A DNA stretch of 64,000 bases from Oerskovia jenensis (GTDB lineage: Bacteria; Actinomycetota; Actinomycetes; Actinomycetales; Cellulomonadaceae), in contig NZ_JAFBBO010000001.1 of assembly GCF_016907235.1 (NCBI RefSeq), positions 1,674,001 to 1,738,000 of the forward strand, given 5' to 3'. Below are positions 1 through 64,000 of this stretch, one piece after another. Under the pieces are notes generated by a model. That model searched no databases. It was not told the origin of the DNA and saw nothing but the letters and a program-made list of their open reading frames with translations. A program made the position numbers and the translations under genes. Position 1 is the stretch's first letter, and each line of letters begins with the position of its first letter.

Positions 1-804
1 GTCATGGGCATCGAGAAACTCATCCCCACCTACCAGGACCTCGAGGTCTTCATGGCGCTCCTGCCCCGGTCCTCGACCGGCGAGCGCATGAACCCGTACA
101 CGTCCCTGTGGACAGGCGTCACGCCGGGCGACGGGCCGCAGGAGTTCCACCTGGTGCTGCTCGACAACGGGCGCACCAAGGCCCTGGCCGACGAGGTGGG
201 CCGCGCCGCCCTGCACTGCATCCGCTGCTCGGCGTGCCTCAACGTGTGCCCGGTCTACGAGCGCGTGGGCGGGCACGCCTACGGCTCGGTCTACCCGGGC
301 CCCATCGGCGCGGTCCTCACGCCCCAGCTCGCGGGGTCGACGGGCACGTCGGACCCCAACAACTCGCTGCCGTACGCCTCGACGCTGTGCGGCGCGTGCT
401 ACGACGTCTGCCCCGTCAAGATCGACATCCCGTCGCTGCTGGTGCACCTGCGGGCGCGCGAGGTGGACCAGGACCGGGGCCGCCCCACGGCCTGGGGAGC
501 GGCCATGAAGGCCGCGTCGTTCGTCATGTCCACGCCCGGCCGGTTCGAGCTCGCCGAGAAGGCCGGCGGCGTGACCCGGGTCCTGGGCGGGCGATCCGGT
601 CGCATCTCGTCGCTGCCCTACCCCGGGTCGAAGTGGACCGGCTCGCGCGACCTGCCCGTCCTGCCGAAGCAGAGCTTCCGCGAGTGGTGGGCCACCGACC
701 ACGCTGCGCACGAGCCCGTCACGCCGGAGGCGCCCGCCTCGCCCCCCTCGCCCGCGGATCCCGCCCCGCCCGCTTCCAGCGACACGACCGGAGACGCCCG
801 ATGA
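1..804 (+). CDS. lutB: LutB-type lactate utilization iron-sulfur protein, 5' end outside window
   Basis: The C-terminal 266 or so residues of the iron-sulfur subunit of the LutABC complex, which oxidises L-lactate to pyruvate in the cytoplasm. Two ferredoxin-type clusters are visible: CIRCSACLNVCP at about residues 72-83 of the visible part and LCGACYDVCPV at 128-138. Family members are near 470-520 residues, so about half is missing upstream; the in-frame ATG at base 4 is internal. The tail from about residue 236 is Pro/Ala/Ser-rich and looks unstructured. The stop overlaps the start of lutC by four bases (ATGA), which indicates translational coupling. A lutA gene is expected just before the window (inference). 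Confidence 0.93.
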   Translation, partial: VMGIEKLIPTYQDLEVFMALLPRSSTGERMNPYTSLWTGVTPGDGPQEFHLVLLDNGRTKALADEVGRAALHCIRCSACLNVCPVYERVGGHAYGSVYPGPIGAVLTPQLAGSTGTSDPNNSLPYASTLCGACYDVCPVKIDIPSLLVHLRAREVDQDRGRPTAWGAAMKAASFVMSTPGRFELAEKAGGVTRVLGGRSGRISSLPYPGSKWTGSRDLPVLPKQSFREWWATDHAAHEPVTPEAPASPPSPADPAPPASSDTTGDAR

Positions 805-1466
805 GCGCGCGCGACGACATCCTGGCCCGCGTGCGCGCGGCCGTCATCACCGACGGCGCGCACCTCGGGGACGCCGTGGCCGCCCAGGCGCCGATCTCCC
901 GCGAGTACCGGACGGCGGGCGAGCACTCCCCCGGGTCGCCCGAGGCGGTCGAGATCCTGGTCGACCGGCTCGTGGACTACCGCGCGATCGTGCACCGGGC
1001 CGCGACCGAGGACGACCTGGCCCGCACCGTGGGCGAGCTGCTCGCCGACGCGCGCTCCGTCGTCGTGCCCCCGGGGGTTCCCGCGGGCTGGACGAGCGGG
1101 CTCGGGGACGGGACCGCCGTCGTGCACGACTCGCGCGAGGACCGGCGGACGGCGGGCGAGCTCGACCAGGTCGACGCGGTGCTCACCGGGTCGCGGCTGG
1201 CCGTCGCGGACACCGGGACGATCGTCCTGGACGGCGAGGACGACCAGGGGCGACGCGCGATCACCCTCGTGCCCGACCTGCACGTGTGCGTGGTGCGGAC
1301 CGAGCAGGTTTTGCACACGCTGCCCGAGGCCGTGACGATCCTCGCCGCGCACCCGACCCGCCCGCAGACGTGGATCTCGGGGCCGAGCGCGACGAGCGAC
1401 ATCGAGCTCTCGCGCGTCGAGGGCGTGCACGGGCCGAGGACGCTGCACGTGGTCCTGCTGGGCTGA
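801..1466 (+). CDS. lutC: LutC/YkgG family lactate utilization protein
   Basis: 221 residues, the usual size for the LutC (LUD domain) subunit of the LutABC lactate oxidation complex. The LUD-domain signature is visible in the C-terminal half: an Asp-rich VDAVLTGSRLAVADTG segment followed by LVPDLHVCVVRTEQV and a GPSATSDIE motif, all typical of the family. The ATG at 801 sits inside the lutB stop, so the two are translated as a pair. The gene ends 19 bases before a long intergenic inverted repeat that separates it from the convergent TetR gene. No regulator of lactate use is seen in the visible part. Confidence 0.93.
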   Translation: MSARDDILARVRAAVITDGAHLGDAVAAQAPISREYRTAGEHSPGSPEAVEILVDRLVDYRAIVHRAATEDDLARTVGELLADARSVVVPPGVPAGWTSGLGDGTAVVHDSREDRRTAGELDQVDAVLTGSRLAVADTGTIVLDGEDDQGRRAITLVPDLHVCVVRTEQVLHTLPEAVTILAAHPTRPQTWISGPSATSDIELSRVEGVHGPRTLHVVLLG

Positions 1467-1484
1467 GCCCCTCACCCCACCCTC

Positions 1485-1572
1485 GGTGCCGAGCATGCGG
1501 TCGGCGTCGGTTTCGAGCCCGAAACGGACCGCAACCGCATGCTCGGCGAACGACGACCGCATGCTCGGCACC
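1485..1572. repeat. long intergenic inverted repeat with nested copies
   Basis: A perfect 19-base inverted repeat (GGTGCCGAGCATGCGGTCG at 1485-1503, complement at 1554-1572). It encloses a second inverted copy of the core (CCGCATGCTCGGC at 1535-1547) and a small hairpin GTTTCG-agcc-CGAAAC at 1510-1525. It lies between convergent lutC and TetR genes and could act as a bidirectional terminator, but there is no T-tract and the nested design is more elaborate than a terminator needs. Confidence 0.85.
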
Positions 1573-1583
1573 AGGACCGGCGC

Positions 1584-2141
1584 TCAGCCCACCTGGCGCC
1601 GCACCGCGCGGCGCACGCGCTCGGGGTCGAGCGGTGGCCGCCCGTCGGGCCCGGTCGACAGCACGGAGTGCAGCACGAGCCCCTCGATCAGGGCGTCGAG
1701 GTCGGCCACGACGTCCGCGTCCACGTGCCGCCGCAGGGCGGCCTGGCTCGCGGCCATCCACCGCTGCGTGACGGTGCGGAAGGTGGGCTTGCGGGCCGCG
1801 AGCACGTAGAGCTCGAGCGCGACCAGCAGGTCCCGCTGGTAGCTGCCCGACTCGTCGCAGACCAGCGCGACGAGAGACTCGACCGGGTCGCCGCCCTCGG
1901 GGACCGCGTCCATCGCCGCCTCGAAGCGCGCCGCGGCCTGGACCGCGTGCCGCTCGAACGCGAGCCGCAGCAGGTCGTCGAGGTTCTCGAAGTGGTACGT
2001 CATGGACCCGAGCGGCACGTCGGCCGCGGCGGCGATCACCCGGTGCGTCGCACCCGCGACGCCGTGCTCGGCGATGACATCGAGGGCCGCGTCGACGATC
2101 CGGTCCTTGCGGTCGGGGTCGACGCGGCGCACGCCGGTCAC
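1584..2141 (-). CDS. TetR family transcriptional regulator
   Basis: 185 residues. The N-terminus carries a TetR helix-turn-helix (KDRIVDAALDVIAEHG, then THRVIAAAADVPLGSMTYHF); the rest is a helical ligand-binding domain with no recognised ligand. I take the GTG at 2141 as start because it overlaps the stop of the upstream acetyltransferase (GTGA, 2138-2141); a longer reading frame has no support. Cotranscription with the acetyltransferase and a 28-base palindrome at that gene's start suggest autoregulation (inference). The ligand is probably a substrate or toxic compound handled by the acetyltransferase or the Nudix enzyme, but nothing in the sequence identifies it. Confidence 0.9.
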   Translation of the reverse strand: MTGVRRVDPDRKDRIVDAALDVIAEHGVAGATHRVIAAAADVPLGSMTYHFENLDDLLRLAFERHAVQAAARFEAAMDAVPEGGDPVESLVALVCDESGSYQRDLLVALELYVLAARKPTFRTVTQRWMAASQAALRRHVDADVVADLDALIEGLVLHSVLSTGPDGRPPLDPERVRRAVRRQVG

Positions 2142-2722
2142 TCGTCGATGTGGCGCAGCACGCGGGCCGGGTTGCCCACGGCCACGACGTTCGCGGGCAG
2201 GTCGCGCGTCACGACGGATCCTGCGCCCACGACCGTGTTCTCGCCGATCGTCACGCCCGGGCACACCGTCACGCCGCCGCCGAGCCACACGTTGTCGCCG
2301 ATCGTGATGGGCTGCGCGGCCTCCCACTTGTCGCGGCGCGGGCCGGGCTCGACGGGGTGCGTGGGCGTCAGGAGCTGGACGTTGGGGCCGATGAGCACGT
2401 CGTCGCCGATCGTGACGGGCGCGACGTCGAGGCACACGAGGTTGAAGTTCACGAAGACGCGCGCGCCGACCGTGGTCCGGTAGCCGAGGTCGCAGCGGAA
2501 CGGGGGGCGGATGTCGCTGCCCTCGCCGAACGCGCCGAGCAGCTCGGTGAGCACCTCGCGGCGGGCCGTGCCGTCGTTCGGGTCCAGGGTGTTGAGGCGG
2601 TGGCTGAGCGACATGGCGCGCTCGGAGTCGGCCGCGATCTGCGGGTCGTCGGCGAGGTAGAGGTCACCGGCGAGCATGCGCTCGCGCATCGGGCGCTGGT
2701 CGGAGGGGTCAGGAAAGGTCAT
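2138..2722 (-). CDS. maltose/galactoside O-acetyltransferase-like hexapeptide enzyme
   Basis: 194 residues, the normal size for LacA/Maa sugar O-acetyltransferases, which move acetyl from acetyl-CoA to a sugar hydroxyl. The N-terminal mac domain (RERMLAGDLYLADDPQI) is followed by left-handed beta-helix hexapeptide repeats (VTIGDDVLIGPNVQL, ITIGDNVWLGGGVTV, VTIGENTVVGAGSVV), with the catalytic His in LLTPTHPV. The start ATG at 2722 lies inside a 28-base palindrome; an in-frame ATG at 2740 would add six residues. No ribosome-binding site precedes either, so a leaderless message is possible. Translationally coupled to the following TetR gene. Confidence 0.88.
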   Translation of the reverse strand: MTFPDPSDQRPMRERMLAGDLYLADDPQIAADSERAMSLSHRLNTLDPNDGTARREVLTELLGAFGEGSDIRPPFRCDLGYRTTVGARVFVNFNLVCLDVAPVTIGDDVLIGPNVQLLTPTHPVEPGPRRDKWEAAQPITIGDNVWLGGGVTVCPGVTIGENTVVGAGSVVTRDLPANVVAVGNPARVLRHIDE

Positions 2723-2744
2723 GTGTACAAGCGTACACATGACC
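2717..2744. promoter_or_regulatory. putative TetR operator
   Basis: Perfect inverted repeat with 12-base arms (GGTCATGTGTAC and its complement) around a 4-base centre AAGC. It covers the start codon of the acetyltransferase and fills most of the 35-base gap after the Nudix gene. Size and symmetry are those of TetR-family operators, and a TetR gene is the last member of the operon. Binding is inferred. Confidence 0.7.
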
Positions 2745-2757
2745 GTGGGGCGCCCCG

Positions 2758-3342
2758 TCAGACCGAGGCCCGACGGCGGTGCGTCATCTCCTCGAGGACC
2801 GTGCGGAGCCGCTCGGGGAAGTCCTCGGGCGTGTCGGGCGGGAGCCGGTCGACACGGAACCACGCGACGGCCTCGCTCTCGTCGCTGACCACGGGCAGGG
2901 CGTCGAGGTCCGCGAACGCGACGTGGCCCACGTCCCAGTGGACCAGGCAGGTCCCGAAGCGCGAGGACAGCGCGTGCCGGTGCAGGTCCACGGGGGCGCC
3001 GTCGGGCTCGAACGGTGCCAGACCGACGATCCCGCTCTCCTCCCTGGCCTCGCGGAACGCCCCCGCCGCGAGGCTGTCGTCCTCCGGCTCGACGTGCCCG
3101 CCGACCTGGACCCAGAACTGGCCCTTGCGGTGGAAGCACAGCAGCACGTGCAGCAGGTCCGGGGTCAGCACGAAGCAGCTCCCCGTCAGGTGCTCGGGGC
3201 CGCCGCGGAAGATCACGTCCCCCCGGCCCTCCTCGACGAACGCCACGTACTCCTCGCGGAGCCGTGACTGCGCGGGGCTCAGCGGCTCCCAGGACCGGAT
3301 CGAGTCGAGGGCGGTGGCGGCGAGGTCTTCGGCGGAGGTCAC
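2758..3342 (-). CDS. Nudix family hydrolase
   Basis: 194 residues. The Nudix box lies near the middle: GGHVEPEDDSLAAGAF followed by REAREESGI, matching the core REUXEEXGU that binds the catalytic metal. The spacing from the first Gly to REAREESGI is one residue longer than the textbook pattern. The enzyme should cleave a nucleoside diphosphate linked to some group; the substrate cannot be told. The flanking sequence ends in MTHRRR and there is no signal peptide, so it is cytoplasmic. It is the first gene of the Nudix, acetyltransferase, TetR cluster, 35 bases before the acetyltransferase, although the operator in that gap suggests the downstream pair has its own promoter. Confidence 0.9.
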   Translation of the reverse strand: MTSAEDLAATALDSIRSWEPLSPAQSRLREEYVAFVEEGRGDVIFRGGPEHLTGSCFVLTPDLLHVLLCFHRKGQFWVQVGGHVEPEDDSLAAGAFREAREESGIVGLAPFEPDGAPVDLHRHALSSRFGTCLVHWDVGHVAFADLDALPVVSDESEAVAWFRVDRLPPDTPEDFPERLRTVLEEMTHRRRASV

Positions 3343-3367
3343 CCGGGAAGCCTACGACCGACGTGCG

Positions 3368-3435
3368 CGAGGTAGAGGGCCGCCGTCGAGGTAGAGGGCT
3401 CCAACCCTCTACCTCGACGCGATCCCTCTACCTCG
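3368..3435. repeat. two direct plus two inverted copies of CGAGGTAGAGGG
   Basis: The 12-mer CGAGGTAGAGGG occurs at 3368-3379 and 3387-3398, and its exact complement at 3405-3416 and 3424-3435. The four arms can pair as one long stem or as alternative hairpins. The right edge reads CTCGGCACC, the complement of the GGTGCCGAG boundary seen at 1485. It lies between the Nudix start and the chitinase stop, both on the minus strand, so it could terminate chitinase transcription. Confidence 0.85.
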
Positions 3436-3452
3436 GCACCGGCCTCACGGGA

Positions 3453-6119
3453 TCAGCACGCCCCCTCGTCCTTCCACGGCCCCCAGTCGCTGGCCACAGG
3501 GGCGTTGCCCTGCGTCCAGTACCGGGCGGACCACCTGTGGCCCGCGTGCGTGACCTGCGCGCCGCCGTTGTACGCCGTCCCGGCGACCCACGGGGCCGCC
3601 GTGCACCCCGCACCGCCGGTGTTGCCGCCCGGAGTACCACCGGGGGTGCCGCCCGTCGTCCCGCCGGAGACCACCGGGGTCACGACCTGCACACCGCGCG
3701 GGTGGTCGTAGGTCGTGGCGTAGGTGTTCGTCCCGATGGTCACGCGGACGTTCGAGATCTGCGCCATGGGCAGTCTCCACGACAGCTTGGTGTACGCCGA
3801 GCCGCCCGCCGGGATGCCCCCCGAGGGCACCTTGAGCGTCGCCGAGTGCAGGTCCCCCTTGAGCCCGCCCACGTTGTTGCCCGAGTGCCCCGCGACCGTC
3901 GTGATGCCCCAGCCGTTCTGCTCACCGATCGTGGCCGAGGTGGTCGTCGCGAAGTCGAACGAGATGGTCGACCCGGCCGGGATCGCGACCGTCGACCTGT
4001 TCGCGAACGTCACCCGGGGGTTGATCGGGTAGTTGTTGTCCCCGAGCGCGAACTCCGAGAACGACACCCCGAGGTCGATCGCCTGCGCCGGCGTCGCGGT
4101 CTTGGACTTGGCCGCGCCGTAGGGCGCCGCGGTGGAGAACGTCGAGTGCATGCGCGTCACGAGGCTGTCGCCCATGCCGTACTCGCCGCTCGTCGCGTCC
4201 AGGTCGTAGTCCCCCGCGAGCTCCCAGATCATGAGCCCGCCGTACCCGCCCGCGACCACGTAGTCGGCCTTGGCCTGGATCGCCTGGTCGGAGTCGCCCG
4301 AGATGAACGACTTCGTCTGCGCGTTCCACCACCACTCGGTCTTGGTGACCGGGTCGAAGTTGTGCTGGTACGTGCCGGTCAGCGGACCGGTCGGTGCGCC
4401 GTAGGACGCCGCGTAGGAGCCGACCTTCCCGTTCTGCAGGTTGAGCATGTGCCAGATCGGGTTGCCACCTGCGGGGATCTTCGCCCCGGCCTTGTCGACG
4501 TCGTACCAGATGTTGTCGATCCCGCCCGCGCCGTTGCCGCACTTGGACGTGCCGCCCAGCGAGGGGCCCGTGCCGGGCGGGCACTTGGTCTGGTCGGGCA
4601 GGGCCGCCTTGCCCCACAGCCCGTTGGTCCCGCCCTGCACGTTGGCCCAGCCGCGCGTGTAGAACGGGACGCCGATGTTGATGCGCCCGGCCTGCACGGC
4701 TCCTCGGAAGTAGTGCGCGGCCCAGTCGGCGTTGAGGTACCCGATCCCGTCGTACGCCCCGTAGACGCCGGCCGCGGCGAGCTCACCGTCCTTGCCGTCG
4801 TCGAACAAGGCACCGTTGCCGCCCACGAAGTCGTTCCACGTCCCGTGCAGGTCGTAGGACATCACGTTGACGTAGTCGAGGTACGGCATGATCTGGAAGA
4901 CCTCCATGCCGCGCAGCAGCCACCCCGACGCGGGGGCGGCGATGGTCAGCATGTAGTACTCGCCGTCCTGGGCAGCCGCCTTGTCGAGCGCCTCGCGCGT
5001 GGTCTTCATGAGCTGCTCGTAGTTCTTCCAGAGCTGCCCGCGTCGCGCGTCGGCGATCTGGAAGTCGTCCGGGTTCCCTGCCTTGACGTTCGAGGTCGGG
5101 TACTCGTAGTCGATGTCGATCCCGTCGAACCCGTAGGTCCGCACCATCGCGACCGCGGACGCCGCGAACGCGTCGTACTCGGCCTGCGTGTCCAGGGTGT
5201 AGAAGCCGCCCGAGGCGACGCGGTTCCCGTCGACCCCGAAGTAGCCGCCGGTCTCCGCCCACCCGCCGACCGACACGAGCGTGCGCACTCCCGGGTGCTG
5301 CTTCTTGAACTTGGTGAGCTGGTTGAAGTGCCCCTTGTAGGGGACGGTCGGGTCGAGCGCGTTCTCGGCGCCCGTGAACGTCAGGCCCGTCGCCTCGCTC
5401 GTCGCCGACTCGGCGTTCACCGAGATCTTCGAGTCAGGTCCGACGTGCGCGAACGCGTAGTTGATGTGCGACAGCTTGGTCCACGGGATGTCGCTCGCCA
5501 GGTACGACGGCGTCCCCTCCTTGCCCGTGCGCCACGACGTGAAGTACCCGATCACGCGGCGGTCGAGGCCGTTGGGCAGCTTCTCGCGCCCGGCCTCGTC
5601 GTACACGTCGCAGTAGGGCACGTCGACGGTCTTGTTGACGGCGAGCCCGTCGGGGCGGCACTTCTCCTGCGGGTTCGTGGAGATGGGGGTGCCCGGGTCG
5701 GCACCGGTCGGGTCGCCTCCGGTCGTGCCGCCCGTGGTGCCGGTCGTGCCGCCGGTCGTCCCGGTCGTCCCACCGGTGGTGCCGGTCGTGCCGCCCGTCG
5801 TCCCGGTCGTCCCACCCGTCGTCCCGGTCGTCCCCCCGGTCGTCCCGGTCGGGTCCGTCCCGCAGGGCCCGACGATCTTCCACGCCCCCCACTGCTGCGT
5901 CCCGGGCGTCTCGCCCTGGGTCCACCAGGACGCCTTGTAGTTGGACCCGCTGTACGACGCGACGCTCCCGCCCGTGTACGCCGACGACGCCGACCACGCG
6001 GGCGCGCACGCCTCGGCCGCGGACGCCACGGGTACCTGCGCGACGAGCGGAACTGCCACCACTGCCGTCGCGGCGACTCCTGCGAGCCACCGCCTCACGG
6101 ACCGTCTGCCTCGTTGCAT
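3453..6119 (-). CDS. secreted GH18 chitinase with two CBM5/12-type chitin-binding modules
   Basis: 888 residues. Order: signal peptide (RRWLAGVAATAVVAVPLVAQ, cleavage near ASAAEA); chitin-binding module 1 (about 37-86, with WWTQGETPG and WGAWK); a Gly/Thr linker of GTTGGTT repeats (about 90-136); a GH18 barrel (about 185-660) with the catalytic DGIDIDYEYP, proton donor Glu339; a beta-sandwich domain (about 680-810); and chitin-binding module 2 at the C-terminus (YWTQGNAPVASDWGPWK). It should hydrolyse chitin outside the cell. ATG 6119 is chosen over ATG 6140 because GGGAGG lies 10 bases upstream. Transcribed alone, away from the kinase gene at 6380. Confidence 0.96.
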   Translation of the reverse strand: MQRGRRSVRRWLAGVAATAVVAVPLVAQVPVASAAEACAPAWSASSAYTGGSVASYSGSNYKASWWTQGETPGTQQWGAWKIVGPCGTDPTGTTGGTTGTTGGTTGTTGGTTGTTGGTTGTTGGTTGTTGGTTGGDPTGADPGTPISTNPQEKCRPDGLAVNKTVDVPYCDVYDEAGREKLPNGLDRRVIGYFTSWRTGKEGTPSYLASDIPWTKLSHINYAFAHVGPDSKISVNAESATSEATGLTFTGAENALDPTVPYKGHFNQLTKFKKQHPGVRTLVSVGGWAETGGYFGVDGNRVASGGFYTLDTQAEYDAFAASAVAMVRTYGFDGIDIDYEYPTSNVKAGNPDDFQIADARRGQLWKNYEQLMKTTREALDKAAAQDGEYYMLTIAAPASGWLLRGMEVFQIMPYLDYVNVMSYDLHGTWNDFVGGNGALFDDGKDGELAAAGVYGAYDGIGYLNADWAAHYFRGAVQAGRINIGVPFYTRGWANVQGGTNGLWGKAALPDQTKCPPGTGPSLGGTSKCGNGAGGIDNIWYDVDKAGAKIPAGGNPIWHMLNLQNGKVGSYAASYGAPTGPLTGTYQHNFDPVTKTEWWWNAQTKSFISGDSDQAIQAKADYVVAGGYGGLMIWELAGDYDLDATSGEYGMGDSLVTRMHSTFSTAAPYGAAKSKTATPAQAIDLGVSFSEFALGDNNYPINPRVTFANRSTVAIPAGSTISFDFATTTSATIGEQNGWGITTVAGHSGNNVGGLKGDLHSATLKVPSGGIPAGGSAYTKLSWRLPMAQISNVRVTIGTNTYATTYDHPRGVQVVTPVVSGGTTGGTPGGTPGGNTGGAGCTAAPWVAGTAYNGGAQVTHAGHRWSARYWTQGNAPVASDWGPWKDEGAC

Positions 6120-6274
6120 GATCGACCGCCTCCCCAGCACGGCTGCGGCACCGTTGCCGCGGCATCGTGTGTCGTCACGCTAGGCCGCGCGCTCCTTCGA
6201 CCACATCAGGGGCGCCCGCAGAGTTCGCTACGTACGTGGTTCCCGCAGCCCTCCCACGTGGCTCCCAGGCGTCC

Positions 6275-6316
6275 TGTCAGAACGAGCGTGACCTCGAGGT
6301 CACGCTCGTTCTGACA
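6275..6316. repeat. perfect 42-base palindrome, copy A of a dispersed pair
   Basis: The half-site TGTCAGAACGAGCGTGACCT plus C is followed immediately by its exact complement. The same 20-base arm occurs at 13999-14018. This copy lies between two divergent genes (chitinase and kinase), where a terminator is not expected. Confidence 0.9.
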
Positions 6317-6379
6317 CGAAGCACCGGCCCGACGGCGCCGCGCGCCCGGGCATGGCCCGTCGGCTGGGAGAATGGTCGG

Positions 6380-7006
6380 GTGACGAACGGCCTCTTCGAC
6401 CTGCCCGAGGGCACGCGTGTCCCATCCCGTCGGATCGTCCTGCTGACGGGCCCGTCGGGCTCGGGCAAGACGTCGCTCACGCGGCGCCTGGGCCTGCCGG
6501 TCGTGGAGCTCGACGACTTCTACCACGACGTCGACCACCCCGGGATGCCGCAGCGTTTCGGGATCGTCGACTGGGACTCCCCGGGGAGCTGGGATGCCGA
6601 GAGCGCCATGGAGGCGCTGCTCGCGCTGGTCACGACGGGGCACTCGGACGTCCCGGTGTACGACATCCCGACGTCTCGCCGTACGGGCACGACGCACCTC
6701 GACGTGAGCGGGTCGCGCCTCGTGATCGCGGAGGGGATCTTCGCAGCCGAGCTGGTCGCGGCCTGCCGGGCCGAGGGCATCCTGGCGGACGCGATCTGCC
6801 TGCGGCGGCCGCGGCTCATGACGTTCTGGTTCCGGCTGCTGCGCGACCTCGGGGAGTCCCGCAAGCCGCCGCTCACGCTCTTGCGCCGGGGGTGGGGCCT
6901 CCTGCGGGACGAGCCACGTCTGATCCAGGGCTGGGTCGACAAGGGCTGCCGGACGGCGTCGCCCGGTCAGGCCGAGCGGGACATCCGGGCGCTCCTCGCG
7001 GGCTGA
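6380..7006 (+). CDS. uridine kinase-like P-loop phosphotransferase
   Basis: 208 residues. A Walker A motif GPSGSGKTS lies near residues 25-33, followed by VVELDDFYHDVDHP and DWDSPGSWD, the layout of uridine kinase/phosphoribulokinase family proteins. VIAEGIFAAEL matches the family's second conserved strand. The enzyme probably phosphorylates a nucleoside or a related small molecule with ATP; the exact substrate is unclear. GTG 6380 is the start, with GGGAG nine bases upstream; no in-frame ATG fits. Single gene, divergent from the chitinase and convergent with the DHA2 transporter. Confidence 0.85.
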   Translation: MTNGLFDLPEGTRVPSRRIVLLTGPSGSGKTSLTRRLGLPVVELDDFYHDVDHPGMPQRFGIVDWDSPGSWDAESAMEALLALVTTGHSDVPVYDIPTSRRTGTTHLDVSGSRLVIAEGIFAAELVAACRAEGILADAICLRRPRLMTFWFRLLRDLGESRKPPLTLLRRGWGLLRDEPRLIQGWVDKGCRTASPGQAERDIRALLAG

Positions 7007-7127
7007 GGTCCGGCTCGTCGCGTGTGCAGCCCGGGCCGTCCCGGGAGCCGGGCGACCGCCCGAGCTGCACGCTCGACGCGGAAGGTGAGCGACGCCGTCG
7101 AGCACCGAGGCCGGCCCGGGCGGCGGC

Positions 7128-8663
7128 TCAGCCCAGGTGCACCGCGACCTGGTCCCCCTGCGGCAGGAGCCGCTCCTTGGGACCGCGGATCAGCACGGCC
7201 GCGAGGACGGCACCCACGACCATCGTGACCGCGGTCGCGACGAACGCCGCCGAGTAGCCGTCGACGAACGCCGCGAGCTGCGACGACTCGTCCGTGACGA
7301 CGGCTCCCGCGACGACACCCGCGTAGATCGTCGTGAAGACCGACAGCCCGATCGAGCCGCCGATCTGCATCGAGGCGTTGACGGTCGCGCTCGCAGCCCC
7401 CGCGTCGTGCGGCTCGACGCCCGAGAGCGCGACGTTCTGCAGCGGCACCAGCACCAGGGCCATCCCCGCTCCCAGCACGAGGAGAGCCGGCAGGACCTCG
7501 ACCGCGTACGACCCGTCCACCGTGATCCGGCTCAGGTAGACGAGCGCGGCCGCGGCGACCAGCGGCCCGCCGATCATGAGCGGCCGGGGCCCGAACCGCG
7601 CGAGGAGCTGGGTGACCACGGGCGCCAGGACGAGCGTCATGATCGTCATGGGCAACGTGCCCAGTCCGGCATGCAGGGGCGAGAGCCCCATGACGATCTG
7701 CAGGTGGAGCGCCAGGTACAGCAGCGCACCGATCATGAGCGCTCCGAAGATCGCCTGCAGCGCGAACGCGCCCGCGCGGACCGTGTTCGTCAGGACGCGC
7801 AGCGGGAGCAGGGGCTGCGCGACGCGCGACTCGATCCACACGAACAGCACCAGGAGGACGACACCGACCGCGAGGCACGCGAGCGTCTCGGGTGCGACCC
7901 AGCTGTGCTCGGCGAGCGTGAAACCGTAGACGAGCGAACCGAGGCCCAGGACGACGGTGACGGCCCCCAGGACGTCGTACCGGTTGTCGCCCTCCGCCTT
8001 GCTCTCGCGGATCAGCACCTGGCCCGCGACCAGCGCGACCACGACGACGGGCACGTTGACCCACAGGCACCAGCGCCAGTCGGCGTACTCGGTGAGCGCC
8101 CCGCCCAGGACCAGCCCGACCGCCGCCCCCACACCGGCGACCGAACCGAAGACCGCGAAGGCGGTGTTCCGGTCGCGGCCCCGAGGGAACGAGACCGTGA
8201 GCAGCGCGAGCGCGGCCGGCGCGAGCAGCGCCGCGAAGACGCCCTGGAGACCGCGCATCGCGACGAGCTCGGTGCCGTTGCGTGCGAGCCCTGCGAGCAG
8301 CGACGCGACCCCGAAGCCCACCATCCCCAGCAGGTAGGTGCGCTTGCGACCCCAGTAGTCGGCGATGCGACCGCCGAGGAGCAGGAGCGCACCGAACGCG
8401 AGCGCGTAGGCCGTGACGACCCACTGGCGCTCGGTATCGGTCAGGCCCAGCTCGAGCTGGGCCTGCGGGAGGGCGATGTTGACGATCGTCCCGTCGAGCA
8501 CGACGAGGAGCTGCGTGAGCGCGAGGATGACGAGGATCCACCAGCGGCGGGGGCCGGTCGCGACCGGCGCGTCCGGCTCGACCGGGACGGAGCCGTGGGG
8601 CTCGGCGGAGGGAGGGACCACCTGGGCCGAGGGCGCAGAGGTGGAGGGAGGAGAGACGGGCAT
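7128..8663 (-). CDS. DHA2-type MFS multidrug exporter
   Basis: 511 residues with about 14 hydrophobic segments, the EmrB/QacA (DHA2) pattern. The first helix pair carries LVVLDGTIVNIALPQ (motif D1), followed by LLLGGRIADYWGRKRTYLLGM (motif A). The N-terminal 60 residues are Pro/Ser/Ala-rich and cytoplasmic. It should export cationic or amphipathic drugs in exchange for protons. ATG 8663 is preceded by GAAGG at a good distance; a longer frame back to 8780 lacks one. No regulator lies next to it. The next gene on the same strand is separated by 276 bases with a strong hairpin. Confidence 0.92.
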   Translation of the reverse strand: MPVSPPSTSAPSAQVVPPSAEPHGSVPVEPDAPVATGPRRWWILVILALTQLLVVLDGTIVNIALPQAQLELGLTDTERQWVVTAYALAFGALLLLGGRIADYWGRKRTYLLGMVGFGVASLLAGLARNGTELVAMRGLQGVFAALLAPAALALLTVSFPRGRDRNTAFAVFGSVAGVGAAVGLVLGGALTEYADWRWCLWVNVPVVVVALVAGQVLIRESKAEGDNRYDVLGAVTVVLGLGSLVYGFTLAEHSWVAPETLACLAVGVVLLVLFVWIESRVAQPLLPLRVLTNTVRAGAFALQAIFGALMIGALLYLALHLQIVMGLSPLHAGLGTLPMTIMTLVLAPVVTQLLARFGPRPLMIGGPLVAAAALVYLSRITVDGSYAVEVLPALLVLGAGMALVLVPLQNVALSGVEPHDAGAASATVNASMQIGGSIGLSVFTTIYAGVVAGAVVTDESSQLAAFVDGYSAAFVATAVTMVVGAVLAAVLIRGPKERLLPQGDQVAVHLG

Positions 8664-8899
8664 GACCGACCTTCGGGGACGCAGCGGGGATCGTGGGGTT
8701 TCCAGCCCGGATCGAGACGTGTCGCGAGATGCCGCAGACCGTTCGACCGCCCCAACTACGAAGTCGGACAGACGGACCATCTTAACGTGTCAGCCGGTCA
8801 GGAAACGCTGTGAGGTCGCCCACGGCCGCTCGCCGTTTCGGGGTGGGACGCGAAGAGGTGAGCAGCGCCCGGGGCGGGACACGCCCGGGCGAGCGGCGC

Positions 8900-8933
8900 C
8901 GTCGTCCGCGCGCTGCCCGACGCGCGGACGACG
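8900..8933. terminator. 13-bp hairpin
   Basis: CGTCGTCCGCGCG at 8900-8912 pairs exactly with 8921-8933 around an 8-base loop. It lies seven bases after the stop of the minus-strand gene at 8940-9434, so it probably terminates that gene. The preceding bases (8891-8903) match a GAGCGGCGCCGTC motif repeated in several other gaps. The rest of the 8664-8939 gap holds the transporter's promoter region; no clear promoter hexamers are seen. Confidence 0.75.
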
Positions 8934-8939
8934 CCCCCC

Positions 8940-9434
8940 TCAGCGACGGGTCATGGTCGAGGCGTACCCGCCCCCGCCCGGGTAGACCCACTCCCCGACG
9001 ACCGAGTCACCGTCGGCGTCGAACAGGCCCTCGAAGTAGGCAGGCCCACCCTTGGCCCCTGCCCAGATCGTCAGGCGGTCACCGGCGAGCTCGTACACGT
9101 AGTCCAGCGTGTTGCCCAGGGAGTCGTAGAAGCGGGAGACGACGTCGTCGCCCACGGGTTCGCCGAACGGGTGGAGGTTGCCGATGACCTCGAGCCCGGC
9201 GACCTCCTGGCCGAACTGCACGAGCCGGACCCGCTGGAGGAGGAAGTACCCGCCCTCCATCCACTCGTAGGTGACCTCGCCCTCCGCACCGCCGGTCACC
9301 CGCCAGGTGCCGACGAGTCGATCGAGGGCACGCAGGCCCGCGCTGGGCGGAGCCTGCTCCTCGAGACCGTAGCCGTCGACGTCGACGGCCGCCGCCGCCT
9401 CGTCCGTGCGGGCCTCGTGCGGGGTGCTGTTCAT
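8940..9434 (-). CDS. DUF1579-like protein, likely ECF42 target
   Basis: 164 residues with no signal peptide or membrane segment. After a loose N-terminus (about 30 residues) comes LDRLVGTWRVTGGAEGEVTYEWMEGGYFLLQRV and later a VVSRFYDSLG block; this is the beta-barrel pattern of DUF1579 proteins, whose function is unknown. ATG 9434 has AAGGAG upstream. The gene is divergent from the DUF998-DGPF-ECF42 operon, and 50 bases before its start lies TGTCGA-17-CGAGGT, a promoter-like sequence matching the one in front of the sigma operon. I therefore infer that it belongs to the same regulon. The family call rests on pattern recognition only. Confidence 0.75.
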   Translation of the reverse strand: MNSTPHEARTDEAAAAVDVDGYGLEEQAPPSAGLRALDRLVGTWRVTGGAEGEVTYEWMEGGYFLLQRVRLVQFGQEVAGLEVIGNLHPFGEPVGDDVVSRFYDSLGNTLDYVYELAGDRLTIWAGAKGGPAYFEGLFDADGDSVVGEWVYPGGGGYASTMTRR

Positions 9435-9484
9435 GATCGGACTCCTTCGCGCTCACGCTGCACCCGGTCGGTGCAGTCGTGGAC

Positions 9485-9513
9485 ACCTCGTCGCGACGGG
9501 CGATCCCTCGACA
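9485..9513 (-). promoter_or_regulatory. ECF42-type promoter for the DUF1579-like gene
   Basis: Read on the minus strand: TGTCGA (9513-9508), 17-base spacer, CGAGGT (9490-9485). Identical hexamers and spacing occur on the plus strand at 9548-9576. TGTCGA in the -35 and CGA in the -10 are what I recall as the published ECF42 promoter consensus. Predicted transcription start is near 9478, about 45 bases before the ATG. Confidence 0.7.
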
Positions 9514-9522
9514 TCCCCTCGG

Positions 9523-9538
9523 TGTGACGCGCATCACA
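9523..9538. promoter_or_regulatory. CRP/GlxR-like site
   Basis: TGTGA-CGCGCA-TCACA, an exact match to the cyclic-AMP receptor protein half-sites with the standard 6-base spacer. Its centre (9530.5) is exactly the midpoint between the two outward-facing ECF42-type promoters. Each promoter is about 50 bases from it, so one dimer could influence both. Confidence 0.65.
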
Positions 9539-9547
9539 TCCCCGAGG

Positions 9548-9576
9548 TGTCGAGATCCCCTCGGTGGCCCCGAGGT
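9548..9576 (+). promoter_or_regulatory. ECF42-type promoter for the DUF998-DGPF-sigma operon
   Basis: TGTCGA (9548-9553), 17-base spacer, CGAGGT (9571-9576), the mirror image of the minus-strand promoter at 9485-9513. Predicted start near 9583, leaving about 29 bases before ATG 9612 with GAGGAG in between. Control by the sigma factor encoded at the end of this operon would make it autoregulated. Confidence 0.72.
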
Positions 9577-9611
9577 AGCCGTGAACCGTCCCGTCACCCG
9601 AGGAGATCCCG

Positions 9612-10286
9612 ATGACCAGCCAGACCCGGCCGACCACGCCACCCACCGGATCCACCCCGCCGTCCGACCGCCGCCCGCGCAGTCGCTCCCTGCTGACCGC
9701 GGCGACCCTCGCCGGTCCGTTCTTCGTCGTCTCCGCCGGCGTGCAGTCCGTCGCCCGCGAGGGGTTCGACCTGCGCGTCCACCCCCTCAGCCAGCTCTCC
9801 ACGGGAGACTTCGGCTGGGTCCAGATCCTCACCTTCGCCCTGACCGGCCTCGGGCTCCTCGCGCTGGCGGTGACCCACCGACGGATCATCAGGGAAGGAG
9901 TCGGGCGACGCGCCGTCCCCGTCCTGCTGGGGATCGCCGGGATCGGCTTCGTGCTCGCGGGCGTCTTCGTCATGGACCCCGAGAACGGCTTCCCCGTCGG
10001 CACACCAGACGGACCGGCCGCCTCGGTGTCGTGGCACGGCGTCGCTCACTCGGTGGCCGCCGCCATCGCCTTCACCGCGCTCGCCGTGGCAGCCGTCGTC
10101 CTGGCTGTCCGAGCAGTGCGGGCACGCCGGGTCCTGGCCGCGGTCGGCCACGGCGTCGTCGGCCTCGCCCTGCTCCTGCCCGTGTCGCCCGAGACCGCGA
10201 GCATCCAGGTCGCCGTCAACGGCCTCGTCGCCTTCACCTGGACCACGGTCCTCGCCGTGCGGCTGCGGACCCTCGTCGTCGCCTGA
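9612..10286 (+). CDS. DUF998 integral membrane protein
   Basis: 224 residues with six predicted membrane helices: LLTAATLAGPFFVVSAG near 28-44, then helices near 75-90, 100-120, 145-170, 175-190 and 198-218. A 25-residue Pro/Thr/Arg-rich N-terminus is cytoplasmic. The FDLRVHPLSQLSTGDFGW segment after helix 1 is typical of DUF998 proteins, whose role is unknown. ATG 9612 has GAGGAG six bases upstream. It is the first gene of a three-gene operon with a DGPF protein and an ECF42 sigma factor, behind an ECF42-type promoter. Confidence 0.85.
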   Translation: MTSQTRPTTPPTGSTPPSDRRPRSRSLLTAATLAGPFFVVSAGVQSVAREGFDLRVHPLSQLSTGDFGWVQILTFALTGLGLLALAVTHRRIIREGVGRRAVPVLLGIAGIGFVLAGVFVMDPENGFPVGTPDGPAASVSWHGVAHSVAAAIAFTALAVAAVVLAVRAVRARRVLAAVGHGVVGLALLLPVSPETASIQVAVNGLVAFTWTTVLAVRLRTLVVA

Positions 10287-10332
10287 GAGGCTGGTCACGG
10301 ACCCGGCCGGCACCCGCTCGAAGGAGAACCAC

Positions 10333-10704
10333 ATGAAGTACCTGTTGCTCGGATACACCCCAGCCGCCGCGTGGGACGCCGGCACCGCCGACACGCCGAC
10401 CGACGAAGCGCTCGCGGCCTTTGCCGCCTACCAGGAGTTCGAGGCGGAGCTGCGACGGACAGGTGAGTTCGTGTCGAGCGAGGGCCTGGGCCACCCGGCG
10501 GTGAGCACGACGGTGCGCCGGACCGACTCCGGTGTCGTCGCGACCGACGGACCCTTCGCCGAGCTCAAGGAGGTCCTCGCGAGCTTCGCGATCATCGACT
10601 GCGCGAGCCACGAGAGGGCCGTCGAGATCGTCAGCCGCATGGTCGAGGTCCTGGGCGAGCCCATGGAGATCCGCCCGATCATGGGCGACGACTTCGCGGC
10701 CTGA
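10333..10704 (+). CDS. DGPF-motif (YCII-like) protein, ECF42 partner
   Basis: 123 residues in the YCII/dimeric alpha-beta barrel fold. It begins with MKYLLLGYTP and carries the name-giving DGPF at residues 72-75 (VVATDGPFAELKEVL). DGPF proteins are known to be encoded next to ECF42 sigma factors and to be their main targets; their biochemical role is unsettled. AAGGAG lies 8 bases before the ATG. The stop is one base before the sigma gene's ATG, so the two are almost certainly translated together. Confidence 0.9.
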   Translation: MKYLLLGYTPAAAWDAGTADTPTDEALAAFAAYQEFEAELRRTGEFVSSEGLGHPAVSTTVRRTDSGVVATDGPFAELKEVLASFAIIDCASHERAVEIVSRMVEVLGEPMEIRPIMGDDFAA

Positions 10705-10705
10705 C

Positions 10706-11989
10706 ATGACGCTCGCACCGGGGTCCGGCTCTCCCCCGGGCCCGAGCATCGAGGACCTGCTGCGCACGGAGGCGCCGCAGGTCCTCGGCGCGCTCGTGCG
10801 TCGGTTCAGCCGGTTCGACGTGGCCGAGGACGCCGTCCAGGAGGCGCTGCTCGTCGCGAGCACCCGGTGGCCCGTCGAGGGCGTGCCGGTCGAGCCGCGG
10901 TCGTGGCTCGTGCGCGTCGCCTACCGCCGGATGATCGACCTCCTGCGCTCAGAGCAGTCGCGCCACCGCCGCGAGCGGACGGTCGGGGAGGCCGTGCTCG
11001 CGGAGCACACGTCGGGCCGCGAGGTGATCGACGACGACGACAGCCTCACTCTGCTGCTCCTGTGCGCCCACCCGTCCCTCAGCCCGACCTCTCAGGTCGC
11101 CCTGACCCTGCGTGCCGTGGGCGGCCTCACGACCGCGGAGATCGCCCATGCCTACGGCGTGACCGAGGCGACCATGGGGACGCGGGTCAGCCGCGCGAAG
11201 CAGCAGCTCCGCCAGGAAGGGACACGATTCGTCCCCACGACCTCGGCCGACCGCGACGCACGCCTCGCGTCGGTGCTGCGGGTGCTGTACCTCGTGTTCA
11301 ACGAGGGCTACACGGCGACCTCGGGGACGCGGCTCGGCCGGGTCGACCTCGCGCGCGAAGCCGTCCGGCTCGCCCGGCTCGCCCGCGCACACAGCCCCCG
11401 CGACCCCGAGGTCGCCGGACTGCTCGCCCTCATGCTCCTCACCGAGGCCCGCCGTGACGCCCGGACCGACGACCAGGACCACCTGGTGCGCCTCGAGGAC
11501 CAGGACCGGTCACGCTGGGACCACGAGATGATCGAGGAGGGCCGCGCGATCATCGACGCCGTCTGGCCGTTGCGCACCGTCGGGCCGTACCAAGTGCAGG
11601 CCGCGATCGCCGCCGTCCACGCGACGGCGGCACGCGAGGCCGACACCGACTGGCCGCAGATCGCCGCGCTCTACCTCTGGCTCGAACGCCTCGCGCCGAC
11701 AGGCCCGGTCCGCCTGGCGCGCGTCGTGGCGGTAGCGCGGGCGTTCGGTCCCCGGCGGGGCCTCGACCTCCTCGATGCGCTCGACCGCGAGCACGGGCTC
11801 GCCACCGACCCTCTCGCGGGCCCGCGCGAGCCCGCGGTGCGTGCACACCTGCTCGACGACCTGGGTCGCCCCGGCGAGGCAGCGGTCGCCTTCCGGTCCG
11901 CAGCGGCTCGTACGCAGAACGCGGTCGAGCAGGAGTACCTGCTCGACCGGGCTCGGACCAGCGCGGCACGCGAGCCCGGCACACGCTGA
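10706..11989 (+). CDS. ECF42-group RNA polymerase sigma factor with C-terminal extension
   Basis: 427 residues, about twice a minimal ECF sigma factor. Region 2 (about 15-80, FSRFDVAEDAVQEALLVAS and WLVRVAYRRMIDLLR) and region 4 (about 110-165, LTTAEIAHAYGVTEATMGTRVSRAKQQLR) are followed by a helical extension of some 260 residues (DARLASVLRVLYLVFNEGYTA to the end), the hallmark of ECF42. No anti-sigma gene is adjacent, as expected for this group, where the extension is thought to control activity. It should direct RNA polymerase to the two TGTCGA-17-CGAGGT promoters upstream. Confidence 0.92.
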   Translation: MTLAPGSGSPPGPSIEDLLRTEAPQVLGALVRRFSRFDVAEDAVQEALLVASTRWPVEGVPVEPRSWLVRVAYRRMIDLLRSEQSRHRRERTVGEAVLAEHTSGREVIDDDDSLTLLLLCAHPSLSPTSQVALTLRAVGGLTTAEIAHAYGVTEATMGTRVSRAKQQLRQEGTRFVPTTSADRDARLASVLRVLYLVFNEGYTATSGTRLGRVDLAREAVRLARLARAHSPRDPEVAGLLALMLLTEARRDARTDDQDHLVRLEDQDRSRWDHEMIEEGRAIIDAVWPLRTVGPYQVQAAIAAVHATAAREADTDWPQIAALYLWLERLAPTGPVRLARVVAVARAFGPRRGLDLLDALDREHGLATDPLAGPREPAVRAHLLDDLGRPGEAAVAFRSAAARTQNAVEQEYLLDRARTSAAREPGTR

Positions 11990-12228
11990 CGGTCGGACGC
12001 CTCCCCGCACGGGCGAGCCGGCCCGGGCCCCGTCCCCGCGACGGTACCTGCCCGCCCGGGGCGAGCGGCGCCGTCGGGACTCGCCCGACTCTCCCCGGCC
12101 CGTCCGAAGGCCCGGTGCTAGCGTGGGAACGCCTGATCCTCGCGGCCCTGCACCGCCGCCCGTCGCCGCCCGGCGACCACTCCCGGACACCGCCGTCCAC
12201 CCTGCCGTCGCCCGAGCGAGGAGCTCCC

Positions 12229-13416
12229 ATGGCCGACGAGACGATCTCCCGACGCGTGCGCGACCTCGCGCGGTCCACCCCGTTCGACGTCCTGCTGGGC
12301 TTCTTCGCGCACGAGTACCCCGAGCGCCGCGCTCGCCCCGGGGTCCTCGACCTCACGTTCGGCAACCCGCACGACCCCGCACCGGCCGAGTACGTCGAGG
12401 CGCTGCGGGCGAGCGCCGTCCCGCGCGACGAGCACTGGTTCGGGTACAAGGTCAGCGAGCCCGCCGCGCGGGCCGCGGCTGCGGAGTCCCTGCGCGGCGT
12501 GGTGGACCTGCCCTTCGAGCCCGACGACGTGCACCTCACCACGGGCGGCTTCACCGCGCTCGCCCTCGCGCTCAAGCTCGTGTGCGACCCGGGCGACGAG
12601 GTCGTCTACAGCGTGCCGCCCTGGTTCGCGTACGAGGTGATCGTGCGCGAGGCCGGGCTCGTGCCGGTCAAGGTGCCGGTCTCTGCCGAGACGTTCGACC
12701 TGGACCTCGACGCGATCGCCGACGCGATCACGCCGCGCACCCGGGTCGTGCTCGTCAACACGCCCAACAACCCGACCGGGCGCGTGTACCCCCTGGGCGA
12801 GCTGCGCCGTCTGGCCGCTCTGCTCGACGAGGCGTCGGCACGGAACGGCCGCCGCGTCTTCGTGGTCTCCGACGAGCCCTACCACCGGATCGTCTTCGAC
12901 GGCACGGAGTTCCACAGCCCCGCCGAGGTCTACCCGTGGACCCTGCTGGCCTACAGCTACGGCAAGACGCTGCTCGCGCCGGGGCAGCGCATCGGGTACC
13001 TCGCGGTCCCGCCGACCCTGCCCGGGCGCGAGGACCTGCGCCCCGCGATCGAGGCGCTCCAGATCGCGATCGGGTACGCGTTCCCCAACGCCGTCCTCCA
13101 GCACGCGCTGCCGCTCCTGGAGCGCATCCCGTTCGACGTCGCGCTCTACCAGCGCAAGCGCGACCTCATGGTCGCCGGGCTGCGCGACATCGGCTACGAC
13201 CTGCACAGCCCCGAGGGCACGTTCTACCTCTTCCCCCGCTCCCCCGACCCCGACGACCGCGCCTTCGAGGCCCTCCTCGCCGGCCACGACGTCCTGGTCC
13301 TGGGCGGGAAGTACTTCGAGACCCCGGGCCGGTTCCGCATCTCGCTCACGGCGAGCCTGGAGACGCTCGAGGCGAGCCTGCCGCGGTTCGCGGCGGCGTT
13401 CGGGGAGGTGGGCTGA
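12229..13416 (+). CDS. PLP-dependent class I/II aminotransferase
   Basis: 395 residues. The fold-type I pattern is clear: LTFGNPHDP near the N-terminus, the NTPNNPTG cofactor motif around residue 178-185, VVSDEPYHRIVF, and the Schiff-base lysine in SYGKTLLAPGQRIGY around residue 246. C-terminal FRISLTAS supplies the substrate-carboxylate Arg. It transfers an amino group between an amino acid and a keto acid; the substrate is not evident. ATG 12229 follows GAGG at a normal distance, so the frame's extra 38 residues are left out. The 239-base gap before it contains a GAGCGGCGCCGTCGGG motif at 12063 but no clear promoter. Monocistronic. Confidence 0.9.
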   Translation: MADETISRRVRDLARSTPFDVLLGFFAHEYPERRARPGVLDLTFGNPHDPAPAEYVEALRASAVPRDEHWFGYKVSEPAARAAAAESLRGVVDLPFEPDDVHLTTGGFTALALALKLVCDPGDEVVYSVPPWFAYEVIVREAGLVPVKVPVSAETFDLDLDAIADAITPRTRVVLVNTPNNPTGRVYPLGELRRLAALLDEASARNGRRVFVVSDEPYHRIVFDGTEFHSPAEVYPWTLLAYSYGKTLLAPGQRIGYLAVPPTLPGREDLRPAIEALQIAIGYAFPNAVLQHALPLLERIPFDVALYQRKRDLMVAGLRDIGYDLHSPEGTFYLFPRSPDPDDRAFEALLAGHDVLVLGGKYFETPGRFRISLTASLETLEASLPRFAAAFGEVG

Positions 13417-13567
13417 GGGGCTGCCGTCCCTGCCCGACGGCGGCGCTCACCTCGCGCGTCGAGCCGGGGTTTCCTGGTGGGCCGGGCGGGCCGGTGCGCC
13501 CGTCGCACGTGCCGACATCCGGACGGGGGGCTACGGTCGGGGAAAACCGCTCGAAGAGGAGAGGTCC

Positions 13568-13981
13568 ATGACCGGACTCGTCGCCACCGCCTCGATCCAC
13601 ATCGCCGCACGCCCGGAGAGGGTGTGGGCCGAGCTCGTCCATCCTTCCGCGACCTGGATGCTGGGGGCGAACGTCGAGACCGACTACCAGCCCGGCAGCA
13701 CCATCACGTTCGAGGGCCAGTACCAGGGCAAGCACTTCGAGGACCACGGCACGGTGCTCGAGGTCGACCGGCCCCGGACCCTGCGCTTCACGCACTTCGC
13801 GCCGAGCAGCGGACTTCCGGACGTGCCGGAGAACCATCACGAGGTCGCGATCACGCTGGCCCCGGATCCCAAGGGCACACGGGTCACGATCCGTCAGGAC
13901 AACAACGACACGCCCGAGGCCGTCGAACACTCCGAGGAGCTCTGGCGCTCGGCGCTCGCCTCGCTCGCGGGTCACGACTGA
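13568..13981 (+). CDS. SRPBCC (START/Bet v1-like) domain protein
   Basis: 137 residues: a single SRPBCC domain opening with ASIHIAARPERVWAELVHPSATWML and ending in an amphipathic helix (EELWRSALASLAGHD). Such proteins hold a hydrophobic ligand in a deep cavity; Aha1-like members act as co-chaperones or polyketide cyclases, but nothing here chooses between these. GAGGAGAGG lies seven bases before the ATG. It ends 13 bases before a long palindrome and is convergent with the OsmC gene. Confidence 0.85.
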   Translation: MTGLVATASIHIAARPERVWAELVHPSATWMLGANVETDYQPGSTITFEGQYQGKHFEDHGTVLEVDRPRTLRFTHFAPSSGLPDVPENHHEVAITLAPDPKGTRVTIRQDNNDTPEAVEHSEELWRSALASLAGHD

Positions 13982-13993
13982 CCCGCCCTGGGC

Positions 13994-14047
13994 CCCTCTT
14001 GTCAGAACGAGCGTGACCTCTAGGTCACGCTCGTTCTGACAAGAGGG
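13994..14047. terminator. 54-base palindrome, copy B of a dispersed pair
   Basis: A 26-base arm starting CCCTCTTGTCAGAACG pairs with its complement around a 2-base mismatched centre (14020/14021). The inner 20 bases of each arm are identical to the palindrome at 6275-6316. Here it lies between convergent genes and would work as a bidirectional terminator. Confidence 0.85.
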
Positions 14048-14063
14048 TCCTGGGCAGCGGAGG

Positions 14064-14507
14064 TCAGGCTCCCGCGCGCACGACGCTGACAGGGGTGGCG
14101 TTCATCAGGTTGTCCGCGACGCAGCAGCGCTCCTCGGCGGCCACGAGGAGCGCGTCGATCTCCTCCGGGGTGGCGTCGGCGTCGACGTCGATCTCGAGCC
14201 GGATGCCCTGGAAGCCCGCGCGGTCCTGGGTGGGGCGCCCCATGAGGCGCTGGGGGTTGAGCGATCCCGTCGCGGTGACGCTCAGGCTCCGCACCTCGAT
14301 GCCGCGCTCCTTGGCGACCATGTGCGTCGTGATGTTGAGGCAGCCGGCGAGCCCCGACAGGACCAGCTCGACGGGGTTCGGACCGGTGTCGTCGCCGCCG
14401 AGCGACGCGGGCTCGTCGATCGTGACCGAGAAGTCCCTGATCTGGACGTCGAGGCGGGTCGGGGACTTCGCGGTGCCGCTGACCGTCGCGGTGTACTGGG
14501 GGGCCAT
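14064..14507 (-). CDS. OsmC family peroxiredoxin-like protein
   Basis: 147 residues. Two conserved cysteine sites of the OsmC/Ohr fold are present: SGLAGCLNITTHMVA near residue 56 and the EERCCVADNL segment near 128, where a Cys-Cys pair replaces a single Cys. OsmC proteins reduce organic hydroperoxides with a Cys pair; a group of OsmC-like proteins with NPVELVLSGLAGC, as here, may have other roles. ATG 14507 has a weak AGAG upstream. It stands alone, convergent with the SRPBCC gene, with the clpC terminator on its upstream side. Confidence 0.88.
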   Translation of the reverse strand: MAPQYTATVSGTAKSPTRLDVQIRDFSVTIDEPASLGGDDTGPNPVELVLSGLAGCLNITTHMVAKERGIEVRSLSVTATGSLNPQRLMGRPTQDRAGFQGIRLEIDVDADATPEEIDALLVAAEERCCVADNLMNATPVSVVRAGA

Positions 14508-14617
14508 GTGCCTGCCGTTCTCTTGAACTAATACCGATGTACCAGTTTCTCGCCGCAGAGCACCCCGCTGTCAGGGACGTTGGTCCCGCACCCGCAGCCC
14601 TACGTCCCCACGGACGC

Positions 14618-14653
14618 CGAAGGGCCCCGATCCCTGAGGATCGGGGCCCTTCG
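14618..14653. terminator. strong hairpin after clpC
   Basis: 16-bp perfect stem (14618-14633 with 14638-14653, CGAAGGGCCCCGATCC) around CTGA, 53 bases after the clpC stop. The stem is A/T-closed at its base, typical of actinobacterial terminators without a long T-tract. Confidence 0.85.
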
Positions 14654-14706
14654 TGCCGGTCGGCGTCAGACGACCGGGGAACGACAGCCGGTGGCTGCCG
14701 GGAGGA

Positions 14707-17274
14707 TCACTCCGCGCCGGCCTGCAGCTCGCCGGTCGGCGGGAGGTCGGCCGTCGAGATGCCCGCAGGAGCGTTGAGCGCTGCGGTCGCGGCGACGCTC
14801 ACCGGGCCACGCTCGTGGTCGTCCTTGGAGACGCCACGGAACGTGAACTCGCCCAGCAGGCCCTCGCCCTCGGCGTCGACCAGGACGATCTGACCGGCCT
14901 TGAGCTCGCCGAACAGGATCTTCTCGGACAGCACGTCCTCGATGTCGCGCTGGATCGCGCGACGCAGCGGACGAGCACCCAGGACCGGGTCGTAGCCCTT
15001 CTCGGCCAGCAGTGCCTTCGCGGCGGTCGTGAGCTCGATGCCCATGTCCTTGTCGCGCAGGCGCTTGTCGAGCTTGGCGATCATCAGGTCGACGATCTGG
15101 ACGATCTCCGACTGCGAGAGCTGCGGGAAGACCACCACGTCGTCGACGCGGTTGAGGAACTCGGGGCGGAAGTGCTGCTTCAGCTCGTCGTTGACCTTGG
15201 CCTTCATGCGGTCGTAGCTCGTCACGAGGTCGCCACCGGCGTTGAAGCCGGTCTGCAGACCCTTGGCGATGTCCCGCGTACCGAGGTTCGTGGTCATGAT
15301 GATCACGGTGTTCTTGAAGTCCACCACGCGGCCCTGCGAGTCGGTCAGGCGACCGTCCTCGAGGATCTGCAGGAGCGAGTTGAAGATGTCGGCGTGCGCC
15401 TTCTCCACCTCGTCGAACAGGACCACGGAGAACGGACGGCGACGGACCTTCTCCGTCAGCTGGCCACCCTCGTCGTAACCGACGTAGCCGGGAGGCGAAC
15501 CGAAGAGACGCGAGACCGTGTGCTTCTCCGAGAACTCCGACATGTCGAGCTGGATGAGCGCTTCCTCGTCCCCGAAGAGGAACTCGGCGAGCGCCTTGGC
15601 CAACTCGGTCTTACCGACACCCGTGGGGCCGGCGAAGATGAACGAGCCACCGGGACGCTTGGGGTCCTTGAGGCCGGCACGCGTGCGGCGGATCGCCTGG
15701 GAGAGCGCCTTGATGGCCGTCTCCTGGCCGACGACGCGCTTGTGCAGCTCGTCCTCCATCTTCAGCAGGCGCGAGGACTCCTGCTCGGTGAGCTTGAGCA
15801 CCGGGATGCCGGTCGACATCGCGAGCACCTCGGCGATCAGGTCCTCGTCCACCTCGGCAACCGTGTCCAGGTCTCCGGCCTTCCAGGCCTTCTCCTTGTC
15901 CGCGCGCTGCTGCGTGAGCTGCTTCTCGGTGTCGCGCAGACGCGCGGCCTTCTCGAAGTCCTGCTCGTCGATCGCGGACTCCTTGTCGCGACGTGCCTCG
16001 GCGATCTGCTCGTCGAGCTCCTTGAGCTCCGGCGGGGCGGTCATGCGACGGATGCGCAGGCGCGCACCGGCCTCGTCGACCAGGTCGATCGCCTTGTCCG
16101 GCAGGTACCGGTCGTTGATGTACCGGTCGGCCAACGTCGCGGCGGCGACCAGGGCGGCGTCCGTGATGGACACGCGGTGGTGCGCCTCGTAGCGGTCACG
16201 CAGACCCTTGAGGATCTCGATCGCGTGCGGCAGGCTCGGCTCCGAGACGAGGATCGGCTGGAAACGACGCTCCAGGGCCGGGTCCTTCTCGATGTGCTTG
16301 CGGTACTCGTCGAGCGTGGTCGCTCCGATGGTCTGGAGCTCACCACGGGCCAGCATCGGCTTGAGGATGCTCGCCGCGTCGATCGCGCCCTCGGCGGCGC
16401 CCGCACCGACGAGCGTGTGGATCTCGTCGATGAACAGGATGATGTCGCCGCGCGTGCGGATCTCCTTGAGGACCTTCTTCAGGCGCTCCTCGAAGTCACC
16501 GCGGTAGCGGGACCCGGCGACCAGCGCGCCCAGGTCCAGCGTGTAGAGCTGCTTGTCCTTGAGCGTCTCCGGCACGTCGCCGCGGACGATGTCCTGGGCG
16601 AGCCCCTCGACGACGGCCGTCTTGCCGACGCCCGGCTCACCGATCAGCACCGGGTTGTTCTTGGTGCGGCGAGACAGGACCTGCATGACGCGCTCGATCT
16701 CCGAGGTGCGTCCGATGACGGGGTCGAGCTTGCCCTCGCGTGCGGCCTGCGTGAGGTTGCGGCCGAACTGGTCGAGCACGGCCGAGCCGGAAGGCTGGCC
16801 CTCGGCAGGGCCGCCCGCAGCGACGGGCTCCTTGCCCTGGTACCCGGACAGCAGCTGGATGACCTGCTGGCGCACGCGGTTGAGGTCGGCGCCCATCTTC
16901 GTCAGGACCTGGGCTGCGACGCCCTCTCCCTCACGGATGAGCCCGAGCAGGATGTGCTCGGTGCCGATGTAGTTGTGGCCGAGCTGAAGGGCCTCGCGGA
17001 GCGAGAGCTCCAGGACCTTCTTGGCGCGCGGCGTGAACGGGATGTGCCCGCTGGGGGCCTGCTGGCCCTCGCCGATGATCTCGGTGACCTGCGAGCGCAC
17101 ACCGTCGAGGGAGATGTTCAGGGACTCCAGCGCCTTGGCTGCGACTCCCTCTCCCTCGTGGATGAGGCCGAGCAGGATGTGCTCGGTGCCGATGTAGTTG
17201 TGGTTGAGCATCCGTGCCTCTTCTTGGGCAAGGACGACGACCCGACGGGCTCGGTCGGTAAATCTCTCGAACAT
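14707..17274 (-). CDS. clpC: ATP-dependent Clp protease ATP-binding subunit ClpC
   Basis: 855 residues, close to the usual size (about 845). Two Clp_N repeats ([20 protein letters not shown] and [13 protein letters not shown], the latter found twice, about 1-145); AAA+ domain 1 with Walker [10 protein letters not shown] at 212-220; a UVR-type coiled middle segment ([27 protein letters not shown]) that separates ClpC from ClpB; AAA+ domain 2 with GPTGVGKTE around residue 550; and an acidic C-terminal tail. It unfolds proteins and feeds them to ClpP. The ATG at 17274 has GAGGAG upstream. Monocistronic, with a strong terminator and a ClgR-like site about 110 bases upstream. Confidence 0.97.
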
Positions 17275-17381
17275 GTGCTGCTCCTCACGAGCGGCGTACA
17301 CCCGCACCGGTGGTGCTCAGGCCTGACCGCAACGACTCTATCCGGGACCAACGGGGCCGACCCCACGGATATGCCCTTGTT

Positions 17382-17392
17382 CGCCAGGGGCG
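17382..17392. promoter_or_regulatory. possible ClgR operator upstream of clpC
   Basis: CGC-CAGGG-GCG within TGTTCGCCAGGGGCGTGA, matching the core CGC-N5-GCG of ClgR, the activator of clp genes in actinobacteria. It lies about 110 bases before the clpC start. The core is short and common at this GC content, so position is the main support. Confidence 0.45.
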
Positions 17393-17504
17393 TGACGAGG
17401 GGCTCGCTCCGTGACCTTCGGCAGGACCGCGACCGGTGCCCGGAGGCTGTCCGTTCCGCCCGTCGGTGCCCGTTAGGCGAGGTGGGGATGCCCGGAACGC
17501 GAGG

Positions 17505-18425
17505 TCAGACGACGGCCGCCACCCCCGCGACCACCCCGACGGCGGTCGACCCGGCCGCCCCGGCCGCCTCGGACGTCGCCGGCAGCGCGAGCGCCACGAC
17601 CGTGACCAGGACGCTCGCCGCGACCTCGCCCAGCCCGAACTGCAGGGGCGTCGCCGCGGTGCGCGGGACCCACACCGCCCGCGCCGCGAGCCCGGCGAAC
17701 AGCACGGCCGCAGGCCACCCGGCGAGCCCGGCCGCCGCGAGGGCAACGGGCACGACCACGCCCGCCGCCAGGTGGTAGACGACCGACGCGACGAGGTAGG
17801 ACCGCTCACCCCGTTCCCGGATCAGCGTCTTGACGTAGAGGATCGTGCCCGCGAAGTAGGCCAGCACGAGCGTGAACAGGGCCCATACCTGGGGCCACCC
17901 GATCCCCGCGACGCCCGTGACGCCGTCGGGCAGGGAGAGGCCCGGCCACGGGCCCGGTGCGGGGCCCACCCCCGCCGCGAACGCGACGGGCAGCATGAGG
18001 CACGCCGCGAGGACCGTCGCCCCGTCGTTGAGCAGCGAGCGCTCGCTGCGCCGGTACGAGCTCCACAGGCTCACCGCGACGAGCGGGAGGAAGAGCGGCA
18101 CCCAGGCGAGGAGGTCGGGGCGCAGGAGCAGGACCGCGACGGCTGGGACGACCGTCGCGATCCCGTACGCCCGCACGGGCGGCCACCAGCGCGCCTTGAA
18201 GCGGGACTTCAACCACAGGCCGGTCGCGAAGAACGCGAAGTACCCGACGAACCACAGCACGGCTAGGGGCACGTGCACCCAGGCCGGGCCGCCGAGGAAG
18301 ACCCCGACCAGCAACGGCACGGCGAGCATCGCCCACGCGCCGTGCTGGTCGGGCACCCAGCCGGGGCCGCGGCGTCGTCGACGCCCCGTCGGACGCCGCT
18401 CAGGTCGCGTGCTCCCCTGGGTCAT
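17505..18425 (-). CDS. YwiC-like multi-spanning membrane protein
   Basis: 306 residues with about eight to nine hydrophobic segments after a strongly basic N-terminus (RPTGRRRRRGPGWVPDQHGAWAMLAVPLLVG). The WVPDQHGAWAML opening and the AYFAGTILYVKTLIRERG loop are typical of the YwiC-like family, which has no assigned function. ATG 18425 is chosen because the protein then begins directly with the basic tail; ribosome-binding support is weak, and a longer frame to 18563 is not believable as protein. It lies upstream of clpC on the same strand with a 230-base gap, so it is probably a separate unit. Confidence 0.8.
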   Translation of the reverse strand: MTQGSTRPERRPTGRRRRRGPGWVPDQHGAWAMLAVPLLVGVFLGGPAWVHVPLAVLWFVGYFAFFATGLWLKSRFKARWWPPVRAYGIATVVPAVAVLLLRPDLLAWVPLFLPLVAVSLWSSYRRSERSLLNDGATVLAACLMLPVAFAAGVGPAPGPWPGLSLPDGVTGVAGIGWPQVWALFTLVLAYFAGTILYVKTLIRERGERSYLVASVVYHLAAGVVVPVALAAAGLAGWPAAVLFAGLAARAVWVPRTAATPLQFGLGEVAASVLVTVVALALPATSEAAGAAGSTAVGVVAGVAAVV

Positions 18426-18609
18426 GCCCCGAGGTTGGCACGCGTCGTCGCAGACCACGGCGCCGTCCCGGCGGGCGGACCGGACGTTCCGCCGACCGGA
18501 CTCACCCGCTCCCCGACGTGCGCGACCGGCGCGCCGCCAGCATCGTTGACCACAGGGCGCCACAGGGGCAGTCTCGACGCAGGGGCATCAGACGGTCCGA
18601 GGGAGGACG

Positions 18610-19236
18610 ATGCACAAGCCGGACGAACCAGCAGGCGCTCACGAGTCGTGGGAGCAGATCGTCGCGCGCTTCGCCCGCTTCAGCGGCGTGGTCGGTGAGA
18701 TCGCGGACCCCCTCACGTGGGGCCTGGACCTCGAGGAGGAGACCGTCACCGGGACGGGTGGCGACGACCGCGACCCGACCGAGGAGCGCTTCCTGCGGGC
18801 GTACGTGTCGTTCGTCGGGGAGGCGGTCGACGTCGAGACCCTGCGCCTGGGGACCGACGACCCCCAGCAGATCGAGGACATCGTGCGCGCCGCGCTCAGC
18901 GGTGCCCTCGCCGCGCCCCTGCACAACGACGCCCCCGAGGGCACCGAAGGGCCGACGGGCGCGGACTTCGCCGACGCCTACCAGGACTACCGGTCCGCGA
19001 TGCGGGCCATCGTCGAGGAGGTCGACCAGGCGCCCCTCCAGCACACCGCCTTCGTGGTCGACGACGTCTCGCACCCGTGCGTCCGGGTCACGGTCCGGGC
19101 CACGGTCGCGGTGTACGTACCGCTCGCCGACCGGGCCGTGATCGTGTCCGGTCCCTCGGACCTCGTGGACCGCGTGGACATCGCCACGGCCCCCATCCGC
19201 AACCTCCTGCACGGTGACGACGGTCCGCGGTTCTGA
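18610..19236 (+). CDS. conserved-looking acidic protein of unknown function
   Basis: 208 residues, acidic and soluble, no signal peptide, no membrane segment, no motif I recognise. The middle (DFADAYQDYRSAMRAIVEEVDQAP) looks helical and the C-terminal 60 residues (VRVTVRATVAVYVPLADRAVIVSG) look like beta strands. Excellent ribosome-binding site (GAGGGAGGA) before ATG 18610 and uniform GC3 support a real gene. A weak GGGCCG-gctc-CGGCCC hairpin follows the stop near 19246. The universal stress gene starts about 150 bases downstream. Confidence 0.8.
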   Translation: MHKPDEPAGAHESWEQIVARFARFSGVVGEIADPLTWGLDLEEETVTGTGGDDRDPTEERFLRAYVSFVGEAVDVETLRLGTDDPQQIEDIVRAALSGALAAPLHNDAPEGTEGPTGADFADAYQDYRSAMRAIVEEVDQAPLQHTAFVVDDVSHPCVRVTVRATVAVYVPLADRAVIVSGPSDLVDRVDIATAPIRNLLHGDDGPRF

Positions 19237-19389
19237 CCTTCGGGCCGGCTCCGGCCCTTGCTGACGGCCCCTCGTGACCAAGCAGACACGCCCAGGCGTG
19301 ACGTGGTCCCCGGGAACGGCCAAGATGGGTGGTGCGGACGGTGCGCAGGAGCACTGGACGGTCGTCGAGCGAGAGAGCAGGTGACGTCG

Positions 19390-20328
19390 ATGAGTGACGT
19401 GGTCGTCGGTGTGGACGGATCGGTCCGGTCCCAGGAAGCCCTCGACTGGGCTCTCGTCGAAGCGGGTTCGCGAGGTGTGCCGCTCACGGCGGTCCTCGCC
19501 TGGGAGCCCTCCTGGACGGACGGCCCGCGCGCTTCCGAACCGGCCGACTTCAGCCACCTCGCGGACCTCAAGCAGGATCAGGTGCTGACCCTCCTGGACG
19601 AGGCACGACACCGGACCGGGGTCGACGTCGTGACCCACGCCGAGCAGGTCCAGGGCTCGGCGGCCACCGCCCTGCTGGCCCGCGCGGAGCACGCGCAGAT
19701 GCTCGTCGTCGGGAGCCGCGGGCTCGGGCGGTTCGGCCGGCTGGTGCTCGGGTCGGTGTCGTCGGCCGTGGTGCAGGGCGCGACGCAGGTTCCCGTGACG
19801 GTCGTGCGGTCCGTCGGCGAGGGCACCTCCGACGACGGCACCGGGGCCTCGGCGGCCGACGGGCCCCCGCGCGTCGTCGTGGGAGTCGACGGGTCGAGGA
19901 CCTCGGTCGACGCGCTGCGCCACGGGCTCGAGGTCGCCCGCCGGACGGGCGCGGTCCTCGAGGCGGTGTTCTGCTGGCAGATCGTCACGCTGGCCCCGCT
20001 GCCCGACTCGTGGGGCTGGACGCCACCCATCGACGACTACGAGAAGTTCGCGGGCGAGCAGCTCGACCGGGCTCTCGAGGCGGCGGGCGTGGACCTGCCC
20101 GACGAGCAGGTGCGGCGCAGCGTCGTGCACGCCCACCCCGCGAAGGGGCTCATCGAGGCGTCGGAGGGCGCGGACCGCCTGGTCGTCGGCAACCGAGGGA
20201 CGGGAGGGTTCGACCGCCTCCTCCTGGGCTCGGTGAGCCGCCAGGCCGTCGAGTACGCGACGTGCCCCGTGACCGTGGTCCGTCGCCAGGCCGACCAGCC
20301 CGGTAGCGACCAGCCCGGTACCGACTAA
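19390..20328 (+). CDS. tandem-domain universal stress protein
   Basis: 312 residues with two Usp domains. Domain 1 (about 1-145) starts VVVGVDGSVRSQEALDWAL and ends with the nucleotide-binding LVVGSRGLGRFGRLVLGSVS. Domain 2 (about 158-300) starts VVVGVDGSRTSVDALRHGL and ends LVVGNRGTGGFDRLLLGSVS. Both carry the G-2x-G-9x-G(S/T) pattern of ATP-binding Usp proteins. They help actinobacteria survive starvation or hypoxia, but the exact task is unknown. ATG 19390 is used; a GTG three codons earlier (19381) is possible. The C-terminal DQPGSDQPGTD is a short internal repeat. It ends 11 bases before the convergent sigma gene. Confidence 0.92.
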   Translation: MSDVVVGVDGSVRSQEALDWALVEAGSRGVPLTAVLAWEPSWTDGPRASEPADFSHLADLKQDQVLTLLDEARHRTGVDVVTHAEQVQGSAATALLARAEHAQMLVVGSRGLGRFGRLVLGSVSSAVVQGATQVPVTVVRSVGEGTSDDGTGASAADGPPRVVVGVDGSRTSVDALRHGLEVARRTGAVLEAVFCWQIVTLAPLPDSWGWTPPIDDYEKFAGEQLDRALEAAGVDLPDEQVRRSVVHAHPAKGLIEASEGADRLVVGNRGTGGFDRLLLGSVSRQAVEYATCPVTVVRRQADQPGSDQPGTD

Positions 20329-20339
20329 CTCAGTACCGA

Positions 20340-22349
20340 CTAGCTCGGCGGCTGGCCGATCGTGAACGACGAGCTCACGATCGGCCCGGCCGCACCGGTC
20401 GCCCGGTCGACGTAGCGCAGCCCGAGCGTGTGCTGCCCCGGCGCGAGCCCCGAGGCGACCAGGTCGATCGGCTTGCCCGTCATCGGGTGCGGGTTGCCCG
20501 TCGACCGACCGTCGAGGAACGCCTCGGTCGTGAGCCCCGCACGCCCGTCGATCCGTACCGTGATCGACGGCGCCCAGGCGACGACCCCACCGTCGACAGG
20601 GGCGAGGATCGACGGCAGCAGGAACGTGAACGGCCCGGGGACGCTCGTCGCCTCCGACGTCGTCCCGTTGCGCTCCTGCGTCACGGTGAGCGTCTCCCAG
20701 ACGCTCGTGCTGCCCGACGGCGTCGCTCGCCACGTGCCGTCGGGTGCGACGTCCGCGCTGGCGACGACCGCGGAAGCACCCTGGCCGCCCGCGGTCACGG
20801 TGACCGTGGCCCCGGGCTCACCGGTGCCCGACAGCTCGGGCAGGTAGACCAGCTCTCCCGCGGGCGGGGCGACCACCGTGGGCGGTGCCAGCTCCGGGTC
20901 CACGGGCGGGTCGACGGGCGGCGCGGGGTCGACCGGCGTCGGGTCGACGGGCGGTGCGGGGTCCACCGGGGTCGGGTCGACGGGGGCCGAGTCGACAGGC
21001 GGGTCGACGGGCACGGTCGGCTGGACCGGCGTAGCCGACGACGACGCCGGTGCCGCGAAGGTCTGAGCCGACGGCCCCGCACCGACGCTCCGTCCCGTGT
21101 CGGCCTCTCCCGCCGAGCGGGCGGGCGCCTCGTCCGGGCCGACCGCATCCGGGACCGTCGTGGGATCGGTCGGGTCCGTCCCCGGGACGAGGGCGATCCC
21201 CTCGGCCGGCGGGGCCTGGGACGCCCCGTCGGCCGAGGTCTGCGAGCCCGACCCGGACTGCTCCGCCACGACCGGCTGAGCGCTGTCCCACGGCTGCGCG
21301 ACCGCCACCGCACCGACGGCGACGGCGACCCCCGCGGTGACGAGCGCGAGGATCGCACCGCCCGAGAACCCGGAGGTCGTGGCCGCGGCCGCACCCGCCG
21401 AGGCAGCACCGGCCGAAGCACCGGCACCTGCACCGGCGGACGAACCGCCCGCACCGCCACCGGTCCCGGCACCCGCTCCGGCGCCTTCGGCGCCGGTCCC
21501 GCCGAGGACGACCTCCGCCGTCGGGTCGATGAAGACTCCCTTGGCCGGCACGAGGCCCGCTCCCCCGAGCGCGGCCGAGGTGCCCCCCAGGACTGCTGGG
21601 ACACCCAGCACGAGCGGGACGAGCAGCAGGCCGAGACGCGAGGCGACCTGGTCGACCTCGTCGACCAGGATCGAGCACGACAAGCACCCCGTGAGGTGCT
21701 CCTCGAAACGGTCCTTGTTCCGTGCGCTCAAGGCGCCACGGTTGTAGTCGCCCATCTGCTCCGCGGCCCACCGGCACTCGTCGGGCACGGCGGCCATGTT
21801 GACGTGAGCCTGCAACCAGGAACGCCGCAGACCCTCGCGAGCGCGGTACGCGAGGGCGGAGACGGACCCCGCGCTCAGGCCGAGCAGCGGGGCGACCTCC
21901 CGAGCGTCCATGCCCTCGACCTCGGTGTACCAGAGCACGGCCTGCCAGCGCGCCGGCAACGCCTTGAACGCCGTGACCGTGACCGAGCCCTCGACCACGA
22001 CGTCCGCCATGTCCACGGGGTCGACGACCTCGGGCACCTGATCGACCACGAGCGGGTCCGGCGCGTGCGACCACGTGATCGCGACGCTGCGCACCGTCTG
22101 GTAGAGGTACGGACGGAACGGCCCCGTCGGCCCGTTGCCCGCCTGGATAGCACGCAGGATGCGCAGGAACGACTCCTGGACCAGGTCGTCCGGGTCGAAC
22201 GACGACGTGACGCGGCGGGCCGCACCGCGCCCCGCCCCGGAGTGCCTGCTCCACAGCACCGCGTACGCGTCCTGCGAGCCCCCTCGCACGGCGTCGACCA
22301 GCTCCTCGTCGGCCAGGGCCTGGAGGTCGGTCTCGCTCGTCGTCGACAT
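20340..22349 (-). CDS. ECF-type sigma factor fused to zinc-finger anti-sigma-like, membrane and outside domains
   Basis: 669 residues. Residues 15-95 are sigma region 2 (FDPDDLVQESFLRILRAIQ, FRPYLYQTVRSVAITW) and 125-180 region 4 (ALPARWQAVLWYTEVEGMDAREVAPLLGLS). Then comes a ZAS-type zinc site, H218-x3-C222-x2-C225 (EEHLTGCLSC), normally on a separate anti-sigma protein. A hydrophobic stretch at 240-262, a Gly/Ala linker, and a clear membrane helix at 329-352 follow. Outside are a Pro-Val-Asp repeat stalk (445-490, PVDPTPVDPAPPVDP) and a 170-residue beta-rich domain. GGAAGG precedes the ATG. Large C-terminal extensions are known for some ECF groups (ECF52/53); group assignment is uncertain. 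Release from the membrane, perhaps by proteolysis, would be needed for action (inference). Confidence 0.85.
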   Translation of the reverse strand: MSTTSETDLQALADEELVDAVRGGSQDAYAVLWSRHSGAGRGAARRVTSSFDPDDLVQESFLRILRAIQAGNGPTGPFRPYLYQTVRSVAITWSHAPDPLVVDQVPEVVDPVDMADVVVEGSVTVTAFKALPARWQAVLWYTEVEGMDAREVAPLLGLSAGSVSALAYRAREGLRRSWLQAHVNMAAVPDECRWAAEQMGDYNRGALSARNKDRFEEHLTGCLSCSILVDEVDQVASRLGLLLVPLVLGVPAVLGGTSAALGGAGLVPAKGVFIDPTAEVVLGGTGAEGAGAGAGTGGGAGGSSAGAGAGASAGAASAGAAAATTSGFSGGAILALVTAGVAVAVGAVAVAQPWDSAQPVVAEQSGSGSQTSADGASQAPPAEGIALVPGTDPTDPTTVPDAVGPDEAPARSAGEADTGRSVGAGPSAQTFAAPASSSATPVQPTVPVDPPVDSAPVDPTPVDPAPPVDPTPVDPAPPVDPPVDPELAPPTVVAPPAGELVYLPELSGTGEPGATVTVTAGGQGASAVVASADVAPDGTWRATPSGSTSVWETLTVTQERNGTTSEATSVPGPFTFLLPSILAPVDGGVVAWAPSITVRIDGRAGLTTEAFLDGRSTGNPHPMTGKPIDLVASGLAPGQHTLGLRYVDRATGAAGPIVSSSFTIGQPPS

Positions 22350-22467
22350 GGGGTTCCTTCCGCGGCGCGCCCGGCGGTCGGGCGTGAAGCGCCTGTCAGG
22401 AGAAGAGACACGCCCCCGCGGCGATCATGACGCGAACGTGACGCGTCTCACGACCCCTGCCCGGCGG

Positions 22468-22594
22468 TGCGTCCGCACCACCGACCGGCACTCAATGCGT
22501 CCGCACCACCGACCGGCACTCAGTGCGTCCGCACCACCCACCAGCACTCAGTGCGTCCGCACCACCGACGGGCGTTCAGTGCGTCCGCACCACC
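22468..22594. repeat. 28-bp tandem repeat array
   Basis: TGCGTCCGCACCACC begins at 22468, 22496, 22524, 22552 and 22580, an exact 28-base period; copies differ by a few bases. Each unit contains the palindrome GTGCG-tc-CGCAC and, across the junction, GCACT-g-AGTGC. The last copy forms the end of the pentapeptide gene (codons for VVRTH plus stop), so the array may have grown from that gene's 3' end. It lies about 120-245 bases upstream of the sigma-fusion gene. Confidence 0.9.
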
Positions 22595-23196
22595 AGGCCC
22601 AGCGCCTCCACCACGACGAGCGCCTGCGCCGGGTCCACGACAGCCCCCTGCACCACACTGCTCAGCGGGTCGAGCGCGCTGAGGTCGCTGCCTCGCAGGT
22701 CCGTGCCCGTGAAGTCGGCCTTGTGCAGCCACGCCCCGGACAGGTCGAGGTCCCGCAGGACCGCTCCCTGGCAGCGGGCACCGGTCAGGTCCGCCTCGCG
22801 GAAGCGCGCACCCGTGATCGAGGAGCCACGCAGGTCCGCCCCGGGCAGGCCCACGAACGACCAGTTGCCTCCCACGATCTTCAGGAGGTCGAAGCTGCAC
22901 CCGGAGAACGTCGAGCCGACCGCCTTGCAGCGCGTGAACGTCGTGTCGAAGAACGAGCAGCGCGAGAAGGTGCAGTTCGCGAAGGCCGAGTCGGTGTGCG
23001 TCGACGCGTTGAACCGCACGTTGCGGAACGTGCACTCGGTGAACGTGGCGCCCGTCGTCGTGATCTCCGAGAAGTCGCAGTCGCCGAACGCGACGCGCTC
23101 GAACGTCTCGCCGTCGAGGTCCCGGCCGTACCAATCCTCACGGTCGACCGAGGAGTCGGTGAGCGGGGTGGGGGCTCCGTGCGCGCGATCGGCCAT
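22576..23196 (-). CDS. pentapeptide-repeat protein
   Basis: 206 residues made largely of A(D/N)LXX-type pentapeptide repeats: FSEIT/TTGATFTECTFRNVRF, then ADLRGSSITGARFREADLTGARC and ADFTGTDLRGSDLSAL. These fold into a square beta-helix; McbG/Qnr-type members protect DNA gyrase from quinolones or microcins, others have unknown roles. Similarity to a resistance protein is not shown. ATG 23196 gives a compact protein; ribosome-binding site weak. The C-terminal VVRTH is encoded by the first unit of the 28-bp tandem array. Confidence 0.88.
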   Translation of the reverse strand: MADRAHGAPTPLTDSSVDREDWYGRDLDGETFERVAFGDCDFSEITTTGATFTECTFRNVRFNASTHTDSAFANCTFSRCSFFDTTFTRCKAVGSTFSGCSFDLLKIVGGNWSFVGLPGADLRGSSITGARFREADLTGARCQGAVLRDLDLSGAWLHKADFTGTDLRGSDLSALDPLSSVVQGAVVDPAQALVVVEALGLVVRTH

Positions 23197-23246
23197 GAGG
23201 TCGACGGTAGCGGGGGCCACCGACGAACCACCGACCACGAGGTCGC

Positions 23247-23495
23247 CTACCGTCGGCCCCGACGGACCGCGTAGACGACGACGCACGCGCCCGCGAGGCC
23301 GACCATCCAGCCGCCCGTCCCGAGCGCCGGACCGGTCGTGCACAGCGCTTCGCCGCCGGACGGGTCCTCGACGCAGCGCTGCACCTGGACCGCGACGGCC
23401 AGGAAGGACACGACCGCGACCAGGAGGGCAAGGAGCAGCCAGCCCCAGCGGAGGCGGCGGGGGGCGTCGTCGGGCGGGTCGGGCACGTCAGGCAC
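23247..23495 (-). CDS. small two-helix membrane protein
   Basis: 82 residues from GTG 23495. Two hydrophobic segments (WGWLLLALLVAVVSFLAVAVQV, about 17-38, and GGWMVGLAGACVVVYAVRRGRR near the C-terminus) flank a loop with two cysteines (RCVEDPSGGEALC), which probably faces outside and could form a disulfide. No family recognised. It lies 50 bases upstream of the pentapeptide gene on the same strand and may be cotranscribed. The start is uncertain because no clear ribosome-binding site is seen. Confidence 0.6.
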   Translation of the reverse strand: MPDVPDPPDDAPRRLRWGWLLLALLVAVVSFLAVAVQVQRCVEDPSGGEALCTTGPALGTGGWMVGLAGACVVVYAVRRGRR

Positions 23496-23583
23496 TGTCC
23501 GAGGGTAGCGGGCGCCCCGACCCGGGCGAGAACGTGCCCCTTTTCCCTGGTGCCGTCAGGAGGCGACGTGGCACGCTCCCTGC

Positions 23584-24210
23584 ATGCCCACCCCCACCTC
23601 GGTCGAGCACCTCCTGGACGCCGAGCGCTCCGGCGCGCGACACAAGTACCTGACGTTCTGGGGCCACACCCCACGCCTCGACGGGCGACCCAGCGCCGCG
23701 TGCTTCAGCCAGTGGTGGCACTCCCCCTTCACGGTCGACGGCTTCACGTACCCGACCTCTGAGCACTGGATGATGGCGGGCAAGGCGCGACTCTTCGGCG
23801 ACGAGACGGCGCTGGCCCAGGTGCTGGCTGCGGCGAGCCCGGGGGCGGCGAAGGCCGTCGGCCGGTCCGTCCAGGGCTTCGACGGCGCGGTCTGGGAGGC
23901 CGCGCGCTTCGAGCTCGTCGTCCAGGGCAACGTCCACAAGTTCTCCGCCCACCCCGACCTCGGCGCCTTCCTCGTCGGGACGGGCGACCGGGTTCTCGTC
24001 GAGGCCAGCCCGCGCGACCGGGTCTGGGGCATCGGACTGGTCGCGGGCGACGAACGGGCACTGCGGCCCGGGACGTGGCAGGGACTGAACCTGCTGGGCT
24101 TCGCGCTCATGGTCGCGCGGGACCGCCTCCGTGACCAGGAGCCCGGCGCGACGGCGCTCAGTGCGTGCGCGGCGGGACCTGCACCCGGTCGAGGTCCTCG
24201 GCGACCGTGA
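23584..24210 (+). CDS. NADAR family protein (YbiA-like)
   Basis: 208 residues. The NADAR core is clear: [10 protein letters not shown] at the start, [30 protein letters not shown] (about 42-71), and VWGIGLV with [14 protein letters not shown] near the C-terminus. NADAR enzymes cleave N-glycosidic bonds in ADP-ribose and riboflavin intermediates (YbiA) or remove ADP-ribose from nucleic acid. No toxin-type partner gene is adjacent, so a metabolic repair role is as likely as defence. The last 53 bases overlap the end of the convergent rnz gene. Confidence 0.88.
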
Positions 24211-25084
24211 GCTCGCCGTCGAACACGGTCCTGGCCTCGGCCCAGAACTCGGCCGGGTCCTGGTAGCGCTGCGAGAAGTGCGTCAGGACGAGCGACCGGA
24301 CGCCGCACTCGGCCGCGACCGTCGCCGCCTGGAGCGCGGTCAGGTGACCGAACGCGTGCGCGAGGTCGCGGTCCCGGTCGAGGAACGTCGACTCGATCAC
24401 GAGCAGGTCGACACCCTGCGCGAGCGAGAACACCGCGTCGCACAGGCGCGTGTCCATGACGAACGCGAACGACTGCCCGGGCCGCACGACGCTCACGTCC
24501 TCGAGCCTGACCGTCCCGGCACCCACCTCGACGACGCCCTCGCGCTGGAGCAGCCCGACCGTGGGCCCCTGGATCCCGGCGGCCGCGAGCAGCTCCGGGA
24601 CCATGCGCCGTCCCGCCGGCTCGTCGAGCCGGTAGCCGAACGCCTCGACGCCGTGGTCGAGCCGCTCGGCGCGCAGGACGAACCCGGGCTCGGCGCGCAC
24701 GGCCGGCACCGGGCCTGCGGCCGTCAGCGGCTGCAGCAGCAGGTACGCACGGTGGTGGTACGAGGTCGCGTCGAGCAGGTGGTCGACCCACGTCGCGCCC
24801 GACGCCGGGAAGGACACCGGGATCGTGTGCGGCACGCCGTCCAGGCTGATGCGCTGCACGACGCCGGCCAGCCCCAGGCTGTGGTCACCGTGCAGATGCG
24901 TGATCGCGATCCGCGTCAGGTCCGTCGCGGACACCCCGGCCCGGAGCATCTGCCGCTGCGTGCCCTCGCCCGGGTCGAACAGGACGGCCTCGTCGTCCCA
25001 GCACAGGACGTAGCCGTTGTGGTTGCGCGTCCGGGTGGGCACCTGGCTGGCGGTGCCCAGGACGACGAGCTCGCGGCGGGACAT
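24158..25084 (-). CDS. rnz: ribonuclease Z
   Basis: 308 residues, the normal size for tRNase Z short form, which cuts the 3' trailer from tRNA precursors. The metallo-beta-lactamase motifs are present: [23 protein letters not shown] at the N-terminus, the zinc motif [11 protein letters not shown] (about 63-73), [12 protein letters not shown], and the C-terminal [10 protein letters not shown]. Actinobacterial members often keep this layout. It ends inside the last codons of the convergent NADAR gene. The downstream UbiB-like gene ends 76 bases upstream of its start, with a short hairpin (25129-25146) between. Confidence 0.93.
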
Positions 25085-25128
25085 GAGCGCACGCTAGCCC
25101 CCGGGGGCCGCACGGGCACAGCATTTCG

Positions 25129-25146
25129 GCGCAGCCCGCGCTGCGC
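25129..25146. terminator. 7-bp hairpin after the UbiB-like gene
   Basis: GCGCAGC at 25129-25135 pairs with GCTGCGC at 25140-25146 around CCGC, 14 bases after the stop of the minus-strand gene. A 12-base palindrome GCCCCCGGGGGC (25097-25108) lies close by. Confidence 0.5.
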
Positions 25147-25160
25147 GTCGACCCGAGCCG

Positions 25161-27245
25161 TCAGCCCCGGTCGCCGGGCGCCCCGCGGAACGCGTAGATC
25201 AGCACTCGGATGCTGAGCACCGCGCCGACGAAGAGCATGATCGCGCCGAAGACCGAGTACCAGCTCAGGTCGCTCGTGAGCTGGGGCCCGTTCTGCGCGA
25301 TCAGCAGGAACACCCCGCCCACGACGCTCGCCGCGGCGATGATGGTCGAGATGACCTGCTGCACGAGGCTCGTGACGAACCTCCGGTCACCGGGGTCGGA
25401 GAACGCCCGGACGTTGACCGTGAACCTCCCCGCCTCGAGGTCCGACGTGATCTTGTTGAGGCGCCGGGGCAGGCGCTCGATCGACGGGGCGAACGCCAGG
25501 AGCTGGGCCCCTGCCTTGGCCCGGATCTTGCGCAGGCTCACCATGTTGCGCAGCAGCTCCTCGCCCTCGTCGCGTGCCGAGGAGACCAGCTCGAAGGAGG
25601 GCGAGAGCAGGTGCAGCGTCCCGTCGAGCGACGCGATCGTGCGGAACGCCGCGGCGACCTGCGGCGGCACGCCCATGCCCGCGTCGTTCACGAGCCGGAC
25701 CATCGACGCGAACAGCGAGCCGCTGCTCGCGGTCCCTCCCCCGCGGAACCGCAGGATGAGCTGCCCGACCGCGCGCTCGAACCGGCGCTCGTCGAACCTG
25801 TCGGGCTGGTCGAGGAGCTCGATGAGCGCGTCGGTCGCCGCGATCGAGTCGTCGGCCTCGACCGCGAGCAGCACGGCCGCGAGCGCGACCCGCTCGGCCT
25901 CGTCGAGCCGCCCCACCGAGCCGAAGTCGAGCAGCCCGAGCGAGCCGTCGTCGCGCAGCAGGACGTTGCCCGGGTGCAGGTCGGCGTGGAAGACGCCCGT
26001 CACCACGATCTGGTCGAGCGTGACGCGCAGCAGGCGGGCCGCGATGTCGTGGCGCGTGCCGTCGTCGAACGTCGAGAGGAGCTCGGCCGCATCTCCCACG
26101 GGGACCCCCTCGAGGCGGTCCATGACCAGGAGCGTCGAGCTCGACAGCTCGGGGTAGACACGCGGGATCTCGACGAGGGGCACGTTCGCGTCGGGGTCGT
26201 CGACCTGGTGCGCACCGGGCAGAGGGTGGCGCCGCGAGTGCCGGACCGTCGCGAGCGCGCCCTGCACGTCGAGCGTGTTCTCGAGCTCGGTCGTGTAGTC
26301 GAGCTCCTCGCGCAGGGAGGCCGCGAAGCCCTCGGCGAGGTCCATGATGCCGAGCGACGGGCCCCACGACGTGTCGCGCTGGAGCCGGCGCGCGATGCGC
26401 AGCACGATCCGCAGGTCTCCCAGCACCTGCTGGCGCGCCCCGGGACGCTGCACCTTGACGACGACCTCCCGACCGTCGAGCAGGGTCGCGCAGTGCACCT
26501 GGCCGACCGACGCCGACGCGATGGGATCGGGGTCGAGGTGCGCGAACACGGTCTCCAGGGGGGCGCCGATCGACCGCGCGACCATCGCCTGGATCTGCGC
26601 CCAGGGCGCGGGCGGGACCTGGCTCTGGAGCCGCGACAGCTCCTCGACGTACACCGCGGGCAGCAGGTCCGCGCGGGTCGAGAGCATCTGGCCGAGCTTC
26701 ACGAAGGTCACGCCCGCGTCGGCCAGCGCGGCCCGCAGCTCGCGCGCCACGGCCCGCTCCTCGGTGTCCGTCGTCCCGCGGTGGCTGCGTCGGCGTGCGC
26801 CCCGACCGAAGAAGCCGCCCAGGCCGTGCCGGAGCATGATCCCCATGATCTGGGTGTAGCGCCACATGTCCTTGGACCCGCGGCGCAGCTCGACGACCGC
26901 GCGCCACGGCGTCGGGATGCTGCCCGTGGGCACCAGGAGCTCCAGGACGAGCAGCAACCCGAGGCCGATCACGAACGACCAGGCCCACGCCAGGACGATG
27001 ATCACGAGGACGACCCCGGGATGGACCGCGAGCGACCCGTCGGCCTCCTGCACGCCGAGCTGCTGGAACCCCTCGGTGAGCCCCCACGACCCGAGCGAGA
27101 CCACGAGGATCGTCATGAGGATCGACCGGATCCAGCCGACCGGCACCCCGAGGACCCTGCGAGCCGTGGCCGCGAGCAGGAGAACCATGAGGCCCGTGGC
27201 GACGGCGGTGAACAGTGCCGTCCCGATCGAGGAGAGGATCTGCAT
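25161..27245 (-). CDS. UbiB/AarF (ABC1) family atypical kinase with N- and C-terminal membrane segments
   Basis: 694 residues. The N-terminal 110 residues hold three hydrophobic segments (MVLLLAATARRVLG, ILMTILVVSLGSWGL, VLVIIVLAWAWSFVIGLGLLLVLELL). The kinase core follows: FVKLGQMLSTRADLLP (KxGQ motif), ASVGQVH (Ala-rich loop), VVVKVQRPG (lysine), FHADLHPGN and LLDFGSVGRL (metal site). Two more helices close the C-terminus. UbiB proteins support quinone synthesis through ATPase or kinase activity; actinobacteria use menaquinone, so the client here is unknown. ATG 27245 is chosen because the earlier frame is low-complexity and precedes the first helix by 85 residues. Confidence 0.92.
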   Translation of the reverse strand: MQILSSIGTALFTAVATGLMVLLLAATARRVLGVPVGWIRSILMTILVVSLGSWGLTEGFQQLGVQEADGSLAVHPGVVLVIIVLAWAWSFVIGLGLLLVLELLVPTGSIPTPWRAVVELRRGSKDMWRYTQIMGIMLRHGLGGFFGRGARRRSHRGTTDTEERAVARELRAALADAGVTFVKLGQMLSTRADLLPAVYVEELSRLQSQVPPAPWAQIQAMVARSIGAPLETVFAHLDPDPIASASVGQVHCATLLDGREVVVKVQRPGARQQVLGDLRIVLRIARRLQRDTSWGPSLGIMDLAEGFAASLREELDYTTELENTLDVQGALATVRHSRRHPLPGAHQVDDPDANVPLVEIPRVYPELSSSTLLVMDRLEGVPVGDAAELLSTFDDGTRHDIAARLLRVTLDQIVVTGVFHADLHPGNVLLRDDGSLGLLDFGSVGRLDEAERVALAAVLLAVEADDSIAATDALIELLDQPDRFDERRFERAVGQLILRFRGGGTASSGSLFASMVRLVNDAGMGVPPQVAAAFRTIASLDGTLHLLSPSFELVSSARDEGEELLRNMVSLRKIRAKAGAQLLAFAPSIERLPRRLNKITSDLEAGRFTVNVRAFSDPGDRRFVTSLVQQVISTIIAAASVVGGVFLLIAQNGPQLTSDLSWYSVFGAIMLFVGAVLSIRVLIYAFRGAPGDRG

Positions 27246-27646
27246 GGGCCCTACTCTCCCGCGCACCGGGTGAGAGCGCAGGAGGACACGCGCACGTCGT
27301 GACGGGACGACGCACCGCGCCGTGACGATCGCCCCGGGGCCCGACGGCGCCCCGCGCCAGAAGGGGGGCGTCGCCCCCGGGGACGTCGCCGATCCGCCCG
27401 ACGACGCGACCTTCGCATCCACCGCTGTCACGGTGGGCGACCTGGGAAGCCCGGTGCCGACGGAGCGTCCTTCTCCTCCCCGGATCTCCCTCGCTGACAT
27501 CGACGCGTTCCTCGTCGCGACGCGACAGAAGGACGAGCGAACCGTCGAACCTCAGCTACCCAGGTGAGGAAGGCCCGAACGACGAGCCGGCCGTCGGGTT
27601 CGCGCACGGGCTCTGGCGTCTCGCCGGGCGTGCCACCTGACTCGAT
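27246..27646. other. gap between the UbiB-like gene and the small membrane gene
   Basis: About 400 bases with no well-supported gene. It must contain the UbiB-like gene's promoter. A plus-strand frame at 27322-27567 may be coding. No hairpin, RNA or repeat stands out. From about 27560 the GC content is lower than in the neighbourhood. Confidence 0.5.
27322..27567 (+). CDS. possible small protein, weakly supported
   Basis: 81 residues from GTG. No motif, no membrane segment; Pro/Asp/Ala-rich in the first half, then a more normal segment RISLADIDAFLVATRQKDERTVE. Codon third positions are only moderately GC-rich. No clear ribosome-binding site. It overlaps no other gene. Could be noise. Confidence 0.3.
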   Translation: MTIAPGPDGAPRQKGGVAPGDVADPPDDATFASTAVTVGDLGSPVPTERPSPPRISLADIDAFLVATRQKDERTVEPQLPR

Positions 27647-27940
27647 CTACGACCGCTTGTGGACGACGAAGCGTCTCCACGCGACGAGATACCAGACGAT
27701 CGCGCAGACGAGCGCGATCGGCGCCACGACATACACCAGAAAGAGGACCGCCATGGAGGCGTAGATCCCCAGCGACCACATCCACTGACTGGCGGCATGT
27801 TTCGCCCACCACAAGACCAACGGGTAGGAGAGCAGCGACAACAGGGTGACGGCCGTCGCGACGAGAGCCCGGACGAGCGCTCGGCGATGAGGAATGGTCG
27901 GCACGACGAGGAGCGTAGCGGTAGGGGTCACGTTGCCCAT
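27647..27940 (-). CDS. small two-helix membrane protein
   Basis: 97 residues from ATG 27940 (a GTG six codons earlier at 27958 is possible). Basic N-terminal helix segment HRRALVRALVATAVTLLSLLSYPLVLWW and a second long hydrophobic stretch WSLGIYASMAVLFLVYVVAPIALVCAIVWYLVAW, ending in RRFVVHKRS. No family recognised. The base composition is less GC-rich than that of its neighbours, which hints at a different history. It lies downstream of the MFS gene on the same strand but 107 bases away. Confidence 0.65.
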   Translation of the reverse strand: MGNVTPTATLLVVPTIPHRRALVRALVATAVTLLSLLSYPLVLWWAKHAASQWMWSLGIYASMAVLFLVYVVAPIALVCAIVWYLVAWRRFVVHKRS

Positions 27941-28047
27941 GGCACCAGCGGGTGCCACGGGCAGCGCTGCACGGAAGACCGTCCGGTGCGGGGTGCTCGG
28001 CGTCTGCTCGGGCGCGACACCGTCGAAGGACGAGATCCGGCAAGCGG

Positions 28048-29319
28048 TCAGGCCGTGAGTGCCCTCGTCGAGGTGTCGTAGCGCCTGCCCGCGGTCGCCG
28101 CACGCAGTGCGGCCCAGACGAGCAGCGCGGCGCTCAGCACGATCCCGGGCACGTTGGACGCCTGCCAGCCCAAGGTCTGGAAGACGACGGCCGCGCCGAG
28201 CGACGCGAGAACGGAGGCCGAGCCGGTGACTCCTTCGACCAGAGCCTGCAGCCTGCCGCCGGCACCGCGTTCGTAGCAGCGCAGCAGAAACGCGGAGCCC
28301 GCGAGAAAGAGCAGGTTCCAGCCGATCCCCACGAGCGAGAGCGTGAAAATCATCGGCAGCGCCTCGCTGCTGATCGCACCGAGAACGGCACCGGCCAGCA
28401 TCACGACCGCGCCGACCATGGTGGCGGTCGACGGCCCCCAGCGGCGCAAGAGCTCACCGCTGAAGACCGCGGGCGCGAACATGCCCACGAGGTGCCACTG
28501 GATCATCGCGGTCGACGTCGTCTCGGAGTGGCCGGCATGAGTGCTCGCCAGCGGGCCGATCGCCATCACGAGCGTCATCAGTGCGGCCGCGACGGGCAGG
28601 ATGACGAGCGCAGCCACGAAGTCCGGGTTCTTGAGGGCGTGCGCGACGGCGAGGGCGCGCACGGGCGAGGCGGCAGGCTGCCCGTCGGGGGCCACAGCCG
28701 CCGTCGCCGTCGGCTCGCGCGAGACACTGAGCGCCAAGGGGATCGCGACGGCACCGATGGTCGCGACCAAGAGGTACGAGCCCACGAACTGGGTCTCGAA
28801 GGCGTGCGACGCCGCGAGGGCCGTGAAGGGCCCGGCGAAGGCGGCGAGGAGCCCGCCGTACATCACGGTCGAGAGGGCGCGTTCCTGCTTGCCCTCCGGA
28901 GCCAGGTCGGCGGCGAGAAAGCGCACGTACCCGCCGGTCGCCGTGTACGCGCCCACGAGTGCGGTCCCCACGCACAGCAGCGGGAACGAGTGCTGCACGA
29001 CGGCCAGCGCCGAGAGCAGCCCGCCGATCACCGCGAGCCCGGCCCCGGCCGCCATGACACGGCGGTAGCCCCAGCGGGCCACGAGCAGACCGGTGAGGAC
29101 GGCCGCGAGAAGGCCGGCCCCGACCATGAGGGTGAGGGGGAGGGTCGCGAGCAGCGGCGTCGGCGCCAGGGCGAGCCCGGCCAGGGCGGTGAGGGTGAGG
29201 TCCACGCTGAGCACGCCGTAGAAGAGGGCCTGCATGCTCACGAGCCGGGTGATGTCGGCCCAGTGATGCCGGTCTGTCGAGCGGTTCTCGAGGGGGGTGA
29301 AGAGTGGGGTCTCGGACAC
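28048..29319 (-). CDS. MFS transporter
   Basis: 423 residues with 12 predicted membrane helices. The motif between helices 2 and 3 reads LLVARWGYRRVMAAGAG, the MFS motif A. Helices are paired in two six-helix halves with a central loop (REPTATAAVAPDGQPAAS). The GTG at 29319 has AAGGAG four bases upstream; a longer frame would overlap the divergent regulator. Substrate unknown. The divergent GlxA-type regulator 94 bases away probably controls it. The helix content resembles small DHA1-type transporters of sugars or drugs (inference). Confidence 0.88.
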   Translation of the reverse strand: MSETPLFTPLENRSTDRHHWADITRLVSMQALFYGVLSVDLTLTALAGLALAPTPLLATLPLTLMVGAGLLAAVLTGLLVARWGYRRVMAAGAGLAVIGGLLSALAVVQHSFPLLCVGTALVGAYTATGGYVRFLAADLAPEGKQERALSTVMYGGLLAAFAGPFTALAASHAFETQFVGSYLLVATIGAVAIPLALSVSREPTATAAVAPDGQPAASPVRALAVAHALKNPDFVAALVILPVAAALMTLVMAIGPLASTHAGHSETTSTAMIQWHLVGMFAPAVFSGELLRRWGPSTATMVGAVVMLAGAVLGAISSEALPMIFTLSLVGIGWNLLFLAGSAFLLRCYERGAGGRLQALVEGVTGSASVLASLGAAVVFQTLGWQASNVPGIVLSAALLVWAALRAATAGRRYDTSTRALTA

Positions 29320-29413
29320 GGTTCTCCTTGTGGTGAGCGGGTGCTCCTCACTCTCGTGTGCGGCATCCTCGGAGGCCAGTGGCTGAAATGCCTCTCTTCG
29401 ATAGGATCTGGCC

Positions 29414-30370
29414 ATGAGTGTTCATCGCGTCGTCGTCCTGCTGCTCGACAAGGTGCTGCCGCTCGACCTGGGCATCCCCCTGCAGGTGTTCGGTCGCGAG
29501 GAGCTGCCGCACTACTCGGTGCACACGGCATCGCTCGGCGGGCGACCCGTCGAGATGCTGGGCGGCACGAGCGTGACACCCAGCGCCGACCTCGACGCGC
29601 TCGAGAGCGCCGACACGGTGATCGTGCCCGGCTACGCGCACGCCGATACTCCACAAGCCGCAGAAGTGCTCGACGCACTGCGCTCGGCGCACGTGCGCGG
29701 GGCACGCATGGTGTCGATCTGCTCAGGCGCCTTCGCTCTGGCGCAGGCGGGCGTGCTCGACGGGCGCAGGGCGACGACCCACTGGCAGAGCTGTGCGCAG
29801 CTCGCGGCACAGCATCCGTCGGTCGCTGTCGACCCGGACGTGCTCTACGTCGACGAAGGCAGCGTGCTCACCTCGGCGGGCGTGGCCGCAGGAATCGACC
29901 TGTGCCTGCACATCGTGCGCCGTGACCTGGGCGCGAGCGTGGCCAACCGGGTGGCGCGAAGCATCGTCGCCGCTCCGCGCCGAGAAGGCGGCCAGGCGCA
30001 GTTCATCGAGCGCCCGACGACGGCCGCCGGCGACGACCCTCTCGCCCGCACGCGGGAATGGATGCTGAGCTCGCTCGCCGAGCCCCTCACGGTCACCGCC
30101 ATGGCCGCGACGGCCCGCAGCTCGGTGCGCAGCTTCTCGCGCAACTTCGCCCGCCAGACGGGCCAGACGCCGTTGCGCTGGTTGCACGCGCAGCGCATCG
30201 AGCTCGCACGCGAGATGCTGGAGACGAGCGATCTGAGCATCGACGAGATCGCTGCGCGCAGCGGCCTGGGCAGCCCCGCGAACTTTCGCACCCACTTCAA
30301 GAGGGCGACCAGCCTCTCGCCGCAGCGCTACCGCCTCGCGTTCACCGAGCGCCCGGAGACCTTGGCCTGA
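29414..30370 (+). CDS. GlxA/FtrA-type AraC family regulator with DJ-1/PfpI domain
   Basis: 318 residues. Residues 1-170 form a DJ-1/PfpI-like domain (VVVLLLDKVLPLDLGIPLQVFG; nucleophile-elbow-like ICSGAFALAQAGVLDGRRATTHW). Residues 215-315 are an AraC-type double helix-turn-helix (SLAEPLTVTAMAATARSSVRSFSRNFARQTGQTPLRWLHAQRIELAREMLE, then IDEIAARSGLGSPANFRTHFKR). Such regulators sense small metabolites and usually act on an adjacent transporter or enzyme. ATG 29414 starts directly beside the MFS promoter region. Confidence 0.93.
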   Translation: MSVHRVVVLLLDKVLPLDLGIPLQVFGREELPHYSVHTASLGGRPVEMLGGTSVTPSADLDALESADTVIVPGYAHADTPQAAEVLDALRSAHVRGARMVSICSGAFALAQAGVLDGRRATTHWQSCAQLAAQHPSVAVDPDVLYVDEGSVLTSAGVAAGIDLCLHIVRRDLGASVANRVARSIVAAPRREGGQAQFIERPTTAAGDDPLARTREWMLSSLAEPLTVTAMAATARSSVRSFSRNFARQTGQTPLRWLHAQRIELAREMLETSDLSIDEIAARSGLGSPANFRTHFKRATSLSPQRYRLAFTERPETLA

Positions 30371-30491
30371 GGGCGGTTCGGCGCTGTGCCGCGGGTTCAC
30401 GGCCGGGGCACGCGCCGGTGGGCCGACCGCCCGCGCGCCGCGATCCAGGGTGCATGGATCCAGGGTGCATGTCCGACATGATCGTGTTCGG

Positions 30492-32174
30492 ATGGTCCCG
30501 ATGACTTCGCGATCGACGACGACACGAGTCCGCGCCGCAGCGTCCACGCTGGCGGCGGTCCTTCTCCTGGGTGGCGTGCCTGCCGTGGCCGCCACCGGGC
30601 CGGGGGGTGATCCGCCGTCGCCGAGCGGGCAGGTCGAGGCCCCGGTGCCGCAGATCGCGTGGGGTCCGTGCGACGGCACGGGCCTCGAGGCATTCGAGTG
30701 TGCGAGCGTCGAGGTCCCCACGGACTACGACCGTCCGCGAGGCCGGACGACGACGATCGGCCTGACCCGCCTGCCCGCGACAGATCCCGCGCAGCGCGTC
30801 GGGAGCCTGTTCACGAACTTCGGCGGCCCGGGCGGCCCGGGCGTCGAGGGGCTCCACCAGCTCGGCGGCAGGCTGTTCGACGACGAGGTGCTCGCCCGGT
30901 TCGACGTGATCGGGTTCGACCCGCGCGCGGTCGGGACGTCCGACCCGGCGACGTGCTTCCGCGACGCCGGGCGCGAGACGGCGTTCATGTCGAGCGTGCC
31001 CGCGTTCCCGGTCACCGACCGCGAGGAGCGGCGCTTCCTCGGGCAGATGGCCACCCTGGGCGCGTCGTGCACGCTCTTCTCCGGGGACCGCATCTCGCAC
31101 TCGTCGACCGCGAACGTCGCACGTGACATGGACCTGCTGCGCCAGGCCGTGGGCGACGACGAGCTCAGCTACGTCGGCTACTCGTACGGCACGGTCCTCG
31201 GAGCCACCTATGCGGCGCTCTTCCCGGACCGGGTCCGCGCGATGGTGCTCGACGGGACGATGGACGTCGACGCGTGGTCGGGCGTCGGGTCCGACGAGCT
31301 GCTGGGCGCGCGCATCGGGCAGGCAGCGGGCGCGACGGAGACGTTCGGCGAGTTCGCACGGCTGTGCGCCGAGGCGGGTCCGGCGGCCTGTGCGCTCGCG
31401 TCGCTCGGCGACCCTGCCGAGGTCGTCGAGGCGACGTACGCGGCCCTGCGCGAGGCGCCCGTCGACGTCCCGCTCCCGGACGGGTCGACCGTCCCGATCG
31501 GGTATCCCGAGACCGTGGCGCTCGTCTTCTCCTACCTCTACGAGCCCGTCGCCTGGGGCGACCTCGACCTGACGCTCGCGGGCCTCGCGGTGCTGAGCGG
31601 CGCCGTCGGGCCGCCTGCCGCGGATGCGCCGAGCGCCCGCAGCGCCGCCCCGTCGCTCGGGGAGCTCCTGCGCCGGGCCGGGTACGCGCAGGACTACCCG
31701 TCGGTCGGCGGCGCGCTCGCGAGCCTGTGCGTGGACGTCACGACGCCGGGCGCCCCGCGGTCGTACGCGGCGAAGGTCGACGCGCTCGACGCGCAGTACC
31801 CGCACTTCGGCCGCTACCGCGGCTGGGTCGGCATCCAGTGCGAGTTCGTCCCGGTGACCGACCGCGACGCGTTCACCGGTCCGTGGGACCAGACGACCGG
31901 AGCGCCGGTGCTCGTCGTCGGCACCCGGTTCGACCCGGCGACGCCCTACGCGTTCACGCAGCCGTACGCCGACCGCTGGCCCGACGCACGCGTGCTCACC
32001 GTCGAGGGGTGGGGGCACACGATCGTCGGCAAGTCCGCGTGCGCCGACGCCGCGGTGGCCCGGTACCTCGTCGACCTCGAGGCGACCGACGGCGCGACGT
32101 GCGCCCAGGACGTGGTGCCGTTCCAGGGACCGTCGGTCCCGCTCGGCGAGGCGCTGCGGCTGCCGGTGACGTAG
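30492..32174 (+). CDS. secreted TAP-type alpha/beta hydrolase (peptidase family S33)
   Basis: 560 residues with a signal peptide (RVRAAASTLAAVLLLGGVPAVAAT). The oxyanion loop is TNFGGPGGPG, followed by VIGFDPRAVGTSD; the nucleophile serine is in YVGYSYGTVLG, the catalytic Asp likely in GTRFDPATPY and His in VEGWGHTIVG, within a TAP-like C-terminal domain. These match the secreted tripeptidyl aminopeptidases of Streptomyces. It should trim peptides or esters outside the cell. ATG 30492 is used; ATG 30501 is possible. Just upstream lies a 15-base tandem duplication (30443-30471). A second paralogue lies at 45858-47402. Confidence 0.9.
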   Translation: MVPMTSRSTTTRVRAAASTLAAVLLLGGVPAVAATGPGGDPPSPSGQVEAPVPQIAWGPCDGTGLEAFECASVEVPTDYDRPRGRTTTIGLTRLPATDPAQRVGSLFTNFGGPGGPGVEGLHQLGGRLFDDEVLARFDVIGFDPRAVGTSDPATCFRDAGRETAFMSSVPAFPVTDREERRFLGQMATLGASCTLFSGDRISHSSTANVARDMDLLRQAVGDDELSYVGYSYGTVLGATYAALFPDRVRAMVLDGTMDVDAWSGVGSDELLGARIGQAAGATETFGEFARLCAEAGPAACALASLGDPAEVVEATYAALREAPVDVPLPDGSTVPIGYPETVALVFSYLYEPVAWGDLDLTLAGLAVLSGAVGPPAADAPSARSAAPSLGELLRRAGYAQDYPSVGGALASLCVDVTTPGAPRSYAAKVDALDAQYPHFGRYRGWVGIQCEFVPVTDRDAFTGPWDQTTGAPVLVVGTRFDPATPYAFTQPYADRWPDARVLTVEGWGHTIVGKSACADAAVARYLVDLEATDGATCAQDVVPFQGPSVPLGEALRLPVT

Positions 32175-32197
32175 GCCGTGACGCTGACGGCGCGGCA

Positions 32198-32230
32198 CGG
32201 GGCGAGGGCGGTCCGACCGCCCTCGCCCCG
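32198..32230. terminator. 15-bp hairpin after the TAP-type hydrolase
   Basis: CGGGGCGAGGGCGGT (32198-32212) pairs perfectly with 32216-32230 around CCG, 24 bases after the stop. A strong GC stem without a T-tract. Confidence 0.8.
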
Positions 32231-32310
32231 TCGCGTCCGCACGTGGAGATCTCGCGCAGGGTCGCGTCCTGCGCTGGACGCGTGGGCCGCCGGGCCGCGA
32301 GACTCGCCGG

Positions 32311-32886
32311 ATGAACCGCCCCCTGCCCGACGGCGTCACGCCCGCTGGTCGTTCACGTGCGGCCACGTGGGTGGTCCGGGTCGTGGTCGGGCTCGCAGCC
32401 CTCGTCACGGTCGCGCTCGTCGTGGCCGTCGTGGGCTACGTCGTCCTGGTGAACCGGTGGGCCGACGCCTACGACGTCTCTCCGGAGGCGCCCCCCGCGG
32501 TCACCGGGTCGACGGACCCGACCGCCGAGCCGGAGAACCAGGGGCTCGACTCCTCGAACGAGGCCTACCGCGAGCGCCGCGGGACCCCCGCGTCGGACGC
32601 CGAGGCCGCGCTGTCCGTCCCCGCGGTCGAGGCCGCGCTCACCCCGCTCGTCACGGGCGAGACCCTGCGCCGCGACGAGGTCGTGGCGGCACTGACGGGT
32701 GCGGGGTTCGAGACGTTCGGCGTGACTCCCGAGACGACGGTGTCGGGCGACCCTGCGACGAGCTTCGGGGTCGGTGTGAGCGTCCCCGGGGGCTGCGTCT
32801 ACGGCGGGATCGCACCGGAGGGCGTGACCCTCGAGGCGGGCGGCCCGATCGCCGACGGCGGCTGCCTGGAGATGCCGACCCACTGA
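32311..32886 (+). CDS. membrane-anchored protein of unknown function
   Basis: 191 residues. One membrane helix near the N-terminus (VVRVVVGLAALVTVALVVAVVGYVVLV, about 22-48), then a Pro/Thr/Glu-rich linker and a compact outside domain (about 85-190) with two Cys (VPGGCVYGGI and GGCLEMP), which may be disulfide-bonded. The layout is that of small actinobacterial surface proteins with a lipoprotein-like C-terminal fold; no name is safe. It follows the TAP-type hydrolase by 136 bases with a strong hairpin between. Confidence 0.75.
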   Translation: MNRPLPDGVTPAGRSRAATWVVRVVVGLAALVTVALVVAVVGYVVLVNRWADAYDVSPEAPPAVTGSTDPTAEPENQGLDSSNEAYRERRGTPASDAEAALSVPAVEAALTPLVTGETLRRDEVVAALTGAGFETFGVTPETTVSGDPATSFGVGVSVPGGCVYGGIAPEGVTLEAGGPIADGGCLEMPTH

Positions 32887-32909
32887 CCCTCACTGACCCT
32901 CACCGTCCC

Positions 32910-32925
32910 CTGCGGCCCTCCGCAG
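32910..32925. terminator. short hairpin between convergent genes
   Basis: CTGCGG (32910-32915) pairs with CCGCAG (32920-32925) around CCCT, in the gap between the convergent membrane-protein and SIS genes. Confidence 0.45.
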
Positions 32926-32943
32926 CCCCGGCGGCGGACGCGC

Positions 32944-33681
32944 TCAGCCCGTCACGGTGAACCGGGAGTTGGCGGAGTCGCCGTCCACGGTGTTGCTGCT
33001 CGCGTAGACCTGGGGCCGCCCCCCGGCGGCGGCCAGCAGGCCGACGGCCTCGGCGACGACCGCGTCGAGGGCGGCTGCCCCGACGACCGTCGAGGTGGGC
33101 CCGACCTTCTGGTCGACCCCGTCGACCGCGACCGCGGCGTCCCCGACGGCGCCACCGTTGTCGATCACGAACTCCGCGGCCTCGTGGAGCCGCGGGAGCA
33201 CCGGTCGACGCGCCTGGCCGGACGTCGCGTGAGCGATGCTCGTGACGGCGACCACGACCGCCCCGCGGGCCTGCACGGCGGCGACCAGCTCGGTCGTGGT
33301 CGCGTTGCTGCCGGAGTTCGACGCGACCACGACCACGTCGCCCTTCTCGACGCCGTGGTCCTCGACGATCGCCTCCGCAAGCCCCGAAAGACGTTCGAGG
33401 GCGGTGGAGAGCGGCGCGCTCGCGTGGAGCATGAACCCCTCGAAGAGGATCGGGCGGACCCCGACGAGGCCGCCGGCCCGGTAGTAGAGCTCCTCGGCGA
33501 GGATGTGCGAGTGGCCGGTCCCGAACGCGTGGACGGTCCGCCCGGCGAGCACCGCGTCGGCGATCGCGCGGGCGGCGGCCGCGATCGACGGCCACTGGTC
33601 CGTCATGAGCTGGTCGATCAGGTCTCGTGTCACGGCCAGGTACTCGCGTCCGGGCGAGGTCTCGGGGGGTGCTGCGGTCAT
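32944..33681 (-). CDS. SIS domain sugar-phosphate protein
   Basis: 245 residues. A sugar isomerase (SIS) fold: RTVHAFGTGHSHILAEELYYRAGGL (about 48-72) and VVVASNSGSNATTTELV (about 116-132), where the Ser/Thr-rich loop binds the sugar phosphate. The layout matches the UPF0309/SIS proteins that pair with GntR regulators in amino-sugar pathways. It is cotranslated with the upstream GntR gene (ATGA overlap at 33678-33681). Likely an isomerase or deaminase for a hexosamine phosphate (inference). Confidence 0.87.
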   Translation of the reverse strand: MTAAPPETSPGREYLAVTRDLIDQLMTDQWPSIAAAARAIADAVLAGRTVHAFGTGHSHILAEELYYRAGGLVGVRPILFEGFMLHASAPLSTALERLSGLAEAIVEDHGVEKGDVVVVASNSGSNATTTELVAAVQARGAVVVAVTSIAHATSGQARRPVLPRLHEAAEFVIDNGGAVGDAAVAVDGVDQKVGPTSTVVGAAALDAVVAEAVGLLAAAGGRPQVYASSNTVDGDSANSRFTVTG

Positions 33682-34454
33682 CGTCGTGCTCCTTCTCTGG
33701 GGTGGCCTGTCGGCGGTCGTGCCTCCGGTCGGAGCGCGAACGCCGCCCCGCTGACGTCGGCCTGCAGGTGGTAGCGGTCTCCGCGGTACAGGCTGCTGGC
33801 CACCATGACCACTCGGCCTCGGACGTCCTGGTGGACCATCCGGACGAGGAGGCAGGCCTGCGCGGGTCCGATCTCCAGGAGGTCACGTGCCCGGGGTTCG
33901 GGCAGGACCGGCTCGATCGTCACGTGCGCGCCGCCGAGCGCGATGCCGTGCCTCGTGGCGAGCACCTCGTAGAGCGACTCCTGGAGCTCGGCCTCACGGA
34001 GGCGAGGGACGTAGCGCCGGGGCAACCAGGACGTCTCGACGGCCATGGGGATCCCGTCCCCCGACCGGAGCCGACTGAACGTCACGACCTGCTCCCCGAC
34101 GACCACCCGCAGCGCGGACGCGAGAGCGCCTCCGGCGGCCGACGTCCGGTAGGACAGGACCACGGTCCCGGCGACGAGCCCACGGCTCGCCATGTCCTGG
34201 GTGAACGACGTCAGCCCGAGCGACCGCACGAGCGGTCTCGCGGCGACGTAGGTGCCGGAGCTGGGACGACGGTCGAGCAGCCCTTCGGCGACCAGGGTCT
34301 CGACGGCCGCTCGCAGCGTCGCCCGTGCAACCCCGAAGCGTGCGGCAAGGTCCCGCTCACCGGGCAGCCGTCGACCGACGGGCAGGCTCGCGACAAGCTC
34401 GCGCAGCCCTGCCTGAGCGGTCCGGCGTCCGCCGCTCTCCGTGGTCGTGGTCAC
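33678..34454 (-). CDS. GntR/HutC-type regulator with UTRA ligand domain
   Basis: 258 residues. Winged helix near the N-terminus (LPGERDLAARFGVARATLRAAVETLVAEGLLDRRPSSGTYV) followed by a UTRA domain of about 150 residues (SFTQDMASRGL, TFSRLRSGDGIPMAVETSWLP, YRGDRYHLQADV). UTRA domains bind sugar phosphates, consistent with control of the SIS gene. I use GTG 34454; the TTG at 34466 lacks ribosome-binding spacing. Two direct copies of GGGTGGACCGGT lie 41-108 bases upstream and may be its operator. It has no transporter genes beside it, so the full regulon lies elsewhere. Confidence 0.88.
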   Translation of the reverse strand: MTTTTESGGRRTAQAGLRELVASLPVGRRLPGERDLAARFGVARATLRAAVETLVAEGLLDRRPSSGTYVAARPLVRSLGLTSFTQDMASRGLVAGTVVLSYRTSAAGGALASALRVVVGEQVVTFSRLRSGDGIPMAVETSWLPRRYVPRLREAELQESLYEVLATRHGIALGGAHVTIEPVLPEPRARDLLEIGPAQACLLVRMVHQDVRGRVVMVASSLYRGDRYHLQADVSGAAFALRPEARPPTGHPREGARR

Positions 34455-34494
34455 GGATCGAGTCAACTCCGGCGCACCACGACGCGCAACGCTC

Positions 34495-34562
34495 GGGTGG
34501 ACCGGTCACGCACCGATGAGGGCCGGGACCGCGCCGCTGCGCCAGGATGCGGGTGGACCGGT
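34495..34562. promoter_or_regulatory. two GGGTGGACCGGT copies upstream of the GntR gene
   Basis: The 12-mer GGGTGGACCGGT occurs at 34495-34506 and 34551-34562. Each contains the palindromic core ACCGGT. The distance (56 bases) and position suit a regulator-controlled promoter. Function is inferred from position only. Confidence 0.35.
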
Positions 34563-34610
34563 TCGGTGTCGCCGAGCGGCGTTCATACACCCCGCGCCCG
34601 GGGCGCCGGG

Positions 34611-34862
34611 TCAGGCGCTCTGGGCCTGCGCGTCGTGGTCTCCGCGGTCCTTCTCGCCCGGGTTCGCGCGCTCGAGCGCCGCCCGGTAGACCCGCAGCCG
34701 CTCGACCTGGAGGTCGGAGAACAGGGGCGCATCGACGTCCTCGACGGGCTGCGTCCGCAGGAAGTCGAGGATCTCGGTCTCGGTCTCGTCGATCTCGGCG
34801 AGACGTTCGCGATCGGCGTCGTTGAGGAGCTGCCAGACGTCGACGAAGGTGGGCACGTGCAT
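34611..34862 (-). CDS. small protein of unknown function
   Basis: 83 residues from ATG 34862. Charged and helical (LLNDADRERLAEIDETETEILDFLRTQPVED, then DLQVERLRVYRAALERANPGEKDR), with no cysteine and no membrane segment. A longer frame reaches back to 35015 but its first part is not protein-like. No family recognised. It lies upstream of the GntR gene on the same strand, 156 bases apart. Confidence 0.6.
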   Translation of the reverse strand: MHVPTFVDVWQLLNDADRERLAEIDETETEILDFLRTQPVEDVDAPLFSDLQVERLRVYRAALERANPGEKDRGDHDAQAQSA

Positions 34863-35080
34863 CACCCCATGCTCTGTCACCCGTCCCCGGATCGCGCGCC
34901 GACCTGCCGACGGGTGACCGGCGTCACACGATCCACACGCCCCCTCTCCCAGGAGGCCACATCCGCGGACGTGCCGACCGCCCGGGGTGAGCGACGCCGT
35001 CGGGCATCCGTGCACACCGGGCGAACCGGACGCCCGACCGCCATGATGGAAGCCCCGCCCCCACCCGATCGGAAGCCCCC

Positions 35081-35413
35081 ATGACGAACCTCGAGCTGCT
35101 CACCGACGCGCACCTCACGCGCGCCCGTGACGGCGACAACGGCCGCAGCGCGGAGGTCGTGCTGCACGACGGCGTCCTGCGCCAGACCATCATCGCGATC
35201 CTCGCGGGCGTCGAGCTCGGCGAGCACAACGCGCCGCCCGCCGCGAGCATCCAGGTGCTGCGCGGCCGCGTGCGCGTCACCGCGCTGGAGGGCGACGAGG
35301 AGGTCGGGACGGGCGAGCTGCGCGTGCTCACGCACGAGCGGCACGCCGTCGCCGCCCTGGAGGACTCGGCGTTCCTCCTGACGACGGTCACGAGCGTCCA
35401 AGCGGCCCCCTGA
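35081..35413 (+). CDS. cupin-like small protein
   Basis: 110 residues, a single cupin barrel: VLHDGVLRQTIIAILAGVELGEHNAPPAASIQVLRGRVRVTALEGDE with the GXEXXXHXXPX10GX-like first motif (GVELGEHNAP), then a shorter second motif (LRVLTHERHAVAALEDSAFLL). The metal-binding His/Glu set is present in part (E, H, H). Similar proteins bind a metal or small ligand; no enzyme role is known. Divergent from the small gene at 34611 and ends at a long inverted repeat. Confidence 0.75.
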   Translation: MTNLELLTDAHLTRARDGDNGRSAEVVLHDGVLRQTIIAILAGVELGEHNAPPAASIQVLRGRVRVTALEGDEEVGTGELRVLTHERHAVAALEDSAFLLTTVTSVQAAP

Positions 35414-35429
35414 CGAGCGCACCCGGGTG

Positions 35430-35486
35430 CCGAGAACGAGGTTGAGGCCGCCATCCACGGCAGAACGGCCTCAACCCCGTTCTCGG
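35430..35486. repeat. 21-base inverted repeat between convergent genes
   Basis: CCGAGAACGAGGTTGAGGCCG (35430-35450) pairs with 35466-35486 with one mismatch. The left flank reads GGTGCCGAG (35427-35435), as at 1485 and 40423. The inner GGTTGAGG block is shared with the hairpin at 40432-40478. It separates the cupin gene from the convergent hydrolase gene. Confidence 0.85.
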
Positions 35487-35528
35487 GACCACGGCTACGC
35501 GGGGACCCCGGCCACGCGGGGACCCCGG

Positions 35529-36743
35529 CTAACCGGGGGTGCCGTCGTACTCGAGGGTCTCGTCGAGCCAGTCGTAGACGCGCCGGTGGAAGACCCCTCG
35601 GCCGGTCATCTCGCAGTGGCCCGTGACGCCGTCCTCGGGGCCGAGCTCGACGTACTCGGTCGGGCACGTGAGGTTCTCGGCCAGCGTCCGGGCCGAGGCC
35701 GAGAGGTCGTCACCGACGGTGCGGCACACGAGCACCGGGCACTCGATCAGGTGCTCGCGACCACGCAGCGTGTAGTCGTGGGACATCTTGATGAAGTCGA
35801 GCGGGTCGCGCACACCGTGCACCCACAGGTTCCGGCGCAAAGCCCAGCCCGCCGAGGGCTTCTTGAGGAGCTGGTGCAGCGTGGCCTCGACGACCTTGAG
35901 CGCTGCGCCGTGGTCGTCGTCGAGGTGGCCGGCCAGGAGCGACGGGAATCTCGCGGTGACCGAGTCGAACAGGTCGTAGGGTCCGCTGTCCGCGACGCAG
36001 GCCGCGAGGCGGTGCTCCCCGGAAGCGGCGCGGGGCGCGAGGTGGCCGCCGAAGCTCCAGCCATGCACCACGATGCGCTGCGGGTCCACCTCGTCCAGGG
36101 TCAGCGCGTGGTCGACGACGGCGCTCACCACGGTCTCCCAGTCCGGCCGGAACGCGATGCCCTGGTCGAGGATCACGCTGCCCTGGCCCGGACCGTCGAA
36201 CGCGAGCACGTCGTACCCCCGGTCGAGCGCCGCGACCGCGTTCGCGAAGTACAGCTCCTCGGCGGTGCCGTCGTAGCCGTCGACGAGCAGGACCGTGGGG
36301 CGCGGGCGCCCGTCGTCGGCGGCGCGGTAGAAGTAGCCGGGGAGCGTCCCGCCCTCGAACGGGATCTCGAGCACGTCCGGGGGGAGGTCCAGGAGTGCGG
36401 CCCCCTTGCGGAACGTCTCGGTCTGGCGGCGCGAGCTCTCGCGAAACCGGTCGTCCACGGGCGCCCCCATGAGGAAGAGTCCCGCCGTGCGGTAGTAGTT
36501 CGAGGCGCGCAGCCAGGCGCCGCGGGCGCTGACCCGGTGGCCTGCGATGTCGCTCTCCTCGGCCGACTTCTCGACGCGCGCGGCGGTCGCCGACCACTCG
36601 TCGTACCACTGGTTCCCGTCGGTCCGGGTGATGCGGCGAGCCGTCTCGAGGCACTCGCCGATCTCCGCGCCGCCCTGCGCGGTGTAGGCGAGCGCGCGCA
36701 CGAGCTGCGCGTCGAAGAGCTCGTCGTGAAGGGCCAGGGTCAT
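35529..36743 (-). CDS. FrsA-like alpha/beta hydrolase
   Basis: 404 residues. A helical N-terminal third (about 1-125) precedes an alpha/beta hydrolase core: PTVLLVDGYDGTAEELYFANAVAALDRGYDVLAFDGPGQG (oxyanion and core strands), nucleophile IVVHGWSFGGHLAPRA, Asp near VLVCRTVGDDLSASA, and His in EDGVTGHCEMTGRG. This matches the dienelactone- and FrsA-like enzymes that cut C-C or ester bonds. Substrate unknown. GGAG lies 8 bases before ATG 36743. Divergent from the copper operon. Confidence 0.82.
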   Translation of the reverse strand: MTLALHDELFDAQLVRALAYTAQGGAEIGECLETARRITRTDGNQWYDEWSATAARVEKSAEESDIAGHRVSARGAWLRASNYYRTAGLFLMGAPVDDRFRESSRRQTETFRKGAALLDLPPDVLEIPFEGGTLPGYFYRAADDGRPRPTVLLVDGYDGTAEELYFANAVAALDRGYDVLAFDGPGQGSVILDQGIAFRPDWETVVSAVVDHALTLDEVDPQRIVVHGWSFGGHLAPRAASGEHRLAACVADSGPYDLFDSVTARFPSLLAGHLDDDHGAALKVVEATLHQLLKKPSAGWALRRNLWVHGVRDPLDFIKMSHDYTLRGREHLIECPVLVCRTVGDDLSASARTLAENLTCPTEYVELGPEDGVTGHCEMTGRGVFHRRVYDWLDETLEYDGTPG

Positions 36744-36862
36744 GGCTGCTCCGCCCGTCGTCGGGATCTCAGGCTAGGACGGCGTCCGGGCGGCCGCGCG
36801 TCGACGTCGGACGGCTTCCACTTGACGGGCTGGGAATGCTGCGGCAGGATCAAGAGTTATCG

Positions 36863-36879
36863 ATACCCCTAGGGGGTAT
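36863..36879. promoter_or_regulatory. CsoR-like copper operator
   Basis: ATACCCC-tag-GGGGTAT, a perfect inverted repeat of the TACCC/GGGTA type bound by the copper sensor CsoR. It lies about 47 bases before the copB GTG. No csoR gene is in the window. Confidence 0.7.
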
Positions 36880-36925
36880 GCCGGGCGCCAAGGTCGCCGG
36901 GCGCGATACGAGGGAGGACGGGACA

Positions 36926-39259
36926 GTGAATCCCATGGACCACGACGAGCACGGTGACCGCACCGGTCACGGCGGGCACGCAGGTCACGACCACGAGCAC
37001 CACGGGGGCCACGGCTCGCACGCGGGGCACAGCGGCCACGCAGCGACCGCCGCAGCTGCGGCGGGTCACGATGCCCACAAGGGCACGGACCACGCCGGGC
37101 ACGACATGGCGACCACGACCGCGACGGAGCACCCGGCTCACGCCGGTCACGCGGACCACGCCGGTCACGCGGACCACGCCGGCCACGCCGGTCGCTCGGC
37201 CCACGCGGGTGGCCACGAGGACCACTCCGCGCACGGCGGCCACGGCGGTCACGAGGGTCACGGCGGGCACGGCGGCCACGCAGGCCACGTCGCGATGTTC
37301 CGCCGCCTGTTCTGGATCATGCTCGCCCTGGCGGTCCCGACGGTCCTCGCGAGCGAGATGTTCGCGTCGATCCTCGGCTACTCGCTCCCGGACGTCCCGG
37401 GCATCGCGTGGATCTCGCCGGTCCTCGGCACCGTCATGTACGTGTGGGGCGGCAAGCCGTTCCTCACGGGGGCGGTCGACGAGCTCAAGGCGCGCAAGCC
37501 CGGCATGATGCTGCTCGTCGCGCTCGCGATCACGGTCGCGTTCGTGTCGTCGTGGGGCGCGAGCCTGGGGATCCTGTCGCACGAGCTCGACTTCTGGTGG
37601 GAGCTCGCGCTGCTGGTCGTGATCATGCTGCTGGGCCACTGGATCGAGATGCGCTCGCTCGCGCAGTCCTCCTCGGCCCTCGAGTCTCTCGCCGCGCTGC
37701 TGCCCGACGAGGCCGAGCGCGTGGGTGACGACGGTCAGGTGACCACGGTGTCCCCGACGGACCTGGTCGTGGGCGACGTCGTCGTCGTGCGTCCTGGTGG
37801 GCGCGTGCCCGCGGACGGCGTGGTGTCCCAGGGGTCGGCGGACGTCGACGAGTCGATGATCACGGGCGAGTCGCGCCCCGTGCGCCGCACGGTCGGCGAC
37901 CACGTCGTGGCCGGGACGGTCGCGACCGACCAGGCGCTGCGCGTCACGGTCGACGCGGTCGGCGACGACACGGCTCTCGCGGGGATCCAGCGCCTGGTGA
38001 CGCAGGCGCAGGCGTCGTCGTCGCACGCGCAGCGGCTCGCGGACCGCGCCGCGGGCTGGCTCTTCTGGTTCGCGCTCGGCGCGGCGGTGCTGACGCTGAT
38101 CGCCTGGACGGTCTGGGGCACGCCGGAGAGTGCGCTGATCCGGACCATCACGGTCCTCGTGATCGCGTGCCCCCACGCGCTGGGTCTCGCGATCCCGCTC
38201 GTCGTGTCGATCTCGACCGAGCGTGCGGCCAAGGCGGGCGTGCTCGTCAAGGACCGCATGGCGCTCGAGCAGATGCGCACGGTCGACGCCGTCCTGTTCG
38301 ACAAGACCGGCACCCTGACCAAGGGCGAGCCCGTCGTGACGCACCTGGTCGCGGCGGCGGGCAGCGAGGACGAGCTGCTCGCGCTCGCCGCGGCCGTCGA
38401 GGCCGACTCGCAGCACCCCCTGGCCCGCGCGATCGTGAACGCCGCGGCGGACAAGGGCGTGCGGGTCCCGCGCGCCGAGGACTTCCAGTCCTCGACCGCG
38501 GTGGGCGTCTCGGGTCTCGTGGACGGTCGCCGGATCGCGGTGGGCGGCCCGTCGCTCCTGCGCGAGCACGGCCTCGACCCCGTGGCGGACACCGCCGCGT
38601 GGGAGCGGGAGGGCGCGACGGTCCTGCACGCGCTCGACCTGGATTCCGGCACCCCCCGGGTGCTGGGTGGCTTCGCGCTGGCCGACGAGATCAGGCCCGA
38701 GTCCCGCGAGGCGATCGACGCCCTGCACCGGCGCGGCATCCGGGTCGTCATGATCACGGGTGACGCGCAGGCCGTGGCGCAGTCGGTCGCGGACGAGCTC
38801 GGCATCGACGAGGTCTTCGCGGGGGTCAAGCCGGGCGACAAGGGGGACAAGGTCTCCGAGCTCCAGGCGCGCGGGCACAAGGTCGCGATGGTCGGCGACG
38901 GCGTCAACGACGCCCCCGCGCTCGCGCAGGCGGACGTGGGCATCGCGATCGGTGCGGGCACCGACGTGGCCATCGCGTCGGCCGGGGTCATCCTCGCGAG
39001 CGACGACCCGCGCTCGGTCCTGTCGGTGATCGAGCTGTCCCGGGCCAGCTACCGCAAGATGAAGCAGAACCTGTGGTGGGCTGCCGGGTACAACCTGGTG
39101 TCGGTGCCGCTCGCGGCGGGCGTCCTGGCGCCGGTCGGGTTCGTCATGCCCATGGCGGTGGGCGCGCTGCTCATGTCCCTGTCGACCGTGATCGTGGCCC
39201 TCAACGCGCAGCTCCTGCGCCGCCTGGACCTCGACCCCGAGCGCGTGGCAGCCTCGTAG
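36926..39259 (+). CDS. copB: CopB-type copper-exporting P1B-3 ATPase with histidine-rich N-terminus
   Basis: 777 residues. The first 121 residues hold 33 histidines in GHGGH, HADHAGH and similar repeats. From residue 124 come eight predicted membrane helices, TGES at 313-316, the metal-site CPH at 415-417 (CPHALG), the phosphorylated DKTG at 459-462 and GDGVNDAP in the hinge. The CPH signature marks the P1B-3 group (CopB). It exports copper at the cost of ATP. The GTG at 36926 has GGGAGG eight bases upstream; a later ATG lies at 36935. First gene of a copper operon behind a CsoR-like operator. Confidence 0.95.
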   Translation: MNPMDHDEHGDRTGHGGHAGHDHEHHGGHGSHAGHSGHAATAAAAAGHDAHKGTDHAGHDMATTTATEHPAHAGHADHAGHADHAGHAGRSAHAGGHEDHSAHGGHGGHEGHGGHGGHAGHVAMFRRLFWIMLALAVPTVLASEMFASILGYSLPDVPGIAWISPVLGTVMYVWGGKPFLTGAVDELKARKPGMMLLVALAITVAFVSSWGASLGILSHELDFWWELALLVVIMLLGHWIEMRSLAQSSSALESLAALLPDEAERVGDDGQVTTVSPTDLVVGDVVVVRPGGRVPADGVVSQGSADVDESMITGESRPVRRTVGDHVVAGTVATDQALRVTVDAVGDDTALAGIQRLVTQAQASSSHAQRLADRAAGWLFWFALGAAVLTLIAWTVWGTPESALIRTITVLVIACPHALGLAIPLVVSISTERAAKAGVLVKDRMALEQMRTVDAVLFDKTGTLTKGEPVVTHLVAAAGSEDELLALAAAVEADSQHPLARAIVNAAADKGVRVPRAEDFQSSTAVGVSGLVDGRRIAVGGPSLLREHGLDPVADTAAWEREGATVLHALDLDSGTPRVLGGFALADEIRPESREAIDALHRRGIRVVMITGDAQAVAQSVADELGIDEVFAGVKPGDKGDKVSELQARGHKVAMVGDGVNDAPALAQADVGIAIGAGTDVAIASAGVILASDDPRSVLSVIELSRASYRKMKQNLWWAAGYNLVSVPLAAGVLAPVGFVMPMAVGALLMSLSTVIVALNAQLLRRLDLDPERVAAS

Positions 39260-39262
39260 ACG

Positions 39263-39715
39263 ATGTCCGTGATGTCCCCGATCGCCCTGGCCGGGACCGT
39301 GTCGACCGCCCACCTGGCCGACACGGTCCGGTCCGCCCGAACCGCCGGCCTCGTCCGGCGGTTCGGGGTGCTGCTCGGGATGGTGGTGCTGCTCGGCGGG
39401 TTCGTCGGGATGCACCAGATGTCGGGCAGCCCCGTGGCGCACGGGCCCGCGCACACGGTCGCCGCCGAGGCGGCTCCCCACGCCTCGGGCGACGTGGGCG
39501 CGGAGGAGGAGGCGCCGTCGGGCACGGGGCACGGCGAGATGGAGGCCATGTGCCTCCTGGTGCTCGTCGCGCTCTTCTCGCTCGGCGGCCCGGCGCTCGT
39601 GCGCCGCCTGCCCGACGGCGTCACGCACCTCGCGCGCGTCGTCGCGCCCTGGTGGCGGCTCGGGTCGGCGCTGCGGCCGCCGTCGCTCGTCGCGCTCGGG
39701 ATCAGTCGGAGATAG
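39263..39715 (+). CDS. DUF6153-like small membrane protein
   Basis: 150 residues, starting three bases after the copB stop. Membrane helix FGVLLGMVVLLGGFVGMHQM (about 34-53), an outside segment with His and Met (HQMSGSPVAHGPAHT, HGEMEAM), and a second helix LLVLVALFSLGGPAL (about 97-111). DUF6153 proteins are small actinobacterial membrane proteins with an outside His/Cys-type loop; their role is unknown. Linkage to a copper pump and a DUF305 protein suggests copper handling. No ribosome-binding site of its own is obvious, so translation is probably coupled. Confidence 0.75.
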   Translation: MSVMSPIALAGTVSTAHLADTVRSARTAGLVRRFGVLLGMVVLLGGFVGMHQMSGSPVAHGPAHTVAAEAAPHASGDVGAEEEAPSGTGHGEMEAMCLLVLVALFSLGGPALVRRLPDGVTHLARVVAPWWRLGSALRPPSLVALGISRR

Positions 39716-39799
39716 GAGCTCGGTCCGGCCAGGGCCGCAGCACACCGTCACCCGCCGCGAGGACTCGCGGCACACCGACATTCTTCTGAGGGACGAACG

Positions 39800-40411
39800 A
39801 TGAACAAGCACACCTTGACCAAGGCCGCGATCGGTCTGACGCTCGGCTCGACGCTGGTCCTCGCGGGCTGCGCCGACACGAGCGACGGCGCAGACATGGA
39901 GGGTCACGACATGGGCGACGGCTCGCCGTCGCAGGACACGGGGGCTGACGCCGCCGGGGCCAACGACGCGGACGTCATGTTCGCGCAGATGATGATCCCG
40001 CACCACGAGCAGGCGCTCGTGATGTCGCGCATCGTGCTCGACACGGAGGGGGTCGATCCTGCGGTCGTCGACCTCGCGACCCGCATCGAGAGCGCGCAGG
40101 AGCCCGAGATCGCGACCATGGAGGGCTTCCTCGACGAGTGGGGCGCCGAGCCGATGGGCGACCACTCGGGCCACGAGATGGACGGGATGCTGAGCGAGGC
40201 GGAGATCCAGGCGCTCGAGGCCGCGGACGCCGCGACCGTCTCGCGACTGTTCCTCGAGGGCATGATCGCGCACCACGAGGGCGCCGTGGACATGGCGAAG
40301 GCCGAGCTGGCGGACGGTGAGAACCCGGAGGCCCTGGCACTGGCGCAGGAGATCATCGACGCCCAGGAGTCGGAGATCGCGGAGATGCAGGACCTGCTGG
40401 CGGCCCTCTAG
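39800..40411 (+). CDS. DUF305 copper-binding lipoprotein
   Basis: 203 residues. Signal peptide with lipobox LVLAGC, then a Met/Asp-rich segment (ADMEGHDMGDGS) and two DUF305 four-helix halves, each with an HH site: MMIPHHEQALVMSR (about 67-80) and GMIAHHEGAVDMAKAEL (about 153-169). DUF305 proteins such as CopM bind Cu(I) through His and Met outside the membrane. It is 84 bases after the DUF6153-like gene and likely shares the copper-controlled promoter. The hairpin 40432-40478 may terminate the operon. Confidence 0.92.
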   Translation: MNKHTLTKAAIGLTLGSTLVLAGCADTSDGADMEGHDMGDGSPSQDTGADAAGANDADVMFAQMMIPHHEQALVMSRIVLDTEGVDPAVVDLATRIESAQEPEIATMEGFLDEWGAEPMGDHSGHEMDGMLSEAEIQALEAADAATVSRLFLEGMIAHHEGAVDMAKAELADGENPEALALAQEIIDAQESEIAEMQDLLAAL

Positions 40412-40431
40412 CGGTCCAGCCAGGTGCCGAG

Positions 40432-40478
40432 CACGGGGTTGAGGTCGTTATGAGCAGATTGACGACCTCAACCCCGTG
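40432..40478. terminator. 17-bp hairpin after the copper operon
   Basis: CACGGGGTTGAGGTCGT (40432-40448) pairs perfectly with 40462-40478. The left flank reads GGTGCCGAG (40423-40431). It shares GGTTGAGG with the repeat at 35430. Probably ends the copB-DUF305 transcript. Confidence 0.75.
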
Positions 40479-40527
40479 GTCGACCGCAGGAAAGGTCCTG
40501 GTCAGCCGCCGCTGCCAGACTGGAACC

Positions 40528-41103
40528 ATGACGCGTTCATCAGGCGCAGCGGTCGGCGGGCTTCTTCTCACGCCGGGGGCCGGGGCCGGTCGCGACCACC
40601 CGACGCTCGTCGCTGTCGAGGAGGCCGTGGCCCCGCTGCCCGTGCGCCGGGTCGACTTCCCGTACCGGCTCGCCGGGAAGCGCATGCCTGACCGGGCGCC
40701 GGTCGCGGTCGCGCACCTGGTCGAGGAGGCCGCGCGCTTCGCCGCCGAGGAGGGCTTCGCGCCCGACCGGCTCGTGCTCGGCGGCCGGTCCTACGGCGGA
40801 CGCATGTGCTCGGTCGCCGTGGCCGAGGGCCTGCCCGCGGCCGGTCTCGTGCTGCTGAGCTACCCCCTGCACCCGCCGGGCAAGCCCGAGAAGCTGCGCG
40901 TCGACCACTTCCCGCAGCTCACGGTCCCCGTGCTGTTCGTGTCGGGCACGACCGACCCGTTCGGCTCCCCCACCGAGTTCGACGAGCACGTCGCCGCGAT
41001 CCCCGGGCCGGTCACCCAGGTGCGACTGCCCGGCGCCCACGACGTGCGCAACGACCACGCGGCGGTGAGCGACGCCGTCGTGCGGTGGTTGGCGACGCTC
41101 TAG
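40528..41103 (+). CDS. KANL3/Tex30-type alpha/beta hydrolase
   Basis: 191 residues, a small alpha/beta hydrolase core: LLTPGAGAGRDHPTLVA at the N-terminus, nucleophile LVLGGRSYGGRMCSVAVAEG (about 84-103), Asp in LFVSGTTDPFGSP and the final His in VRLPGAHDVRN. This compact layout matches the KANL3/Tex30 family. Substrate unknown. The start ATG lacks a strong ribosome-binding site. Its stop overlaps the stop of the convergent FGE-like gene by four bases (CTAG). Confidence 0.82.
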   Translation: MTRSSGAAVGGLLLTPGAGAGRDHPTLVAVEEAVAPLPVRRVDFPYRLAGKRMPDRAPVAVAHLVEEAARFAAEEGFAPDRLVLGGRSYGGRMCSVAVAEGLPAAGLVLLSYPLHPPGKPEKLRVDHFPQLTVPVLFVSGTTDPFGSPTEFDEHVAAIPGPVTQVRLPGAHDVRNDHAAVSDAVVRWLATL

Positions 41104-41948
41104 TCCGTGAGGTCGCGCAGCGGGGTCCACCCGACGGGTCGCGGACCGCGGACGTCGGCCCGCTCGTGGTCGGCCGCGGCCGACCACCCCTGCGCCTCGC
41201 GCGCCCCCCGCTGCCCGACGGCGCCGCGCGCCACCCGGAAGCCCACGTCCTCGAGCACGGCGTCGGGTGCGCTGCCCCGGCGCACCGAGGCGCGCACGCT
41301 CCACTCGCGGTCGGCCCACCCTCCCCCGCGCAGGCTGCGGTAGTCGCCGTAGCGCGCGGTGTCGGCGTAGTCCCAGCACCACTCCCAGACGTTGCCGAGC
41401 TGGTCGTGCGTGCCGAACACGTTGGGGGCCTTGTTACCGACCGGCTGCGGGCCCTCGACCTCGTCGGCCGCGGTCCAGGCGACCGCGGCCAGCGGGCCGT
41501 ACGTCGGGGTGGTCGTCCCCGCGCGGCACGCCCACTCCCACTCGCCCTCGGTCGGCAGACGGTAGCCGTCGGCGCTCACGTCCCAGCGGACCGAGCGACC
41601 GTCGAGGGTGTAGGCCGGGGCCAGGCCCGCGACGATCGACGCCGCGTTGCACCAGCGGACGGCGTCGAACCAGGTCACGGGGTGCGCGGGGACGTCGTCG
41701 GGCGGGGTCGGTGACGGGCCGCCCGGGGGCCCGCTGCTCCGGGGCGGGGCGCTCCGGGGCGCGCTGCCCGGCGGCACGGGCACGGAGCGGACCTCTGCCC
41801 ACGTGACCGGGGTCCGACCGATCTCGAAGCCCTGGAGGGTCGTGTCCCGGGCGGAGCCGGTGCGGGCGTCTCGCAGGGCGAGCGCGCCGCCGGGGACCCG
41901 GACGAGCCGGGGCGGGGAGAAGGCCGGGGGCGTGCTCGCGGGAGCCAT
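41100..41948 (-). CDS. formylglycine-generating-enzyme-like (SUMF1) protein
   Basis: 282 residues. FGE/SUMF1 fold signatures: RVPGGALALRD, ITPVTWAEV-type strand (IGRTPVTWAEVRSV), a DAVRWCNAAS helix, YRLPTEGEWEWACRAGT, and DQLGNVWEWCWDYADT with RSLRGGGWADREW and FRVAR. The family includes sulfatase-activating enzymes and non-enzymatic scaffolds. True enzymes use two C-terminal cysteines for copper; the sequence after the GGGW motif shows none, so it is probably not a sulfatase activator. ATG 41948 is used. A Pro/Ser-rich insertion (GSAPRSAPPRSSGPPGGP) lies in the N-terminal third. Confidence 0.82.
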   Translation of the reverse strand: MAPASTPPAFSPPRLVRVPGGALALRDARTGSARDTTLQGFEIGRTPVTWAEVRSVPVPPGSAPRSAPPRSSGPPGGPSPTPPDDVPAHPVTWFDAVRWCNAASIVAGLAPAYTLDGRSVRWDVSADGYRLPTEGEWEWACRAGTTTPTYGPLAAVAWTAADEVEGPQPVGNKAPNVFGTHDQLGNVWEWCWDYADTARYGDYRSLRGGGWADREWSVRASVRRGSAPDAVLEDVGFRVARGAVGQRGAREAQGWSAAADHERADVRGPRPVGWTPLRDLTD

Positions 41949-42041
41949 GCGACGAGGGTAGCCACACCGGTCGTCGGCCCCGGGCGACGGGTCACCCGAG
42001 CGACGGACGCGCGACACGCGAGCGACACGCCAACGACACGC

Positions 42042-42055
42042 TGGGAGCGCTTCCA
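42042..42055. promoter_or_regulatory. CelR/CebR-like LacI-family operator
   Basis: TGGGAGCGCTTCCA, one base different from the perfect 14-base TGGGAGCGCTCCCA bound by CelR/CebR, the cellobiose-sensing regulators of cellulase genes. It lies 160 bases before the LAATG wall protein, which is the only gene it could serve, apart from the divergent FGE-like gene. Confidence 0.6.
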
Positions 42056-42215
42056 CAATCACCCGGTCCCCAGTACCTTTGGCGCTGATATGTCGTGTTC
42101 GCCCCGTCGATCCGGGCATGTCGGACGAGTACGGTGATCAACCGTCCGGCACCAGCCCCGCTCGCACCCGAGAGCCGAGGGCGTCCCCCTCCTCCCCCTC
42201 GAAAGGTCCTCCTCG

Positions 42216-42989
42216 ATGCGCGCAGCGCCCGTCGCCCTCCTCACGACAGCGATCCTCGTGGCCACCCCCACGATCGCGTCCGCAGGGTCCGACTCCCCCG
42301 TCCCGTACACCGTGACCGCGAGCGGCGTGAGCCTGCCCGCGGGCCAGGTGTTCCGCGAGCACGGGCACGTCAACTACCGCGCGACCGCGCTCGACGGGAC
42401 CGGCGAGCAGAGCTTCAACGTCCACCTCGAGACGACGAACGGGCGATCGACCGCGGGCTACGTGGGCGCGGGCTTCCTCGACTTCGCCGGGGCGGCCGCG
42501 GCATTCCCCGCCGGATACTGCGTGACGTGGGTCCAGGTCGAGGGCTTCGACGAGCACTTCGGCGAGGGCGGCCAGGCACCGGAGTGCACGCCCCGGCCGA
42601 CGCCGCTGAGCCCGGCCCCGCCCGTCACGCGCCCCGTCCCCGCCCCGAGCAGCGAGGTGCCCGACGGCGGAGCGCCGGTCGAGGCGCCCGCGTCGCCTCC
42701 GGTCACGGAAGCCCCGACGACGGCGGTCACCGAGCGCGAGCTCGCCGCGACGGGCCCGGCGCCCGAGGGCGTTCCCGTGGCAGGTGCGACGCCGGTCGCC
42801 CGGGCCGTCCCGTCGGCGGCGCCTGGTGTCGCACCTGGTGCGGCGGCGTCCGGGACTGCTACGGCGGGTGGCGACCAGGGCCTCGCGGCGACCGGCTCGA
42901 ACGCCCTGCTCGTCGCGGGCGGGGCCGTCGTGCTGCTGGCCGCCGGGGCCGGTGCGGTGCTGCTGAGCCGCCGGTCGCGGCGCGCCTGA
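42216..42989 (+). CDS. wall-anchored protein with LAXTG sortase signal
   Basis: 257 residues. A signal peptide (VALLTTAILVATPTIASAG) precedes a domain of about 95 residues with two cysteines (YCVTW, PECTP), then a Pro/Ala/Val-rich stalk of about 110 residues. The C-terminus is LAATGSNALL plus a helix and RRSRRA, the pattern of class E (LAXTG) sortase substrates. An earlier LAATG lies in the stalk. The N-terminal domain is not recognised. A CelR-like operator upstream suggests expression with plant-polymer use (inference). Confidence 0.85.
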   Translation: MRAAPVALLTTAILVATPTIASAGSDSPVPYTVTASGVSLPAGQVFREHGHVNYRATALDGTGEQSFNVHLETTNGRSTAGYVGAGFLDFAGAAAAFPAGYCVTWVQVEGFDEHFGEGGQAPECTPRPTPLSPAPPVTRPVPAPSSEVPDGGAPVEAPASPPVTEAPTTAVTERELAATGPAPEGVPVAGATPVARAVPSAAPGVAPGAAASGTATAGGDQGLAATGSNALLVAGGAVVLLAAGAGAVLLSRRSRRA

Positions 42990-43006
42990 CCCTCTCCCCC
43001 CAGAAC

Positions 43007-43083
43007 GAGACGGGTGGTTCGGTCCGAGACGGGTTGCTGGGTCGCGTCCCCAGCAACCCGTCTCAGACCGAACCACCCATCTC
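43007..43083. terminator. 35-bp near-perfect hairpin
   Basis: Arms 43007-43041 and 43049-43083 pair over 35 bases with two mismatches around TCGCGTC. It lies between the convergent wall-protein and peptide deformylase genes. Far longer than a terminator needs. Confidence 0.85.
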
Positions 43084-43104
43084 ACCCGGGGCGCGTCGGA
43101 GCGC

Positions 43105-43788
43105 CTAGCGCAGCGGCGCCACCGGGTACTCGGCGGGCGTCTTGCCCAGGGCCTCGGACAGCTCGAGCCGCTCCTCCAGGACGCCGGGGCGTTCCTGGTG
43201 CATCTCGGCGATCACGGCCTCCTGCGCGGCAGGCGTGAGGTGGTCGAAGTAGAGCGTCCCGTCGAGGTGCTGCGCCTCGTGCTGGAGCGCACGCCCCAGG
43301 AAGTGCGAGCCCTGGAGCTCGACGGGCTTGCCGTGCTGGTCGACCCCGCGCACGACCGCCTTCACGGGGCGGGCGAGCGGCGAGTACGCCCCCGGGATCG
43401 AGAGGCACCCCTCGTCGCTCTCCTCGATCTCGTCCTCGGGACCGTCGAAGACCTCCAGCACCGGGTTGACGACGTGCCCGACGTGACGGTCCTCGTTCTC
43501 GTCCTCGACGTCGTACACGAAGACTCGCAGGTCCACGCCGACCTGCGGCGCCGCCAGGCCCACGCCCTCCGCGACGAACATCGTCGTGAACAGGTCGTCG
43601 ACGAGCTGCGCGAGCTCGGGCGTACCGAACTCTGTGACCTCACGGCACGGTGTGTGCAGGACGGACTCACCGATCTCGGTGATGCGCAGGATGTTGCCCC
43701 GCTCGACCTCGGGGGCGATCTCCGGGAAGGACTTGACCGGCTGGCCCAGGACGTAGGTGGTGGGGCGACGACGGCCGAAGGTGAACAT
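43105..43788 (-). CDS. def: peptide deformylase
   Basis: 227 residues, with all three motifs: GVGLAAPQVG (about 76-85), EGCLSIPG (about 125-132) and QHEAQHLDG (about 171-179, HEXXH). The Cys of motif 2 and the two His of motif 3 bind the catalytic metal. It removes the formyl group from new proteins. Actinobacterial deformylases often carry the 38-residue N-terminal extension seen here (RRRPTTYVLGQPVKSFPEIAPEVERGN). No fmt gene is adjacent. Followed by the 35-bp hairpin. Confidence 0.95.
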   Translation of the reverse strand: MFTFGRRRPTTYVLGQPVKSFPEIAPEVERGNILRITEIGESVLHTPCREVTEFGTPELAQLVDDLFTTMFVAEGVGLAAPQVGVDLRVFVYDVEDENEDRHVGHVVNPVLEVFDGPEDEIEESDEGCLSIPGAYSPLARPVKAVVRGVDQHGKPVELQGSHFLGRALQHEAQHLDGTLYFDHLTPAAQEAVIAEMHQERPGVLEERLELSEALGKTPAEYPVAPLR

Positions 43789-43850
43789 GAGGACAAGCCT
43801 AGGCGGTGCTTCCGGCGGACCCAGCCGTCACCGGACGCCGCGCAGCGACG

Positions 43851-44660
43851 TCACTCCTCGTCCGCCGACCATGCTGCGGCCGCTTCACGCACCTCCTCGT
43901 CAGGATCGTTCGCGAGCCGTTCGACCAGCGGACGTGCTCCCGGGGTCGACCAGCCTGCGACCCTCCAGACGAGCGCAGCCCGCACCTCCGGGTCGGGATG
44001 CTCTGCGAGGTGCGCGAGCCGCTCGACGGGGCCTCGGCGGCGCCCTCCGAAGCCGTCCAGGACCTCGAGGATCGCCGTGACGTCGGAGGAGTCGACCGAC
44101 TCCAACCGTGCCAGGAGGACCGGCACTCCGGGCCACGGACCGTCGACCGGGTCGGGGCGCCGTTCGAGCAGACGCGCGGCCCCGAACGTCCCCGGCGCCC
44201 GGCATCCCCGGCAGGTGCACGGCGCGGTGCCGTGCGCGTCGGGGACGTACCGCCACCCCACGGGCCTGCGCAGCTCCCGGACGTGCCTCACCTCCGCGAC
44301 CGAGACCGCCCGGGGAAGGAAGACCTCCCAGCCGCGAGGGTCGGTCAGCCCCGTGATGCGGGCCACGGCGGCGGCCGCGGTCGACGAGGTGGCGACCCCG
44401 TCGAAGCGGCCGACCGTCACCTGTTCGGTGTCGGGGAGCCGCACCTGGACCGTGACCACTCGCCCGCGCCCTTGAGACCGGACCAGCTCACGCGACCACT
44501 GGTGGGTGGCGACATGGTCCCGCAGGACCGGGAAGAGGAAGACACCTCGCCGCTCGTCACCCGGGATGCGTCCGACGCTCCGGGCCGCGACGCCCGAGCG
44601 ACTGATCCTCTCCCCGTTCGCGGCCGGGGTCAGATGGACGAAGGTGGCCATGCGAGGCAT
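43851..44660 (-). CDS. HEAT-repeat protein with a conserved-looking N-terminal domain
   Basis: 269 residues. The last 90 residues form two to three HEAT-like helical repeats (ILEVLDGFGGRRRGPVERLAHLAEHPDPEVRAALVWRVAGW, then LVERLANDPDEEVREAAAAW). The first 150 (TFVHLTPAANGERISRSGVAARS...RGVFLFPVLRDHVATHQW) open like ADP-ribosyltransferase-type proteins (HxTP/I...GL), with CTCRGCRAPG, a CxCxxC site that may bind zinc, between the two. The combination is not familiar and no function is claimed. ATG 44660 or 44651 could start; I use 44660. It is 62 bases upstream of the def start on the same strand. Confidence 0.75.
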   Translation of the reverse strand: MPRMATFVHLTPAANGERISRSGVAARSVGRIPGDERRGVFLFPVLRDHVATHQWSRELVRSQGRGRVVTVQVRLPDTEQVTVGRFDGVATSSTAAAAVARITGLTDPRGWEVFLPRAVSVAEVRHVRELRRPVGWRYVPDAHGTAPCTCRGCRAPGTFGAARLLERRPDPVDGPWPGVPVLLARLESVDSSDVTAILEVLDGFGGRRRGPVERLAHLAEHPDPEVRAALVWRVAGWSTPGARPLVERLANDPDEEVREAAAAWSADEE

Positions 44661-44798
44661 GGTAGCGGGCCTCCCGGACGTGACCCGCCCACGGTCCCGG
44701 TCCCGGTCCTGGTCCTGGTCCCATGACGATCGCGTAACGTTCCTGGGACGCCCGTGCCATCCCCGGCGGGGAGGTCGCCCTCACGAGAGGATGCGGCC

Positions 44799-45509
44799 AT
44801 GAGAACCGCCGCGCGCACCCTGCCCCTCGTCGTCCTGTCCGTCGTGGCCCTGACTCTCGGGGGGTGCGCGACGACGGACACCGCAGGTGGTTCCCCCTCG
44901 GCCAGCGCGTCGTCACCTGCCGCGCCCTCTCCCAGTGCGTCGACACCCGCACCGACGCCGTCGTCCCCGCCCGAGGAGACCGTCGACCCCCACCCGCCGT
45001 TCGAGGAGCTGGTCATCAGCACGGCAGGGCTCGGACCCCTGACGATCGGCGTCCCCCCGGAGACCAACCCTGGCGCCGCCATGATCGAGTGGGTGCCGAA
45101 CGCCTGCGGGGAGTGGGACCCCGAGAACCCCGGACGATGGGTCTCCACGTACGCCCTGCCTGACGGCTCACAGCCGCTGGGCGTCTCCGTCAGCGACAAG
45201 GGCGTCGGCTGGATCGACGTCCTGATGGCCGGTCCGCGCACCGCGGAGGGCGTCGGGATCGGGACGGACCTCGCGACGCTGCAGGCCACCTACCCGAACC
45301 TGGTCGCGGGAACTCCGGGCCCGGTGTCGAACGTCTGGTGGCTCAAGGACGACAAGGGCATCCTGTCCTTCGAGACCCAGGGGGACAAGGACGGGCTCCA
45401 GCCGGCGGGCACCGCCGAGAAGGTCGTCCACATGAGCGTGCTCACCTCGACGGCAGATCCTGACTTCGCCAGGGCGAACACCGACCAGGTCGCGGGCGGT
45501 TGCTTCTGA
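44799..45509 (+). CDS. lipoprotein of unknown function
   Basis: 236 residues. Signal peptide with lipobox LTLGGC (about 19-24), a Ser/Pro/Ala linker (ASASSPAAPSPSASTPAPTPSSPPEE), then a soluble domain of about 180 residues with beta pattern (LVISTAGLGPLTIGVPPETNPGAAMIEWVPNACGEWDPENPGRWVS). Internal Cys at about 115 and a Cys near the C-terminus (AGGCF) may be disulfide-bonded. GAGAGG stands eight bases before ATG 44799. The function is unknown. It ends 11 bases before a perfect 42-base palindrome. Confidence 0.8.
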   Translation: MRTAARTLPLVVLSVVALTLGGCATTDTAGGSPSASASSPAAPSPSASTPAPTPSSPPEETVDPHPPFEELVISTAGLGPLTIGVPPETNPGAAMIEWVPNACGEWDPENPGRWVSTYALPDGSQPLGVSVSDKGVGWIDVLMAGPRTAEGVGIGTDLATLQATYPNLVAGTPGPVSNVWWLKDDKGILSFETQGDKDGLQPAGTAEKVVHMSVLTSTADPDFARANTDQVAGGCF

Positions 45510-45520
45510 GAGGGCTTCAC

Positions 45521-45562
45521 GACGTGCGGCGGTGGGTCCGTACGGACCCACCGCCGCACGTC
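45521..45562. terminator. perfect 42-base palindrome
   Basis: GACGTGCGGCGGTGGGTCCG followed by TA and the exact complement. It lies 11 bases after the lipoprotein stop and 16 bases before the tRNA terminator. Probably ends the lipoprotein transcript. Confidence 0.8.
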
Positions 45563-45577
45563 GGCGCACAACGCGAA

Positions 45578-45606
45578 AGGCCCGGAACCGTTGAGGTTCC
45601 GGGCCT
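45578..45606. terminator. tRNA terminator
   Basis: AGGCCCGGAACC (45578-45589) pairs with 45595-45606 around GTTGA. Read on the minus strand it is followed by TTTCG, and it lies just downstream of the tRNA-Thr gene. Confidence 0.8.
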
Positions 45607-45615
45607 TCCTGTCTG

Positions 45616-45688
45616 AGCCGCCTATCAGAATCGAACTGATGACCTTCTCATTACGAGTGAGACGCTCTACCGACTGAGCTAAGGCGGC
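45616..45688 (-). tRNA. tRNA-Thr (anticodon CGT)
   Basis: A full cloverleaf of 73 bases without CCA: acceptor GCCGCCT/AGGCGGC, D-arm GCTC/GAGC, anticodon stem TCTCA/TGAGA with loop CTCGTAA, variable AGGTC, T-arm ATCAG/CTGAT with TTCGATT, discriminator T. The anticodon CGT reads ACG, threonine. It is a single tRNA gene on the minus strand with its own terminator. Confidence 0.97.
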
Positions 45689-45857
45689 GCGTACCGGACG
45701 TCACGCCTTGCGGCGCTCCGTTTCAGCAAGCGTCGCAACTGTACCCAACGCGAGGGCGTGAGGACAAACTGGCTCCCGCGACGCCGTCGGGCCACCTGCG
45801 AGGCCGCCCGCCAGCCACCCGCCGCACCAGCCCACGGGCCCCCGGCTCAGAGCCCCC

Positions 45858-47402
45858 TCAGCAGACCTTCCCGTCCTCCGGGACCTTCCCGTCCACCAGG
45901 TACGCGTCTACGGCGTCGGCGACGCACGCGTTGGACCGGCCGTAGGCCGTGTGCCCCTCGCCCTCCCAGGTGAGCAGCGTGGCGGAGTCGAGGGTCTTGG
46001 CGAGGCCCTCGGCCCAGACGTACGGGGTCGCGGGGTCGTTGGTGGTGCCGATGACGACGATGGGCGCGGCCCCCTTGGCGTGGAGGTCGAACTCCTGGTC
46101 GACGACGGGGTAGGGCCAGTCGACGCACGTCAGGCCGCCGTAGGTGAAGAACGAACCCATGGTCGGGGCCGCCTCCTCGATCTGGGCGGCCTGCTCGGCC
46201 ATGACCTCGGGGTCGGGGTTGCCGCGCGCGTCGAGGCAGTTGATGGCCCGGAACGCCTCGGCCGAGTTGTCGTTGAACGTGCCGTCGGCGTTGCGGCCGT
46301 TGTACAGGTCGGCGAAGCCGAGCAGCATGGTGCCGTCGCCGTCGTTGAGCGCGGCGTCCAGCCCGGCGGTCAGGGCGTACCAGCTCTCGTTGTTGTAGAG
46401 CGGCAGCGCGATCCCGTAGAACGCGAGCGTCGAGGTCAGGCGGCGGTCGCTCGAGGTCCGCATGGGTCGTTCGGCGACCTGGTCGAGGAAGGCCTTGACC
46501 TGGGTCATGCCGTCGTCGACCGAGCCGGTCAGTGGGCAGTCCTTGCCGCCCTGGCAGTCCTTGACGTAGGCGCGCAGCGCGTTCTCGAAGCCGACGGCCT
46601 GCTGCGCCGAGATCTCGTCGGAGGTGAGCGAGGTGTCGATCGCGCCGTCGAGGACCATGCGCCCGACCTTCTCCGGGTAGAGCCCCGCGTACGTCGCGCC
46701 GAGCTGGGTGCCGTAGGAGAAGCCGAGGTAGTTGAGCTCGTCGTCGCCGAGGACGGCGCGCAGCATGTCCATGTCGCGCGCGGCGCTCTGGGTGTCGACG
46801 TTGCCGAGGAGGTCGCCCGTGTTCTGCGCGCACGCGTCGGCCCAGGCCGTGAGGTCGGCGGTCATCTCGGCGCGCCCCTCGTCGCTGTCGGGGTAGGCGC
46901 GGGACAGCGAGGCGTCCTTGGCCGCGTCGTCGAGGCACACGACGGGGGTCGAGGCCCCGACGCCGCGCGGGTCGAACCCGATGACGTCGTACGCCTCCTT
47001 GACGGGCTCGCCGATGCTGCCCGCGGCGCTCGTGATGTACTCGATGCCCGACCCGCCCGGCCCGCCGGGGTTGGTCAGCAGCGATCCACGCTTCTCCCCC
47101 GAGGCGGGCAGCCGCTTGAGCGCGAGCTCGATCTTGCCCTGCGCGGGGTCCTCCCACGTCAGGGGTGCGATCGCGGTCGCGCACTCGAACCCGCCGCCGC
47201 AGTCCTCCCACACGAGGCTCTGCCCGTAGAACTCGGCCAGCTCGGCCGGCACGTCCTCACCGGTCGCCGTGGAGCCTGTCGAGGACGCCCCCGTCTCCAC
47301 GGGGCTCTGCACCTTGGGCGAGGGCGCGCACGCCCCGAGCAGCAGGGCGACGGCGAGCGTCGCGGCGGACAGCGCTGTGGTGCGGCGGTGGGGCGTCTTC
47401 AC
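45858..47402 (-). CDS. lipoprotein TAP-type peptidase (family S33)
   Basis: 514 residues from GTG 47402. Lipobox LLLGAC; then a Ser/Thr/Gly linker. Catalytic core: oxyanion LTNPGGPGGSG, VIGFDPRGVGAS, nucleophile YLGFSYGTQLGATYAG, C-terminal TAP-like domain with Asp in GTTNDPATPY and His in WEGEGHTAYG. This is a second, lipid-anchored paralogue of the secreted enzyme at 30492. It may trim peptides at the membrane. No transporter is next to it. The start codon lacks a strong ribosome-binding site. Confidence 0.9.
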   Translation of the reverse strand: MKTPHRRTTALSAATLAVALLLGACAPSPKVQSPVETGASSTGSTATGEDVPAELAEFYGQSLVWEDCGGGFECATAIAPLTWEDPAQGKIELALKRLPASGEKRGSLLTNPGGPGGSGIEYITSAAGSIGEPVKEAYDVIGFDPRGVGASTPVVCLDDAAKDASLSRAYPDSDEGRAEMTADLTAWADACAQNTGDLLGNVDTQSAARDMDMLRAVLGDDELNYLGFSYGTQLGATYAGLYPEKVGRMVLDGAIDTSLTSDEISAQQAVGFENALRAYVKDCQGGKDCPLTGSVDDGMTQVKAFLDQVAERPMRTSSDRRLTSTLAFYGIALPLYNNESWYALTAGLDAALNDGDGTMLLGFADLYNGRNADGTFNDNSAEAFRAINCLDARGNPDPEVMAEQAAQIEEAAPTMGSFFTYGGLTCVDWPYPVVDQEFDLHAKGAAPIVVIGTTNDPATPYVWAEGLAKTLDSATLLTWEGEGHTAYGRSNACVADAVDAYLVDGKVPEDGKVC

Positions 47403-47531
47403 TCGGCAACGGTAACGGGTCCGGCTGGGCCGGGGACCTCGAACGACGCCCCCGGCCCTGCCCTTTCACGCGAACTTCACGGGCGACGGGCCGGCGGGCC
47501 GTCCCCGGCCCCGGCGGCGCCCGTCACCAGG

Positions 47532-48095
47532 TCAGGACTGCGCGACCCACACGGCGTCGCCGACCTGCCCGGCGGCCGCGCGGGGCGTCAGCACGACGGA
47601 CCCCGCCTCGTCGAGGCGCACGGTCACGTCGGCCGTCTCGTCGACCCCCTCCGGGGCCTTGACGACCGTGGTCCAGGGGCGCAGGTCCATGGTGCAGGGC
47701 TTGGTCTCGTCGACCTTCTGGAAGGTCACGACGACGTCGCTCCCGTCCAGGGTCGCGTCGCCCTCGGCGATGCTCGGGCACGTGCTCGACCCGAACGTCA
47801 CGACGTACAGGTAGCCGTCCTGCGCGGTCCAGGCCGCGCCCGTCCCGCCGGTCGTGGGCGCGTCGATCCCCGCGGGCAGGTCGACGCCGTTCACGCCTGC
47901 CTCGATGGGGAGGTCGGCCGCGTTCAGCGGCGCCTCGGGCGACTCGTTCGACGGCGTGGTCTCGTCGGCGGCGCTCTCCGAGGCGCTGGGGGTGTCCGAG
48001 GCGTCTCCGCCGGAGTCGGTGGCCGTGCCGCACGCGGTGAGCGCCAGGAGCGCGACGAGCGAGACGGCGGGGGCGAGGCGGCGCAGGGAAGTCAT
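47532..48095 (-). CDS. lipoprotein of unknown function
   Basis: 187 residues. Lipobox LLALTAC, then a Ser/Asp/Thr/Glu-rich linker (TDSGGDASDTPSASESAADETTPSNESPEAP, about 25-55), and a beta-rich domain of about 125 residues with two Cys (STCPSIAEGD and KPCTMDLRPW) likely bonded to each other. The domain resembles small periplasmic-type lipoproteins; the fold name is uncertain. AAGGAG before ATG 48095 supports the start. It lies 130 bases upstream of the TAP lipoprotein gene on the same strand. Confidence 0.8.
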   Translation of the reverse strand: MTSLRRLAPAVSLVALLALTACGTATDSGGDASDTPSASESAADETTPSNESPEAPLNAADLPIEAGVNGVDLPAGIDAPTTGGTGAAWTAQDGYLYVVTFGSSTCPSIAEGDATLDGSDVVVTFQKVDETKPCTMDLRPWTTVVKAPEGVDETADVTVRLDEAGSVVLTPRAAAGQVGDAVWVAQS

Positions 48096-48302
48096 GAGCG
48101 GGGTCTCCTTCGGGCTTCGGCGTGGGCGCCGCGGTGGCGTGCACCCCTCACTCTCATCATGTCGTGGGGACCGCGGTTCTTGCGTGGCGACACGACCGTG
48201 CCCGACGACGTCGCGCACCTCGCCCCGTCAGGTCACCGGCGCGGGGCCCGTCCGGGCGCACCGGCCCGTTGCCCGGGCCGGCCCACCACCGTGGTGAGGC
48301 TG

Positions 48303-49286
48303 TCAGCCGACGGGCGCGCCGCCGTCGGGCGCGACACCGACGGGCGCGACACCGACGGGCGCGCCGCCGTCGGGCGCGGCGCCCTCGAGGATCCCCGTGC
48401 GGAGCATCTCGACGAAGGCCGCGAGCGTGGGCGAGGTGTTGTCGGGAGACCAGGCCGCGCCGATGTCGCGCGAGGGCACGGGCTCGTCGAGGCGGATCTC
48501 GACGACGTCGTGCACGGGGTGGCGGGCCGGAGGCAAGACGCTCACGCCGAGGCCCGCGGCGACGAGGCCGCGCACGGTGTGCAGGTCCTCGCCCTCGAAG
48601 CCGATGGTCGGGCGCACTCCCGCAGCGGCGCACAGCGCGTCGACCGTGCCCCGCAGCCCGAACCCGTGCTTGAGCGTGATGAAGGTCGACCGAGCGGCCT
48701 CGCGCAGCGTGGCGGCGGGACGCGACGCGAGCTCGTGCCCTGCGGGGACGATGAGGACCAGGGGCTCCCGGAACAGCGTGAGGGTCTCGCGACCGGCAGG
48801 CGCCGGGACGAGGCGCGAGACGAGCGCGATGTCGGCCTCGCCCGCGGCGAGCGCGTCGAGGCACGAGCGGCGGGCGCCCTGCGTCATGGTGAACCGGACC
48901 GCGGGGTGGTCGGCGAGGAACTCCTTGATGAGCGCCGGGACGACGGACTCGCCGAGCGAGGTCTGGAACGCGACCGACAGCGTGCCGCGCGCGAGCGCCT
49001 CCCTCGAGCGGACGGCGTCCACGCCCGCACCGAGCGCCGCGAGCGCCTGGCGCGCGTGCGGCAGCAGGGCGCGGCCCGCGTCGGTGAGCCGGATGCCGCG
49101 CCCGTGCCGCTCGACCACGGGCACGCCCAGCACCTCACCCACGCGGGCGACCGCGCGGCTCACGGTCGGTTGCGGCGCGCGCAGCATCGCGGCCGCGAGC
49201 GTGACCTGCTCGACCTCGGCGACCGCGACGAAGGCGGGCAGGAGGGGCAGCAGGCGGCGGGTCTCTTCGTCCAGCGCGGCATCCAT
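48303..49286 (-). CDS. LysR family regulator with repetitive C-terminal tail
   Basis: 327 residues. An N-terminal LysR helix-turn-helix (LPAFVAVAEVEQVTLAAAMLRAPQPTVSRAVARVGEVLGVPVVER) and a two-lobed co-inducer domain. The last 20 residues are GGAPVGVAPVGVAPDGGAPV-like repeats, coded by a 15-base tandem repeat (GGGCGCGACACCGAC) at 48303-48380. The tail looks like a recent expansion and is probably dispensable. ATG 49286. Divergent from an MFS gene with an ATGCAT-N11-ATGCAT site between, so it probably regulates the transporter. Confidence 0.88.
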   Translation of the reverse strand: MDAALDEETRRLLPLLPAFVAVAEVEQVTLAAAMLRAPQPTVSRAVARVGEVLGVPVVERHGRGIRLTDAGRALLPHARQALAALGAGVDAVRSREALARGTLSVAFQTSLGESVVPALIKEFLADHPAVRFTMTQGARRSCLDALAAGEADIALVSRLVPAPAGRETLTLFREPLVLIVPAGHELASRPAATLREAARSTFITLKHGFGLRGTVDALCAAAGVRPTIGFEGEDLHTVRGLVAAGLGVSVLPPARHPVHDVVEIRLDEPVPSRDIGAAWSPDNTSPTLAAFVEMLRTGILEGAAPDGGAPVGVAPVGVAPDGGAPVG

Positions 49287-49315
49287 GCCTAGATCGTATT
49301 CCCCAGCACACACAC

Positions 49316-49338
49316 ATGCATTGGACGCAAGGATGCAT
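49316..49338. promoter_or_regulatory. LysR-type site ATGCAT-N11-ATGCAT
   Basis: ATGCAT at 49316-49321 and 49333-49338, separated by 11 bases, giving the T-N11-A spacing of LysR sites. It lies between the divergent LysR and MFS starts, 20 bases before the MFS ATG. Confidence 0.6.
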
Positions 49339-49357
49339 GGTTTCTAGCGTCGAGCCC

Positions 49358-50671
49358 ATGCCCACCGCCCTCGCGCCGGCCACGACCCGCGCGCTCGTCG
49401 TCCCACCACCCGCTCCGTGGACGGGACACCGACGCAGCTCCCAGGGCTACCGCAGGACGGTCGTGGCCCTCGTGTGCGCGGGACTCGCGACGTTCGCCCA
49501 GCTCTACTCGCCGCAGGGCATCCTGCCGATGATCTCGGCCGACCTCCGGATCGCCGCCCCCACGGCCTCGCTCACCGTCTCGGCCGCGACGCTGGGCCTC
49601 GCGCTCGCGGTCCTGCCCTGGTCCGTGGTCGCCGACCGCATCGGCCGCGTCCGTGCCATCCGGATCGCGCTGGTCGCGGCGACCACCATCGGCCTGCTGA
49701 CCCCGTTCGCCCCCACGACCGAGCTGCTCGTCGCGGGCCGCTTCCTGGGGGGAGCCGCGCTCGGCGGCGTCCCGGCGCTCGCGATCACCCTGCTGCACGA
49801 GGAGATCCACTCCGCGCACACCGCGGTCGTCGCGGGGATGTTCGTGGGCGGGGTGTCGATCGGCGGGCTCGCGGGCCGGGTCCTCGCCGCGGGCGTCGCC
49901 GAGCTCGCGGGCTGGCGCGTGGGCCTGGCCGTGGTGTCGGGACTGTGCGTGCTCACGACCGCCGCGTTCGTCGCCCTCGCGCCGCGGGCGCGAGGATTCG
50001 TGCCGGACCGCGACGGGTTGAAGCACGTCGGCTCGCTCGTCCTGACGAACCTGCGCGACCGTGGCCTGCTCGTCCTGTACGCCAACGGCGCCCTCGTCAT
50101 CGGCGGGTTCGTGACCATCTACAACTACCTCGGGTTCCGCCTCGAAGCCCCGCCCTACCTGCTGTCCCCCGCGGTCACGTCGCTCGTCTTCTTCGCCTAC
50201 CTGGGCGGGACCGTGTCGTCGCGGCTCGCGGGCAGCCTCACCGTCCGGTGGGGACGTCGGCGGGTCCTGGCCGTCGCCGGGGCCACGATGAGCGCGGGGG
50301 CGCTCCTGACGCTCGCCCCCCAGGTTCCCCTGATCCTGCTGGGGCTCGTGATCCTGACCGCCTCCTTCTTCGGGGCGCACGCTGTCGCCTCGGGGTGGGT
50401 CGGGCACCGGGCGGTCGTCGGACGGTCCCAGGCGACCTCGCTGTACAACGCGTTCTACTACGCCGCGTCGAGCCTGCTGGGCTGGCTCGGCGGAGTGACG
50501 TGGGTGCACGCGGGGTGGCCGGGGGTCGCGGTCTTCGTCGCGCTCGTGACCCTCACGGCGCCGCTGCTCACGCTGGGGTCACGCTCGCTGCGCACACCCG
50601 TCAGCGGGACGACGCGACGAGCCTCCCGTCCTCGCCCTCGACCGACACCCGCCGGGGCAACGAGCTCTTAG
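49358..50671 (+). CDS. MFS transporter (YnfM/DHA1-like)
   Basis: 437 residues with 12 predicted helices. Helix 2-3 loop carries VVADRIGRVRAIRIALV (motif A), helix 5 GMFVGGVSIGGLAGRVLAAGVAELAGWR. The layout matches YnfM-type DHA1 transporters, often paired with a divergent LysR regulator. Substrate unknown. Ribosome-binding support at ATG 49358 is weak. The C-terminal 25 residues are basic and Pro-rich, and the last 71 bases overlap the end of the convergent gene at 50601. Confidence 0.9.
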   Translation: MPTALAPATTRALVVPPPAPWTGHRRSSQGYRRTVVALVCAGLATFAQLYSPQGILPMISADLRIAAPTASLTVSAATLGLALAVLPWSVVADRIGRVRAIRIALVAATTIGLLTPFAPTTELLVAGRFLGGAALGGVPALAITLLHEEIHSAHTAVVAGMFVGGVSIGGLAGRVLAAGVAELAGWRVGLAVVSGLCVLTTAAFVALAPRARGFVPDRDGLKHVGSLVLTNLRDRGLLVLYANGALVIGGFVTIYNYLGFRLEAPPYLLSPAVTSLVFFAYLGGTVSSRLAGSLTVRWGRRRVLAVAGATMSAGALLTLAPQVPLILLGLVILTASFFGAHAVASGWVGHRAVVGRSQATSLYNAFYYAASSLLGWLGGVTWVHAGWPGVAVFVALVTLTAPLLTLGSRSLRTPVSGTTRRASRPRPRPTPAGATSS

Positions 50672-51161
50672 GCGTCGTGAGACGCCCCGTCGACCCGTCG
50701 AGGCGCCACACCGCCTGAGCGCCCACGACCGAGTACTGCCGCCCGTCCGTCCCGACCCCCGACGGGTGGAGGAACACCAGGTAGCGCTCGCCCTCCTCGG
50801 GCGTCGGCGCAGCGTTGACGTAGTGGCCGGAGTCCTGGCGGAGCGCGACGAGGTCGTCCGCCACGAGCGGTCCACCGTCCGACGTGACGACCCGGACCTC
50901 GGTCACGACGAAGGGCGCGGTGCTGATGTGCTCGGTCCACGTCCGGCCAGTCGGCTCGACGACCGCGACGTCCGTGGCCTCGACCGCCAGGTCGTCGACC
51001 GAGGAGTAGTCCCGGATCAGGTCGAGCTCCTCTCCCCCGTGGGCGACGAGCGCGGCGTCGGAGGACGTCCACCACACGACCACTCCCAGCACCAGGACGG
51101 CGAGGACCCCGAGCCGGACCCACGACCCTCGGTCGACCTCGCCCAGGTTCACGGTCCTCAC
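50601..51161 (-). CDS. membrane-anchored protein of unknown function
   Basis: 186 residues from GTG 51161, which overlaps the stop of the LysE gene (GTGA). One N-terminal membrane helix (WVRLGVLAVLVLGVVVWWT), then a soluble outside domain (DLIRDYSSVDDLAVEATDVAVVEPTGRTWTEHISTAPFVVTEVRVV). A RYLVFLHPSGVG motif lies near the C-terminus. No family recognised. Translationally coupled to LysE. The last bases are antisense to the end of the convergent MFS gene. Confidence 0.8.
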   Translation of the reverse strand: MRTVNLGEVDRGSWVRLGVLAVLVLGVVVWWTSSDAALVAHGGEELDLIRDYSSVDDLAVEATDVAVVEPTGRTWTEHISTAPFVVTEVRVVTSDGGPLVADDLVALRQDSGHYVNAAPTPEEGERYLVFLHPSGVGTDGRQYSVVGAQAVWRLDGSTGRLTTPKSSLPRRVSVEGEDGRLVASSR

Positions 51162-51802
51162 ACGGCCGCCGGGGACGGGGCGTCGATCGCCAGCTTCACC
51201 CCGACGGCGCCCAGCAGCGTCCCGGTCGCGCGGCGCTGCCACCGCATCCACATGGGCCGCGAGCGCAGGAAGACCGCGATGCTGCCCGCCGCGAGCACGA
51301 TCGCGGCGTTGACGACCACGCTGACCCCGATCTGCACACTGCCCAGCACGAACCCCTGCACCATGACGTCCCCGGCCGCCGGGTCGATGAACTGCGGGAT
51401 GAGCGCGAGGTACATGATCGCGGCCTTCGGGTTGAGCAGGTTGGTCAACAGACCCATGCGAAAGAGCCTGCCGCGGGAGTCGCGCGGCAGGTCCTGCGCC
51501 TCGAACGGGCCGCGTCCGCCCGGGCGCAGCGTCCGCCACGCGAGGTACAGCAGGTAGCAGGCGCCTGCGACCTTCAGCGCGACGTACAGCCACGGCACGA
51601 CCACGAACACCGCGGCGAGCCCCACGTTCGCCATCGTCATGTAGACGACGAACCCCACGGCCGTCCCCGCGAGCGAGACCATGCCCGCCTGCCGGCCCTG
51701 GCTGATGCTGCGCGAGACCAGGTAGACCATGTTGGGCCCCGGGGTCAGGACCATACCGAGGGCGACCACCGTCATGCCCAGGACCGCTGCCGTGCCGACC
51801 AT
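51158..51802 (-). CDS. LysE/RhtB family amino-acid exporter
   Basis: 214 residues with six helices and the family opening VLGMTVVALGMVLTPGPNMVYLVSRSISQGRQAGMVSLAGTAVGF (LTPGPNM motif). LysE-type proteins export basic or other amino acids. GAGGGAGA before ATG 51802 supports the start. Followed by a translationally coupled gene of unknown function (GTGA overlap). A 242-base gap separates it from the divergent hydrolase gene. Confidence 0.92.
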   Translation of the reverse strand: MVGTAAVLGMTVVALGMVLTPGPNMVYLVSRSISQGRQAGMVSLAGTAVGFVVYMTMANVGLAAVFVVVPWLYVALKVAGACYLLYLAWRTLRPGGRGPFEAQDLPRDSRGRLFRMGLLTNLLNPKAAIMYLALIPQFIDPAAGDVMVQGFVLGSVQIGVSVVVNAAIVLAAGSIAVFLRSRPMWMRWQRRATGTLLGAVGVKLAIDAPSPAAV

Positions 51803-52044
51803 GCGTCGTCTCCCTCTCGTCCCGTGCATTGTGCCCGCACCGAGGCAGGGCGACCACCCCTTTCACGATCGTGCCCGAGCGTGCGCGAGCACCGCGCCCG
51901 CTCACCGTGCACGACCACCACCCGCGAGGCAGGGTGGGACGAGGCGGTGCGATGAGTTCCGACGACGCGGCAGGTCTTGGTCCCATACCGCTGTGACGGC
52001 CGGCGCCCACGCCGCCCGCTCACCCGACCGAGAGGCACACGACC

Positions 52045-52932
52045 GTGACCGACATCGAGACCCGCACCCTCGAAGCCCCGGGGGCGACCATCACCTACGA
52101 CGTCCGCGGGAACCTCGCCGACGCCACGCCCGAGGCCCCTGTCCTCCTGATCGCCGGCTCCCCCATGGGCGCCGACGGGTTCGTCACCCTGGCCTCGCAC
52201 TTCACGGACCGGCCGGTCGTGACGTACGACCCTCGCGGGGTCTCCCGCAGCACCCGCACCGACCCGTCCGCGCCCGTCACGCCCGACCATCACGCCGACG
52301 ACCTGCACCTCGTGATCGCGGCGCTGGGCGCCGGGCCGGTCGACGTCCTGGCGAGCAGCGGCGGGGCGGTCAACGCCCTCGCCCTCGTCACGAACCACCC
52401 CGAGCAGGTGCGGACCCTCGTGGCCCACGAGCCGCCGTCGGGCCCTGCGCTGCCCGACCGCGACGCCGCGCTCGCCGCCGTGCAGGCCGTGTCACGGTCC
52501 TACCAGGACAAGGGGTTCGGCGCGGGCATGGCGCACTTCATCGCCCTCACGAGCTGGGAGGGCCCGTTCCCCACCGACTTCGCGGACCAGCCCGCTCCCG
52601 ACCCGGGCGCGTTCGGGTTCCCCACGGAGGACGACGGGTCGCGCGACGACGCGCTGCTGGGCCAGAACCTCATCAGCTGCACCCACTACGAGCACGACTA
52701 CGACGCCCTCTCCCGTGTCTCGACGCGCGTGGTCCTGGCGGCCGGGGAGGAGTCGGGCGAGCAGATGGCGGCTCGCGCGGCCCGGGGCGTCGCGAAGAGC
52801 ATCGGCACCGAGGCGGTCGCGTTCCCCAGCGGTCACGGCGGTTTCATGGGGGACGAGTACGGCATGCCGGGTGACCCCGACGGGTTCGCCGCGGCGCTGC
52901 GCAAGGTCCTGGAGGGGACGGACATCCGCTGA
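52045..52932 (+). CDS. alpha/beta hydrolase
   Basis: 295 residues from GTG 52045. Core: PVLLIAGSPMGADGFVTLASHFTDRPVVTYDPRGVSRSTRTD (HG-like oxyanion loop without the usual His), nucleophile DVLASSGGAVNALAL (SSGG instead of GXSXG), His in PSGHGGFMGDEYG. The family is that of small alpha/beta hydrolases; substrate unknown. Because the nucleophile elbow differs from GXSXG, catalytic activity is not certain. GAGAGG before the start. Confidence 0.82.
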   Translation: MTDIETRTLEAPGATITYDVRGNLADATPEAPVLLIAGSPMGADGFVTLASHFTDRPVVTYDPRGVSRSTRTDPSAPVTPDHHADDLHLVIAALGAGPVDVLASSGGAVNALALVTNHPEQVRTLVAHEPPSGPALPDRDAALAAVQAVSRSYQDKGFGAGMAHFIALTSWEGPFPTDFADQPAPDPGAFGFPTEDDGSRDDALLGQNLISCTHYEHDYDALSRVSTRVVLAAGEESGEQMAARAARGVAKSIGTEAVAFPSGHGGFMGDEYGMPGDPDGFAAALRKVLEGTDIR

Positions 52933-52994
52933 CGGGCAGGTCGGGCGCCCCGAGCCCGGAGGCGCCCGGCCGCCCGACCGACAGGAGGGATCAC

Positions 52995-53366
52995 ATGGAC
53001 CGCGACGGTGTCATGGCGTGGGTCGACGCGTACGAGACGGCCTGGCGCGCGGAGGACCCGCAGGCCGTCGCCACCCTGTTCACCGAGGACGCCACCTACG
53101 CCCGCTCGCCCTACGACGACCCCCTGCGCGGGCACGACGCGATCAAGGACTTCTGGCTCGCCGACGCCGGGGAGACCTTCACCATGGCCGCCGAGCCTGT
53201 CGCGGTCGACGGCCTCGCGGCGGTCGTCCGTGTCGAGGTCCACTACGGTGCGCCCGATCCCCAGGAGTACCGCGACCTGTGGATCCTGCGGTTCGCTGAC
53301 GACGGCCGCGTCGAGGACTTCGCGGAGTGGGCGTACTGGCCCAGCAAGCCGTACACCGCGTCCTGA
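52995..53366 (+). CDS. SnoaL-like (NTF2 fold) protein
   Basis: 123 residues: VMAWVDAYETAWRAEDPQAVATLFTEDATYARSPYDDPLRGHDAIKDFW, the opening of SnoaL-like domains. The NTF2 fold is a cone with a hydrophobic cavity; functions range from polyketide cyclases to none. GGAGGGATC lies before ATG. It follows the hydrolase gene by 62 bases on the same strand and may be cotranscribed. Confidence 0.85.
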   Translation: MDRDGVMAWVDAYETAWRAEDPQAVATLFTEDATYARSPYDDPLRGHDAIKDFWLADAGETFTMAAEPVAVDGLAAVVRVEVHYGAPDPQEYRDLWILRFADDGRVEDFAEWAYWPSKPYTAS

Positions 53367-53450
53367 GGCGCCCGGCCCGCAACGCGCCGCCGCACGCGCC
53401 CCCACCCGCACCCCGCGCCCCCTCGTGCGGCGCGTGCGAGGATCGCGACC

Positions 53451-54704
53451 ATGAGCGCCGCCACGCCGCCCCCGGCCCCGACCGGCCCGCCGGGCTCGTG
53501 GGGCATGCGTACCGACGTCCTGCGCCACGGCCACGGCCACGACTCGGACCGGGTCGGCTACATCGAGCTGTTCTTCGACCTGGTGTTCGTCTTCGCGGTG
53601 ACCCAGCTCTCGCACTCGCTCATCGCGCACCCCGACGGTACGACGCTCGTCCAGACGCTCATCCTGGGGGCTGCGGTCTGGTACCTGTGGATCGACACCA
53701 CGTGGGTCACGAACTGGCTCGACCCCGAACGCACCCCCGTGCGGACCCTGCTGATCGTCCTCATGCTGCTGGGCCTGCTCATGTCGAGCGCGATCCCCGA
53801 GGCGTTCGGCGGCAAGGCGCTGCTGTTCGCGGCGACGTTCGTGACGATCCAGGTGGGGCGCTCGGCGTGGACGGCGTTCGCGCTCCACCGGCACTGGCCG
53901 GAGAACGGCACGAACTTCGTGCGCATCACGGTGTGGCAGGTGTCCTCGGGCGTCCTGTGGATCGCCGGCGCCCTGGTCCCCGACTCCTCGTGGCGACTGC
54001 TCCTGTGGGTCGCGGCGGTGCTCGTCGACTACGCGGGTCCCCGCGCGCTGTTCCGGGTCCCGGTGCTGGGACCGACGGACCCCGCGACGTGGGTCGTGCG
54101 CGGCGGGCACATGGCCGAGCGCGTGGGGCTGTTCATCATCATCAGCCTGGGCGAGTCGATCATCGTCACGGGGACGGCGTTCGGGGAGCTCGAGCTGACG
54201 GGCACGGTGCTCCTCGCGTTCCTCGCCGCCTTCGCGTCGACGGTCCTCATGTGGCTGCTGTACTTCGACCGTTCGGAGCGGCGGGCGACGGCGTTCTTCG
54301 CGGGCTCGGACTCGCCCGGCATGATCGCGCAGACGGCGTACACCTACGTCCCGTACCTGCTCGTGGTCGGGATCGTGCTCACGGCGGTCGCGGACGAGAT
54401 CGTGCTGCTGCACCCTCTCGGCCACGAGGACGTGGGGCACTCGGACCCGTGGACCGCCGGGCTGATCTGCGGTGCGGGCGTGGTGTACCTCGTGGGGAAC
54501 ACGCTGTTCCGGCGTGCGACGGGCGGGTCGTGGTCGGTGCCGCACGTCGCGGGCGTGGTCGCGCTCGGCCTGCTCTACCTGACGTTCCCGGTGCTGTCGC
54601 CGCTCGCGATCAACTGGGTCTCGAACGGCGTGCTGCTCGCGGTGATCCTGGGGGACGTCGCGCTCTCGCGGCGCGCGACCACCGAGGACGCGCCCTCCGC
54701 CTGA
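53451..54704 (+). CDS. ltrA: low temperature requirement protein A (LtrA)
   Basis: 417 residues with about 11-12 membrane helices and the LtrA signature YIELFFDLVFVFAVTQLSHSL near residue 37. LtrA was named from Listeria cold growth; its biochemical role is unknown. The N-terminus is Pro-rich and holds a His-rich segment (RHGHGHDSD). No other cold-related genes lie near. ATG 53451 is 84 bases after the SnoaL-like gene. Confidence 0.9.
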   Translation: MSAATPPPAPTGPPGSWGMRTDVLRHGHGHDSDRVGYIELFFDLVFVFAVTQLSHSLIAHPDGTTLVQTLILGAAVWYLWIDTTWVTNWLDPERTPVRTLLIVLMLLGLLMSSAIPEAFGGKALLFAATFVTIQVGRSAWTAFALHRHWPENGTNFVRITVWQVSSGVLWIAGALVPDSSWRLLLWVAAVLVDYAGPRALFRVPVLGPTDPATWVVRGGHMAERVGLFIIISLGESIIVTGTAFGELELTGTVLLAFLAAFASTVLMWLLYFDRSERRATAFFAGSDSPGMIAQTAYTYVPYLLVVGIVLTAVADEIVLLHPLGHEDVGHSDPWTAGLICGAGVVYLVGNTLFRRATGGSWSVPHVAGVVALGLLYLTFPVLSPLAINWVSNGVLLAVILGDVALSRRATTEDAPSA

Positions 54705-54721
54705 GGCTGCCCGACGGCGCC

Positions 54722-55411
54722 CTACCCCGCCTGGCTCGCCTGCGTCGGCGGCCGGGGCGTCTCGAAGAAGTGGTCCACGTCCTCGCGCGTGAGCGACGCG
54801 CCGTCGGTGCCGCCCGCGAGGCTCGCGAGGAGGCGGACCGCGAGGTCCCGGACGGGCTCGTTGGTGATCGACGAGTGGTGTCGCAGGATCTCGAAGGCCT
54901 CCTCGTCGTCGAGGCCGTAGACGACCATGAGCGCCCCCTTGGCCTGCTCGATCGTCGCCCGGCGGGCCGCGGACGCGGAGACCGCCTGCGTGGCGTGCGC
55001 CTGGGCGAAGGCCTCCTGCGAGTCCGTGAGGTCCATGAAGTAGCCCGTGACCTGCGTGACCTGACCGGTCGAGGCGTCGACGTCTCCCTGGCCCACGACC
55101 CCGAGGATCCGTGTCCGCCCGTTCGCGTCGATGATCCGGTGCATGCCGCTGAACGGTGCGCCGGTGCGCGTGACGTCGGCCAGGATCCCCGCGACGCGGG
55201 TGACGTCGTCTGGATGCTTGTGGGCGAGCATGAGCTGGGTCGTCGGGACGACCTCGTGGGGCGCGAAGCCGTGCATCTCGAACAGCTCGTCGGACCACCA
55301 CCACCGGCCGGTGGGCACGTCGAGGGTGTACCGCGCGACGGGTTGCCGCCCTCCGGCCAGGAGGGCCGCCGAGGGCCCTTGGTCGTTCTCGTCCGTCGTG
55401 TCCTGTGCCAT
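54722..55411 (-). CDS. PAS-ANTAR domain RNA-binding regulator
   Basis: 229 residues. A PAS domain (about 25-135, YTLDVPTGRWWWSDELFEMHGFAPHEVVPT) is followed by an ANTAR domain (about 145-205, ATIEQAKGALMVVYGLDDEEAFEILRHHSSITNEPVRDLAVRLL). ANTAR proteins bind paired RNA hairpins and prevent termination. PAS-ANTAR pairs sense redox, light or small molecules. No target hairpin pair was found next to it, so the target lies elsewhere. Convergent with ltrA; a 17-bp hairpin (55547-55591) lies upstream of it. Confidence 0.92.
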   Translation of the reverse strand: MAQDTTDENDQGPSAALLAGGRQPVARYTLDVPTGRWWWSDELFEMHGFAPHEVVPTTQLMLAHKHPDDVTRVAGILADVTRTGAPFSGMHRIIDANGRTRILGVVGQGDVDASTGQVTQVTGYFMDLTDSQEAFAQAHATQAVSASAARRATIEQAKGALMVVYGLDDEEAFEILRHHSSITNEPVRDLAVRLLASLAGGTDGASLTREDVDHFFETPRPPTQASQAG

Positions 55412-55546
55412 CGCGCCGACGCTCCCCAGGCCGCCCCGGGGCTGCCCTCCCCAGGTTCCGTCCTTCCGATCGTAGGCATGCCCGGTCGGAGCGCAACAGG
55501 TCGCGGCCCACCCGGTCGCGCAGGGCCGTCACCGGGTCGGACCACG

Positions 55547-55591
55547 GCCCGACGGCGCCGCTCACCTCGGGGGCGAGCGGCGCCGTCGGGC
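55547..55591. terminator. 17-bp hairpin after the lamin-tail gene
   Basis: GCCCGACGGCGCCGCTC (55547-55563) pairs perfectly with 55575-55591, 15 bases after the stop of the lamin-tail gene (minus strand). Its arm GAGCGGCGCCGTCGGGC is the dispersed motif found in other gaps of the window. Confidence 0.8.
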
Positions 55592-55605
55592 GGGGTCGGG
55601 GAGGG

Positions 55606-58600
55606 CTACCGCCCGTCGTCGCCCTCGGTGCCCGCACCGCTCGCGGCGGCGCGTGCCGTGCGCCGGCTGCGCGCCACGAGCAGACTGCCGCCCCCGACGA
55701 GCAGCAGCGCCAGCCCGACGAGGAGGGCCGCCTGCGTGCCCGTGTCGGGCAGGAAGCCGGTGCCGGTCCCGGCGCCCTGGTTCGCGCTGCTCTGGCCTCC
55801 CGTCGTGCCGCCACCGCCGGTGCCACCGGTACCACCCGTGCCGCCGGTCGGTCCGTCACCGTCGCCCGCTCCGGGGCCCGTGACCTCGGCGAAGTTCACC
55901 AGGTACACCTCGGACGAGTCGGTGCCGCCGTACGGGTCGGCGGTCACGACGTACCAGCCGTGCTCGCCCGCGCCGGGGCGCTGCCACGTCGCGGACAGCT
56001 CGGTGCCGCTCTCGACGTCGTCGAACTCGGCGATGGACCGCGTCATGAGGACCTCGGCCGTGAAGGCGTCCGACGTGAGGGTCTTGGTCCGCGGCTCGAT
56101 GCCGAGCGCCGCGTACGGGATCACGAAGTCCTGGTGCTCGGGAGCGAGCGACGGGTCGTCGGACCCGTACCGGTCGAGGTACGGCGAGTACGTCCGGGCG
56201 TGGACCGTGCGCCCCTGGTTGTCGAACTGGAGCAGCCGCAGGAACGACTGCCCGCCCTCGGGGAGCCCCTGGTAGTCGAAGAGGATCTGGTGGACCGAGC
56301 GGTCGGTCACGCCGTCGCCGTCGTCGTCGAACGCGTCGACCCGCGTGAACGCGTCGTGGTAGTGGCCCGAGAAGACCATCTTGACGTTCGGGTTGGTCGC
56401 CACGACCTCGTCGTAGATGCGCTGCGGTACGGGGCCCAGGCCACCGGTCGTGAGCATGTACTCGTGCAGGTTGATGATCGCCTCGCGCTCGGGGTACCGC
56501 GCGAGGACCTCGTTCATCCACGCGATCTCGTCGTCGCCCGGCCCCCAGCCCATGTAGAGCATGAGGAAGTCGATGCCGCCCGCGGTGATCAGGTCGTAGT
56601 GCCCGCGGTTGTCCTGGTACGAGCCGCCGTACCAGGGGTTGGCCGCGTAGCGGGCCTCGCCGAAGAGCTGCGAGTACGGCCCGTAGTCGATCTCCTTGTG
56701 GCCCACGTCGTGGTTGCCCGCGAGCACGCCGTAGGGCAGGCCGGCGTCGTCGAGCATCGAGTAGGCCGCGTCCGCGTTGGCCCACTGGTGGGGCTGGGTG
56801 TGGTTGTCCACGATGTCGCCCGTGTGGAACACGTACTGGAGGTTGGTCGCCTCGCGCTGGTCCAGGAAGTAGTCGTGGATGTCGAGCTGACGGTCGTAGT
56901 AGGAGTCGTTGTAGTACTGGGTGTCGGACTCCCAGCCGAGCGTGAAGTCGTACGACGAGCGCGGCGTGTCCTCGGGGTGGTTCGGGGTCACGGGCGTCTC
57001 ACGCGTCGAGAGGTCCTCGCCCGCGAAGCCCTCGGAGTGCTGCACGAGCACCGTGAGGACGCCGTCGCGCGCGTGGTCCTTCGCGGGCACGGTCGCGGCG
57101 AGGGTGAACGTCTCGGGCTCGGTCGCCCCGGCCGCGGTGACGTGCCGGTCGACCTCGTCCCAGTCGCCCGTCGCGGTGTCGAGCACGTACAGGAGCACCT
57201 TGGCGTCGGCGTTGGCCGACCCGTCCCACGTGAGGCGGGTCGCGTAGTCCTCGCCCGCGTCCTCGGGGATCGTGACCTGGTAGGTCCGGTAGGGGAACTG
57301 GGAGTCGGAGGCCGTGGTCGCGCCGTCCGCTCGTGCCGGGTCGCCGGCGCGCGCGCCCGGGCCGGGCTGGGCGAGCGCCGTGTCGGCGGCGACGCGCGTC
57401 GTGCCCGACGTCGTCACGACCGCCGCGTCCTCGTCGTCGAGCCGGTAGCCCTCACGGAACGAGACGTCGAGACGGTCGCCGCTCGGGTCGGTGACCTTGG
57501 CGCGCAGCTCGACCTCGTCGCCCTCGACCGTCGCGCCGCCCGCGGGCGAGACGGCCTCGGAGCCGGGGTTCTCGACCGGGGTCGTGAAGGTCACGGTCCG
57601 CTCGCTCCGGTTCCCGACGACGTCGCGCGCCGTCAGCGCGAAGGTGTGCTCGCCGTCGGGCAGGACGAGCGAGGACGTCGCGTACGGGAGCGAGACCGCC
57701 TTCCCGTCGAGCGTCGCGGTGAGCGACGCGAGCCCCGAGCCCGCGTCGGTCGCGGACGCGTCGAGCGTGAACTCGCCGCGGTAGTCCGTGCCGTCCACGG
57801 CGTCGGTCGTGATGACAGGGCTCGTGTTGTCGACGACCACGGTGGCCCGCGCGGAGTCCGTACCGTCCGTCGCGGCGACCGCGTGCTCGCCGTCGGTCAC
57901 TGCCGTGGTGTCCCAGGGGTGCGAGACCGCGGTGAACGCGTCGTCGGGGAGCGCGAAGCGCGCGTCGAAGAAGTCCAGCTTGCCGACGCTGTCGCCCATC
58001 TGGAGGACCGTGGTCGGGTCGTCGTACCCGGCGGGGCGCAGCGTGCGGCCGTCGGGCAGGACCAGGCGCAGGTTCTTGATCTGGAAGTCGTCGTTGTTCT
58101 CGTCGGGGTCGATCTCCGGGGCGGCCTTGGTGCCCGCGTAGACGCTCACGACGAGCTCGTCGCCCTGGCGCACCATGCGCAGCGGCACGTCGGTCGCGAT
58201 CGTCTCGTAGCCCTCGAAGATGCCGTCGTCGAAGATGCTCAGCACCTCGCCGCCCGACAGCACGCCGTTGCGGAAGAAGGTGTTGACGCCGCCCGCCTCG
58301 AACGCGAAGACGGGCTCGTCCTCGAGCGCGGGGGCGACGGGGGTGACGGGGGCGCCGTCGATCGTGAGCGACAGGGGGCTCGGGTAGGAGTCGCCCGCGG
58401 CCGCGACGGGCGTCGTGCCCGTGACGAACTCGCCCTCGGTCACGCTCAGGCGCACGGGCGCGGTGTCGGCACCCGTGATCTCGATCCGGCGCGGGGCCGT
58501 GCGGGTCTCGTGCGTACCGTCGGAGGCGACGAGCACGTACTCGTACCAGCGCTTGCCCGTGAGGTCGGCCGGGTGGATCGCGTGCCGGAACGCGGTCCGG

Positions 58601-60240
58601 GCGCCGGAGCCGTCGGCGGCGAGGCCCGCCGCAAGGTCGATCCGCTGGTAGTCGGCGTCGACGTCGCTGCGCAGCAGCAGGCGCACCGAGCGCACCTGGA
58701 CGTCGTCGGTCACGGTCGCCTCGATCGCGAGCTCGTCGGCCGGGTCGACCTGCGCCGGGGTCGCGTCCGTGACCTTCGGCGCGGCCGTGTCGGCCGGGAC
58801 CTCGACGGGCGAGGCAGGCTTCTGCGCGGCCGAGACCGCGCCGGGCGTCGCGGCGCTCACGCCGATCTTGCGCTGGACCACGGCGTCGGCCGCGTCGGCC
58901 GCGTACTGGATGCCCCGGTCCGCGACCGGGTCCTTGGCGCCGCCCAGGTTGTAGTAGGCGCGGTTGAGCGCGAAGCCCGTGCGGGTCGTGATCTCCAGCC
59001 CGCGGGGCGAGCCGTTGGCCATGCCGCCCGAGCGGATCTCCACCAGGTCGGTCCCGGCCACGAGGTGCGTACCGAACTTCGCGTTGAAGTCGGCCCCGGT
59101 CAGGTGGTCGTTCTGGCCGTTCTTGACCCACAGCACGAGCGTCCCGCCCGCGGGCACGACGACGTCGCCCGGCACGGCCGGCCACTCCACGACCTGGCTG
59201 TTGGTCAGGTCGTCGAGCGGGTAGAGGTAGTTCAGCGTGTAGTCGTCGAAGTCGACGGGCGTGCTCGACGCGTTGTACAGCTCGACGAACTCGTAGCCGT
59301 CGCCGGTCCCCACGTTCGAGGAGTCGGGGAGCAGCTCCGTCACCTGGAGGTGCGCGCCGCTACCCGGGGCGGGCTCGGTCGTGGGCGGGTCGGTCGGGGA
59401 CTCGCTCGGGCCGGGCGTGGGCTCGGTCGGCTGGTCCGTCGGCTGGTCCGTCGGTTCGGGGCTCGGCTCCGGGTCGGGAGTGACGGGCGGGGCGAGCGCC
59501 TCGGGCGCGACGACCCCTGGCGACGGGACGCCCTTCGCCTCGAGCAGCCCCGCCGACGCCGCACCTGCGGCCGGCACCTGGAAGTGCGCGGTGCGTCCGG
59601 CCGCGACCGACCCGGCGGGGTAGAACGACCAGGTGGGGGACGCGCCGTCGGGCCCGAGGACGCGGATGCCGCGGTCCCCGCCGTTGGCCATGCCCGCCTG
59701 GCCGCTCACGCGCACGAGCCGGTAGTCGCTCGTGGTCGCGCCCGCGGCGGCGTAGTGGTCACGGAAGTCCTGCTCGGTGCGGACCGAGGTGTCGACGTTG
59801 CCCGACGTGTAGTCGAGCCACAGGACCACGGCCTGCCCGGCCGGCACGACCGTGCCCGCCGGGATGCTCAGCGGCACGTCGCGCGAACGGTCGTCCGAGT
59901 CGGCGTAGGTGTACGCGAGCCCGATGCCTGCGGCCGTCAGGTCCACCGGGGCGTCCGAGCGGTTGAAGAGCTCGACGTACTCGAAGTCGTCGACGCCGGT
60001 GTTGTCCGGGGCGAGCTCGGAGACGAAGAGCGGGAACGGCGTGCTCGCGGCGGCCCGGGGCGGAGCCGACAGGGCCGACAGAGCCGTCGGTGCCGTCGGT
60101 GCCGTCGGTGCCGTCGGTGCCGCGAAGGCAGCGGGCGCCGTCGGCGCGCCGGCCGATGCGGTCGCCGCGGTGCCGACGGCCGTCGTGAGGCCGATCGACA
60201 CCACGGCGAGGCAGCCGGTGAGTCGTCTGGTCAGGGACAT
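55606..60240 (-). CDS. wall-anchored lamin-tail-domain metallophosphoesterase
   Basis: 1544 residues. Order: signal peptide (1-30); Ala-Pro-Thr stretch; lamin-tail domain 1 (about 70-235, LFVSELAPDNTG, FEYVELFNRSDAPVDL); Pro/Thr linker; lamin-tail domain 2 (about 297-455); Ig-like strands (about 495-920); a further beta region; and a calcineurin-type phosphoesterase (about 1100-1345) with SDTQ, GDIVDN (1141-1146), GNHD (1175-1178), LHEY (about 1258) and GHYH (1292-1295). A Gly-Thr linker, LPDTG at 1497-1501, helix and RSRR form a sortase signal. It should act on phosphoesters outside the cell, perhaps DNA or teichoic acid (inference). GGAGGA precedes the ATG. Confidence 0.9.
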   Translation of the reverse strand: MSLTRRLTGCLAVVSIGLTTAVGTAATASAGAPTAPAAFAAPTAPTAPTAPTALSALSAPPRAAASTPFPLFVSELAPDNTGVDDFEYVELFNRSDAPVDLTAAGIGLAYTYADSDDRSRDVPLSIPAGTVVPAGQAVVLWLDYTSGNVDTSVRTEQDFRDHYAAAGATTSDYRLVRVSGQAGMANGGDRGIRVLGPDGASPTWSFYPAGSVAAGRTAHFQVPAAGAASAGLLEAKGVPSPGVVAPEALAPPVTPDPEPSPEPTDQPTDQPTEPTPGPSESPTDPPTTEPAPGSGAHLQVTELLPDSSNVGTGDGYEFVELYNASSTPVDFDDYTLNYLYPLDDLTNSQVVEWPAVPGDVVVPAGGTLVLWVKNGQNDHLTGADFNAKFGTHLVAGTDLVEIRSGGMANGSPRGLEITTRTGFALNRAYYNLGGAKDPVADRGIQYAADAADAVVQRKIGVSAATPGAVSAAQKPASPVEVPADTAAPKVTDATPAQVDPADELAIEATVTDDVQVRSVRLLLRSDVDADYQRIDLAAGLAADGSGARTAFRHAIHPADLTGKRWYEYVLVASDGTHETRTAPRRIEITGADTAPVRLSVTEGEFVTGTTPVAAAGDSYPSPLSLTIDGAPVTPVAPALEDEPVFAFEAGGVNTFFRNGVLSGGEVLSIFDDGIFEGYETIATDVPLRMVRQGDELVVSVYAGTKAAPEIDPDENNDDFQIKNLRLVLPDGRTLRPAGYDDPTTVLQMGDSVGKLDFFDARFALPDDAFTAVSHPWDTTAVTDGEHAVAATDGTDSARATVVVDNTSPVITTDAVDGTDYRGEFTLDASATDAGSGLASLTATLDGKAVSLPYATSSLVLPDGEHTFALTARDVVGNRSERTVTFTTPVENPGSEAVSPAGGATVEGDEVELRAKVTDPSGDRLDVSFREGYRLDDEDAAVVTTSGTTRVAADTALAQPGPGARAGDPARADGATTASDSQFPYRTYQVTIPEDAGEDYATRLTWDGSANADAKVLLYVLDTATGDWDEVDRHVTAAGATEPETFTLAATVPAKDHARDGVLTVLVQHSEGFAGEDLSTRETPVTPNHPEDTPRSSYDFTLGWESDTQYYNDSYYDRQLDIHDYFLDQREATNLQYVFHTGDIVDNHTQPHQWANADAAYSMLDDAGLPYGVLAGNHDVGHKEIDYGPYSQLFGEARYAANPWYGGSYQDNRGHYDLITAGGIDFLMLYMGWGPGDDEIAWMNEVLARYPEREAIINLHEYMLTTGGLGPVPQRIYDEVVATNPNVKMVFSGHYHDAFTRVDAFDDDGDGVTDRSVHQILFDYQGLPEGGQSFLRLLQFDNQGRTVHARTYSPYLDRYGSDDPSLAPEHQDFVIPYAALGIEPRTKTLTSDAFTAEVLMTRSIAEFDDVESGTELSATWQRPGAGEHGWYVVTADPYGGTDSSEVYLVNFAEVTGPGAGDGDGPTGGTGGTGGTGGGGTTGGQSSANQGAGTGTGFLPDTGTQAALLVGLALLLVGGGSLLVARSRRTARAAASGAGTEGDDGR

Positions 60241-60470
60241 GCGGGTTCCTCCGGTCTTTCCCGGTCGTGGGGGTTCCGCTGGACCGTAGGAAACCGGTAT
60301 GAACCGAAGGTGGCCCGACATGTCGGGTACCTGAACGACGGGTGACCGAGGCACCTGTTCCGGGGAAGGAGTGACGTACGCCTCACCGATCGAGGCGTGC
60401 GACGGGTCCGCAGCGGGCGCGGGGTCGACGGCGGACGCCGGGCGGACGCCGGGCGGACGTCAGGCGGACG

Positions 60471-61157
60471 TCAGGCTGGCAGCGGCGCCGCGGCCGGGGC
60501 CGGTGCCAGTGCCGGCCGAGCGGCGACCGCTCTGTGCCCCGCGACATCGATCCCCGCCGCGACGACGCGCGCGACGCCGTCCGTGACCTCGACCGTCGAG
60601 ACCGAGGCGTTGGGCAGCGCGACGAGCCCGGCCGGGTCGATCGTCGCGAGCATCGCGCCGAGCGTCAGCCCGTGACCCACGACGAGCACGTGCTCGTCAC
60701 GGTCCGCACCCGGGCCGGCCGCTTCGTCGTGCGCGGCGACGATCCGACCGAGGACCGCCCGGACGCGCGCCATGAACTCCGCGCCGGGCTCTCCCCCGCC
60801 GATGCCCGGGTGGGTGCCGGCGAGCACCGCGGGCACGAGGGTGCTCCACGGGACGACGGCGTCGAGCTCGCGCTCGGGCCGTCGCTCGAACGTGCCGAAG
60901 GACAGCTCGCGCAGGTCCTCGTCGACCGTGAGCGTGAGCTCGGGGTGGTGCCGCAGGATCTCGATCGCCGTGAGCACGGCGCGTCCCTGGGGCGAGGAGT
61001 AGGCGGCGTCGAAGTCGTGGCGCGAGAGGTGCTGCGCCGTGACGCGGACCCCCGCTCGGCCCGTCCGCGTGAGCGGCGAGTCGCACGCGCCCTGGAGGAA
61101 GCGGCGGGAGTTGAGGACGGTCTGGCCGTGGCGGACGAGCGTCAGTGTGAGGGTCAT
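60471..61157 (-). CDS. histidine phosphatase (phosphoglycerate mutase-like)
   Basis: 228 residues. RHG motif LTLVRHGQTVLNSRRFLQG near the N-terminus (His nucleophile), then AAYSSPQGRAVLTA, DEDLRELSFGTFERRP (Glu acid) and a final HVLVVGHGLTLG (second His). This is the phosphoglycerate mutase/cobC branch. Substrate unknown. ATG 61157 has GGAAAGG upstream. The gene's end lies beside a short GGCGGACG repeat (60431-60472), probably slippage. Confidence 0.9.
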   Translation of the reverse strand: MTLTLTLVRHGQTVLNSRRFLQGACDSPLTRTGRAGVRVTAQHLSRHDFDAAYSSPQGRAVLTAIEILRHHPELTLTVDEDLRELSFGTFERRPERELDAVVPWSTLVPAVLAGTHPGIGGGEPGAEFMARVRAVLGRIVAAHDEAAGPGADRDEHVLVVGHGLTLGAMLATIDPAGLVALPNASVSTVEVTDGVARVVAAGIDVAGHRAVAARPALAPAPAAAPLPA

Positions 61158-61277
61158 CGTCGAAGTGCCCTTTCCGGTGGTCCGGTGCGTTGTCGCTCGC
61201 GACACTAGCCCCGGCGCCACGGTGTCCCCGGCGGGGCGCCTGCGCGACGATCGGATGAACGTCGCGCGGCGTCGGCG

Positions 61278-61892
61278 TCAGTCGCGGCCCCGCCGCGACG
61301 CCTTCCGCAGGGCCGGGACCACGAACGTCACGCCGATCCCCGCGACGATCCACCCCCACCCGAGCTCCGGGTAGGCCGGGGCGAGGACGTCCGAGAGCCC
61401 GGCGTCCGCGAGGCGCACGAGCGTCCCCTGCTCCTGGGCGATCGCGGGCAGGACGCCCACCGCGACGAGCGCGATCCCGAGCCAACGGGCCGTCGCCGTG
61501 CCGTCGAGGACCGCGCGCGCTCCGCGTGGTCCGCGCCGCGCGAGCAGGTAGGTGAGGAAGAGCGCCACCCCGGCGAGCGCGAAGAACACGATCAGGTCGA
61601 TCTTGTCGAGGGGGCGGTGGAGGTAGACGTCGGTCCAGGGCATGGTCTCCCCCAGGACGGCGGTCACCCCGACCTGGTCGGTCCCGAGCTCCGCGGCACC
61701 CGTGCCCTTGGCGGCATCGACCACGCGCACGTCGACCGACCCCAGCGGCCGGGTGAACCCGTTGACCAGGTGGACCAGCGCGAGCGCCCAGGCGACCACG
61801 GCGCCCGTCAGGGCGAGCGCACCGGCCTTCTCCCCGTCGCGGGCGCGGGCCTCGCGACGGTCGGACGTCCTGGGGGAAGCACTGTCGGCCAT
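61278..61892 (-). CDS. four-helix membrane protein of unknown function
   Basis: 204 residues. After a charged N-terminus (TSDRREARARDGEKAG) come four hydrophobic segments (ALALTGAVVAWALALVHLVNGF; LIVFFALAGVALFLTYLLA; WLGIALVAVGVLPAIA; WGWIVAGIGVTFVVPAL). The outside loop after helix 1 is about 60 residues long. The four-helix layout is like DUF2975 proteins, but the match is loose. ATG 61892 is chosen; the longer frame is not protein-like. Confidence 0.75.
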   Translation of the reverse strand: MADSASPRTSDRREARARDGEKAGALALTGAVVAWALALVHLVNGFTRPLGSVDVRVVDAAKGTGAAELGTDQVGVTAVLGETMPWTDVYLHRPLDKIDLIVFFALAGVALFLTYLLARRGPRGARAVLDGTATARWLGIALVAVGVLPAIAQEQGTLVRLADAGLSDVLAPAYPELGWGWIVAGIGVTFVVPALRKASRRGRD

Positions 61893-61935
61893 GGTCTCGC
61901 TCTCGTCGCGGGGCGGGTCGCCACATCCTCCCGGA

Positions 61936-61963
61936 GGGCCGGGGCTGCGTCCAGCCCCGGCCC
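61936..61963. terminator. 12-bp hairpin after the epimerase gene
   Basis: GGGCCGGGGCTG (61936-61947) pairs with 61952-61963 around CGTC, nine bases after the stop of the epimerase gene on the minus strand. Confidence 0.75.
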
Positions 61964-61971
61964 GGTGGGCC

Positions 61972-62880
61972 TCAGTGCGCCGCGGGGGCGGGCGCGTAGC
62001 TCCCGGTCTCGAGCTCCTGCGTGAGCGACGGCCGCGTGGGCGACCAGCCCGCCGCACGCGAGCGCGTCGTGGTCGCGGCGCGCTGGTCGAGCAGGAGCGC
62101 GTCCGCGAAGGGCGCACCGAGCCGTTCCCGGCTCGCGTCGTCGCTCTCCGGCCCGACGGCGCCGCCCAGCCCGGCAGCACGGCTCGCGGCCCGCGTGAGG
62201 TCCGCGACCGTGGCATGGTCGTCGCCCGTGCCGAGGAGGCGCCCCGTGAGCCGCTGTTCGACCGCGAGCACGTAGAGCTCGGCGAGGTCGTCGACGTGGA
62301 CCGTCGCCCAGTGCTGGGTACCGCTGCCGACCAGGGTGAGCGCGGCGTCGTCGGGCCCGGTGCGCGGGGCTCCCGCGAGGAGGGGCGGGATGCCCGACCC
62401 GTGGCCGTACACGACGCCCGGGACGACGACCGACGCGACCACGGCACCCTGGGCCGCGGCGGCGAGGAGCCGCTCCTCGATCGGGACGCGCCACGCGACG
62501 ATCGCGGGCGGGTCCAGGGGCGAGTCCTCGACGATCGCGTCGTTGTTCCCGTAGACCCAGATGCCGCCCGTGTGGACGAACGGCTTGCCCGTGCCGTCGA
62601 ACGTCGCGAGGACCGCGTCGACGACCGAGTTGTCGATCGCGAGGCTCGTGCCGTCGGCCGCGGCCGCGGCGTGCACCGCCGCGTCGGCGTCCGCGAGGAA
62701 CGTGGCGACCACGGTCGTGTCGGTGAGGTCGGCGACGACCGGGGTCGCACCCGCGGCCTCGACCGCGCGGGCCGCCCCCTCGCTACGGACGAGAGCCGTC
62801 ACCTGGTGCCCGTGCGCCGTGAGAGCGGCCAGCACCGCGGACCCGATGTACCCCGTGCCACCCGTGAGCAGAACCTTCAT
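61972..62880 (-). CDS. NAD(P)-dependent epimerase/SDR (extended)
   Basis: 302 residues. The Rossmann signature MKVLLTGGTGYIGSAVLAAL (GGTGYIGS) opens the protein; VHTGGIWVYGNNDA and WATVHVDDLAELYVLAVEQ follow. The active-site YxxxK is not clear, which places it in the atypical SDR (NmrA-like) group of oxidoreductases or quinone reductases. GAGGAGG before ATG 62880. Divergent from an HxlR regulator; such pairs often respond to electrophiles or quinones. Confidence 0.87.
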   Translation of the reverse strand: MKVLLTGGTGYIGSAVLAALTAHGHQVTALVRSEGAARAVEAAGATPVVADLTDTTVVATFLADADAAVHAAAAADGTSLAIDNSVVDAVLATFDGTGKPFVHTGGIWVYGNNDAIVEDSPLDPPAIVAWRVPIEERLLAAAAQGAVVASVVVPGVVYGHGSGIPPLLAGAPRTGPDDAALTLVGSGTQHWATVHVDDLAELYVLAVEQRLTGRLLGTGDDHATVADLTRAASRAAGLGGAVGPESDDASRERLGAPFADALLLDQRAATTTRSRAAGWSPTRPSLTQELETGSYAPAPAAH

Positions 62881-62943
62881 GTCAGCCTCCTCGAACCCAC
62901 CCCTGCGGGGTGCCGGCGACGCCCGGCGCGTCGCGATGAGGTG

Positions 62944-63001
62944 ACAGTATCCAGCGGGTACCAATGACTTCAACGTGCCATTATTACCTCATGGATACTG
63001 T
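62944..63001. promoter_or_regulatory. HxlR-type inverted repeat over the hxlR-like gene's start
   Basis: ACAGTATCCA (62944-62953) and its exact complement TGGATACTGT (62992-63001), 38 bases apart. The right arm overlaps the start codon at 62991. Between them lies an AT-richer stretch with CCAATGAC and GTGCCATTATTACC. It could be read by HxlR as an autoregulatory operator. HxlR sites are usually shorter. Confidence 0.55.
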
Positions 63002-63368
63002 GGCGGTCCCGGTCGACGAGGTCCCCGACGTGTTCTCGCCGACCTGCCCCTCGCGGCTCGTCGTCGAACGCCTCGGCGACAAGTGGACCCTCCTCGTCCT
63101 CATGGCGCTGCGACCCGGCGTGCTCCGCTTCGGCGAGCTGCGCGACACGATCGGCGCGGTGACTCCCAAGGTCCTCACGCAGACCCTGCGATCGCTCGAA
63201 CGCGACGGGATCGTGACCCGCACCGTCTACGCCGAGGTGCCGCCGCGCGTCGAGTACTCGCTGACCGACCTGGGCCGTTCCCTGCTCGAGCCCGTCGACG
63301 CGATCCGCGCCTGGTGCGAGATCAACGGCGAGCGCATCGCCGCAGCACGCGCGGCGTCGACCGTCTGA
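62991..63368 (+). CDS. HxlR family regulator
   Basis: 125 residues from ATG 62991. The family signature CPSRLVVERLGDKWTLLVLMALRPGVLRFGELRD (a conserved Cys followed by GDKWTLLV) leads into a winged helix (VLTQTLRSLERDGIVTRTVYAEVPPRVEYSLTDLG). HxlR proteins often sense formaldehyde, quinones or oxidants via the Cys. Divergent from an SDR gene. No ribosome-binding site precedes the ATG, so the mRNA may be leaderless. Confidence 0.92.
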   Translation: MDTVAVPVDEVPDVFSPTCPSRLVVERLGDKWTLLVLMALRPGVLRFGELRDTIGAVTPKVLTQTLRSLERDGIVTRTVYAEVPPRVEYSLTDLGRSLLEPVDAIRAWCEINGERIAAARAASTV

Positions 63369-63377
63369 GACGACCCC

Positions 63378-64000
63378 CTAGCCGAGGGTGAGCCAGGCAT
63401 CGGCTCCGAAGAGGTCCTCCGGGGCCCTCCACGGGGAGTCGGACGGGACCCAGCCCGTGCGCGCCCGGAGGAGCTCCAGCACCCCGGCCACCTCACGGGT
63501 CACGTCCGCACCCTCGGCTCCGACGACGGCCGAGAGCAGCATCATCACGGCGGAGACGGCGGGACGCGGCGGCTCCGCCCCGACGAAGCGTGCCCGGGAG
63601 AGCAGCGCGAGCAGATCAGCGAGGCGGCCGTCGAGGTCCGCCCCGGGTCCACGAGTCGAGCTCGCCGCGACGCACACGGCGTGCAACCGAGCCAGCCCGA
63701 CGGCGAGGCGCGCCCTCCCCTCGACGTCCGGCGTGCGCGTGGCGACCTCCGGCCACAGCAGCGCGTCCAACGGTTCCTCGGCGAACAGGTGCGGGATCCA
63801 GCCCGCCGCGTCGACCGGCAGGACGGGGACGGTCGAGACGGCGCCGGGCGGGACCGCGGCCGGCACGACCACCGGGAACAAGCGCGCCGGGTCCCGCTCG
63901 ACCTCGTCGACCGGCAGCCGTCGCGTCGAGGCCACCATCGCCCTCGCCGAGGCGTACCGGACGTCCAGGAGCGAGACCTGACCCGTCTCGACCAGGTCCG
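63378..64000 (-). CDS. protein of unknown function, N-terminus outside window
   Basis: Visible part about 207 residues. The frame continues without a stop from 63938 to the window edge (DLVETGQVSLLDVRYASARAMVAS with strong GC3), so the ATG at 63938 is internal. No motif: mixed alpha/beta at first, then helical segments (GRARLAVGLARLHAVCVAAS, RLADLLALLSRARFVG, VSAVMMLLSAVVGAEG, EVAGVLELLRART). It is convergent with HxlR. The function is unknown. Confidence 0.75.
   Translation of the reverse strand, partial: DLVETGQVSLLDVRYASARAMVASTRRLPVDEVERDPARLFPVVVPAAVPPGAVSTVPVLPVDAAGWIPHLFAEEPLDALLWPEVATRTPDVEGRARLAVGLARLHAVCVAASSTRGPGADLDGRLADLLALLSRARFVGAEPPRPAVSAVMMLLSAVVGAEGADVTREVAGVLELLRARTGWVPSDSPWRAPEDLFGADAWLTLG

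Follow-up and report, generated by a model that had tools for sequence, protein, structure and literature searches.

Classic sigma-70 divergent operons place one symmetric CRP dimer between two transcripts, and in E. coli the trg promoter, like aer, is a CRP-activated sigma-28 promoter. CRP near −50, with a dependence on helical phase, is described for the alternative-sigma promoter aer; E. coli CRP is reported to activate a sigma-28 promoter from −49.5 and to fail at −44.5 or −54.5, and in sigma-70 systems CRP near −50 activates weakly (PMC2859248, available to us in part).

ECF42 sigma factors, among them S. venezuelae Sven_0747, Sven_4377 and Sven_7131, P. putida ECF-10 and S. meliloti RpoE10, join an ECF core to a long C-terminal extension. 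They have a DGPF/YCII gene upstream and a TGTCGR-N17-CG(A/T) promoter, which for RpoE10 is given as TGTCGG-N17-CGTC (PMC6180224, partial text). That paper describes anti-sigma genes as missing near ECF42 genes (PMC6180224), and a review says that no partner has been identified for the ECF42 extension (PMC8999054). A protein called RsfG, from Streptomyces tsukubaensis, binds the ECF56 sigma factor SigG1 in two-hybrid and co-purification experiments and is reported to restrain it; its gene lies downstream of, and is co-transcribed with, the gene of this SnoaL_2-extended ECF (PMC7730460, as far as the available portion goes).

We analysed a 64,000-nucleotide stretch of Oerskovia jenensis DNA, called the window below, in which one locus combines features of all these systems. 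It shares with the ECF42s named above the ECF core followed by a C-terminal extension (here recognised by its DUF6596 domain), the upstream DGPF/YCII gene and the TGTCGR-N17-CG(A/T) promoter, but its −10 is of the CGWGGT type where theirs is CGWC, and a divergent RsfG-family gene stands under the same promoter with a shared CRP site. As in SigG1–RsfG, an RsfG-family protein (62-65% identity) is encoded beside an ECF sigma gene; here, however, the gene is divergent and the sigma factor is a DUF6596-type ECF42. The position near −50 recalls aer, although the E. coli sigma-28 cases involve another sigma family and no mirrored pair, and only there has activation been shown. In contrast to the classic divergent CRP operons, both O. 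jenensis promoters are identical ECF promoters at equal distance from the dyad. Each component is already known by itself: divergent promoters with a common CRP site, ECF42 operons, and RsfG. What we did not find in a literature search is their combination, in which a spacing-locked CRP dyad and a divergent RsfG-family gene accompany a clade of ECF42 that has a −10 of its own; the search returned no report linking ECF42 to CRP or RsfG, and an earlier mention cannot be excluded.

Conservation shows back-to-back ECF42 promoters, as recognised by sequence, between a DGPF-ECF42 operon (with or without a leading DUF998 gene) and an RsfG-family gene, with a dyad 9 bp from each −35 in most species surveyed. 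We regard it as likely that this is a bidirectional element through which one ECF42 clade drives a probable anti-sigma gene as well as its own operon, the two sharing a symmetric CRP site. The first-pass annotation of this DNA had already placed one ECF42 on both sides and a cAMP-type regulator between them; the conservation survey, without binding data, supports that interpretation and extends it. The locus puts forward a concrete candidate for the ECF42 partner, the RsfG-family protein, as well as a class of promoters distinguished by the −10. With its natural symmetry and constrained spacing it is also suited to studying how CRP acts on an ECF-type RNA polymerase outside classes I and II. 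Present in many soil actinobacteria, the arrangement suggests a partner not recognised before, together with an uncommon twofold control, for a widespread and poorly understood class of bacterial regulators.

Layout of the element in Oerskovia jenensis

The features of the locus, numbered from the first base of the window, are as follows.

8940..9434, minus strand: RsfG-family protein, 164 aa, probable anti-sigma factor (function inferred), identified with phmmer and Foldseek
9485..9513, minus strand: ECF42-type promoter TGTCGA-N17-CGAGGT facing the RsfG-like gene; predicted start ~9478
9523..9538, no strand: CRP-type dyad TGTGACGCGCATCACA, ~−52.5 from both predicted starts; binding not shown
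9548..9576, plus strand: ECF42-type promoter TGTCGA-N17-CGAGGT facing the DUF998-DGPF-ECF42 operon; predicted start ~9583
9612..10286, plus strand: DUF998 protein (Pfam PF06197, E 9.2e-29)
10333..10704, plus strand: DGPF/YCII-domain protein (Pfam PF03795, E 9.1e-10)
10706..11989, plus strand: ECF42 sigma factor, 427 aa, with a C-terminal DUF6596 extension (Pfam Sigma70_r2, Sigma70_r4_2 and DUF6596)

Direct reading and a pattern search both place TGTCGA-N17-CGAGGT twice, at 9548-9576 on the plus strand and at 9485-9513 on the minus strand. The 34-bp gap between the −35 hexamers consists of 9 bp, the 16-bp dyad TGTGACGCGCATCACA at 9523-9538 and a further 9 bp, and the centre of the dyad and the midpoint of the promoter pair coincide at 9530.5. 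The mirrored promoters and central dyad of the first-pass annotation were thus confirmed to the base. Its reading of the two as ECF42 promoters, with the consensus TGTCGA/CGA, is supported with one change. The −35 hexamer, the spacer length of 17 bp and the start distance match those of S. meliloti RpoE10 promoters, but the fourth base of the −10 is G rather than C. Starts were predicted by counting 35 nt from the first T of TGTCGA, a distance copied from S. meliloti promoter sequences; in two ECF42 promoter sequences printed for that species, the −35 begins 35 nt before the last base, which was taken as the start (PMC6180224, partial text). With starts so predicted, the dyad position of about −52.5 is neither class I (−61.5) nor class II (−41.5).

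The 4,453,691-base O. jenensis genome (one contig) holds only two exact copies of TGTCGA-N17-CGAGGT, both within the element at 9485-9576, and the regulon may accordingly comprise little more than these two units. When two mismatches were allowed, the promoter pattern was not enriched in the 64-kb window (14 observed versus 13.07 expected). Since the loose pattern occurs at chance level, only exact matches and conservation were used as evidence. The dyad pattern TGTGAN6TCACA is found at 15 places in the genome, 9523-9538 included, compared with one for a reversed control pattern. No CRP site was found near 10 (L003-L012) of the 21 genome promoter sites with one mismatch, where the best candidates had 4-6 mismatches.

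Conservation of the promoters and the dyad

We surveyed relatives using the divergent RsfG-like protein as query, so that the CRP site was not presupposed, and took every listed locus. Overlapping sets of 59, 394, 297, 298 and 396 genomes, searched at E thresholds of 1e-3, 1e-25 and 1e-40, gave 128 loci, 63 with a divergent DGPF gene and 65 without a neighbouring DGPF. Allowing at most four mismatches in total, we found a mirrored ECF42 promoter pair in 58 of the 63 divergent loci (no mismatch in 26, one in 18, two to four in 14), and all 116 of their −10 hexamers read CGAGGT or CGTGGT. No such pair was seen in 1,260 first-order resampled regions or in any of the 65 loci without a neighbouring DGPF. 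The −35s are 34 bp apart in 47 pairs and 33 (2), 35 (2), 40 (3), 42 (3) or 44 bp (1) apart in the others.

A CRP dyad with no more than two mismatches lies between the promoters in 52 of the 58 mirrored pairs. Its spacers measure 9/9 in 47, 8/9 in two, and 10/9, 9/10 and 9/19 once each; the 33-, 35- and 44-bp gaps also contain it. The best match to TGTGAN6TCACA is exactly central in 47/47 pairs with a 34-bp gap, at two mismatches or fewer in ten positions (0 in 18, 1 in 18, 2 in 11), a level that shuffled centres reach in ~0.02% of cases. Across these 47 relatives the GTG and CAC triplets are fixed, except for one base in one sequence, and 13 of the 18 spacer positions fall under 0.5 bit. Surveyed sequences are related, and 47 pairs are not 47 independent trials. 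The poor conservation of the spacers nevertheless argues that the fixed positions do not merely reflect recency, and it is mainly conservation in relatives that excludes chance. Retention of both promoters and the central site in relatives, named earlier as a check on the arrangement, is borne out by these counts of 58/63 and 52/58.

The remaining six mirrored pairs, with 40- or 42-bp gaps (L017, L131, L191, L192, L193 and L194), lack a CRP dyad (best match 4-6 mismatches), so CRP is not essential to the arrangement. By eye, these pairs, from families f1, f11, f13 and f19 of the order, carry A/T-rich tracts near each −35, possibly UP elements or the site of another regulator. Five of the 63 loci fall outside the four-mismatch rule: L168, L179, L180 and L201 keep the dyad and have, by eye, one degenerate promoter, and L222 has a different arrangement. 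The divergent pairing of RsfG-like and DGPF genes spans ten families of the survey. Among the 52 CRP-bearing pairs, only L190 (G1125) has a spacer of 19 bp on the RsfG side, an addition of 10 bp or one helical turn.

Within the genus, seven Oerskovia genomes were compared, its own included. The divergent gene is complete in four, a fragment in one and absent from two. All four with a complete gene keep TCGACA-N9-TGTGA-N6-TCACA-N9-TGTCGA together with both −10s, and the 9-bp spacers vary among them, most in G004. A pattern search located the element in O. turbata and O. enterophila as well. In the 48-bp stretch bounded by the two −35s, symmetry holds at 23 of 24 base pairs in O. turbata and at 17 of 24 in O. 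jenensis; a perfect palindrome in O. turbata is ruled out by that single base pair. In G002 (L018), the Oerskovia genome with the gene fragment, residues 76-164 of the divergent protein adjoin residues 315-378 of the sigma factor, and it appears that a deletion joined the ends of the sigma and RsfG-like genes, with loss of the intergenic element.

Pattern searches carried the element into distant genomes. The query TCGACA-N8..12-GTGA-N6-TCAC-N8..12-TGTCGA, run against one genome for each of 84,980 species, matched 48 stretches. Exactly N10/N10 around GTGA-N6-TCAC, equivalent to N9 around the 16-mer, was found in 23; in two more, plainly members of this class, one side deviates by a single base. 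By eye, nearly all of these 25 also have mirrored −10s in their flanks. The other 23 were set aside as probable chance matches, the full architecture being missing when the flanks were read. Sources of the 25 are Nocardia, Actinokineospora, Saccharothrix, Kribbella, Streptosporangium, Nonomuraea, Herbidospora, Streptomyces, Micromonospora, Actinomycetospora and Oerskovia; Streptomyces atroolivaceus, for one, carries the element. In 22 of the 25 a homologue of the divergent protein starts within ~110 bp of the element centre, with DGPF, accompanied or not by DUF998, on the other side; the three without an RsfG-like gene beside the element are L070, where the locus ends, L071, where none was found, and L082, which has a transporter-like ORF instead. 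DUF998 is absent from some relatives, several loci giving no match (for example L050, L053 and L093). A search of 394 genomes with the exact −35 pattern matched in 10, of which 6 have the full mirrored pair.

The RsfG-family protein and its ECF42 clade

The divergent gene had been labelled DUF1579-like, a match that proved marginal. No Pfam or NCBIfam family was found for the 164-aa protein at E 1e-3, and DUF1579 itself gives no Pfam match for the O. jenensis protein, although it matches 16 of 21 aligned proteins (best E 0.0071). The gene is more accurately placed with RsfG. AlphaFold, with 21 homologues, predicts a confident barrel (mean pLDDT 84.7) whose first three Foldseek matches are chains of 7qh3, RsfG (62-65% identity, E down to 9.3e-19), and phmmer aligns the divergent protein with 7qh3 RsfG at E 1.4e-54. 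Weaker Foldseek matches are to nitrobindins, fatty-acid-binding proteins and spirocyclases. The proposal that the gene be added to the ECF42 regulon needs extending: beyond being an extra member, it is a homologue of the RsfG (anti-sigma) family.

Contrary to the printed ECF42 description, then, an RsfG-family gene is divergent from DGPF in 63 surveyed loci, its anti-sigma role being inferred. Homology to RsfG and the unidentified ECF42 partner together make the RsfG-like protein a strong but untested candidate, and on balance we think that it antagonises this ECF42, a sigma/anti-sigma contact that is likewise inferred. SigG1 is unlike ECF42, however, and we did not find the contact surface of RsfG mapped in the portions of the literature available to us, so an anti-sigma role may not extend to this protein.

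An ECF56-like sigma gene with a SnoaL-type end occurs in 44 of the 65 loci without DGPF (domains confirmed by Pfam for one); the neighbour of the O. jenensis RsfG-like gene is ECF42, not ECF56 (SnoaL_2). In a tree of RsfG proteins, 61 of 62 ECF42-linked rows fall into one group of 64 (support 99/97), together with L135, L141 and L188, and the rows labelled ECF56 lie outside it. This tree has few columns and unsettled bootstrap values, and the ECF56 label is a crude one, assigned by promoter motif.

The O. jenensis sigma factor has Sigma70_r2 and Sigma70_r4_2 above the Pfam cut-off and hence an ECF core. ECF42 membership also calls for a TPR-rich C-terminal extension of about 200 residues; in this 427-aa protein Pfam recognises DUF6596 at residues 186-284. 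The DGPF/YCII gene (10333-10704) lies directly upstream, as in other ECF42s. The promoter shows the −35 TGTCGA, the 17-bp spacer and a −10 starting CGA, but not the CGWC −10 of S. meliloti and of most unlinked ECF42 promoters, O. jenensis having CGAG. As the −10 base is not a phylogenetic criterion, we filed the protein as a member of a divergent clade of ECF42, not a typical one.

Comparison of 60 ECF42 loci, two sets of 30 that do not cover all rows, set 8 linked to the divergent gene and 2 of the same clade without the adjacent gene beside 50 unlinked ones. A CRP site with at most two mismatches within 60 bp upstream of the promoter was found in 0 of the 50 unlinked loci, of which 33 have a recognisable promoter, and none of the 50 has a site with at most one mismatch in the up to 1.5 kb examined. 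CRP as a general feature of ECF42 is thereby ruled out. The second ECF42 operon of O. jenensis has TGTCGA-N17-CGTC ~480 bp upstream of its DGPF gene and no CRP site. One of the linked-clade ECF42s without the adjacent gene, L254 (G372), has a one-sided CRP promoter.

The linked promoters also differ in their −10, which is CGWG in 7/7 versus CGWC in 32/34 unlinked promoters, in a comparison that admitted only G or C at the fourth base. Linked ECF42s, that of O. jenensis among them, group together in a 32-row clade supported at 100/100, two organisms being counted twice. The RsfG-like gene is adjacent in 29 of these rows, and the other three comprise a locus cut at its end, a separation of ~1 kb and a rearranged genome. 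Region 2 of the linked ECF42s has Tyr73 and Arg70 each fixed in 40/40 rows (again with two organisms twice), unlike other ECF42s. This parallel divergence of promoter and sigma factor supports the view that the linked ECF42 is the factor that reads these promoters. We have little doubt that the mirrored ECF42 promoters are functional.

A probable CRP site at the centre and the competing readings

Two O. jenensis proteins score above the cNMP-binding cut-off, and only one of them has a CRP-type HTH. This full-length CRP-like protein matches 3d0s and 3i54, which we take to be M. tuberculosis CRP, at E 1e-80, and by eye its gene lies beside an endonuclease III-like gene. The other match is, by eye, a thioredoxin-reductase-like fusion without an HTH. 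The motif of M. tuberculosis CRP is reported to resemble that of E. coli (PMC4117774, partial text). The genome thus has both things expected of a CRP-regulated promoter, a TGTGAN6TCACA dyad and a CRP-like protein. The description of the central site as CRP-like holds as well, given that the consensus over 47 relatives is the CRP palindrome and that the genome encodes one CRP-like HTH protein. In the absence of binding data, we infer that the dyad is bound by CRP and consider this highly probable.

There are no data on transcripts, on binding or on protein interactions; that CRP binds, the sign of its effect and that sigma and anti-sigma factor make contact are all inferred. As we picture it, ECF42 would activate its own operon and the RsfG-like gene, and the RsfG-like protein would bind and restrain this ECF42 as RsfG does SigG1. 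Sigma factor and antagonist would then be made together, giving positive autoregulation with built-in negative feedback. A symmetric cAMP-CRP dimer at ~−52.5 could touch both RNA polymerases alike and would most likely activate both promoters, tying the system to nutrient state. A more far-reaching version is plausible but stays short of probable in our view: a single cAMP-CRP dimer co-activates two back-to-back ECF42 holoenzymes, ECF42 and the group's first known anti-sigma factor appear in a fixed ratio and only at high cAMP, and N9 (~−52.5) serves actinobacterial ECF promoters in general as a position for activation by CRP, reused at RsfG paralogues.

The sign of CRP action could be the opposite. 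As a repressor, cAMP-CRP would cover ~−44 to −61 of both promoters and exclude alpha-CTD, and the element would open when cAMP falls. Weak activation by CRP near −50 of sigma-70 promoters (PMC2859248, partial text) makes repression possible, and by eye the dyad sits where several solo ECF42 promoters and the gap-40/42 pairs carry A/T (UP-like) tracts. Occlusion should tolerate shifts in spacing, yet 47 of 52 dyads are spaced exactly 9/9 and one exception differs by exactly 10 bp; the N9 position also recurs at promoters of RsfG paralogues. Taken together, the rigid spacing, the 10-bp exception and this recurrence speak for contact with polymerase, hence for activation over occlusion. We lean towards activation, the sign being inferred, and hold repression to be rather unlikely. 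A different regulator with the same TGTGA/TCACA half sites could also occupy the dyad, for which there are no binding data, and 8 of the 14 other exact sites in the genome have TGTGAA on at least one strand where this one has TGTGAC/TGTGAT. We find this improbable in view of the CRP palindrome in the consensus of the 47 relatives, with GTG/CAC fixed but for that one base, and of a genome in which only one of two cNMP-binding proteins has a CRP-type HTH.

The divergent gene, for its part, might encode a co-activator or a ligand-binding beta-barrel and be an ordinary member of the regulon with no anti-sigma role. Its weaker barrel matches to nitrobindins, fatty-acid-binding proteins and spirocyclases would suit such a function, and ECF42 has its own regulatory extension, with the DGPF protein as another candidate partner (PMC8999054, accessible part). 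Its 62-65% identity, however, is to RsfG, which reportedly binds an ECF sigma factor and restrains it (PMC7730460, partial text), and the gene accompanies one ECF42 clade almost without exception, standing adjacent in 29 of 32 rows. We doubt that it is a mere regulon member, without dismissing the idea, and retain the anti-sigma reading. Finally, the symmetry could be a functionless by-product of a recent inverted duplication, as the 23 of 24 symmetric base pairs in O. turbata might suggest. That reading is already contradicted by the 17 of 24 in O. jenensis and by the 47 relatives, whose spacers vary around fixed −35s, −10s and dyad, and we consider it scarcely tenable.

CRP dyads were also seen at RsfG paralogues. 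Among 46 RsfG-paralogue loci with a different −35-like motif, CGATTC, the dyad lies 9 bp upstream of that motif in five, as at the ECF42 pair, and at N10 in a sixth (L144), and no CRP dyad was found within 39 bp upstream in the other 40. L209 and L224, which lack CGATTC, have a CRP dyad before the variant hexamers CGATCCC/CGCTCCC. The eight dyad-bearing paralogue loci are L140, L144, L209, L211, L212, L219, L224 and L233. An ECF56-like gene is present in the locus at L140, L144, L211 and L233 and not at L209, L212, L219 or L224; with four of eight, the notion that all CRP-bearing CGATTC-type rsfG loci are ECF56 neighbours was ruled out. Many other RsfG-paralogue loci have A/T tracts or just a half site at the dyad position.

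A few loci depart from the common arrangement. At L282 (G332), the ECF42 promoters of DUF998 and of the RsfG-like gene stand ~1 kb apart; both are still present, and neither has a CRP site. L243, L247 and L250 have RsfG-like genes away from DGPF, each with a solitary ECF42-like promoter, TGTCGA-N18-CGAGGT, that is A-rich upstream and lacks a CRP site. In G372, L283 holds a DGPF/RsfG-like pair with the full CRP-centred element and no ECF42 in the 6.5 kb examined, and L284, elsewhere in that genome, holds an ECF42 and DUF998; there the DGPF match is shortened, the CRP promoter is one-sided and the RsfG-like gene is reduced to a weak remnant. At L117 (G160), two mirrored ECF42-type promoters leave a gap of 41 bp that contains no CRP site; the pair lies beside a different ECF42 (45% identity) and away from G160's own RsfG-like gene. 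At L082 2184-2229 (Actinomycetospora lutea), a CRP-centred mirrored pair with CGAC-type −10s and one 18-bp spacer serves an ECF42 outside the linked clade (53% identity) and an MFS-transporter-like ORF, and looks like an independent case.
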